NCBI GenBank assembly: GCA_012518935.1
Contig: JAAYRE010000179.1
Location: forward strand, 1 to 35,111
Source: Clostridiales bacterium
GTDB taxonomy: Bacteria; Bacillota; Clostridia; Lachnospirales; Lachnospiraceae
Reading direction: 5' to 3'
Length of the DNA stretch: 35,111 bases
Positions 1 to 35,111 of the stretch are shown in pieces (the stretch's first letter is position 1; each line of letters begins with the position of its first letter). The notes beneath the pieces are model-generated. The model saw nothing but the letters and a program-made list of their open reading frames with translations. It was not told the origin of the DNA and did not search any database. A program made the position numbers and the translations under genes.

Positions 1-45
1 CACCTTCCTTTGTTAGATTGTTTTTGTGATGATTCAATCATACCA
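1..45 (-). promoter_or_regulatory. Candidate promoter and SD of a gene off the left edge
   Basis: Read on the minus strand, an extended -10 (TGGTATGAT, 37-45) is followed about 30 nt later by AAGGAAGGTG at 1-10, which looks like a ribosome binding site running off the edge. A divergent gene probably starts just outside the window. No convincing -35 was found. No start codon is visible, so this is tentative. Confidence 0.3.
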
Positions 46-160
46 CAAATAGGTGCTCTCTTGTTATGTCTAAAAGGCCTAAAATCTTATTTATCCATTT
101 ACCGAATGTAACTTTACGCTAAGAGTAGAATGAGTAGAAAATTTATCATATACTAAACAC

Positions 161-188
161 TTGACTATAATACTAAATGGTTTACAAT
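161..188 (+). promoter_or_regulatory. Sigma-A type promoter of the foldase gene
   Basis: TTGACT at 161-166 and TACAAT at 183-188 are separated by 16 bp and lie about 60 bp before the AGGAGG and ATG of the downstream lipoprotein gene. It is the only good match in this intergenic stretch. Confidence 0.5.
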
Positions 189-247
189 AAAATTAACTAA
201 CAAGATTTAACAAGAGACGTGAATTTGTGAGTATAGGAGGAAATAGC

Positions 248-1252
248 ATGAGAAGAAAGCCTATGAATCTTTTTATATTAACTCTATTATTTTTAGGTCT
301 ATCTCATCTTATGACCTCATGCAGTAAAACTGAAGTTATTGTATCCATAAACAAATCAACCCTTACTCTGGAAGATTTTCTTTATGATATCTATCAAGTC
401 AAACTAGAAAGAAACACATGGAATGATAGCTACAAAGATATTCTAGGAGTAGATTATTGGGATTATGAATTTGAAGGCAATAAGATGGAGAATCTTGCTA
501 AGGACACAATTATGACCAGGGTTATACTTTATGAGATTCTATATGATCAGGCTATAGATGCAGGGTTTTCATTAACTGATGAAGATGAAAGTATGGTAGC
601 AACCAATGCTGATGAACTTATTAACTCCATGACAAAGAAGCAGCTAGAGGACAGCGGTCTAGATTATGAAATTCTAATTAAAAGATTCCAAAAACAACTT
701 CTAGGAGACAAATACTATAACACCTTATTAGATAGCTTTAAGGTAAATGAATCAGCTATACGAAGTAATATAGAACCGAACCTGTATAGGGAATATAAAA
801 CAGAATGTCTCTATGTACCTACTGTTATTGTAGGTTACCAAAGCCTAGCTTCTATGACTGATGAAAAACTCGATGAAGCTTATACTAAAATTCTTAATAC
901 CCAAGAACTTATACATAAGGGTGCTGATTTTAATAAGGTCCTTAATGAAATTGATGGCCTTACCTATTATGAACGGGATTTTATACTAGATGATAATACA
1001 GCAGAAGAAGAATATAAGAAGGCCGCAATCTCTCTAGAAAACGGTGAATATAGTCCTATAGTCACCACTGAATTTGGCCATTACATAATCCATATGCTGG
1101 ACAATAACTCTTCCTATCGCCTTGAAAAACACATAGAAAATACTATTCTAAATCAAAAGAAAGATAGATTTAGGATCTATTATAATGAATTATTGAATGA
1201 TTATGAAATTACAATAAACAATCAATACTGGGATACATTAGACCTAAGGTAA
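248..1252 (+). CDS. PrsA-like peptidylprolyl isomerase lipoprotein
   Basis: Predicted extracytoplasmic foldase, anchored by lipid to the outer face of the membrane. The chosen start is ATG 248, seven bases after AGGAGG (235-240); the upstream GTG at 227 precedes that ribosome site and is unlikely. The 334-residue protein has a Lys/Arg start, a hydrophobic segment and a lipobox LMTSC with Cys25 as the lipidated residue. The middle is charged and helical, as in the SurA/PrsA chaperone region. Near residues 255-292 a parvulin-like ending (LENGEYSPIV, then FGHYIIHML) is visible. The parvulin core is short and divergent, so isomerase activity is not certain; a chaperone role is safer. It lies 76 bp ahead of the YihY-type gene and may be cotranscribed with it. 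Confidence 0.75.
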   Translation: MRRKPMNLFILTLLFLGLSHLMTSCSKTEVIVSINKSTLTLEDFLYDIYQVKLERNTWNDSYKDILGVDYWDYEFEGNKMENLAKDTIMTRVILYEILYDQAIDAGFSLTDEDESMVATNADELINSMTKKQLEDSGLDYEILIKRFQKQLLGDKYYNTLLDSFKVNESAIRSNIEPNLYREYKTECLYVPTVIVGYQSLASMTDEKLDEAYTKILNTQELIHKGADFNKVLNEIDGLTYYERDFILDDNTAEEEYKKAAISLENGEYSPIVTTEFGHYIIHMLDNNSSYRLEKHIENTILNQKKDRFRIYYNELLNDYEITINNQYWDTLDLR

Positions 1253-1328
1253 TATATTAATTAATAGTATATTTACAGCTAACATATAATATAATGAAAC
1301 ACCTTTCATTATTGAAAATGAGGTAACT

Positions 1329-2201
1329 ATGATTAAGCCAACTATAAAATTAATAAACATGTTTTTTAAGAAAATAAGAGATGACTATGTGACAGCTTTC
1401 TCAGCTCAAGCCGCCTTTTTTATAATCATCTCCTTTTTTCCTTTTGTTATGTTTCTATTAAGTTTGGTACCATATTTTAGCCTAGAAGAAAGCACAGTGC
1501 TTGAAGCATTTCGGCAGTTTTTTCCTAATGCCTTTAGCTCACTAATAGTAAGTGTTATAACTCAGGTATATGATAATTCCAATTCAGGTACACTAATTTC
1601 TGTTACTGTTATCACAGCCCTATGGTCTGCAGGTAAAGGATTCCTTGCTATTATGAAAGGCTTAAACTCTGTATATAGAATACAAGAAACTAGGAAATCC
1701 ATTTTTCTTAGAATTACATCCACCTTGTATACTCTAGTCTTTGCCATTATGTTAATTGTAACTATGGTGTTATTTGTTTTTGGTAATAAACTATATTTTT
1801 GGATAACACAGAAGTTCCCTGTACTTCATGATTTGGCCCTAGTAGTCATCAGTTTTCGAACAATCGTAGGCTTGATTACCCTAATGGTATTCTTTTTACT
1901 TGTTTATGTTGCCGTACCAAACCGAAAGACCAAGATTAAGGATGAACTTCCAGGGGCCATAGTTTGTGCGGCTGGATGGATGGGCTTTTCCTATGCCTTC
2001 TCCTTTTATATTGATAATTACTCTAATTTTTCTTCAATGTATGGAAGCCTAACGACTATCGTATTATTCATGCTTTGGATGTATTTTTGCATGTATATAC
2101 TATTTATCGGTGCTGAGGTCAATATCCTACTTCAAGACCAAGCATCCCGGGATAAGATTAATAGGCTTTATAACAAACCCTCCAGCACTAGTTCTGAATA
2201 A
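1329..2201 (+). CDS. YihY/BrkB family integral membrane protein
   Basis: A 290-residue polytopic membrane protein of the YihY/virulence factor BrkB family (old name RNase BN, a misassignment). The family hallmarks are visible: an N-terminal segment with QAAFFIIISFFPF near residues 27-39, a central SAGKGFLAIMKGLN region (about 101-114) and a C-terminal YGSLTTIVLFMLWMY block, with about six hydrophobic spans in all. Substrate and role are unknown; some relatives have been proposed to be transporters. GAGGT sits five bases before ATG 1329. A weak hairpin (ACCT..CATT / AATG..AGGT, about 1301-1325) covers that site and could modulate translation. The 3' end faces the convergent SpoIID-like gene across 53 AT-rich bases. 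Confidence 0.85.
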   Translation: MIKPTIKLINMFFKKIRDDYVTAFSAQAAFFIIISFFPFVMFLLSLVPYFSLEESTVLEAFRQFFPNAFSSLIVSVITQVYDNSNSGTLISVTVITALWSAGKGFLAIMKGLNSVYRIQETRKSIFLRITSTLYTLVFAIMLIVTMVLFVFGNKLYFWITQKFPVLHDLALVVISFRTIVGLITLMVFFLLVYVAVPNRKTKIKDELPGAIVCAAGWMGFSYAFSFYIDNYSNFSSMYGSLTTIVLFMLWMYFCMYILFIGAEVNILLQDQASRDKINRLYNKPSSTSSE

Positions 2202-2254
2202 ATATTCTATGCCTTATAATTATAGATAAAATAATTATCTCATATACCCTAGGT

Positions 2255-4753
2255 CTATTCATATATGAAACCTATCTCTGTTCCTCTATAAAAATATTTA
2301 ATTATCTCCTCATAGTTTTTACCTGCATCTGATAAGGACTTTACTCCATTCTGGCTCATTCCCACACCGTGACCGTAACCACCACCGACTATGGATACAC
2401 TTTTTAGTTTTCCCTCTTCCTTGTTTTGATCAATGAAGAAAAAGGCACTGGGTAGTAAATTGATACCATCGACTCCTTGACCATCCAAACGGTATATGGT
2501 ATCACGAGCCGGTGATAGAATTGCCCTTATATTGTATTCTGTTTGAATCAAAACTGTGGCTTTTGTTCCTTGAATAATAATTTCATAAATAATTCCACCA
2601 GTCCCTCTAGTTTTTACAGCTATATCCACAATATCTCCCACTGTATTTATGGGGATACTCTTAAAGTCAGCCCCCTCATCAAAAGGATCCTCGCCCTTTA
2701 CTAAGGTCTTTATTAGATCAGGATTTGCCTTGTATCTTTGAGATATCTTCTCATCTATGGTTTTCTTGATATCCTCTGCATCTATGGTAACATTCCATCT
2801 ATACCAATTAAAACCACTATCATAGGTACTATAATCATCATCAAGTATAAATCTTCTGAAGTTATCTTCCTTGGTCAAATCACTATATATCGAATGGCTA
2901 CTTGTATCTGATATAACTCCTTGATTATCTTCTTCAATATTAAGGAGTCTGCCTCTAAGATAAGGTATCTCAGATCCATTGGCCCATACATGCTCTACTC
3001 CTGTTGTATGTCCGCAAGATGTGGAGAAATAGTAGGCTGTAATTACAGCATTATCATACTCAACCACCTTGCCGTAGGTGTCCTTAACTGCATAGATGGA
3101 ATCCTCATTCTCTTCAATGTTGTTATAAACTTGATAGGAGACACTGTCATCTACATGAGCCCCATATGCACTAAGACTGTTTGCCATTAGATGTTTATAT
3201 GAATAACTTCTGGCACAAATAGCCTGAACCTTAAGGGGTTCAATACCATAATAAGTCGGCATCTCACTGGGAATAACCGCATATAGGTATTCTTCTAGAG
3301 GAAGCTCATTGACAATAAGTAGCCCCTTATCATCCTCAACAATCTCTATACGACCTCTGTATTTTGGATTTCCATCCTGGCGCTCAATAGACAATAACTT
3401 TATCTTCCCACTGTCTGAGCTGGGTTCAATTATTACCCTGCCAGAGGATAACATCTTATCTTTGGGTTTTAAACTTATGGTCTCTCCTGCACTATATTTA
3501 GTCTCGCTGTCACCAACTCTTATGGTATAATCAGATGTAGCAGTAAACTCTACATTACTATGATAAAATCCTGAAAACCCTGTAGTGCGAAGAAGAACCC
3601 TGATGTTTTCAGCTTTTATACTTTCTATAATTAAAGCTGCACTGATTTTCCCTCCCGACACCACAAAGTCTGTGGTCTCGTAACCAACCAATATACTGTT
3701 GGTCTGCTCCATAGACAGCTCACCGTATAGCTTATAAATCTTATAGTTTTCATCAAGAGGTACTCTACCATATCCTTCAATTTCTATGAAATCCTCTGCC
3801 GTAAGTAACACCTTTCCATGAATCAAATCAGGTTTCACACTGATAGCAACTATTTTTTCATTCTCAATGGAAATATCACCGACTACCTTTTCTATATCCT
3901 GAGATAGTTTGTACCTGGTAGAAAAATTCTTATTGACACCATTTATAAATGTTTCAACCTCAAGGTTCTTGCCCTTCTTTATCCATACATTTTGTATAAG
4001 AAATTTTTCATCATGGATTTTGTTAATATATACTATCTCCTGGTTACAGGTCATAACATCTATTGCCTTGTTATTAAAGCGATCAAGTAGCTCACCACCA
4101 GTTAATCTTTCGTAAGACCTATCTACAGAAGAATCAAAGAACTTCCCATAATCCCTAGCATTATCATAATAATACTTACCCTTGTCTGTTATAACTCGGT
4201 TTTTTCCTGCTGTCATATCTATATCCAGTACAAATATAATCTCATTTTCTAGTAATTGCTCTTCATTTGGAACCAAATCAAGAAGGGCCTTATAAAGCTC
4301 TAGAAATTGTGGGATCAACATCTCTTCATCAGCATTAAGAAAATCAAAAGAAAGAGTGGGATACACTCCTTGTAGCTGTGGCTTCTTTGTAATAAGCCTA
4401 TCTATTAAAGCCTTGCATTGTCCTAATGTTAAGCCTTCCTGTGGAGATTCATTAATATTACCTTCTATAAGTCCCATGGCCCATACAGCATTTACATATT
4501 CATCATACCAACCTGACATACTCTGACTAGCATAGACTATGCCTTTAGGTAAGGTTTGTCTACTACTCTTATCATATTCAAGGTAACTTAAAAGACGATA
4601 GGCTTCAGCCCTTGATATAATATTTTCTTTTATGGGAGTATCCTCTATCTTCTCCTCCCCTGATTTAATACGTCTTATAACATTAGCCATTAGTACTAAT
4701 AGAACAATAATTAAACAAACACCTATTATAATTAACTTTTTTTTAGTATTCAT
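2255..4753 (-). CDS. Large SpoIID/LytB-domain protein with N-terminal membrane anchor
   Basis: Probable membrane-anchored peptidoglycan lytic enzyme. ATG 4753 is preferred over 4786 because GAAGGAGATGCT lies directly before it; this gives 832 residues. One N-terminal transmembrane helix follows MNTKKK. Residues about 45-130 resemble a degenerate S-layer-homology-like fold (ISRAEAYRLLSYLEYD, then YVNAVWAMGLIEG). A long beta-rich middle of unknown function follows. The SpoIID core starts near residue 475: Glu497 in IPSEMP matches the catalytic Glu of SpoIID lytic transglycosylases, Cys580 and His582 in STSCGH sit at the zinc or substrate-site segment, and GGYGHGVGMSQNG near 787-800 is the family's C-terminal signature. 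Classical SpoIID is about 350 residues, so this is more than twice as long. It is not in a spoIIR/spoIIQ context, so a vegetative or envelope role is as likely as engulfment. Confidence 0.85.
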   Translation of the reverse strand: MNTKKKLIIIGVCLIIVLLVLMANVIRRIKSGEEKIEDTPIKENIISRAEAYRLLSYLEYDKSSRQTLPKGIVYASQSMSGWYDEYVNAVWAMGLIEGNINESPQEGLTLGQCKALIDRLITKKPQLQGVYPTLSFDFLNADEEMLIPQFLELYKALLDLVPNEEQLLENEIIFVLDIDMTAGKNRVITDKGKYYYDNARDYGKFFDSSVDRSYERLTGGELLDRFNNKAIDVMTCNQEIVYINKIHDEKFLIQNVWIKKGKNLEVETFINGVNKNFSTRYKLSQDIEKVVGDISIENEKIVAISVKPDLIHGKVLLTAEDFIEIEGYGRVPLDENYKIYKLYGELSMEQTNSILVGYETTDFVVSGGKISAALIIESIKAENIRVLLRTTGFSGFYHSNVEFTATSDYTIRVGDSETKYSAGETISLKPKDKMLSSGRVIIEPSSDSGKIKLLSIERQDGNPKYRGRIEIVEDDKGLLIVNELPLEEYLYAVIPSEMPTYYGIEPLKVQAICARSYSYKHLMANSLSAYGAHVDDSVSYQVYNNIEENEDSIYAVKDTYGKVVEYDNAVITAYYFSTSCGHTTGVEHVWANGSEIPYLRGRLLNIEEDNQGVISDTSSHSIYSDLTKEDNFRRFILDDDYSTYDSGFNWYRWNVTIDAEDIKKTIDEKISQRYKANPDLIKTLVKGEDPFDEGADFKSIPINTVGDIVDIAVKTRGTGGIIYEIIIQGTKATVLIQTEYNIRAILSPARDTIYRLDGQGVDGINLLPSAFFFIDQNKEEGKLKSVSIVGGGYGHGVGMSQNGVKSLSDAGKNYEEIIKYFYRGTEIGFIYE

Positions 4754-4904
4754 AGCATCTCCTTCTCCGAGCATTACCCCATACACAGCTTAGCATTGTA
4801 ACGGTTGCTACCTCTTAATTATCCCATATGCTAATATATTATGTCAATGCGATGAATATTCGTACAAGTTGTGACTCATCTCAAAAATATAAGATTTGAA
4901 TAGA

Positions 4905-4954
4905 GCCTAAAGAAGAGGCCTAGGGTACACGAGGGTTACCCTTAGCCTCCTCTT
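4905..4954 (-). terminator. Intrinsic terminator of the Gld-type ABC operon
   Basis: An imperfect inverted repeat (4913-4927 with 4937-4954, arms AAGAGGCCTAGGGTA and TACCCTTAGCCTCCTCTT) is followed on the minus strand by CTTCTTTAG. It lies 31 bp after the DUF4340 stop codon. The small bulge and modest U-tract make it a moderate-strength call. Confidence 0.6.
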
Positions 4955-4985
4955 ATATAACTAGACAGCATCATAACTTATTATC

Positions 4986-6518
4986 TTATTCATCTGTCCT
5001 TTTAAATTCTATTATTGCTTCAATGATTCCATCAATAATTCTCTTGTCGGATGCAAACCTACCACTGTTATTAATTCCATTATCAATAATATATAAACTA
5101 TCGTCATAGGGAAAATATCTGCTTGTATAGGTCTCTCCTGTATTAATCTTATACGACATGGTAAGAACCGGTTCCAAGCCTTCGGTAGACACCTCTTCCT
5201 TAAGTTGGGTATCATATTTTGCTGAAATCATTATCTGGTATACATCCTTAAAGGCTTCTATATCAGCGGGATTACCATTGTAATAATACTCCTCAACAAC
5301 CTCCTCTTCCCCATCATCATTGATAATTGTTTCTCTATCAATAACCATAGAGTAGGGATTACCATTAATTTCGATATCAATTCTATCCACAGTTAATATA
5401 TTATGAAGATTTACAAAGGGGTTAAATATACTAAAAGCATCAACATTAAGCATTTTATCAATGTCCTTGGCTTTCATAGTATAGACTGCCTGACTACCCT
5501 CTTTTCTTACATAATAATCTCCCTGCTCATCCTGATCACCTACATAAATCATATAACTTCTCTCAACAGTAATAATTTCCTCAGTTACCTCTTCACCGGT
5601 ATCAGGGTCTGTAGTAGGCTCATCTAGGGGCTTTATAACCTCTTGATAGTATTCTATCAATATAGAAGCCTTAGGTTCATCCAAACCATACTTGTCAAAC
5701 TCCTTAGCCTGATACTCTATGCAGGAAATAAAATTAAAGCTGTCGTAATTAGGCAAAAATTCAGTTACTTTTGCGTTGTCAGCTGCATAAATTTCATCAT
5801 AGGGCTTTAGAATAAGCCAAGAAAACATTTCAGATAAATGCTTATGATAGGTTGAATCCGGATCATAAATAAGCTCAAAATCCTCTCCATCTTGCTGCAA
5901 CACTTGAACATGATATATGCTACTGGATTCTATGGCCAGTCCATCTCCTATATCAGTCATTTCCCTTTCACTATAGGCAAAATAGGTTTTATAGGTGTTG
6001 GGTAAAACATATACCCCATCATTTCCTTCAATCTTAGCATAATAGCCCTGTGAACTGGCTACTTGGTAACCAAGACTTATACCAATTAACTTCTTGTCTG
6101 ATTGCATGACTTCAATATATAGATCAGGTTTTGTCAGACCGTATTGCTCTATATCTTCAGGACTTTCATTGACCAAACGCTCAGCCTTTACTTCATCAAT
6201 TAGACTTAACATATTACTAACAACGTTCTGATTTATGGGACGGTCCTTATCTGCCTTTGACTTCCACAAATCCTCCTCAAGAACCAAGGTCACTTCTGAA
6301 TCTTCATTAATAAAACGTATGGTATCAACTAAATCTAAATCAATATCGGCTAATATTAGGGAACTATCTTCACCTGTAAGATCCTTGTCCTCATCTGCCT
6401 TATTACCTACACCAAACTTATCCTTATTAGAAAACCATACATAAAACCCTGTTAATAGGACTAATGCTAGTAGCAAAGAAATTAATGTAAGCTGGTTTTT
6501 CTTCTTTCTCTTTGCCAT
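4986..6518 (-). CDS. DUF4340 domain-containing membrane-anchored protein
   Basis: A 510-residue protein with a basic start (MAKRKKKNQ), one transmembrane helix (residues about 9-29) and a long extracytoplasmic part. The repeated pattern of short beta segments, with phrases such as LVNESPEDIEQYGLTKPD and LDEPKASILIEYY, is the signature of DUF4340. No enzyme motif is visible. Its ATG overlaps the stop of the GldG-like gene in a TAATG arrangement (6516-6520), so the two are translationally coupled. DUF4340 proteins commonly close operons of Gld-type ABC systems, where they are thought to be an accessory outside the membrane; the exact role is unknown. Acidic and Glu-rich stretches such as PTTDPDTGEEVTEEI look like exposed loops. 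Confidence 0.8.
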   Translation of the reverse strand: MAKRKKKNQLTLISLLLALVLLTGFYVWFSNKDKFGVGNKADEDKDLTGEDSSLILADIDLDLVDTIRFINEDSEVTLVLEEDLWKSKADKDRPINQNVVSNMLSLIDEVKAERLVNESPEDIEQYGLTKPDLYIEVMQSDKKLIGISLGYQVASSQGYYAKIEGNDGVYVLPNTYKTYFAYSEREMTDIGDGLAIESSSIYHVQVLQQDGEDFELIYDPDSTYHKHLSEMFSWLILKPYDEIYAADNAKVTEFLPNYDSFNFISCIEYQAKEFDKYGLDEPKASILIEYYQEVIKPLDEPTTDPDTGEEVTEEIITVERSYMIYVGDQDEQGDYYVRKEGSQAVYTMKAKDIDKMLNVDAFSIFNPFVNLHNILTVDRIDIEINGNPYSMVIDRETIINDDGEEEVVEEYYYNGNPADIEAFKDVYQIMISAKYDTQLKEEVSTEGLEPVLTMSYKINTGETYTSRYFPYDDSLYIIDNGINNSGRFASDKRIIDGIIEAIIEFKRTDE

Positions 6519-7969
6519 TAACGCTTCCTCCTCCTAACATTGATAACAATACCTACTGCCATTATAATAACAGGAATTACAATGACCGTCAGAGCACCCC
6601 AAAACATTACAGATTTCTGCGTAATATTTAATGAATCAGAGCTAAAATATCTTGGTCTAACTGATATTGTCTCCATTTCACCAACAAGATTTCCTATGGA
6701 AGTAACTAATAGATAATAATTACCTGCTTGCCCAAGCATAGTATCATCAAACATCACTCCTGATGAATATATTATCAGGTTAGAGGTGACTCCTTGATAT
6801 GTGTCGCTAGATACAAGGCCCAAGTAAAATGGTCCATCAATGTCCCCATCTTCTTTTAATAGGGTATCTGCACTAATATTAACCTTAGAGTAAGCCTTAT
6901 CAGATGTCTCCATAAGTGGCACAATTGACAATGAACTCCTTACATTATCCTTAAGGGTAAGTCCTGTGGCTTGGGGAATAATCACTAGATTATCACTATT
7001 AAACAAACCAGCAGTAATATCATGTCTTAATAATGTTGGCACAATATAACGGGGATACATAGGAATATAATGATCAGAATCCCCTTCTATAACAATTCCC
7101 CTCTCAAGTTGTAAACCATAGTAATTTATTAAGGAATTAAGATTATTCAATTTTTGTGCCTCATGGTCTACTGTAATTAATGCATTACCGCCTTCTGACA
7201 TATACTGCTTTATTATATCCATCTCTTCATCTGTAAAATCTCTTTTTGGTGCATTGATTAAGAGAATATCACAATCATCAGGAATTTCGCTTTCCTTCAG
7301 AGTTTGAATTGGCTCAATGGTAATATTCATTCTATCCATAATATCTTTGAAAACTGATCCAACCTGGTTTTCCTCATGGCCACTGGTATAGTATATTACA
7401 GGAAGGTCTGGATTGGTCACATATTGAATAGCTGATATCAACTTACCTTCCACATCTACACCTACGGGATAAAACTGATAATTGGTTCGGTTGAATTCAT
7501 TTACAATCATGTCACTGTTATTAACATATCTTGCTTGTTTTGTATTATTATTTACCACTAAAAAGCTATTCAATGAAATTTCATCATCCACATATTCTTT
7601 AGTAAAATTCGGATACTGAACCGGGTCCTTCCGTTCTAAGGTGATTTTATCAGATAGGCTATCAAACTTCTCTGCTATCTTCCAAAAAACCAGGTCATCC
7701 CCAGTTTCAGCCAGATAATATATAGTGACTTCATCCTCCAACTTACTGATATATTCCTTAGTCTCATCAGTCAGAGTAAAAAACTTTTGCTTACTTAAAT
7801 CAATCTTTAAATCAAATTCAGTAATAATCAGATTCACAAGAACAACTACCATTATCACTATGGCGGACACTATGGATACATAAACTCCACTTTTAAACTT
7901 CCTGCCTGTAAAAGAATCCTTGATTTTACTGAAAAGTCCTTCATTTTTCTTGTTATTTAAATCACTCAT
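6518..7969 (-). CDS. GldG-family ABC transporter auxiliary protein
   Basis: Extracytoplasmic subunit of the Gld-type ABC system, 483 residues from ATG 7969. This start follows GAGGAGGGG by five bases; the in-frame ATG at 7996 would overlap the permease gene and lacks such a site. A transmembrane helix lies near residues 31-52, then a GldG/ABC_transp_aux domain with a Rossmann-like section (LPVIYYTSGHEENQVG, then DDCDILLINAPKRDFTDEEM), and a second helix at the extreme C-terminus followed by NVRRRKR. This two-helix topology with a large outside domain is typical of the family. In Bacteroidetes GldG works with GldA and GldF in gliding motility, but Firmicutes homologues are not linked to gliding and their substrate is unknown. 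Confidence 0.8.
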   Translation of the reverse strand: MSDLNNKKNEGLFSKIKDSFTGRKFKSGVYVSIVSAIVIMVVVLVNLIITEFDLKIDLSKQKFFTLTDETKEYISKLEDEVTIYYLAETGDDLVFWKIAEKFDSLSDKITLERKDPVQYPNFTKEYVDDEISLNSFLVVNNNTKQARYVNNSDMIVNEFNRTNYQFYPVGVDVEGKLISAIQYVTNPDLPVIYYTSGHEENQVGSVFKDIMDRMNITIEPIQTLKESEIPDDCDILLINAPKRDFTDEEMDIIKQYMSEGGNALITVDHEAQKLNNLNSLINYYGLQLERGIVIEGDSDHYIPMYPRYIVPTLLRHDITAGLFNSDNLVIIPQATGLTLKDNVRSSLSIVPLMETSDKAYSKVNISADTLLKEDGDIDGPFYLGLVSSDTYQGVTSNLIIYSSGVMFDDTMLGQAGNYYLLVTSIGNLVGEMETISVRPRYFSSDSLNITQKSVMFWGALTVIVIPVIIMAVGIVINVRRRKR

Positions 7970-7986
7970 TTTCGCCCCTCCTCTCT

Positions 7987-8850
7987 TTAGCTCCATCTCT
8001 TTTTCTTAATAACCTGGGTTGACAGGAACAAAAATACAAAGATAATGCTTAAGTAAAAAATAATATCTGCTAAATCAAAGATACCCATATAAAAATTATC
8101 AAATCTAGATGTAGCAGACAACCAAGAAAACACCTTAACTATAGCACCATCGTAAAGGGTGGGATTGTATAAATAAATAGCTGTAATAATTCCTTCAGCT
8201 ATAATTCCTATACCAATCGTTAACATAAGGTTACGAACCATGTTCCATAGAATCAAGCATAAAATAACAACTATAACCGAAAAAAACACAAAGGCAGTGC
8301 TATGATTTGTAGATATACTACCTGCGATATTTTCCATAAATAATGTAATGAAAAATACTATAAAAGTTATAATTGCTGCCACAACTTGACTATCGGTTAA
8401 AGACGATAAAAATATTCCAAGGGCAATATAGGAACCACCTAATAGTATAAACCCTATGATACTTCCATAGGAAGATGCAAAGGGCACCTCACCGTATAAG
8501 TTCATGATTAAGGGATAGGTGCTAATAAGGGCAATTACCGTAAGTAAAATAGCAAATACCGATAAAAACTTACCCATAACTATTTCCCCTGCTGTTACCG
8601 GAGAAGTAAGCAAAAGCTGGTCTGTCTTTTGTTTGTTTTCTTCTGCCATAATTCTCATGGTTAGCAAAGGTACCAACAGTACAAATATAAAGCTAACATT
8701 AGTAATTGTATATTCAAAGTTACCTTGTCTAGATAAGAGATTGTTAAAGATAAAGAAAATACCTATGATGGCTAAAAACAATGATATAAACACATACCCA
8801 ATCATAGATGTAAAGTATGAACGTAACTCTTTCTTAAATATGGCTAACAT
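7987..8850 (-). CDS. ABC-2 type permease, GldF-like
   Basis: A 287-residue ABC-2 membrane subunit. It starts MLAIFKKELRSYFTSMIGYVF, the common start of GldF/NosY-type permeases, and has about six hydrophobic spans. The cytoplasmic segment RIMAEENKQKTDQLLLTSPV (residues about 66-85) is the conserved coupling-helix region that contacts the ATPase. GAGGAGGG is placed seven bases before ATG 8850. The stop codon of the ATPase gene touches this ATG directly (TAGATG), so the genes are cotranscribed and probably coupled. With the ATPase it should form an exporter or mechanotransducer rather than an importer; the substrate cannot be read from sequence. Confidence 0.88.
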   Translation of the reverse strand: MLAIFKKELRSYFTSMIGYVFISLFLAIIGIFFIFNNLLSRQGNFEYTITNVSFIFVLLVPLLTMRIMAEENKQKTDQLLLTSPVTAGEIVMGKFLSVFAILLTVIALISTYPLIMNLYGEVPFASSYGSIIGFILLGGSYIALGIFLSSLTDSQVVAAIITFIVFFITLFMENIAGSISTNHSTAFVFFSVIVVILCLILWNMVRNLMLTIGIGIIAEGIITAIYLYNPTLYDGAIVKVFSWLSATSRFDNFYMGIFDLADIIFYLSIIFVFLFLSTQVIKKKRWS

Positions 8851-9816
8851 CTATATTCCCTCCTCTTCATCCATCAGTGATGTCCCATCCTGAGTAACCT
8901 TTAAGAATATATCCTCAAGACTCATACGGATGGATTGCATCTCTAAGATTGGAGTGTTTATTCTACTCATGGCATAGAAGATATCTTCTCTTGCATCATC
9001 ACTTTCATTACTATATATGGTGAAGCTAATTGTACCTTGCTCCAAGGACTCTGTTTCTTCTAATTTTTTAATTTTCTCGATGTCATTAAGTGCCTTTAGA
9101 ACGGCCTTTCTATCACCGCGGACTACCAGTTTCAGACTTCCTGATTTGTTAAAATGGCTACTGAGATTTTCTGGTTTGTCTTGTAATATCAATTTACCTT
9201 TGTTAATAATCATAACACTATCACAGACCGCACTAACCTCCTGCATAATATGGGAACTTAATATGACAGTATGGTTCTTACTAAGTTCACGTATAAGGTC
9301 TCTGATTTGTGTAATCTGCTTGGGATCAAGACCAACAGTGGGCTCGTCCAATATAATAACATCAGGATAACCCATAATAGCCTGTGCAAGACCAACTCTC
9401 TGCTTATAACCCTTTGATAAATGTTTAATTAGTCGTTCTTTCATATCTGTAATCTTGGTGATTTCCATAATGTCTTTCACCATTTTTTTTCTTTCTGACT
9501 GCTTTACCTTCTTTAACTCAGCTACAAAATTCAAATATTCTAATACTGTAAGTTCAGGATATAAGGGCGGGAACTCCGGCAGATATCCTATCATCTTCTT
9601 TACTTCCTCCGGCTCCTCAAACACATCAATACCATTAACCTTTACAGTCCCCTCTGTTGCAGATATATACCCTGTAATGATATTCATGGTAGTGGATTTT
9701 CCTGCACCATTTGGTCCAAGAAATCCTAGAATTTGACCCTTATCCACTGTAAAGGATAATTGATCTACAGCGATATGATTTCCATAACGCTTAACAAGAT
9801 TTTTTACCTCAATCAA
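8851..9816 (-). CDS. ABC transporter ATPase, GldA-like
   Basis: Cytoplasmic ATP-binding subunit of the system encoded by this operon, 321 residues. Walker A is GPNGAGKST (34-42), the signature is LSKGYKQ (133-139, with K in place of the usual second G), Walker B is VIILDE (153-158), and the switch His lies in LSSHIMQEV. The roughly 90-residue tail after the NTPase core is characteristic of the CcmA/GldA/NatA exporters. It is the first gene of a four-gene operon (ATPase, permease, GldG-like, DUF4340) with gaps from -1 to 17 bp. A ribosome site AAGGAGGAG lies about six bases before the ATG. The region ahead holds AT-rich -10-like boxes but no promoter I would name. Confidence 0.9.
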   Translation of the reverse strand: MIEVKNLVKRYGNHIAVDQLSFTVDKGQILGFLGPNGAGKSTTMNIITGYISATEGTVKVNGIDVFEEPEEVKKMIGYLPEFPPLYPELTVLEYLNFVAELKKVKQSERKKMVKDIMEITKITDMKERLIKHLSKGYKQRVGLAQAIMGYPDVIILDEPTVGLDPKQITQIRDLIRELSKNHTVILSSHIMQEVSAVCDSVMIINKGKLILQDKPENLSSHFNKSGSLKLVVRGDRKAVLKALNDIEKIKKLEETESLEQGTISFTIYSNESDDAREDIFYAMSRINTPILEMQSIRMSLEDIFLKVTQDGTSLMDEEEGI

Positions 9817-9960
9817 AACCGTCTCCTCCTTGTGGTTTCTTTAACTAGAATTATAATACACTAATAATACGAAAAATTTGTGAACAAATATATTTTTCTC
9901 TTACATTTTTATATGTATTATAACATGTAAAAACCTTAAAACCTACTTTTTGTTATTAAA

Positions 9961-10007
9961 TAATAAAAAGGCTGTCAAAAATATGTTATAAATATTTTTA
10001 TACAGCC
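9961..10007 (-). terminator. Intrinsic terminator of dapAB
   Basis: On the minus strand GGCTGT plus an AT-rich extension pairs with its complement ending ACAGCC (arms inside 9970-10007, loop about TTATAAC), followed at once by TTTTTATTA. It lies 22 bp after the dapB stop and is the clearest terminator in the left half of the window. Confidence 0.85.
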
Positions 10008-10029
10008 CAAAAATCATAATATACTTATA

Positions 10030-10785
10030 TTAACCTATAACATCATTCATTGTATATCTGCCTGCTGGCTTGCCTGGAAGATATTTTGCTGCTTGTATAG
10101 CACCTTTTGCAAATATTGCTTTAGAATAGGCTGTATGCTTTATCTCAATAACTTCGTCAATACCAGCATATATAATCTCATGTTCACCGACAATAGACCC
10201 ACCCCGTACAGATGATATACCAATTTCATTTTTTACCCTCGGTGCCCGTATATCAGTACGATCATACACATATTCATATTGGTTATTTAACACACTGTTT
10301 ATGGCATCAGCCAGTGCAAGAGCAGTTCCACTTGGTGCATCAACCTTTTTATTATGATGTTTTTCTACAATCTCTATATCGAAGCCTGAGTCAACCAAGA
10401 CCTTTGTGGCTTCCTTTATTAGCTTAAGTAATAGATTTACTCCCATAGACATATTAGCAGATTGAAGTATGGGAATTACCTTTGATGCTTCCTCTATAAG
10501 AAGCTGATCCTCCTTAGAGAATCCTGTGGTACACAGTACAATACCGATACCCCTTGCTATAGCAAAATCAATCATTTCCTTAACATTAACAGGAGCTGAG
10601 AAATCTATAATTACATCTGCCACAACATTACACTGAGAAAAGTTATAATATACAGGATACTCATTGTTGCTACTTCTACTTATATCGATTCCTGCAGCAA
10701 TAACAGCTGTATTATCTTCTTCCAACATCTGAGTAATAACTCTTCCCATTTTACCATTACAACCTCGTAAAATGATACTTATCAT
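10030..10785 (-). CDS. dapB: 4-hydroxy-tetrahydrodipicolinate reductase
   Basis: DapB catalyses the NAD(P)H-dependent reduction of 4-hydroxy-tetrahydrodipicolinate, the second committed step towards diaminopimelate and lysine. The 251-residue length is normal. A nucleotide-binding motif GCNGKMG lies at residues 8-14, and EKHHNKKVDAPSGTA at 141-155 holds the catalytic His pair (143, 144) and the substrate Lys147. GGAGGAAGCAT precedes ATG 10785. dapA lies 76 bp upstream on the same strand, so both should share the lysine-riboswitch promoter, and a strong terminator follows. Confidence 0.96.
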   Translation of the reverse strand: MISIILRGCNGKMGRVITQMLEEDNTAVIAAGIDISRSSNNEYPVYYNFSQCNVVADVIIDFSAPVNVKEMIDFAIARGIGIVLCTTGFSKEDQLLIEEASKVIPILQSANMSMGVNLLLKLIKEATKVLVDSGFDIEIVEKHHNKKVDAPSGTALALADAINSVLNNQYEYVYDRTDIRAPRVKNEIGISSVRGGSIVGEHEIIYAGIDEVIEIKHTAYSKAIFAKGAIQAAKYLPGKPAGRYTMNDVIG

Positions 10786-10861
10786 ATGCTTCCTCCAATC
10801 ATAGGCTTACTATAATCCTAAGTAAATACAAATCATAAAATTATAGCAATCTATACAATAC

Positions 10862-11755
10862 CTAATCTATTGTTTCGATATTACAGTTATTTAATTCACG
10901 TCTTAATCTCTCCACATTGGCAGCTTCCATATCAGTTAAAGGCATCCTAAAGGATCCTACGTTAAAGCCCATAAGATTTAGTGCTGTCTTTACTGGAATA
11001 GGATTCACTTCACAAAAGAGTGCATTTATCAAAGGTAGATATTTTAGCTGAAGCTCACGGCTTCCTATAACATCACCCTGGAGATATTTTGCCACCATAT
11101 CATGGGTTTGTCTTGGGGCAATATTTGAAAGAACTGAAATAACTCCCTTTCCCCCTACTGATAAGACAGGGACGATTATCTCGTCACATCCGGAATACAC
11201 ATCTATATTTCCATCTGTAAGCTGTATAATCTCTGCCACCTGTGCAACATTTCCACTGGCTTCCTTAATTCCTATGATATTATCCACATTTTTAACCAAG
11301 CTAGCAACAGTTCCAGGAAGCATGTTACAGCCTGTTCTACCAGGGACATTGTACAATATAATAGGAATTGATACGCTGTTTGCAATGGCTTTAAAATGTG
11401 CAATTAGGCCTTTTTGTGTTGCCTTGTTATAATAGGGTGTAACCACAAGCAGACCATCAGCACCATAGCTCTCTGCTTCTTTTGAAAGATAGATAGCTGT
11501 CTCTGTACAATTTGAACCTGTGCCTGCAATTACAGGAACTCTTTTATTAACCTTCTCAACTGTATATTTGATACATTCCAAATGCTCTTCATGAGTAAGG
11601 GTAGATGCTTCTCCCGTTGTACCACATATAATTATACTATCTGTACCATTGGAAATCTGAAACTCTATCAGCTCACCTAATTTTTCATAGTCCACCTCTT
11701 GGTTCTCTTTAAATGGTGTAACTATTGCAACACCTGCACCTGTAAATAAAGTCAT
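10862..11755 (-). CDS. dapA: 4-hydroxy-tetrahydrodipicolinate synthase
   Basis: DapA condenses pyruvate with aspartate semialdehyde, the entry point to lysine and diaminopimelate. ATG 11755 is chosen because GGAGGTG ends six bases before it; a TTG at 11770 would lie inside that ribosome site. The 297-residue product has all the key residues: Thr46-Thr47 in GTTGEAS, Tyr109 in TPYYNK, Tyr135 and Arg140 in LYNVPGRTG, and the Schiff-base Lys164 in IGIKEASGN. It is the first gene of dapAB, about 230 bp beyond the terminator of the lysine riboswitch. That long gap contains a repeat-like insert described separately. Confidence 0.97.
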   Translation of the reverse strand: MTLFTGAGVAIVTPFKENQEVDYEKLGELIEFQISNGTDSIIICGTTGEASTLTHEEHLECIKYTVEKVNKRVPVIAGTGSNCTETAIYLSKEAESYGADGLLVVTPYYNKATQKGLIAHFKAIANSVSIPIILYNVPGRTGCNMLPGTVASLVKNVDNIIGIKEASGNVAQVAEIIQLTDGNIDVYSGCDEIIVPVLSVGGKGVISVLSNIAPRQTHDMVAKYLQGDVIGSRELQLKYLPLINALFCEVNPIPVKTALNLMGFNVGSFRMPLTDMEAANVERLRRELNNCNIETID

Positions 11756-11835
11756 ATATGACACCTCCAAAAATAATCTACTTTATAGTAACAATCAATT
11801 CTTTCAAAATATTGCGCTTGTTATATGATATGTCA

Positions 11836-11988
11836 TTTTTATATAAGAGTTATATAAGAAAAATTTACCTTGCGAAACTCTAGCGCCGAGTGCTGCCAGC
11901 TTTGCTGGCAAAATACCATGTGCGTGAGTGTGCATCCTTGCGGAACATTTTTTATATAATAGGACGCATTTTCCTATTATATAAAAAA
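11836..11988. repeat. GC-rich intergenic element with direct-repeat borders and AT hairpins
   Basis: An 80-bp core (about 11867-11946) is more than half G+C by hand count in an AT-rich genome. It is bordered by direct repeats CCTTGCGAAAC (11868-11878) and CCTTGCGGAAC (11936-11946) and holds a palindrome TGCCAGC-TTT-GCTGGCA (11894-11910). Each outer flank carries an AT hairpin: TATATAA-GAG-TTATATA (11840-11856) and a perfect 17-bp inverted repeat, 11948-11964 with 11972-11988. The layout resembles a small non-coding interspersed repeat. No coding potential is seen. Only one copy is in this window, so repeat status is inference. Confidence 0.45.
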
Positions 11989-12221
11989 ATGCCGACTATG
12001 GAGTCGACACTAAAGAATTTTATACCTAATAATACTATTAGTATGTATTTCTTTAGGCAGCTCTCCATCATGTAAGTGATGACAGTCATATAGTTATTCA
12101 CCATATGCCCAGCAATAATAACTCAGGATTATTACCACTTCGGCAACATTCCCTTTCCACTGTATCTTCTATCCCTGAAATATCCACAGTGTACTATTGA
12201 ACATTGCGCCTCTACCATAAG
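11983..12221 (-). promoter_or_regulatory. Lysine riboswitch (L box) controlling dapAB
   Basis: Read on the minus strand, the conserved L-box pieces appear in order: GTAGAGGCGC, GGAAAGGG, GCCGAAG, GCTGGGC, ACTGTCATCAC and ATGGAGAGCTG. The closing helix P1 pairs about 12212-12221 with 12051-12060, with a small internal mismatch. Downstream, a hairpin (12010-12056) shares the 3' strand of P1. Then comes a terminator GTCGACT-CCAT-AGTCGGC (11991-12007) with a run of seven T. Lysine binding should stabilise P1 and favour termination before dapA, as known for this class. The exact antiterminator pairing was not resolved. Confidence 0.93.
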
Positions 12222-12247
12222 CAATATTTCACATTATTCGTAAGGCT

Positions 12248-12276
12248 ATATTAACACTTGAGTAGTTTGATGTCAA
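12248..12276 (-). promoter_or_regulatory. Promoter of the lysine-riboswitch leader
   Basis: On the minus strand TTGACA (12271-12276) and TAATAT (12248-12253) are separated by 17 bp. The predicted start near 12241 is about 20 nt before the first strand of the riboswitch, which fits well. Confidence 0.8.
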
Positions 12277-12287
12277 GTAAAGTCTTC

Positions 12288-12338
12288 AAAATAAATAGAC
12301 TGTTGCACAATGGTACAAGACTCTATCCTACAACAGTC
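12288..12338 (-). terminator. Intrinsic terminator of the SSB-like gene
   Basis: GACTGTTG and CAACAGTC (12331-12338 with 12298-12305) form an 8-bp perfect stem with a long loop, followed on the minus strand by TATTTATTTT. It lies about 20 bp after the stop codon and just before the riboswitch promoter. Confidence 0.65.
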
Positions 12339-12356
12339 AATTTATATTAATATATT

Positions 12357-12989
12357 TTAATAATCTTCTAGATATTCAAGTTTGCTGACTGAAACTTCAT
12401 AGGCAATACGCTTTTCGAATTCTGTCTCACTGATTTTCTTCTGATACTCCCTACTTTGAATTCTTCCCCAAATCTGAACATGTCCTCCAACCTCAAAGCT
12501 TTCTGCAAACCTTGCATTTCTTCCCCAACTTATACATGGTATATAGTCTGATTTTCCATAAGGTCTGTTTACTGCCAATAAAATATCTGAAATTTCACGT
12601 CCTAGTGGGGTTTTTCGATATATTGGAGGCTTACATACATATCCGTCTAAGAAGATAAAATTAGGTTTAACGTCTTCCGAAATCTCGTCTACAATCTTAA
12701 TATCCCTGGCAAATACAGATAAGACTAGTTTATTCTTGTTCTCTTCATGTCGATTATAAGATCTGAATTGTCCAAAAACCTCAACAAACTTTCCTCTGCA
12801 GTCCTGCTTTACATCAATTAGTCTTTCTGAAACCATAACAGGTATTATATCGTAAGAATTACTTAGACGACTTACGATCACCTCAATAATATAAAACCCT
12901 TCTCCAAACACATCATGACTAAATGTAAATTCTGTAGCTATCTCTCCTGCAATACTTACTTGATTGTTATCAAATACTTTATCCGTCAT
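12357..12989 (-). CDS. SSB-like protein with two OB-fold domains
   Basis: A 210-residue protein with two consecutive OB-like halves. ATG 12989 is chosen because GGGAGAGGTACGAT precedes it; the start at 13022 lacks a site. The second half (about 112-205) reads like a single-stranded-DNA-binding protein: LDGYVCKPPIYRKTPLGREI, LAVNRPYGKSDYIPCISWG, then GGHVQIWGRIQSREY. The first half (about 7-105) has the same strand order (VSIAGEIATEF, then GKFVEVFGQFRSY) but is more divergent. The acidic C-terminal tail DDDIPF of classical SSB is absent; the protein ends KLEYLEDY. It is probably a paralogue of the main SSB acting in DNA repair, recombination or plasmid/phage-type replication. It is divergent from typA. 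Confidence 0.75.
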   Translation of the reverse strand: MTDKVFDNNQVSIAGEIATEFTFSHDVFGEGFYIIEVIVSRLSNSYDIIPVMVSERLIDVKQDCRGKFVEVFGQFRSYNRHEENKNKLVLSVFARDIKIVDEISEDVKPNFIFLDGYVCKPPIYRKTPLGREISDILLAVNRPYGKSDYIPCISWGRNARFAESFEVGGHVQIWGRIQSREYQKKISETEFEKRIAYEVSVSKLEYLEDY

Positions 12990-13336
12990 ATCGTACCTCT
13001 CCCTTCTTTCGCGACGTATCATATTACGCCACCAAACTCTAAAATGTGGGGTAAATTTATCTGTTTATATAGTAACAGCCTTCATTCACCTATGATTATA
13101 TATATGCGATAATCTAAGTTTTAGAAGTAAAATTTTACATATAATTTAATATTAACCAATTTTTGTTATTTTATACAAAAGTATTGTAAAAAATTATGAC
13201 ATTTTCCTGAATCAAAAGTTGCTTTTTATAAAAGCCTCTGCTACAATGTTAAGGTTGCTATAATGCACAATGCTAACTGATAGATTTAGCTGCCAAGCTT
13301 TAGTGGCATGCTCTTAATAGAAAGAAGGTAATAACC
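12990..13336. other. Intergenic region between the divergent SSB-like gene and typA
   Basis: These 347 bp hold the typA promoter (listed separately) and the ribosome sites of both genes. On the minus strand a TATAAT occurs near 13096-13101, but no matching -35 lies at the right distance, so the promoter of the SSB-like gene is unresolved. No small gene or structured RNA was recognised. Confidence 0.5.
13219..13247 (+). promoter_or_regulatory. Promoter of typA
   Basis: TTGCTT (13219-13224) and TACAAT (13242-13247) are separated by 17 bp. The predicted leader is about 83 nt, with an AGAAGGT ribosome site near the start codon. Confidence 0.65.
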
Positions 13337-15160
13337 ATGAAGCGAGATGATATCAGGAATATCGCCATAATCGCTCATGTTGACCATGGTAAGACGACCC
13401 TGGTTGACGAATTATTAAAACAAAGCGGTGTTTTTCGCTCCAATCAAAATGTAGTAGACCGGGTTATGGATTCTAATGATTTAGAAAGGGAACGGGGTAT
13501 TACGATTTTGTCTAAAAATACTGCGGTAACCTATAATGGTATTAAGATTAATATAATAGATACGCCAGGCCATGCTGATTTTGGAGGCGAAGTAGAACGA
13601 GTGCTAAAAATGGTCAACGGAGTAATCCTAGTTGTGGATGCTTTTGAGGGACCTATGCCACAGACAAAATTTGTTCTAAAGAATGCCTTGGATCTCTCCC
13701 TACCAGTAATAGTCTGTATCAATAAAATTGATAGACCAGAAGCCAGACCTGTAGAGGTCGTGGACGAAGTCCTGGAATTATTAATAGAACTGGATGCAGA
13801 TGAAAAACAGCTAGATTGTCCTTTTGTATTTGCATCTGCAAAATCAGGTTATGCTTCCACATCACCTGAAGGTAAGGCAACAGATATGAAAGAACTCTTT
13901 GATACAATCGTTGATTATATACCTGCTCCCGAAGGAGAACCAGAAGGCAACACCCAGATTCTTATCAGTACAATTGACTATAATGAATATGTTGGACGTA
14001 TAGGAATTGGCAAGGTTGATAGTGGAACAATACATGTTAATGATGATGTAGTAATTGTAAATGCCCATAAACCTGATCAAAAAAATCGGGTAAAAATCAG
14101 TAAACTCTATGAGTTTGATGGATTAAAAAGAGTAGAAGTTAATGAAGCTACCATCGGTTCAATAGTAGCAGTGTCGGGAATAACTGATATTCAAATCGGA
14201 GATACCATCTGTTCACCGGATAATCCTGTAGCTTTACCCTTTCAAAAGATTTCCGAACCTACAATCGCTATGTATTTTAATGTTAACGATAGTCCTTTTG
14301 CTGGTACTGAAGGTAAATATGTAACATCTAGGCATTTGCGTGAAAGATTGTTTAGGGAATTAAATACTGATGTAAGTCTACGGGTTGAAGAAACAGATAC
14401 TACTGAGAGCTTTAAGGTATCAGGAAGAGGAGAATTGCATCTCTCTGTCTTGATTGAAAACATGAGAAGAGAAGGTTATGAGTTCTCAGTTAGTAAAGCA
14501 GAGGTCTTATTTAAAGAAGATGAAAAAGGAAACAAGTTAGAACCAATGGAACGAGCACTAATCGATGTTCCTGATGAGTTTACTGGTATTGTAATTGAGA
14601 AGTTAGGTCAAAGAAAAGGCGAAATAGTTAACATGCATACTTCCGATAACGGTAATACAAGACTTGAATTTTCCATACCTTCAAGAGGACTAATCGGATA
14701 CCGTGGTGACTTTCTTACTGATACAAAGGGTACAGGAATAATGAATACAGTCTTTGATGGCTATGGACCATATAAGGGTGATATTCAGTACCGTAAGACT
14801 GGTAGCCTAATTGCCTATGAAACAGGGGAGAGTATAACCTATGGACTATATAATGCACAGGATAGGGGCGTCCTATTTATAGGGCCTGGAACTAAAGTAT
14901 ATTCAGGCATGATTATAGGTCAGAACCCCAAGGCAGATGATATTGAGGTTAATGTATGTAAGCGTAAACAGCTAACTAACACTAGAGCTTCTGGTTCAGA
15001 CGACGCCCTAAAGCTTTCTCCACCAAAGATCCTTAGTTTGGAACAAGCTTTAGAATTTATTGAAACCGATGAACTTCTAGAGGTTACTCCAAAAAACCTT
15101 AGAATGCGTAAGAAGATATTAGATCCCACCTTAAGAATGCGGGCCCGTAGAAATAAGTAA
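13337..15160 (+). CDS. typA: Translational GTPase TypA/BipA
   Basis: Ribosome-associated GTPase of the elongation factor family, involved in ribosome assembly and stress adaptation. The 607 residues match the family length. G motifs are intact: AHVDHGKTT (13-21), the switch I region [19 protein letters not shown] and SAKSGYAS. Then follow domain II, an EF-G-like domain ([19 protein letters not shown], about 358-376) and the TypA-specific C-terminal domain ending [20 protein letters not shown]. It is monocistronic, with its own promoter. A weak plus-strand hairpin and the shared 14-bp inverted repeat follow the stop. Confidence 0.97.
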
Positions 15161-15163
15161 TAC

Positions 15164-15210
15164 AGTAAAAAAAGTTTACCATGATTTTTATATAAGAATC
15201 ATGGTAAACT
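15164..15210 (-). terminator. Strong hairpin, terminator for the Panacea gene
   Basis: A perfect 14-bp inverted repeat (15173-15186 with 15197-15210) is followed on the minus strand by TTTTTTTACTG. It thus fits as the terminator of the minus-strand gene ending at 15247. It also sits 12 bp after the typA stop and may slow plus-strand polymerase, although no U-tract follows on that side. Confidence 0.75.
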
Positions 15211-15222
15211 GTATTACTAATC

Positions 15223-15248
15223 AGGGTGCATGAAACCCTATATTTTTT
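15223..15248 (+). terminator. Weak terminator candidate for typA
   Basis: AGGGT (15223-15227) and ACCCT (15235-15239) form a five-bp stem followed by ATATTTTTT on the plus strand. The stem is short, so it may act together with the stronger hairpin just upstream. Confidence 0.4.
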
Positions 15249-16038
15249 AACTAAGTCCTCGGATTCTGATAATACTCCTATCAGGGTAATTGCCAATATC
15301 CTCTAGCTGATTTATCTCATAATTATCACATATTTCTTTGAAATAAGCCTTTAAAGAATCTTTTGATATTATCTTGTTGTTGAATCTATCCCTAGATATC
15401 TTTAAATCAGATAACTCATCTTCCATTAATCTGCTTAAGGACTTGGGTCCATGCCAAGTAAAGGCATTAAAGACTGCATCTATTAACTTCTGCTCTTCCT
15501 CCTCAAGGAAGCCTTCCCATCCTTCTAAAGCATGAATTCCACATCTTCTCATATCATCAAATAACTTTGGAAAAGGAATATGTTCTGCATTTACTATGTA
15601 ATCCTCTTGAAATAACTCTCTTCCATATAAGGATAATGAAAATGCCTGGATATAATAGAGTAAATATTGAAGATAGCCTGGGCATATATCTGCATCACTC
15701 TTATTAATAATGTAATAGGTCACAACATATATCTTTGATGACATGATTTTCAATAATGCAGCTCTCCTACTCTTTCTAAAAGCTACCCCTGTTAGACAGT
15801 CCTTCCTCTTTATTAACAAATCATAGTAATACTCCGGACTCTCTAAAATCTTCTTTAGCTTGTCTGAGTATTCACCAGTAGGTATGTCACCATCCATATA
15901 GCGAATTATTGTGGTCTCTCCCCAACCCAGTAATTTAGCTAAAGGCTTCTTTCCTATTCTGTATTTTTCAAGTATTTGTCTAATCTCTTCAGTCGTTATA
16001 GTGGTTTCATAATCAAATTCTAAACTGTTTTCTTTCAT
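15247..16038 (-). CDS. HTH plus Panacea (DUF4065/SocA-like) protein, possible antitoxin
   Basis: A 263-residue protein from ATG 16038, preceded by GAGGGAGAAGTAT; the TTG at 16053 lies before this site. Residues about 20-65 (IRQILEKYRIGKKPLAKLLG, then ETTIIRYMDGDIPT) form a helix-turn-helix like that of MqsA/YgiT-type antitoxins. Residues about 100-235 match Panacea, formerly DUF4065: YIQAFSLSLYGRELFQEDYI, then HGPKSLSRLMEDE. Panacea domains are known as versatile neutralising domains in toxin-antitoxin pairs and in the proteolytic adaptor SocA. The expected neighbouring toxin gene is missing: upstream is an AI-2E transporter, downstream is typA. It may be an orphan regulator, or its partner is elsewhere. 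Confidence 0.8.
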   Translation of the reverse strand: MKENSLEFDYETTITTEEIRQILEKYRIGKKPLAKLLGWGETTIIRYMDGDIPTGEYSDKLKKILESPEYYYDLLIKRKDCLTGVAFRKSRRAALLKIMSSKIYVVTYYIINKSDADICPGYLQYLLYYIQAFSLSLYGRELFQEDYIVNAEHIPFPKLFDDMRRCGIHALEGWEGFLEEEEQKLIDAVFNAFTWHGPKSLSRLMEDELSDLKISRDRFNNKIISKDSLKAYFKEICDNYEINQLEDIGNYPDRSIIRIRGLS

Positions 16039-16075
16039 ATACTTCTCCCTCAACTCATGATATCTTTTGTACGTT

Positions 16076-16087
16076 CAACTTTAGTTG
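16076..16087. promoter_or_regulatory. Possible autoregulatory operator
   Basis: CAACTTTAGTTG is a palindrome with 5-bp half-sites around TT, located 38 bp before the start codon of the HTH-Panacea gene. Related AACTTT words recur near 16107, 16153 and 16184. HTH antitoxins of this type usually bind palindromes at their own promoter, but the region is AT-rich and chance is possible. Confidence 0.3.
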
Positions 16088-16179
16088 GCTACTGCTTTAC
16101 TATGTTAAACTTTCATTACATAATACCATTCTTTGGATTATTTGTATATGGAACTTTAGGATTATTTTGCAAATAATGT

Positions 16180-17307
16180 TTAAAACTTTCTAAACTCATT
16201 TAAGTCATGAATTATAATCTTGAAGCCTTTAATTATTCTATCAAACATTCCTACTCTATAGAGATTAACAACCACCATCCCAAGAGGAACACCTAATATC
16301 ATACCAACAACACCGTATAATCTATATCCTACATATAGAAAGAACAAGGTAGCAAGGGGACTCATTCCAATACTGTCTCCCACCATCTTAGGCTGAAGTA
16401 TTTGCTTAACTATCTGACATACTAGATACATAATCATAAGCCCAATAGCTTGATAATAATTTCCTGTCAGTACATCAACCAATGCCCATGGCCATAATAT
16501 TGCACCAGTACCAAACACAGGGAGAAAATCCAAAAATGCGATTCCCAAAGCCAGCAAAAAGGAATATGGTACTCTGAGAACTTCGAAGCCGATAAACATG
16601 ATTAGAGCAAGTATCAGCATTATCTTAAATTGTGCTTTAAAGTATCCTCCAACTGCCCTTGTAAAATTATTGGAGATAAAATACCAGCCGTCAACAACAG
16701 ACTTAGGTAACACCTTCTTAACACCATCAACAATTTCCTCTCTTCTAGCAATAAAGAAATATGCCGAAAGTATTGTTAGTATCATAACCAAAAAGAATTC
16801 AGCAATATTTTGAGCAATATTACTTGCTGCACTAAAAGAAAATAGATCTTCCTTTGGTTTATATTCTGTAAGATTGATATCAGTATTTTCAATAAGATTG
16901 TTTATGAACTGTTGAATGGATTCCGGCATGTCCCGACTAATATCCACTAACTTTATTGAAAGCTGCTCAAGCTGTAATTCAATATACTCCAAAATATTAG
17001 GTAAATCTCCCGCTAGTTGCTTGATTTCCCTAACCAGTACCGAGATAAGCAGATATATTAAGCCAACTATTGCAGCTATAACAACTACTATTATAATAGC
17101 CGAGCTATGCTTCCTTAGGATTTTCACTTTCTTCTCAAGAAATTTTACTAAAGGATTCGCAATCATAGCTACTATCCAACCAATTACAAAGGGTAAAAAG
17201 AAACCTAGTAGTTTCGGCACTACTAAGAGTAAAACTAGGACTACCCCTATAGCAAATAGAAGGTTTACTAATATTTTCGCATATTTTATAAATCTCGATT
17301 CTCCCAT
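16180..17307 (-). CDS. AI-2E family transporter (TqsA/PerM-like)
   Basis: A 375-residue polytopic membrane protein of the AI-2E/PerM family. The pattern is typical: two N-terminal helices (FAIGVVLVLLLVVPKLLGFF and IGWIVAMIA), a helix near 68-90, a soluble helical part (about 90-150), then a C-terminal membrane block with ALGIAFLDFLPVFGTG and LQPKMVGDSIGMSPLATLFF. The family includes exporters of autoinducer-2 and Na+/H+ or cell-envelope related carriers, and the substrate cannot be read here. TTGGAGGACTT precedes the ATG. It sits alone between the zinc importer and the HTH-Panacea gene, with 142 bp to the latter. Confidence 0.88.
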   Translation of the reverse strand: MGESRFIKYAKILVNLLFAIGVVLVLLLVVPKLLGFFLPFVIGWIVAMIANPLVKFLEKKVKILRKHSSAIIIVVVIAAIVGLIYLLISVLVREIKQLAGDLPNILEYIELQLEQLSIKLVDISRDMPESIQQFINNLIENTDINLTEYKPKEDLFSFSAASNIAQNIAEFFLVMILTILSAYFFIARREEIVDGVKKVLPKSVVDGWYFISNNFTRAVGGYFKAQFKIMLILALIMFIGFEVLRVPYSFLLALGIAFLDFLPVFGTGAILWPWALVDVLTGNYYQAIGLMIMYLVCQIVKQILQPKMVGDSIGMSPLATLFFLYVGYRLYGVVGMILGVPLGMVVVNLYRVGMFDRIIKGFKIIIHDLNEFRKF

Positions 17308-17460
17308 AAGTCCTCCAAGCCAGTTTTTTATTTATTATAGATAGAACAAGTACCTGTTTTATGTAATCTATAATTTTATAATAACAAAAATATGTATATA
17401 TTACCATAGTATAATTGAGCTTATATAAAATTCTAAGGATATTAATATTTTAAAAATGTA

Positions 17461-18303
17461 CTATTTACTTTTATAAGATCCAAGTAAAAATGTAATAAAG
17501 AAAACCAAGGAAGCAATTATAACTACAGTAGGACCAGTGGCAGTCCCCAGATAATAGGATAGAACAAGTCCTACAACACCGGAAAACATGGAAATTATAA
17601 TTGAAAATATATGATATTCCCTCATATTTGCAGAGATATTTCTGCTGGCTGCAGCTGGTATTATAAGTAGAGCATTAATAATCAATATCCCTACCCATCT
17701 TATTGATAACATTACGATTATAGCAATCAATACACTAAATGAATCTTCTATAATATTAGTTTTAATATTTTTGCTTCTAGCCAGGGATATGTTTACTCCC
17801 ACAGAATTTAATTTGTTAAAACTTAAAAACCAATATATCATGGTAAGAATAAGGACAATGCACAACATTCCTACTTCTTTAAGTGTGACACTGAGAATAT
17901 CTCCAATCAGTAGACTTGAATAATTAGAAAACTTACCACCTTTCGATAGAATCATAAGTCCAACTGCCATACTAAATGATGAAAACACCGATATTACCGT
18001 ATCAGTAGATAGGGTTCTTTTTCTTTTAATATAATTTAACAATAAGGCAAATAATGTGGCATATAATACCATGGATAAATTAGTGTTAGCTATACCAAAA
18101 ATAGCTCCAACCGCAATTCCTGTAAATGCAGAATGTCCCAAAGCATCAGAGAAAAAAGCCATCTTATTATTAATTACCATGGTTCCTATAAGGCCAAATA
18201 GAGGGGTAATTATTAGAATTGCCAACAGGGCATTCTTCATAAAATTATAATGGGCCCAAGAAAATGGAAGCAGCTTTTCCATAATATCATATAGAGTATC
18301 CAT
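17461..18303 (-). CDS. znuB: Zinc-type ABC importer permease
   Basis: Membrane subunit of a cluster 9 (ABC-3 family) metal importer, 280 residues, with about eight hydrophobic spans and the family block MAFFSDALGHSAFTGIAVG (residues about 48-66). ATG 18303 is chosen because GGAGGAGGACAAG precedes it; a TTG at 18318 lies before that site. The start overlaps the 3' end of the ATPase gene by 17 bp, so the two are coupled. Assignment to zinc over manganese rests on the binding protein and the Zur-like site of the operon. No terminator is obvious after the stop. Confidence 0.88.
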   Translation of the reverse strand: MDTLYDIMEKLLPFSWAHYNFMKNALLAILIITPLFGLIGTMVINNKMAFFSDALGHSAFTGIAVGAIFGIANTNLSMVLYATLFALLLNYIKRKRTLSTDTVISVFSSFSMAVGLMILSKGGKFSNYSSLLIGDILSVTLKEVGMLCIVLILTMIYWFLSFNKLNSVGVNISLARSKNIKTNIIEDSFSVLIAIIVMLSIRWVGILIINALLIIPAAASRNISANMREYHIFSIIISMFSGVVGLVLSYYLGTATGPTVVIIASLVFFITFLLGSYKSK

Positions 18304-19066
18304 CTTGTCCTCCTCCAAACTCCCTTATATATGCTTGGCATTTACTAACCTCTTGAAAGGAGCCTTCTTTTAGTATGGTTTTATCCAGTAGTATCACGTG
18401 ATCAGCATATTCTCTAACAAATTCAAAGTCATGGGATACCACAATCATAGCCAGATCATAATTATCCTTAAGCATCTGAATATTCTTGTAGAATAATTCC
18501 CTTCCATTCCTATCTATGCCTGATACCGGTTCATCCAGTAACAAGAGATTAGGTACAGGTGTAACAGCTATGGATAACAGGACTCTTTGCAACTCCCCAC
18601 CGGATAAATCACATGCTCTTTTATCAATTAAGTCCTCTGCATCAAATATACTTAGACTCTCCCTAATTTGCTCATATAGTTTTTTGCTCTTTCTAAAGAA
18701 AATCGGAGTATTACTTATATATCCTGCAAATAAATCATAAACACTCATTGGTGCATTCTTGTCAATATTGACGTATTGGGGAACATAACCTACTTTTAAC
18801 TTCTCCATGGCCTTAGCCTTTAAGTCCATAAATTCAATACTGCCACTATGCTTAACTTCCCCTAAAATAGCCTTAATCAGTGTTGTCTTTCCTGCACCAT
18901 TTTTTCCTATAATTACTGTTAGCTTTCCACAATGAATGTGAAGATTTACCTTATCAATGATTGTCTGCTCTCCGACCTTAACACTGATATCCTTTATCTT
19001 AATACAATGAAGACCACAGGCAGCCTCACCTTTTGGATTTGTATTCTTAATTTTGTTAACTTTCAT
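18287..19066 (-). CDS. znuC: Zinc-type ABC importer ATPase
   Basis: Cytoplasmic ATPase of the same importer, 259 residues. Walker A GKNGAGKTT (54-62), signature LSGGELQ (154-160), Walker B LLLLDE (174-179) and the switch His in VVSHDFE are all present. A 25-residue N-terminal extension carries CGLHC (17-21), Cys and His in a spacing that could bind a metal; this is unusual compared with short ZnuC starts. The only ribosome-site-like sequence (AAAGGA) is about 12 bases before the ATG, longer than ideal, so translation may depend on the upstream gene 47 bp away. Confidence 0.9.
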   Translation of the reverse strand: MKVNKIKNTNPKGEAACGLHCIKIKDISVKVGEQTIIDKVNLHIHCGKLTVIIGKNGAGKTTLIKAILGEVKHSGSIEFMDLKAKAMEKLKVGYVPQYVNIDKNAPMSVYDLFAGYISNTPIFFRKSKKLYEQIRESLSIFDAEDLIDKRACDLSGGELQRVLLSIAVTPVPNLLLLDEPVSGIDRNGRELFYKNIQMLKDNYDLAMIVVSHDFEFVREYADHVILLDKTILKEGSFQEVSKCQAYIREFGGGQDGYSI

Positions 19067-19113
19067 GGTTATTAATTATCCTTTTTGTTATATTTTATCT
19101 TGTATTTTATCTA

Positions 19114-20109
19114 TTATTTAAATGCCTTGCTTAAAATATCAATATTACCTTTCATAGCATCCAAGTAAGAATCCTTTGAGCCATCGCCTGTAACAGCTGA
19201 GTCAATTATATATACATTGGCTCCAGTCTCCTCATGGATCCGATTTGAAATCGTACTGTCATGCTGTTCTTCTGCAAAAAGATATTGGATGTTTTCCTCT
19301 TTGATTATATCAATAACCTCAGCTATTTCTCCAGCACTTAAAGGATTATCCTCATCTATCTCTACTGTATATACCACATCTAGGCCTGCCTTAATAGCAA
19401 GATAAGCAAATGCATCGTGAAAAATTACTACCTTATTACTTACTTTATTATTAGTTGTAAGATCCCTAACAAGGTCAAGCATTAAGTTCATTTCTTGAAC
19501 CAAGGCATCAACCTTTTCAATATAATCATTTGTATTGGAATTAAGCTTACTAAGTATATCTGAGTTAATACTCCTGCTTCCCTTATTCTCCCTTAAATCT
19601 GTATCAGTCTCTATACTTTTAATATATTGCTCTATGCCTTTTTTTGCATTCTTAATTTGAAGAATATATAACTCTGGATCCAACCATACATGGGGGTTGT
19701 CCTCCCCTACATGTTCCATACTCTCTAACATGGAAATACCGGGGCTAAGATCAATCACTGTAATATCAGGATAGTTATCTAAAACACCCTCAAGATATCC
19801 TTCTATTCCACCACCATTTATAATAAATATATCTGCCTTAGATAGAAGCTTCATATCCTTGGTGGTAAGTTGATAATCATGAAGGCAACCAGCACTAAAA
19901 TCAGTCAGACTATCTACTTCTATATGGGGAATCTGGTCAGTAATATTCTTAGTAAGCACATATACTGGATAAAATGATGTCACAATCCTTATCCCATCAT
20001 CTTCCCTCTCAGATTCCTTATTGTTTTTATTCGTATATAATATTATGGTAAATACTGTTATTATAATTATAGCCATAAAACTAAGTAGTATAATCATTTT
20101 CCTCTTCAT
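19114..20109 (-). CDS. znuA: Metal-binding protein of the zinc-type ABC importer
   Basis: Substrate-binding component, 331 residues. Ligand positions typical of the cluster A-I family are visible: His77 (CLHDYQ), His140 (NPHVWLDP), His231 (FHDAFAYL) and Asp303 (IIDSA). There is no long His/Asp-rich loop as in many ZnuA proteins. The N-terminus MKRKMIILLSFMAIIIITVF is a hydrophobic helix with no Cys, so this copy seems membrane-anchored by an uncleaved helix; Gram-positive members are usually lipoproteins. AAAGGAGAAAAATCC precedes the ATG. It is the first gene of znuA-znuC-znuB and carries the promoter and a Zur-like site. Manganese is the main alternative substrate. Confidence 0.85.
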   Translation of the reverse strand: MKRKMIILLSFMAIIIITVFTIILYTNKNNKESEREDDGIRIVTSFYPVYVLTKNITDQIPHIEVDSLTDFSAGCLHDYQLTTKDMKLLSKADIFIINGGGIEGYLEGVLDNYPDITVIDLSPGISMLESMEHVGEDNPHVWLDPELYILQIKNAKKGIEQYIKSIETDTDLRENKGSRSINSDILSKLNSNTNDYIEKVDALVQEMNLMLDLVRDLTTNNKVSNKVVIFHDAFAYLAIKAGLDVVYTVEIDEDNPLSAGEIAEVIDIIKEENIQYLFAEEQHDSTISNRIHEETGANVYIIDSAVTGDGSKDSYLDAMKGNIDILSKAFK

Positions 20110-20135
20110 GGATTTTTCTCCTTTATAAAATTCAC

Positions 20136-20158
20136 TAATTGCAACTCATTTGCATTTA
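20136..20158. promoter_or_regulatory. Zur/Fur-type operator candidate
   Basis: A palindrome TGCAA-CTCAT-TTGCA (20140-20154) with flanking TAA and TTA extends over 23 bp. It covers the predicted start site of the zinc operon. Fur-family repressors bind such interrupted palindromes; assigning Zur rests on the regulated genes, not on a proven match. Confidence 0.55.
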
Positions 20159-20161
20159 CAA

Positions 20162-20190
20162 ATTATAGTATATGTGCCACACAGTGTCAA
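20162..20190 (-). promoter_or_regulatory. Consensus promoter of the zinc importer operon
   Basis: On the minus strand TTGACA (20185-20190) and TATAAT (20162-20167) are separated by exactly 17 bp: a perfect sigma-A consensus. Such a strong promoter makes sense if it is held off by the overlapping operator. Confidence 0.85.
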
Positions 20191-20320
20191 GGCATCTTAT
20201 TTAAGATTCCTGGCTTCTTATTCATTTATAATGACTTGCTTTCTTATGATTCAATTCACTTATGAGGCTTGTTCTACTATTCGCATAATACGGCTAGTTC
20301 TATGATGCATTTATGATGCC

Positions 20321-20349
20321 TTGTTCAAATGAATTTTTTGGTGTATAAT
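20321..20349 (+). promoter_or_regulatory. Promoter of the Wzy_C gene
   Basis: TTGTTC (20321-20326) and TATAAT (20344-20349) are 17 bp apart. Just upstream two similar words, TTATGAGGCTTGTTC and TTATGATGCCTTGTTC, repeat about 55 bp apart, the second containing the -35. They could be regulatory or chance. Confidence 0.65.
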
Positions 20350-20423
20350 TATTTTAATTTTACTGACTAATATCTGTTGATATAGGATAAATAAATTATA
20401 TATGTGCAAAGGAGTAATTACTG

Positions 20424-22322
20424 ATGTCTAGCAAAACAAACTTTCAAGGTAATAAACAAAAATATAAGAACAGTAATTCAAGAAATAAATATAGCAAAAG
20501 ATCACTTACTACACAAGAAACGAATATATGGCTTTTATTACCGATTATATTTGTTATGTCAGTTTTACCCTTTATAGTTAGACTGAAGGAATATCAGACC
20601 CATCTATCAGGATTTTCTTGGTTTACCTATAGCGATACCTATAGCGACTTTTTCCTTTATTACAAGCAGGTATATTTTATAATTACTATATTTATAATGG
20701 CTACTATTATAATATACCGTGCTTATACAGAGAAGAGAAATATTGTTTATTCCCCCATTATAATTCCACTTGCTGTATATGCCCTTCTGGCTTTCTTATC
20801 ATCAATTTTCTCAAAGTACAGAAGCTTCAGCTTCAGAGGAATTCATGAGCAATTTGAATCTGTATTTGCCCTAATCGGTTACTTCATAGTGGTATATTAT
20901 TGCTTGCAGATTATTAAAAGTGAAAAAGACCTAAGATTAATTATAAATTGTTTTGTAGTAAGTATTCTGGCAATGAGTCTTCTAGGATTAACACAGTATA
21001 TAGGAAAAGATTTTTATGCTACAGATCTAGGGTTAAAGTCAATTCTTCCAATAGAACATTGGAGTAGCAGACAGGATGTGAAGTTTAACTTTGAAGCGGG
21101 TAGAGTCTATCTTAGCTTTTATAACCCCAACTATGTAGGAACTTATTCGGCTATGGCCGTATCCTTCCTGATAATACTGGCAGCCTTAACAAGAAAAAGA
21201 AAATGGATGATTCCTATTTACCTTGTGGCTACAGTGGGAATATCCATCAGTCTGATTGGCTCTAGATCAAAGACAGGTCTTATTGCTTTAATAGTAGCTG
21301 GAATATTTTCATTAATTATACTTGGAAAATACCTTATAAAATATTTTTATTTTTCTATTCCTGCCCTATTATTGCTACTTTCAGTAGTAGTCCTGTATAA
21401 CAAAGCTCATGATAATCAATTGATTAATGGCATTAAACAGGCAACGGTATTTACCAAGTCAGAGCCAAACCTGAAGGATATAATAACAGCTGATGATGAA
21501 GTAGTAATAAAGTATAAGGCTGAAGAATTACATTTGCAATATCTCATTGAAGATGGTTATGGGACCTTCTTTGTTAAAGACCATAAGGGGCAAGAGATAA
21601 ATCTAGCCTATACTGAAGATAATCATGAGTTCCTTATACAGGATGATAGGTTCCCTAACTTTAGACTTGGAGTTGCTCACTTTGAGGAATTGCCTCTATT
21701 CTATATAACCATAGATAATCATAATTGGTTTTTTACCAACCAGACTGACGGAAGTTATTATTACTTGAATCAATATGGTAAGCTAGATAAGATAGAAACA
21801 GCACCCCAGGGACTATTTGAAGGATATGAAAGATATGCCTCAGGACGTGGTTATATATGGTCAAGAACCATTCCACTATTAAAAGATAGAATAATACTTG
21901 GCTCAGGAGCTGATACCTATATGATAGTATTCCCCCAACAAGACTATGTTAACTTATATAACTACGGCTATGGGGATCAGTTAATGACTAAGCCTCATAA
22001 TCTTTACCTTCAGATAGGGGTAGAATCCGGTGTACTTTCATTAATAGCTTTCTTGGTATTCTATGGTATGTATTTTATCTCTAGTGTAAGATTATATATA
22101 AAATGCAGGTTTAAAAGCTATTATGCCCAAGTAGGTGTTGCAATATTAGTTTCAACAGTTGCTTATATGGTATTAGGCATAGCAAATGATTCAAGCATAA
22201 CTGTTGCCCCAGTATTCTGGGCTATGATAGGTCTAGGAATTGTGGTTAACAGATTAGCAAAGCCATATATCGAAGAAGAAATCCTTGCTGACAAGGCTAA
22301 GAAGGAAGCAAGTAATGAATAG
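20424..22322 (+). CDS. O-antigen ligase/polymerase family (Wzy_C) membrane protein
   Basis: A 632-residue polytopic protein with a basic, Asn/Ser/Lys-rich cytoplasmic start, then about ten or more hydrophobic spans. Wzy_C hallmarks are present: NPNYVG (234-239), SRSKTG (280-285) and KPHNLYLQIGVESGVLSL (523-540). Between the last two lies an outside domain of about 140 residues (330-470), beta-rich (DNHNWFFTNQTDGSYYYLNQ), ending at GRGYIW. This large insert is longer than in plain O-antigen ligases. Family members join or polymerise undecaprenyl-linked glycans; in Gram-positives a related enzyme (WsaB) attaches glycans to S-layer protein. Its neighbour here is a probable surface-layer protein, transcribed convergently. 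AAAGGAG precedes the ATG and a good terminator follows. Confidence 0.85.
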   Translation: MSSKTNFQGNKQKYKNSNSRNKYSKRSLTTQETNIWLLLPIIFVMSVLPFIVRLKEYQTHLSGFSWFTYSDTYSDFFLYYKQVYFIITIFIMATIIIYRAYTEKRNIVYSPIIIPLAVYALLAFLSSIFSKYRSFSFRGIHEQFESVFALIGYFIVVYYCLQIIKSEKDLRLIINCFVVSILAMSLLGLTQYIGKDFYATDLGLKSILPIEHWSSRQDVKFNFEAGRVYLSFYNPNYVGTYSAMAVSFLIILAALTRKRKWMIPIYLVATVGISISLIGSRSKTGLIALIVAGIFSLIILGKYLIKYFYFSIPALLLLLSVVVLYNKAHDNQLINGIKQATVFTKSEPNLKDIITADDEVVIKYKAEELHLQYLIEDGYGTFFVKDHKGQEINLAYTEDNHEFLIQDDRFPNFRLGVAHFEELPLFYITIDNHNWFFTNQTDGSYYYLNQYGKLDKIETAPQGLFEGYERYASGRGYIWSRTIPLLKDRIILGSGADTYMIVFPQQDYVNLYNYGYGDQLMTKPHNLYLQIGVESGVLSLIAFLVFYGMYFISSVRLYIKCRFKSYYAQVGVAILVSTVAYMVLGIANDSSITVAPVFWAMIGLGIVVNRLAKPYIEEEILADKAKKEASNE

Positions 22323-22328
22323 TTTATC

Positions 22329-22410
22329 GAGCTTAGAAGGAAGTATAGCTAATGGTTTATGGCTCACTGGAGCTTAGAAGGAATCTATCTAATAGTTTAT
22401 AGCTCACAGG
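22329..22410. repeat. Two-copy 41-bp imperfect tandem repeat
   Basis: GAGCTTAGAAGGAA begins at 22329 and again at 22370. Each copy continues with a CTAAT.GTTTAT.GCTCAC word (GCTCACTGG, then GCTCACAGG). A further GCTCACAGG follows at 22434. It starts within ten bases of the stop codon of the Wzy_C gene. It is non-coding, with no known function. Confidence 0.6.
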
Positions 22411-22468
22411 GGCAATATTAGTTGCTCACAGGTTTTCACTCCTTTAACTTAATATTTAATAATTAATA

Positions 22469-22499
22469 GACCTAGTATTGCTACTAGGTCTTATTTCTT
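22469..22499 (+). terminator. Intrinsic terminator of the Wzy_C gene
   Basis: GACCTAGTA (22469-22477) and TACTAGGTC (22482-22490) form a perfect 9-bp stem with a four-base loop, followed by TTATTTCTT on the plus strand. Confidence 0.8.
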
Positions 22500-22518
22500 C
22501 GGCTATGACACAGAGCTC

Positions 22519-22548
22519 AAAAAAAGGTGCCCCTTACGGGACACCTTT
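22519..22548 (-). terminator. Intrinsic terminator of the surface protein gene
   Basis: On the minus strand AAAGGTGTCCC-GTAA-GGGGCACCTTT (22523-22548) is followed by a run of T. The single non-Watson-Crick pair is a wobble on this strand but a mismatch on the other, which supports the minus-strand orientation. Confidence 0.85.
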
Positions 22549-22568
22549 AATTATTTAGAGTTAAATTA

Positions 22569-25130
22569 TTACTTGCTGATGGTATATCCTACATTGATCT
22601 TATGGTCAATATAAGCTCCACCTTCTATTGTCTCTCTAATAGTAACAGCTTTAACACTGAATTCATCTGCTGTACCAAATGCATCAACACTTTGGATAGC
22701 AGTTGTCTCTGTACCATTTAGAGTAAACTTGAAGCAATCCTTAACAGCCTGGATTAATAATCCATCAGTACTGTTATCAACAATTGCACCTTGAGCAATT
22801 GTCTGTGTAAATAGACGATTCTTAACTTCTGCAAGTACAGGTTTGGTCTGGCTATCAGTTACTGTGAAGTACTGTACGTCAAATGCCACCCAAATCTCAG
22901 GAGTCTCAGCCTTGCCATCATGGTCTTTTAACTCATAAGCAGTAACCTTGTAGTTACCTGTAGGAGCCTTAACAACAGCGGATCCACTTGTTCCTTTTGC
23001 TAATGCATACTTCTTAGTAGTTGTGTCAAATCCACCAAGATCATAATTCCAAGGAGCTTCTACTTCAATCTTGAAGTTTCCACCAGCTAAAGCCTGACTT
23101 GTAGCCTTAACGCCCTTGTTGTTATATCCAATTATCTCAATAGAGATATCCTTGTTACCCTTATTATCCTTATCAGCCTTAACGTCAACAGATGTAGCAC
23201 CTAATGACAATTGGTTATAAGAAACTGTACCTGTTCCGTCTAGTACTGTAACGCTAACAACAGCAACCTTGCCTTCTACAGTAACCTGGAATGCATACTC
23301 ACCAGCTGCTCTTCCAGCACCGGAGAATACAATTTCACCGTTAGCAGGCTTACCTTGGTAACCAGTAGTTGTTACTTCTGAGATACCTTCAGGCTGAGTA
23401 GGACCGGTTAATTTCCTAACCTCGATATCTGAGTAAGGATAATCTGCACCTAACTGATCCTTTAAGTTAATCTTAACTGTATCAGTCTGGGAGATACCAA
23501 CACTGTTTGTTAATGTAACGTTATATTTGCTTAATGTGTAAGTACCAACGGATCTCTTAGCACTAACATGAATCGGAATAGCACCGATAGTTGTTCTTGA
23601 GCCAGCATTACCGTAAGATACTACTACAATTACATCACCTTCTGCAACAGGATATAGGTTACCCATCTGGTCAACGATTAAGATGTTCTTATCAGAAGTA
23701 GTAAAGTCAAACTTACTAAATTCATCTTTACTATTGATCTTCTTCTCATCTGAACCAGTTAATGTCTTAAACTCAACAAAGAGTCTAAAGTCACCATCAC
23801 CAACTGCGATCTGCTGCTTAACATCGTCAAACTTAGGATCGTTATTGTTAACCATTGTCCAAGCATTTAAGCCTGTGATATTTGTAGTTGGTTTATCAAC
23901 ACCTACTACTACTGCAGTATGAGTTCTAGCACCAATCTCATTACCAACCTGATCATATTTGCCAGTGTGGAATGTAGCTGTGATTTTTGCCATTGTATCC
24001 TTATTGAAGATGGTTATGTTCTTGCCATCAAAGAATGTTCCAACAGCATTATCGGATTTTAATGATACTCTAGCTGCTAATGAAGGAGTTGTAATATCAA
24101 CATTGTCTGCATTAAGCAGTCTGAATTTAACTTCAGTAGATGTGTTTAATTCAGCCTGTGAAGTTGTAATCTCAATAGCAGCAACGTCCTCAATGTTAGT
24201 TGTAGCAGCATCAAATCTTACTGAATCTAAACCAGTATAATCTACAACATATTTTGCACCTGTGCTGAAAGGTACATAAAGAGTAACGTCTGCAGATTTC
24301 TTGTCATCTGCTACAGCAACCTTCTTAATAAGCTGTTTAACCTTTGTTTCACCAACTAACTGATGAATAGATAGGTTCTTCTCAATATCAGTCATAGCTG
24401 AGTCAAATAATACCTTAACAGTATCTAAGGATACCTGTTTAGGATCTAACATAGAACCAGCAACAACTACTGTGGTGGAATCTGAATCTAATACTTCACC
24501 AGCATTAGCTACAGGATCCTTAGCCCAAGCATTGTATCTAGCCTTAGACTGGAATGAATAAGCAGTAACTGTATATTCACCAGCTTTAGAAGCTACAAAT
24601 ACACCCTTGTCATCAATCTCTGCACCTTCAGGCTCTACTCTCCATCTGGTAACAGACTGTGAACCAGAAGTCTTGTTTGCTTCAGTCACATAAGATCTGT
24701 TGAAGTCATATGCTTCACCAACTTTAAGAGGATCCTTAGCAGGATTAGAAATCTTAACTGTCTTAATGTTGTCTCTTACTGTTACTGTAGCTACAAGTGT
24801 ATCTACCTCTTCACCGTCTGCATCAGTAATCTCAACAGAAATTTTAGCTTTACCAGCTTTTTTAGCTGTAACTACGCCATTTTTCTCGTTAACTGTTGCA
24901 ATTCTTTCGTCGGATGACTCCCAATAGTAGGACCATCCTTTTTCTTTGTTGTTAATGTTGAAGTTGAATTTGTTTTGTCCTTTGTCAACTCTACCAAGAT
25001 GTAGATACTTGTTAGTAGAGTTAAGCTTAGGTGCCTTAGCAGCGAAAGCTCCAGCTACAGGAGCGAATACTGAAAGTACCATCGCTAATGCTAGGACTAA
25101 AGACAACTTCTTAAAGAACTTAGTCTTCAT
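22569..25130 (-). CDS. Secreted Ig-like (Big_2) surface protein, probable S-layer-type
   Basis: An 853-residue exported protein. The signal peptide has MKTKFFKK, a hydrophobic core and a likely cut after AFA (residue 30). Two Ig-like domains of the Big_2 type follow: about 35-118 (WESSDERIATVNEKNGVVTA, then KAGKAKISVEI) and about 120-213 (WRVEPEGAEIDDKGVFVASK, then AGEYTVTAYS). The rest is a chain of beta-rich modules, Thr/Val/Ala/Asp-rich, with only one Cys near the end (DCFKF). No SLH repeat, LPXTG signal, CWB2 or C-terminal membrane helix is seen, so the anchoring is unknown. Two tandem promoters, a long leader, AAGGAGG and a strong terminator point to high expression, as expected of a major surface protein. 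Codon use looks more restricted than in neighbours. The exact function is not shown by sequence. Confidence 0.75.
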   Translation of the reverse strand: MKTKFFKKLSLVLALAMVLSVFAPVAGAFAAKAPKLNSTNKYLHLGRVDKGQNKFNFNINNKEKGWSYYWESSDERIATVNEKNGVVTAKKAGKAKISVEITDADGEEVDTLVATVTVRDNIKTVKISNPAKDPLKVGEAYDFNRSYVTEANKTSGSQSVTRWRVEPEGAEIDDKGVFVASKAGEYTVTAYSFQSKARYNAWAKDPVANAGEVLDSDSTTVVVAGSMLDPKQVSLDTVKVLFDSAMTDIEKNLSIHQLVGETKVKQLIKKVAVADDKKSADVTLYVPFSTGAKYVVDYTGLDSVRFDAATTNIEDVAAIEITTSQAELNTSTEVKFRLLNADNVDITTPSLAARVSLKSDNAVGTFFDGKNITIFNKDTMAKITATFHTGKYDQVGNEIGARTHTAVVVGVDKPTTNITGLNAWTMVNNNDPKFDDVKQQIAVGDGDFRLFVEFKTLTGSDEKKINSKDEFSKFDFTTSDKNILIVDQMGNLYPVAEGDVIVVVSYGNAGSRTTIGAIPIHVSAKRSVGTYTLSKYNVTLTNSVGISQTDTVKINLKDQLGADYPYSDIEVRKLTGPTQPEGISEVTTTGYQGKPANGEIVFSGAGRAAGEYAFQVTVEGKVAVVSVTVLDGTGTVSYNQLSLGATSVDVKADKDNKGNKDISIEIIGYNNKGVKATSQALAGGNFKIEVEAPWNYDLGGFDTTTKKYALAKGTSGSAVVKAPTGNYKVTAYELKDHDGKAETPEIWVAFDVQYFTVTDSQTKPVLAEVKNRLFTQTIAQGAIVDNSTDGLLIQAVKDCFKFTLNGTETTAIQSVDAFGTADEFSVKAVTIRETIEGGAYIDHKINVGYTISK

Positions 25131-25262
25131 ATTCTTGCTTCCTCCTTAAAATATATGGTTTGGTATTATATTCTTGCGTCCTTTACTCAATTGACAAAGT
25201 CTGCAAACCCCGCAAATACAGAAAAGGAAACGCCCCAATATAATCAATCCAATAACAAGATG

Positions 25263-25291
25263 ATTATAACAACAAAGGAAAAAAAGGTCAA
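25263..25291 (-). promoter_or_regulatory. Proximal promoter of the surface protein gene
   Basis: On the minus strand TTGACC (25286-25291) and TATAAT (25263-25268) are 17 bp apart. This would give a leader of about 125 nt. Confidence 0.75.
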
Positions 25292-25309
25292 GTCTTTTTA
25301 TCTCTGTTT

Positions 25310-25325
25310 CTGGTAACATTACCAG
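25310..25325. promoter_or_regulatory. Palindrome upstream of the proximal promoter
   Basis: CTGGTAA-CA-TTACCAG is a perfect 16-bp palindrome, centred about 29 bp upstream of the proximal -35 and inside the leader made from the distal promoter. It may be an activator or repressor site; the cognate regulator is unknown. Confidence 0.4.
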
Positions 25326-25516
25326 TTTTAACCTCTCGCTTTTTTCTCTTATGATTCTTGTTGGACGACTATATTGTAGTCAAATCTTGTAGGGATAACC
25401 CCTTACTCCTCACATTCAACTTATAGTTTTCTCTATCTCAGCAGTTTTTGATAGGATGTGACTTCATCCGCCAGATTGATTAATCCATAAGTTCCTGTCT
25501 CATTGCTTTGACTATG

Positions 25517-25544
25517 ACTATATAATGCACCCTGTATGTGTCAA
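25517..25544 (-). promoter_or_regulatory. Distal promoter of the surface protein gene
   Basis: On the minus strand TTGACA (25539-25544) and TATAGT (25517-25522) are 16 bp apart, just 25 bp beyond the thrC stop. A transcript from here would have a leader of about 380 nt before ATG 25130. Apart from the proximal promoter and palindrome I recognise no riboswitch or small gene in that leader. Confidence 0.6.
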
Positions 25545-25568
25545 TTTTATGTCATGCCTTTGTCATAA

Positions 25569-27059
25569 TTAGATTATTTTCAAAAATTTCTCCACTTCTG
25601 CCCCCATTTCATCAATTTCACACACAGTGTTATGCCTAATTGTGGCCAAATGTATCTCTTCCATGGCACCAGGTATGGGGGCGGCTGAAATCTCTCTCAA
25701 AATCTTAGCCTGTTCATATTCATCTTCAGGTATATCCTTCTTACCTATGGCATCTAGGACACTCTCGGCAAATTTATATGGACTGGCAGTTGAGACTACA
25801 ACCGTCTTCAGCTTATTATTACTTTCGTTAATATAATCTTCGCAAACACTGGCGGCTACTGCTGTATGAGTATCAATAACATATCCTGTTTCTTCATATA
25901 TCTTTCTTATTGTTATCTTTGTCTCATCATCAGTTGCATATCCTCCAACAAAACTCTCCAGATTCTTTCTCATATTAGGGGTGATTTCATATTGTCCTCT
26001 GGTAATTAAAGAATCCATAAGCTCTGCGGTTTTATCTGTATCATTACCTGCAATATGATAAATCAATCTTTCTAAATTACTGGATATTAATATATCCATT
26101 GAGGGTGAGATAGTCAGTACAAACTCACGATTACGATTATATACTCCCGTTTGGAAGAAGTCGAAGAGCACCTTATTATCATTGGAAGCACATATAAGCT
26201 TATCTATAGGAAGCCCCATCTGCTTTGCATAATATCCAGCAAGAATATTACCAAAGTTTCCTGTGGGAACTACAAAGTTAATCTTATCTCCTTCCTGTAT
26301 CTCTTTTTTTCTATATAATTCTACATAGGAATATATATAATAAACAATCTGTGGAAGAAGTCTTCCGATATTAATAGAATTGGCTGAGGAAAACCTATAT
26401 CCTGCCTTTTTCATCTTCTTCTCAAACTCTCTATCTCCAAAGATCTTCTTTACTCCAGTCTGTGCATTATCAAAATTACCGCGAATTCCTATCACATGGG
26501 TATTGTCCCCTTTTTGGGTTACCATCTGCTTTTCTTGAACCCTACTTACTCCATCCTTAGGATAAAAGACTATAATCTTTGTTCCTTCAACATCAGCAAA
26601 TCCTGATAGGGCCGCTTTACCAGTATCTCCTGATGTAGCAGTCAAAATAACTATCTCATCTGTTATATTATTCTTCTTTGCAGCTTTAGTTAAAAGATGA
26701 GGCAAAATAGATAAGGCCATATCTTTAAATGCTAGGGTAGCTCCATGGAAGAGTTCAAGGTAATATACCTGTCCTACCTTTTTTAAAGGAGCAATGTCAG
26801 CTGTATCAAATTTTTCATCATAAGCCTTATTAATACAATCTCTTAATTCTTCTTCAGTGTAATCTGTTAAATATAATTTAAGCACTTCATAGGCCAACTC
26901 ACGATAATCCATACGGGAAAGTTCATCTATAGGAGTAGTCAGCTTGGGGAATCTTGTTGGTACAAATAGTCCTCCGTCTGGAGATAACCCCTGAAGAATT
27001 GCCTGTGATGCTGTTACCATTATACTACTTTCTCTTGTACTATGATACATTAGGTTCAT
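25569..27059 (-). CDS. thrC: Threonine synthase
   Basis: Converts O-phosphohomoserine to threonine with pyridoxal phosphate. At 496 residues it is the long form (E. coli and yeast type). Lys112 in HGATLAFKDMA is the cofactor Lys; the phosphate-binding region TATSGDTGKAAL and the PTGNFGNILAGYYAK block are intact. The start is a choice: ATG 27059 follows AAAGGGG by 11 bases, whereas ATG 27050 gives MYHSTRES, which looks like a typical family start but has a poorer site; TTG 27083 lies before the ribosome site. It sits 139 bp downstream of the SleB-like gene with strong hairpins between, so it is probably transcribed separately. No T-box was found ahead of it. Confidence 0.94.
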   Translation of the reverse strand: MNLMYHSTRESSIMVTASQAILQGLSPDGGLFVPTRFPKLTTPIDELSRMDYRELAYEVLKLYLTDYTEEELRDCINKAYDEKFDTADIAPLKKVGQVYYLELFHGATLAFKDMALSILPHLLTKAAKKNNITDEIVILTATSGDTGKAALSGFADVEGTKIIVFYPKDGVSRVQEKQMVTQKGDNTHVIGIRGNFDNAQTGVKKIFGDREFEKKMKKAGYRFSSANSINIGRLLPQIVYYIYSYVELYRKKEIQEGDKINFVVPTGNFGNILAGYYAKQMGLPIDKLICASNDNKVLFDFFQTGVYNRNREFVLTISPSMDILISSNLERLIYHIAGNDTDKTAELMDSLITRGQYEITPNMRKNLESFVGGYATDDETKITIRKIYEETGYVIDTHTAVAASVCEDYINESNNKLKTVVVSTASPYKFAESVLDAIGKKDIPEDEYEQAKILREISAAPIPGAMEEIHLATIRHNTVCEIDEMGAEVEKFLKII

Positions 27060-27102
27060 AATCTCTAAATCCCCTTTATTCAAAATATGATATAAAACAT
27101 TA

Positions 27103-27164
27103 AGACTGCCTAAGGCAGTCTCTCATAGCGTGATATAATCCGCCTGTTAGGGCGGATTATATCA
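27103..27164 (-). terminator. Two hairpins between the cell wall hydrolase gene and thrC
   Basis: TGATATAATCCGCC and its perfect complement (27131-27144 with 27151-27164) form a 14-bp stem. A second hairpin AGACTGCC-TAA-GGCAGTCT (27103-27121) follows on the minus strand and is succeeded by TAATGTTTTATA. The pair probably ends the upstream transcript. Since both lie directly before thrC, attenuation is possible. Confidence 0.55.
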
Positions 27165-27198
27165 TATCTTATAAATATATTCCAGTACTGTAATTATT

Positions 27199-28044
27199 TT
27201 ATTTATAAAATTCATGTCCACCATGTTTGAATAACCAGTCTAGATTATTATCAAACCATTTTGTGCTACTTTTCCTTGCTCGCTTTCTTGACATGAAGTA
27301 TAGGGCACCCTGTGAGTAATCTTCACCACCTAAGGCTCTGCTAACCGCATCCTTAGTTTCACTGGTAACCTTAACCTTCCAATATCTCTTGTCCCTAATG
27401 GGGGAAAACTGATACTCATCTCCTACCTTCTGGAATATTACTTCCTCTATGGTGTCTGGAAATTCTTCATCCTCTATTCGGTTAAAGATAACATTAGCCA
27501 CCAATATTTTTCCCTTAATATCTTCTCCGGTTGCTTCAGCCTCTACAATTCTCTCCAACATTTCAATTTCTTCTTTGGTTATATTAGTTGCTGATAATGT
27601 CTTGGCTGTGCCACTTGCAGAAAAACTTGTAATTGTCTTTTCCTTCTCATTATCCTGGAATATCTCTGCATGCTCCATATAGGTAATCATGCTCTTATAT
27701 TCCTCATCATTCATAGCAAAACCCAACAACCAGTATGTGTCATCAGATGTTTCCTGCCTCCTAGTCTGTTCTGAATCTAGTGTAACTTCCATGGGAAAGA
27801 CCTTATGATTATCATCTGTAAGTTCATAGGGGTTAACTATGTTCTCCACTTTCTCCATATTACTTATCTCGTTTACTTCATTAGGCTTGTTCAATACATT
27901 TGCTTTGGACTTATTATTGTAAAAAGTATCTGATCCAATAACCAGCAAAAGGATTGACAAAGCATATGCTACGAAAACCATGTAAATGCCATGATTCTTT
28001 TGACGTAGCCTACTCTTTCGAAGAAACGTATTTATATATGCCAT
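27199..28044 (-). CDS. Membrane-anchored SleB/CwlJ-family cell wall hydrolase
   Basis: A 281-residue protein with one N-terminal transmembrane helix (residues about 21-37) and a poorly conserved linker (40-150). The C-terminal Hydrolase_2 domain (about 160-280) matches the spore-cortex-lytic SleB/CwlJ family: RIVEAEATGE with the catalytic Glu168, then VANVIFNRI, EVIFQ, YQFSPIRDKRYW and GALYFMSRKRARK. No SleB-type peptidoglycan-binding domain is present, and the TM anchor instead of a signal peptide suggests a vegetative or forespore-membrane role. AGAGGATTATT precedes ATG 28044. A 9-bp inverted repeat lies 39 bp upstream. It may be a germination enzyme, but gene context does not prove it. Confidence 0.85.
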   Translation of the reverse strand: MAYINTFLRKSRLRQKNHGIYMVFVAYALSILLLVIGSDTFYNNKSKANVLNKPNEVNEISNMEKVENIVNPYELTDDNHKVFPMEVTLDSEQTRRQETSDDTYWLLGFAMNDEEYKSMITYMEHAEIFQDNEKEKTITSFSASGTAKTLSATNITKEEIEMLERIVEAEATGEDIKGKILVANVIFNRIEDEEFPDTIEEVIFQKVGDEYQFSPIRDKRYWKVKVTSETKDAVSRALGGEDYSQGALYFMSRKRARKSSTKWFDNNLDWLFKHGGHEFYK

Positions 28045-28547
28045 AATAATCCTCTTTTCTATATGATAAAATCATATCATTTATAACTTAATAAAGGCTT
28101 AAGTTATTTCCATTATTTGGTTTTCTTGATAATGCTAACATGCATTATAGAGCTCGAAAATTTTAGTGTCAATAAGAAAACCATATTTTCGTAAGATAAA
28201 CCTATAGTCTCTTACCACATTTTGGGCATAATGGTTATATCTCACATTTATTTATAGGCTTAAAGATGAATTTTTTGGTAATAATGTACAAGTAAATTTT
28301 AACAAATTATTAAGAATATATGAATATTTTATTCCATAATGAGGTAAATTATTCATATTCTACTAATATAGAACTAATTTTGGCAAATAAAATCCTATTC
28401 TACAGCCTTTGAATGCTAGGTAAAAGGCAATATCATTGCAAACCATAGAATTATCTGATATATTTTCTTTATCAAGCTAGTTAAGAATAATCGTGCCTCT
28501 AGATATGAGAAGTACAAAAATAAATCCAATTATAGGGGGAGGATTCT
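28045..28547. other. 503-bp divergent intergenic region with several inverted repeats
   Basis: Very AT-rich, no coding frame supported. It holds: ATAACTTAA-TAAAGGC-TTAAGTTAT (28083-28107) near the SleB-like gene; a nested fold with outer arms TGGTTTTCTT/AAGAAAACCA (28118-28127 with 28174-28183) around ATAATGC-TAACAT-GCATTAT (28129-28148); and AGAATATATGAATA paired with TATTCATATTCT (28313-28326 with 28350-28361). The AP2 gene promoter is at 28436. The promoter of the SleB-like gene was not identified. Confidence 0.45.
28436..28464 (+). promoter_or_regulatory. Promoter of the AP2-domain gene
   Basis: TTGCAA (28436-28441) and TATATT (28459-28464) are 17 bp apart, about 85 bp before the start codon. 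It is a moderate match in an AT-rich region. Confidence 0.45.
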
Positions 28548-29336
28548 ATGTTGCCAGGAGTTTTTATGGCTCGAAAGAAAAATGGAGAATATTATTACAG
28601 ATCTTCTATTACCTATCTTAATAAACATATAAGTCTTGGCAGTTATAATACTGAGAGAGATGCCCATGAAGCTTATGTCCTTGCAGGTGAGGTTCTGAAA
28701 TCTAAGACCCAATGGAATATTCATAATTATCCTCATCCTTGTCTCCTATCCTTTCACAAGTGGGTTGTCCTTGTTAATGTAAGGGATAATGGCATATATA
28801 TAAGAAATCCCATCTATTTAAAAAAGAGTTTCTTCCTATATTATATAGACAAAAATACTGTACTAAAATTCGACGTTGAAGATTTGTTTTATTACTCCAA
28901 ACATAAAATCTCTAAAAGAGGGGGTCACCTGTATACATCAGAATATGGTATGCAGGTTAATCTTCTTTCCAGATATGGCATTAGAAATTATTCTGTGGCA
29001 GGCAGAGATTTTATCTTTGTAAATGGAGATGATACAGATTTTCGATATTCTAATATCGAAATAATCAACCCTTATTATGGAGTAACTAAGCATGTTATTA
29101 ATAATAAAGTTTTATATCAAGCTAAGATACACATAAGGGGAGACTATATAATAGGAAGATATAATACTGAAGAAGAGGCTGCAATAGCCTACAATAAGGC
29201 CACTAATGTATTAAAAGTCAAGGGATTGAACAAGAATTACCCTCAGAATTATATAGATGGAATGGATGAGATTACTTATGCCGCCCAGTATCAACGGATT
29301 AGAATTTCCAAGAAAATATTAGAGATAGATATATAG
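28548..29336 (+). CDS. AP2-domain protein with degenerate HNH-like centre
   Basis: A 262-residue, Tyr-rich basic protein. Residues about 12-50 (GEYYYRSSITYLNKHISLGS, then YNTERDAHEAYVLA) and 177-225 (YYGVTKHV, then IIGRYNTEEEAAIAYNKATN) are two AP2/ERF-type DNA-binding domains. Between them, near 153-172, RDFIFVNGDDTDFRYSNIEI resembles the NGD..DNR..NL part of HNH homing endonucleases, but the expected His pair is replaced, so nuclease activity is doubtful. HNH-AP2 proteins are usually homing endonucleases; this one has no intron, intein or phage nearby. It is more likely a domesticated DNA-binding protein or relic. Two starts are plausible: ATG 28548 after GGGGGAGG, and ATG 28566 after AGGAG. 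Target and function are unknown. Confidence 0.75.
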   Translation: MLPGVFMARKKNGEYYYRSSITYLNKHISLGSYNTERDAHEAYVLAGEVLKSKTQWNIHNYPHPCLLSFHKWVVLVNVRDNGIYIRNPIYLKKSFFLYYIDKNTVLKFDVEDLFYYSKHKISKRGGHLYTSEYGMQVNLLSRYGIRNYSVAGRDFIFVNGDDTDFRYSNIEIINPYYGVTKHVINNKVLYQAKIHIRGDYIIGRYNTEEEAAIAYNKATNVLKVKGLNKNYPQNYIDGMDEITYAAQYQRIRISKKILEIDI

Positions 29337-29349
29337 GATATTTCCAAGC

Positions 29350-29382
29350 TATTCCTATGATATTCCTAAGATGTTCCTAAAT
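29350..29382. repeat. Three 11-bp tandem repeats after the AP2 gene
   Basis: TATTCCTATGA, TATTCCTAAGA and TGTTCCTAAAT follow each other from 29350, just after the AP2 gene's stop codon. Non-coding; no terminator shape is evident. Confidence 0.5.
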
Positions 29383-29413
29383 TATTAATAATATTTTAAA
29401 TTTTCAAAAAGCA

Positions 29414-29442
29414 CTACCATAATGCTTATTTTGTGCTATAAT
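29414..29442 (+). promoter_or_regulatory. Extended -10 promoter of the candidate small RNA
   Basis: TGCTATAAT (29434-29442) is a textbook extended -10; the -35 at the standard distance (CTACCA, 29414-29419) is weak, which an extended -10 can compensate. Predicted start near 29449. AGCAC (29410-29414) and GTGCT (29433-29437) form inverted arms across the promoter. Confidence 0.6.
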
Positions 29443-29448
29443 ATTAAT

Positions 29449-29575
29449 ATATTTTTCTTCTTCCGTTTTCATATTTTCGCAAATTGAAGTCGCAGGTATT
29501 CTAAAGAGGTGTTACAGTACACTCGGAATGTACTGACCTTAATAAGTACCCGCGACTAAATTTGTTTTTATTTAC
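29449..29575 (+). ncRNA. Candidate structured small RNA upstream of rnpB
   Basis: A roughly 125-nt transcript with a promoter, a long nested hairpin and a U-tract. Helices in order: CAAATT/AATTTG (29480-29485 with 29559-29564), AGTCGC/GCGACT (29488-29493 with 29552-29557), GGTA/TACC (29495-29498 with 29547-29550), an internal loop TTCTAAAG/TAATAAG, AGGT/ACCT (29507-29510 with 29536-29539), a one-sided bulge GTTA, CAGTACA/TGTACTG (29515-29521 with 29529-29535) and loop CTCGGAA. TTTTTATTT follows the outer helix, so the whole fold ends like an intrinsic terminator. The 5' part is unstructured and pyrimidine-rich. I do not recognise it as 6S, SRP, tmRNA, T-box or a known riboswitch. It could also be a bulky terminator for the AP2 gene. 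Confidence 0.5.
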
Positions 29576-29576
29576 A

Positions 29577-29605
29577 TTTACTTTTATCATTTCCCATGTT
29601 AGAAT
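29577..29605 (+). promoter_or_regulatory. Promoter of rnpB
   Basis: TTTACT (29577-29582), a 17-bp spacer and TGTTAGAAT (extended -10, TAGAAT at 29600-29605) predict a start near 29612, which coincides with the first base of the RNase P RNA P1 helix. Confidence 0.75.
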
Positions 29606-29612
29606 ACCTAAT

Positions 29613-29975
29613 GTGAGTAGCACGGATGGTCGCACCGTATATACGGTGAGGAAAGTCCGGGCTTCATAGGGCAGGGTGCCGGATAACGTCCGGTGGAGGC
29701 GACTCCCAGGCTAGTGCAACAGAAATAAACCGCCATCGCTATATGCGGTGGTAAGGATGGATAGGTGGTTTAAGAGACCACCGCCCTTTCGGTAACGGAA
29801 GGGGCAGATGTAAACCCCACCCGAAGCAAAGCCTAACAGAAAGCTATACGGTTGCCCGCCGTGCTTTCGGGTTGGCTGCGTAGTATCTGTGAAAGCAGAT
29901 ACTGGAGCTGTATGGTAACATACGGTCTAGATAGATGACCATCCAAGACAGAACCCGGCTTATAGTGCTGCTCAT
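29613..29975 (+). ncRNA. rnpB: RNase P RNA, bacterial class A
   Basis: Catalytic RNA of ribonuclease P, which matures the 5' ends of tRNAs. Conserved parts are in order: GAGGAAAGTCCGGGCT near the 5' end (CR-I), AGGGCAGGGTGCC, ACAGAAATAAACCGCC, GGTAAGGATGGATAGGTGG, GGTAACGGAAGGGGCAGATG, AAACCCCACCCGAAGCAA and the 3' ACAGAACCCGGCTTAT (CR-V partner). P1 pairs GAGTAGCAC (29615-29623) with GTGCTGCTC (29965-29973). The layout fits class A rather than the Bacillus class B. Its 3' end is 4 bp from the stop codon of the convergent kinase gene and no U-tract terminator follows. Confidence 0.97.
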
Positions 29976-29977
29976 TA

Positions 29978-31642
29978 TTAAAAACAACTACCCCCAACAA
30001 ATTCTTTCAAGATAGAATTCTTCGGCACCATATCACTTGGTACCCCTATAAAATAATCTAAGAATTTCAACAATCTTTTTGCTTCTAAAAATTCCTTACT
30101 TTTTCTATCCACTCCAAACAATACAGGCTCCGCATAGGTCTTGAGTACAGCCAACTCATATATTAATGCTGAGTTAAACATAATATCTGCATCCTCTTGG
30201 AAGGGGAATATATTCTCCTCTTCGCCTCTTCTTACAGAAGGCCACATAGCTATTGTATCTTGTGCAGATGCTCCTCTAGTCCTTGCATCCCTTACCATTC
30301 TTCTAAGCAATCTGCCGTCAGTGGTTGGGATTCTGTTGTGTTCATCAATATTTAGCTGAGTAAGTGCACTAATATAAATCTTATACTTGCTTTCCCTAGG
30401 CAATGAATATGACAGTGCGTCATTGAGACAATGGATACCTTCAATAACAAGAATTCCATCATTTCCAATAGTAACAGGGTTTCCTTTATATTCTCTTCTA
30501 CCTGTGATAAAATTATAGATGGGTAAATCAACTGCTTTACCATTCATTAAATCTGTCATGTCTTTGTTAAACTGTTCTATATCTATAGCCTGCAAGCTCT
30601 CGAAATTATAATTACCATCCTTATCCTTTGGTGTATCGTCCCTATTTATAAAATAATTATCTACAGCAATGGGATAGGGCTTCATTCCATGGGTTTTAAG
30701 TTGTACAGATAATCTATGGGAAAATGTAGTCTTTCCTGAAGAGGAAGGACCTGCTATCATAATAAATTTTTTGTCTTTTTCCTTCTTTATTGCTTCTGCA
30801 ATATTACTAATTTTCTTTTCTTGAAGTGCTTCCTGTACAAGAACCAGCTCATTAAACTTACCTTCTGATATAAGATCATTAAGTGCTCCTACATTTTCAA
30901 TCTCTAACATCTTTGACCACTGATTAGATTCCCGTAAAGTCATATATAGTTTTTTTTGCGGAATAAATGGTTCTACAGTAGTAGGATTATTTTTTCTGGG
31001 CAATATCAAGATAAAACCATCCTCGTAAAGTGACAAATCGAAGTATTTCAACATGCCCGTACTTGGTGGCATATAACCATAATAATAGTCCTCAAATCCA
31101 TCTAGACTATATATGTTTGCCCTAGACACACGACGATACTTAAAAAGCTTCTCCTTATCATACATTTTATAATTAGCAAAAAGCTCTATAGCATCATCTG
31201 TTCCAATACTTCTCTTATCAAAAGGAAGATCCTTCTTAATTAACTCCTGCATTCTACCTTTTATAGATTCAAGACGTTCCTTTGTTAAATCAAAATCACC
31301 TTCATAATCACAGTATAAGGCATTACCCAAGGAATACTCTACGGTTACTTTCTTAACATTCTCATTACCAAACTCAGCATAAAAAGCCTTTAATAATACT
31401 AAGATCATTCCTCTGGTATAGGTCTTGTGCCCAGCATCTTCAGCTGTAGTAACAAAACTTATTGTACAATCTTTATCTACCACCTTAAACAATTCCCTGA
31501 GCTTATCATTTTCCAAGGCAAGAATTATATCATTGTCATAATCCTTTTGATGCTCTATTGCAATATCTAAGAGCCTAGTATTAATAGGATACTCTTTTTC
31601 ACATTCATTAATTTTAACCTTTACAGTCTGTTTTGTTTCCAT
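29978..31642 (-). CDS. Uridine kinase-like nucleoside kinase with ThrRS-like N-terminus
   Basis: A 554-residue protein. The N-terminal part (about 1-65) is a TGS-like beta-grasp, and 66-200 resembles the editing/SAD region of threonyl-tRNA synthetase (DAGHKTYTRGMILVLLKAF). A linker (200-290) precedes a uridine kinase/phosphoribulokinase domain: Walker A GPSSSGKTT (298-306), VDNYFINRDDTPKDKDG, YNFITGRREYKG and DGILVIEGIH. It is predicted to phosphorylate uridine or another nucleoside; the fusion is widespread in Clostridia but its specificity is uncertain. The start codon overlaps the trmK stop in TAATG, so the two are coupled. The 3' end runs convergently into rnpB with a 4-bp gap. Confidence 0.88.
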   Translation of the reverse strand: METKQTVKVKINECEKEYPINTRLLDIAIEHQKDYDNDIILALENDKLRELFKVVDKDCTISFVTTAEDAGHKTYTRGMILVLLKAFYAEFGNENVKKVTVEYSLGNALYCDYEGDFDLTKERLESIKGRMQELIKKDLPFDKRSIGTDDAIELFANYKMYDKEKLFKYRRVSRANIYSLDGFEDYYYGYMPPSTGMLKYFDLSLYEDGFILILPRKNNPTTVEPFIPQKKLYMTLRESNQWSKMLEIENVGALNDLISEGKFNELVLVQEALQEKKISNIAEAIKKEKDKKFIMIAGPSSSGKTTFSHRLSVQLKTHGMKPYPIAVDNYFINRDDTPKDKDGNYNFESLQAIDIEQFNKDMTDLMNGKAVDLPIYNFITGRREYKGNPVTIGNDGILVIEGIHCLNDALSYSLPRESKYKIYISALTQLNIDEHNRIPTTDGRLLRRMVRDARTRGASAQDTIAMWPSVRRGEEENIFPFQEDADIMFNSALIYELAVLKTYAEPVLFGVDRKSKEFLEAKRLLKFLDYFIGVPSDMVPKNSILKEFVGGSCF

Positions 31643-32364
31643 TATTTGCCCTCCTTATAATATCCCATAGCCTGATCAATCACCTGGATTAATTCCAGAA
31701 TTTCTGTCTGCCTTTCCCTTGATTGTTTAGTTGGCTTATCTATTAATTCATTATATATTTTTTTATACAGTCTTTTCTCAGACTGCAGATACTCTAACAA
31801 GACAGGATTTTTATCCTCCAATAGCAGTCTGCCATAATAGATGTGCTCAGGCTTTAGAAGCTGATATTTATTATTATTTATACTTGATGAATCTATCCTC
31901 ACCTTCATTACAAGGTAATACTTGCCGTCTTCCTTCAGCATATTCTCATCTACAATAATAAAACCCCATTGTTCTAAAGTTCTACGTACTTCATATATTT
32001 CCGATTGAGGCTGTAAAACCAATTCCTTTGCCGTGGCTACTATATCCATTCGACTAGCCAAAATCTCAGTCATCAGTCTTCCTCCCATACCTGCCATAAG
32101 TATGGTGTCAACCTCTCCGGTCTTAAGCATCTGTAATCCATCAGATTTTCTTATAGATATCTTATCTGCTACCCTATATCTCTCAATATTCTCTTTAGCT
32201 CTATCAAGAGGTCCTTGGTTAACATCCATGGCCACAACAAAAGGTGATATTTTATTCATTATCAAATTTATGGCTATATATGCATGGTCACAACCAATAT
32301 CCGCTACCCTATTACCTATTGTCACCATGTCGGCTACAGCTTTTAGTCTTTTAGATAGTTGCAT
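31642..32364 (-). CDS. trmK: tRNA (adenine(22)-N1)-methyltransferase
   Basis: TrmK methylates A22 in the D-loop of tRNAs. ATG 32364, nine bases after GAGG (GAGGATGAAAAT), gives MQLSKRLKAVADMV, the standard family start, and 240 residues; the longer reading frame to 32451 would run into the tandem-repeat area. The SAM site VADIGCDHAY (about 18-27), the family block LMAGMGGRLM and VLQPQSE are conserved. It sits downstream of rpoD, a common order in Firmicutes, and is coupled to the nucleoside kinase gene. The C-terminal coiled-coil (LQSEKRLYKKIYNELIDK) is typical. Confidence 0.93.
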   Translation of the reverse strand: MQLSKRLKAVADMVTIGNRVADIGCDHAYIAINLIMNKISPFVVAMDVNQGPLDRAKENIERYRVADKISIRKSDGLQMLKTGEVDTILMAGMGGRLMTEILASRMDIVATAKELVLQPQSEIYEVRRTLEQWGFIIVDENMLKEDGKYYLVMKVRIDSSSINNNKYQLLKPEHIYYGRLLLEDKNPVLLEYLQSEKRLYKKIYNELIDKPTKQSRERQTEILELIQVIDQAMGYYKEGK

Positions 32365-32430
32365 ATTTTCATCCTCATAGGCATTTTCTGTTATTTTACC
32401 ATATAATATACCCTTTTTCCATAGTAGAAA

Positions 32431-32540
32431 TGTGAACTGCTTACAGTTCACATTTTGTTAATGGTGCCTGGTACTGTTTACAAATTGTTAATGGTGCCTG
32501 GTACTGTTGACATTTTGTCAACTGCACCTGGCACCATTAT
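32431..32540. repeat. REP-like 30-bp tandem array with palindromes between rpoD and trmK
   Basis: Three 30-bp units lie end to end: 32451-32480, 32481-32510 and 32511-32540. The first two share TTGTTAATGGTGCCTGGTAC; the last ends CACCTGGCACCATTAT, so AATGGTGCC and GGCACCATT face each other as inverted ends. A perfect hairpin TGTGAACTG-CTTA-CAGTTCACA (32431-32452) borders the array, and GTTGACA-TTT-TGTCAAC lies inside. The array starts four bases after the rpoD stop. It is non-coding and resembles REP elements, which can act as transcript stabilisers or terminators. Confidence 0.75.
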
Positions 32541-32543
32541 ATT

Positions 32544-33647
32544 TTACTCTAGATAATCTTTTAATTTTCTGCTTCGGCTGGGATGTCTAAGCTTTCTTAA
32601 GGCCTTTGCCTCAATCTGACGAATTCTTTCTCTAGTAACATTAAATTCTTTACCTACTTCTTCAAGGGTTCTTGCCCTGCCATCATCTAGGCCAAATCTA
32701 AGCTTTAATACTCTTTGTTCCCTATCTGTAAGGGTTCCTAAGACATCAACTAGCTGTTCCTTCAATAAGGTAAACGCTGCTGCTTCAGCTGGTACTGGTA
32801 CATTATCATCTTGAATAAAATCTCCCAGGTGACTATCTTCCTCCTCACCTATGGGTGTTTCAAGGGAAACAGGTTCTTGAGATATCTTCTGTATTTCTCT
32901 TACTCTCTCAGGTGGAATATCCATAACTTCTGAAATCTCTTCCGGACTTGGCTCCCTACCAAGTTGTTGCAGCAACTGTCTTTGTACCCTTGTAAGCTTA
33001 TTGATTGTCTCCACCATATGAACCGGTATACGGATTGTCCTAGCTTGGTCAGCTATAGCTCTAGTAATAGCCTGTCTTATCCACCATGTTGCATAGGTGC
33101 TAAATTTAAACCCCTTACGGTAATCGAATTTTTCAACTGCCTTAATCAGTCCCAAATTACCCTCTTGGATTAAGTCTAAGAACAGCATACCACGACCTAC
33201 ATATCTCTTAGCAATACTGACCACCAGACGAAGGTTGGCTTCAGCAAGATGTTTTCTAGCTTCTTCATCCCCTTCTTCCATCCTTTGGGCTAGATCTACT
33301 TCCTCCTCAGCCGTAAGTAAAGGGACCTTGCCTATTTCTTTCAGATACATACGAACAGGATCATCAATATTTACATTATCAGGTATTGTTAAATCTATAG
33401 TTTCTGTATCTTCATCATCGTCGTCCTTCTCCAGAATAATGTCATCTTCCTCTAATTCTGACATCCGAAGTACATCCACATTGTTTTTTTCCAAATAATC
33501 ATATATTTTCTCAATCCTTTTGGGATCCAACTCCATATCTGCAAAAAAGTCATTTACTTCTTGATATTCCAAGACATTCTTTTTCTTTTCTGCAAAGACT
33601 AATAATTCTTTTAGCCTCTCAGTAAATTTCGTAATATTCTCGTCCAT
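32544..33647 (-). CDS. rpoD: RNA polymerase primary sigma factor (SigA/RpoD)
   Basis: The housekeeping sigma factor, 367 residues. An N-terminal sigma 1.1 domain (about 1-65) is followed by an acidic linker ([20 protein letters not shown]), region 1.2 ([11 protein letters not shown]), region 2 ([15 protein letters not shown] and [14 protein letters not shown], which recognises the -10), region 3 ([12 protein letters not shown]) and region 4.2 ([20 protein letters not shown], which recognises the -35). Region 4.2 ends with [15 protein letters not shown], the normal SigA terminus. GGAAGGAATATCT precedes the ATG. It follows dnaG by 99 bp in the classical macromolecular-synthesis order; a REP-like array separates it from trmK. 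Confidence 0.97.
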
Positions 33648-33677
33648 AGATATTCCTTCCTTTTCAAACTCTTTTAT

Positions 33678-33707
33678 ATTCTAACCATCATTTATTGAAA
33701 TATGCAA
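33678..33707 (-). promoter_or_regulatory. Possible internal promoter of rpoD
   Basis: On the minus strand TTGCAT (33702-33707) and TAGAAT (33678-33683) are 18 bp apart in the dnaG-rpoD gap. Internal promoters at this position are known in other Firmicutes, but this match is only fair. Confidence 0.35.
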
Positions 33708-33746
33708 ACCCTTATATTTGACCAGAAAGCATGATATAAAGCAATC

Positions 33747-35111
33747 CTATGTTAAGGCTGCCACTATATTCTTCTTGAGATCGTTTTTTTGCCTAATGAT
33801 ATTCTGCAATAATTCTGTGTCATTATTTTCGATTGCCTTTAAGCTTAGCTTCTCTAAGCTTTCTTCTTTCAAACGGTAAATCGTATCATATAATGCCTTC
33901 TGCCTATCATCTTCTTGGATTTTATCTATTAGGTCAGAATTAAATAAGGCGGCCACTTGAGATTGTTCCGAAGAGCTTTCAAAGTGACTAATGATTTTTG
34001 CAGGAACAATATCACTACCATTTTCATGTTCCTCATAAATCAATCTAACAACATCAGCATATATACCATCGTCAAAATCTTCAGGTTTTATTATATCTTT
34101 TAACTTAATTAAAATAATCGGGTCATCAGCCAGCCATGTAATTAATAGTTTTTGAGTCTTAACAATTCCCTCTTCATTACCTTTTATTCTCTGGGACTCC
34201 TTATATGGTAATCTTCTCTTTGCTTGTATTAATCCCATTGATTGAGTTCCAAGTTTGTTAACAAGCCTCTCAAGCAAGATGGCATCAATATTATATTCTT
34301 TAGCCACTGCATCTAAATAAAAGTTTCTTTCTAATTCTTCAGTAAATCCCAACAACTTCTTAGCAATTTCATTAAAAAACTTTGTCTTATCTTCAGGATC
34401 ATCCATATTATAATTGTCCTGAAGCTTGTCTATTTCAAAGAAAAAACTGTTTTTTGCTCTCTCAATACGACTTTTATACTCCTTTGCCCCCAAGGATTTA
34501 ATAAAGTCATCAGGATCCTTATAAGGTTCCAAATCCACCACTTTTACCGTAAGTCCTGCATCCCTTAAGATAGGTATAGCCCTAAGTGCTGCCGCTGTAC
34601 CTGCAGCATCATTGTCAAATGTAAGTATAACCTCTTTAGTATATCTCTTTAACAAATTGGCATGGGCCTCTGTAAATGCAGTGCCCAGTGCAGCTACGGC
34701 ATTGGTAAATCCCGCCTGATGCAAACTTAACACATCCATATAACCCTCACTAATAAGCAAATAGGATTCTCTGGATTTTCGTGCTATATTAAGCCCATAA
34801 AGAATTCTGCTTTTATCAAAAATAACAGTCTCAGGGGAGTTTAGGTACTTAGGCATACCTTCCCCCATTACCCTTCCACCAAAACCTACGACCTTATTAC
34901 CGGCATCCATAATAGGAAACATTATCCTATCCCAGAACTTATCATGACCACCTCTTATCTGGTCAAAAGATATTAAGCCGGTTTGTTTTAAAAGCTCGTC
35001 CTCATATTGGAGGCTCTTAAGGTATTTGTATAGATCATCACTAAAACGGTTGGCATATCCTAATCCAAAATTCTTAATAGTATCTTCTGTTATACCTCTG
35101 TCAATCAAATA
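33747..35111 (-). CDS. dnaG: DNA primase, 5' part outside the window
   Basis: Makes RNA primers for replication. The reading frame continues past the right edge (the last bases encode YLIDRG), so about 150 residues with the CHC2 zinc-binding domain are missing. The visible part begins in the catalytic core (TIKNFGLGYANRFSDDLYKY), includes FGGRVMGEGMPKYLNSPET, and has the TOPRIM motifs ISEGYMDVLSLHQAGF and LTFDNDAAGTAAA with the metal-binding acidic residues, then KDPDDFIKSLG. The C-terminal helicase-binding domain (about the last 150 visible residues) is intact. It is cotranscribed or closely linked with rpoD. Confidence 0.96.
   Translation of the reverse strand, partial: YLIDRGITEDTIKNFGLGYANRFSDDLYKYLKSLQYEDELLKQTGLISFDQIRGGHDKFWDRIMFPIMDAGNKVVGFGGRVMGEGMPKYLNSPETVIFDKSRILYGLNIARKSRESYLLISEGYMDVLSLHQAGFTNAVAALGTAFTEAHANLLKRYTKEVILTFDNDAAGTAAALRAIPILRDAGLTVKVVDLEPYKDPDDFIKSLGAKEYKSRIERAKNSFFFEIDKLQDNYNMDDPEDKTKFFNEIAKKLLGFTEELERNFYLDAVAKEYNIDAILLERLVNKLGTQSMGLIQAKRRLPYKESQRIKGNEEGIVKTQKLLITWLADDPIILIKLKDIIKPEDFDDGIYADVVRLIYEEHENGSDIVPAKIISHFESSSEQSQVAALFNSDLIDKIQEDDRQKALYDTIYRLKEESLEKLSLKAIENNDTELLQNIIRQKNDLKKNIVAALT

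Follow-up and report, generated by a model that had tools for sequence, protein, structure and literature searches.

The window, by which we mean the whole 35,111-nucleotide stretch of DNA that was analysed, very probably contains a discrete small-RNA gene with its own predicted promoter that is found in many Lachnospiraceae. What the sequences show is conservation, covariation, discrete presence and absence among genomes, and the anatomy of promoter, tail and terminator; transcription, base-pairing, targets and regulator are inferred. A small RNA is a known kind of element; the family to which this one belongs appears to be new and is not represented in Rfam 15. The reading that we favour, and regard as moderately probable, is an independent small RNA whose 5' tail base-pairs in trans with mRNAs. 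Under this reading transcription would start near 29449 from an extended -10 promoter, which has a conserved block in the place of a -35 element, and a pyrimidine-rich 5' end of about 30 nt, AUAUUUUUCUUCUUCC[A/G]UUUUCAUAG, would stay single-stranded. The hairpin, grown to a five-helix stem in the window's genus, would terminate transcription and protect the 3' end. One mRNA or a few would be paired in trans by the fixed tail, which would alter how stable they are or how well they are translated; through the promoter block the amount of RNA would depend on a regulator.

Anatomy of the predicted small-RNA gene

The original prediction described a promoter, a hairpin and a U-tract forming a transcription unit of about 125 nt, and these parts are present in the sequence with a predicted RNA length of 121-125 nt (Table 1). 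The RNA probably begins at A29449, at +7 from the -10 box, and ends inside the T-run. By sequence reading, the block at the -35 position contains ...CAAAAAGCACTACC... in the window, and it is conserved both in eight members of the window's genus and in a 53-row alignment (A3). All 53 aligned copies of A3 have the TG of the extended -10; the rows were pre-filtered for a -10-like box but not for the TG. During assembly of this alignment eight further TTCTTCTTCC sites were dropped because they had no -10-like box or CAT, a chance site in locus L063 was dropped as well, and identical cores were kept once.

Table 1 Features of the small-RNA locus and its neighbours in the window
Feature	Position	Strand	Basis or remark
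AP2-like open reading frame, 262 aa	28548-29336	+	Upstream of the RNA; frequent neighbour, not required
A/T-rich block with A-tract, N3, CTACC (29414-29418)	29395-29430	+	Replaces consensus -35; conserved
Extended -10 promoter TGTGC-TATAAT	29432-29442	+	Window sequence
Predicted small RNA, about 121-125 nt	29449-29572	+	Sequence, fold, R1 match
5' tail TATATTTTTCTTCTTCCGTTTTCATA, unpaired, putative seed	29448-29473	+	Conserved in copies found by covariance model and by pattern
Long imperfect hairpin, five helices, genus-specific body	~29479-29565	+	Covariation in 26 genus copies
T-tract TTTTTATTT after the hairpin	29565-29573	+	Sequence; hairpin and T-rich-tail test on 50 copies
rnpB, RNase P RNA class A	29614-29978	+	RF00010, 284.6 bits

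The predicted fold of the window leaves the 5' tail unpaired, and the five-helix hairpin is likely to be the intrinsic terminator of the RNA. For 29414-29590 the folding energy is -35.4 kcal/mol, whereas the shuffles average -23.7 (z -3.49, with none of 200 shuffles equal), and the opposite strand yielded -35.9 (z -3.19, one shuffle as good). Since both strands fold about equally, folding alone cannot fix the strand; the plus strand is set by the predicted promoter, the tail, the T-tract and the parts conserved in relatives. A simple terminator scan of 28000-30200 found none, because it looks for a single unbroken stem whose loop measures 3-8, which the five-helix hairpin does not provide. The gap between the end of the element and rnpB is about 40 bp in the window. 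As originally proposed, rnpB has a separate promoter-like site, TTTACT-17-TAGAAT at 29577-29605, ahead of the start of the rnpB model. The element occurs once in the window's genome, and this single copy rules out a recurrent repeat or MITE.

Copies and covariation within the genus

A first search by blastn in 99 genomes, the window's own included, gave seven convincing additional copies (L009-L015), which share with the window a common upstream block, -10 box, tail and hairpin, the stem being variable. Two models were used, a covariance model built from eight sequences (R1) and a promoter-plus-tail model (R2). R1 matches the window at 29449-29576 with an E-value of 8.9e-22 and matches 28 of the 34 genomes of the genus at E<=0.1, one of these matches (L072 in G019) being judged false upon reading its sequence. 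R2 matches 29 of the 34 at E<=1e-4, once in each matched genome. These comprise 27 accepted copies, a diverged copy in G008 that lies 75 nt after the AP2-like gene, and a match in G022 (E 7.2e-5) that lies on a different contig from the AP2 gene and was taken as noise-level. The accepted tally is therefore 28 of 34 genomes (27 R1 copies plus G008). An accepted copy is absent from G022, G019 and G021, the sequences of which were read, and from the incomplete genomes G024, G033 and G009. In the diverged G008 copy (L242) the tail is changed or decayed while promoter and terminator hairpin are intact, and this copy is perhaps a gene being lost.

Covariation was assessed on 26 R1 copies, without L069, which is truncated, and L072, which is false; a stricter cut-off had already kept out of A5 four matches of A4 that are antisense or overlap on the opposite strand. 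Across the five helices 89.4% of cells hold standard pairs against 30-37% in slid controls, and both-side changes occur in 25 of the 31 pairs against 8-15. Cells with both-side changes number 130 against 18-32 in slid controls, with 0 of 500 shuffles as high; the alignment is model-fitted and so leans to structure, and the shuffle ignores relatedness, while the gap to the slid controls is still large. Compensatory changes occur in all five helices. A covariance-model search of relatives had been suggested as the check on the hairpin, and with most genus genomes matched and every helix showing compensatory change its outcome argues for a conserved RNA.

Range across Lachnospiraceae and the fixed tail

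Among 397 sampled genomes of the family, R1 matches 15 at E<=0.01 and R2 matches 16 at E<=1.8e-8; reading added G348, where the copy (L183) sits directly after the AP2-like gene, bringing the count to 17 of 397. At E<=0.01 the matches of R2 rise to 201 of the 397, nearly all of them promoter-like noise. Weaker R2 matches in G214, G346, G442, G342, G217, G122, G335, G327, G393 and G283 were read and rejected, the core with the -10 in place being missing. Because filters were stricter in searches of more than 40 genomes, diverged copies may have gone undetected there. An order-level sample gave two matches in 295 genomes at E<=1e-5, both belonging to the family.

An exact scan for TTTTTCTTCTTCCRTTTTCATA in a one-genome-per-species collection returned 46 stretches, three of which (L112, L113 and L122) are chance matches by context. 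Titles of the pattern-found sequences include Herbinix, Mobilitalea, Lachnoclostridium phytofermentans, Anaerosporobacter, Mobilisporobacter, Velocimicrobium, Acetivibrio ethanolgignens, and clostridial and other bins. Among the carriers are the named strains Lachnoclostridium phytofermentans, Mobilitalea sibirica and Anaerosporobacter faecicola.

Across the family, what stays fixed is the promoter together with the tail of about 26 nt, TATATTTTTCTTCTTCC[A/G]TTTTCATAG. In each of the 40 accepted copies found by R1, CTTCTTCC follows a -10-like box; this invariance is partly ascertained, since R1 rewards the core and the pattern search selected copies for having it. For L063 the stretch first picked was a chance site and the true tail was located separately. 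Read on the opposite strand, the core forms an open frame that begins with ATG, which could point to a small reverse-strand protein beginning M-K-(T/M)-E-E-E-K. We consider such a protein extremely improbable, because variation in the core, judged by eye, is not of the synonymous third-position kind and a ribosome-binding site before the ATG was likewise not seen by eye.

The variable body and terminator

Copies outside the genus carry the same promoter and 5' tail followed by hairpins that differ in sequence and size and are sometimes only about 30 nt, and the AGCCA...TGGCT arms are held in common with the genus in 10 of 26 copies outside it. The hairpin test covered 50 copies, namely the 53 keyed copies minus L063 (overwritten by its chance site) and L069 and L121 (short sequence after the tail). 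In 48 of the 50 the tail is followed, at a distance of no more than 22 nt, by a hairpin with a T-rich end; in L088 and L120, the two that fail this limit, such a hairpin begins at 34-36 nt. All 20 dinucleotide shuffles were beaten in 37 of the 50 copies and not in the other 13. Since hairpins differ while promoter and tail persist, the common denominator is a promoter, a nearly fixed tail and a hairpin. Judged from these sequences, the elaborate hairpin is specific to the window's genus, and the tail, more than the hairpin, is protected by evolution.

These comparisons revise the original picture of the hairpin. Its five helices stand, but the internal loops and the GTTA bulge described with them differ in sequence and length among relatives. 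The suggestion that helices and asymmetric loops bind a ligand or protein is not supported, given that the loops vary and other genera carry different hairpins. It is possible, and we advance it tentatively, that the RNA is modular, with a nearly fixed tail of about 26 nt that is read whole by one old partner and with the rest replaceable. If this were true, the body would be anything between a mere 30-nt terminator and a stem of five helices, and the tail's partner, RNA or protein, would set a family-wide regulatory circuit. A nearly fixed tail on a changeable body also offers a clean case for asking which part of a small RNA selection preserves.

Gene neighbourhood

Of 43 pattern-found copies, 33 have the AP2-like gene on their upstream side in the same orientation, and 29 of these begin within 130 nt past its stop codon. 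The gene is convergent and downstream in two of the 43 (L119 and L126) and unseen nearby in eight, one of these near a contig end. This frequent proximity is what would be expected if the element were merely an elaborate terminator of the AP2-like gene, an alternative that the original prediction had allowed. Three lines of evidence make that explanation very unlikely. The stem is less conserved than the promoter and tail. The element also occurs where the AP2-like gene is convergent or was not found: no match at E<=1e-20 was detected in the genus carriers G030, G011 and G028, and none was found in G232, a carrier from the family sample. Finally, AP2-like genes occur without the element: the gene is present in 163 of the 397 family genomes, of which 16 belong to the 17 RNA carriers and the other 147 have no accepted RNA copy. 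Termination of AP2 is thus not supported as the whole story, and the four carriers in which the gene was not found rule out the AP2-like protein as an obligate partner. The RNA element may also end AP2 transcripts.

The AP2-like protein bears on another alternative, in which the 26-bp asymmetric core is a DNA site bound by this protein, which resembles relatives of homing endonucleases. That the protein is a common neighbour and has weak AP2-type sequence and fold matches speaks for such a site; the fixed place of the core between -10 box and hairpin, together with carriers where the protein was not found, renders it highly improbable.

As for the protein itself, it is nearly always present once per genome in its 163 Lachnospiraceae. 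It has two AP2-type ends, and its middle weakly recalls HNH_3 in 2 of 16 members; the Pfam AP2 model detects 3 of the 16, the window's protein not among them. The best AlphaFold model has a pLDDT of 89.9 (the other four, 61-75) and has weak matches to plant AP2 domains, the best at a Foldseek E of 3.6e-3. The protein may be a domesticated homing-endonuclease relative.

In all seven genus loci read by eye, a convergent VanRS-like two-component system adjoins the RNA, the system's families having been checked for L038 only. The rnpB gene lies beyond this system in all five relatives scanned, giving in each the order AP2 (or its place), RNA, two-component system and rnpB, with AP2 unseen in L044. 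The order is AP2, RNA, rnpB in the window, in G008 and in the single-contig G007, and AP2, rnpB in G022, G019 and G021, where RNA and two-component system are both missing. In the window the relatives' VanRS-like system is missing between RNA and rnpB, at 29572-29614. The proximity to rnpB that the original prediction stressed does not extend to the five relatives in which the two-component system intervenes, and by this comparison of gene orders rnpB is an incidental neighbour. Gene orders and losses together indicate that the RNA occurs or is missing as one unit, whichever neighbours are there, and they rule out an obligate partnership with rnpB or the two-component system.

The constant adjacency in those seven loci, and the conserved block upstream of the promoter, would fit a csRNA-like RNA switched by the neighbouring VanRS-like system, as CiaRH switches the streptococcal csRNAs. 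Such control is nonetheless improbable: the window's genome and G007 keep the RNA without a close homologue of the neighbouring response regulator (best identity 42% in the former, 52-53% in the latter), and other genera, read by eye, show an ABC transporter or a different membrane protein in that place.

Search for targets of the tail

With at most one mismatch allowed, the ten genomes searched contain 305 occurrences of the complement TGGAAGAAGAAAAA and 156 of a reversed control pattern, an excess that we infer to stem from runs of glutamate codons. Thirty loci from the ten genomes were read, among the matches listed. An exact 14-nt match was present in 16 of them, five being the small RNA itself and eleven non-self. 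Ten of the eleven were classified (L202 was left unclassified), and seven of the ten lie inside a same-strand open reading frame. The others are L195, antisense to an open reading frame, L205, near no long one, and L199, a single case in which the match lies 22 nt before an ATG. Among the 30 loci read in ten genomes, from the matches listed, no recurrent extended target was found.

When the tail was paired against 249 start regions, 32 of 100 shuffled tails bound as well, and with the same tail on a coding control 16 of 100 shuffles were as good. This one-tail test shows no excess, and a generic anti-Shine-Dalgarno RNA was accordingly rejected. An earlier comparison over 242 other start regions looked mildly favourable, with -10.6 for the tail against -9.2 for shuffled tails, but there the stronger-binding of two tail variants was compared with an average over single shuffles. 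The AP2 mRNA is not favoured as a target, with -10.1 against -9.4 over 30 start regions. One gene close to the locus, which looks like a surface-protein gene and has a Big_2 domain in one orthologue, shows a fairly good start-region match of about -17 kcal/mol in four genus loci; the four matches look orthologous and thus count as one observation, which makes this gene a weak lead.

With neither a recurrent target among the loci read nor a special ribosome-binding-site fit, a generic anti-Shine-Dalgarno role is unsupported and a protein partner has to be weighed. The 5' tail of an independent small RNA might bind a protein such as an RNA chaperone, a ribonuclease or a titrated regulator. A nearly fixed tail with no recurrent complement among the sites read and no special fit to ribosome-binding sites is consistent with this, but no conserved hairpin or loop presents the tail. 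Protein sites are, moreover, usually shorter than some 26 nearly fixed, asymmetric, single-stranded letters. We therefore judge protein binding unlikely, although less so than any other alternative to trans-acting base-pairing, which stays our preferred reading.

Relation to known RNAs

Over the window, Rfam 15 matches at gathering score were limited to rnpB and a lysine riboswitch, and at E<=10 the element itself attracted only four weak matches, all far under their cut-offs. In six other carrier loci (L107, L131, L092, L128, L132 and L106) the Rfam matches were only rnpB and Clostridiales-1, outside the RNA. These searches rule out a known family in Rfam 15, and bear out the earlier failure to place the element in a known class. 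Word searches of open-access text returned no title or abstract describing the RNA.

The csRNAs of the Streptococcus CiaRH regulon, as described in PMC3091779, have two stem-loops flanking an unpaired part with an anti-SD/anti-AUG stretch, and their control by CiaR is marked by upstream TTTAAG direct repeats. Like these csRNAs, the present RNA is short and intergenic, with a conserved unpaired pyrimidine-rich stretch, a terminator hairpin and bodies that differ between species; unlike them it has one hairpin rather than two stem-loops. It differs further in that no anti-SD excess is seen and the neighbouring two-component system is dispensable. TTTAAG repeats were absent from 29380-29430 of the window when the sequence was read.

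The element closes with a hairpin and a U-tract as intrinsic (Rho-independent) terminators do, but it has its own predicted promoter and a conserved 5' tail and persists where the upstream gene was not found. Small RNAs of the RoxS/RsaE type in Firmicutes use C-rich seeds, and the single-stranded pyrimidine-rich region proposed here as a seed resembles these; unlike them, the putative seed lies at the extreme 5' end, is of mixed U/C composition and has no Rfam match. Clostridiales-1 RNA (RF01699) is also a clostridial small RNA, one copy of which lies near the locus in Anaerosporobacter, but RF01699 matches a separate stretch of visibly different sequence.

The Lachnospiraceae are a prominent gut and plant-degrading family whose small RNAs, by word search, seem little charted. 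The present proposal is directly testable, since it specifies a gene, its predicted start and a candidate seed, and since named strains fall within the range.

Other RNAs observed

The lysine riboswitch lies at 12050-12222 of the window on the minus strand (RF00168, 119 bits). The Clostridiales-1 RNA of Anaerosporobacter faecicola lies at 4740-4990 of L092, minus strand, near the AP2-like gene, with an apparent tandem partial copy alongside. Near position 1500 of L182 and L186, which come from two other genera, a common non-coding stretch ACGATACCACAATAGTGCATTTTTCAT follows a similar TGTGTTATAAT promoter and is possibly another small RNA.
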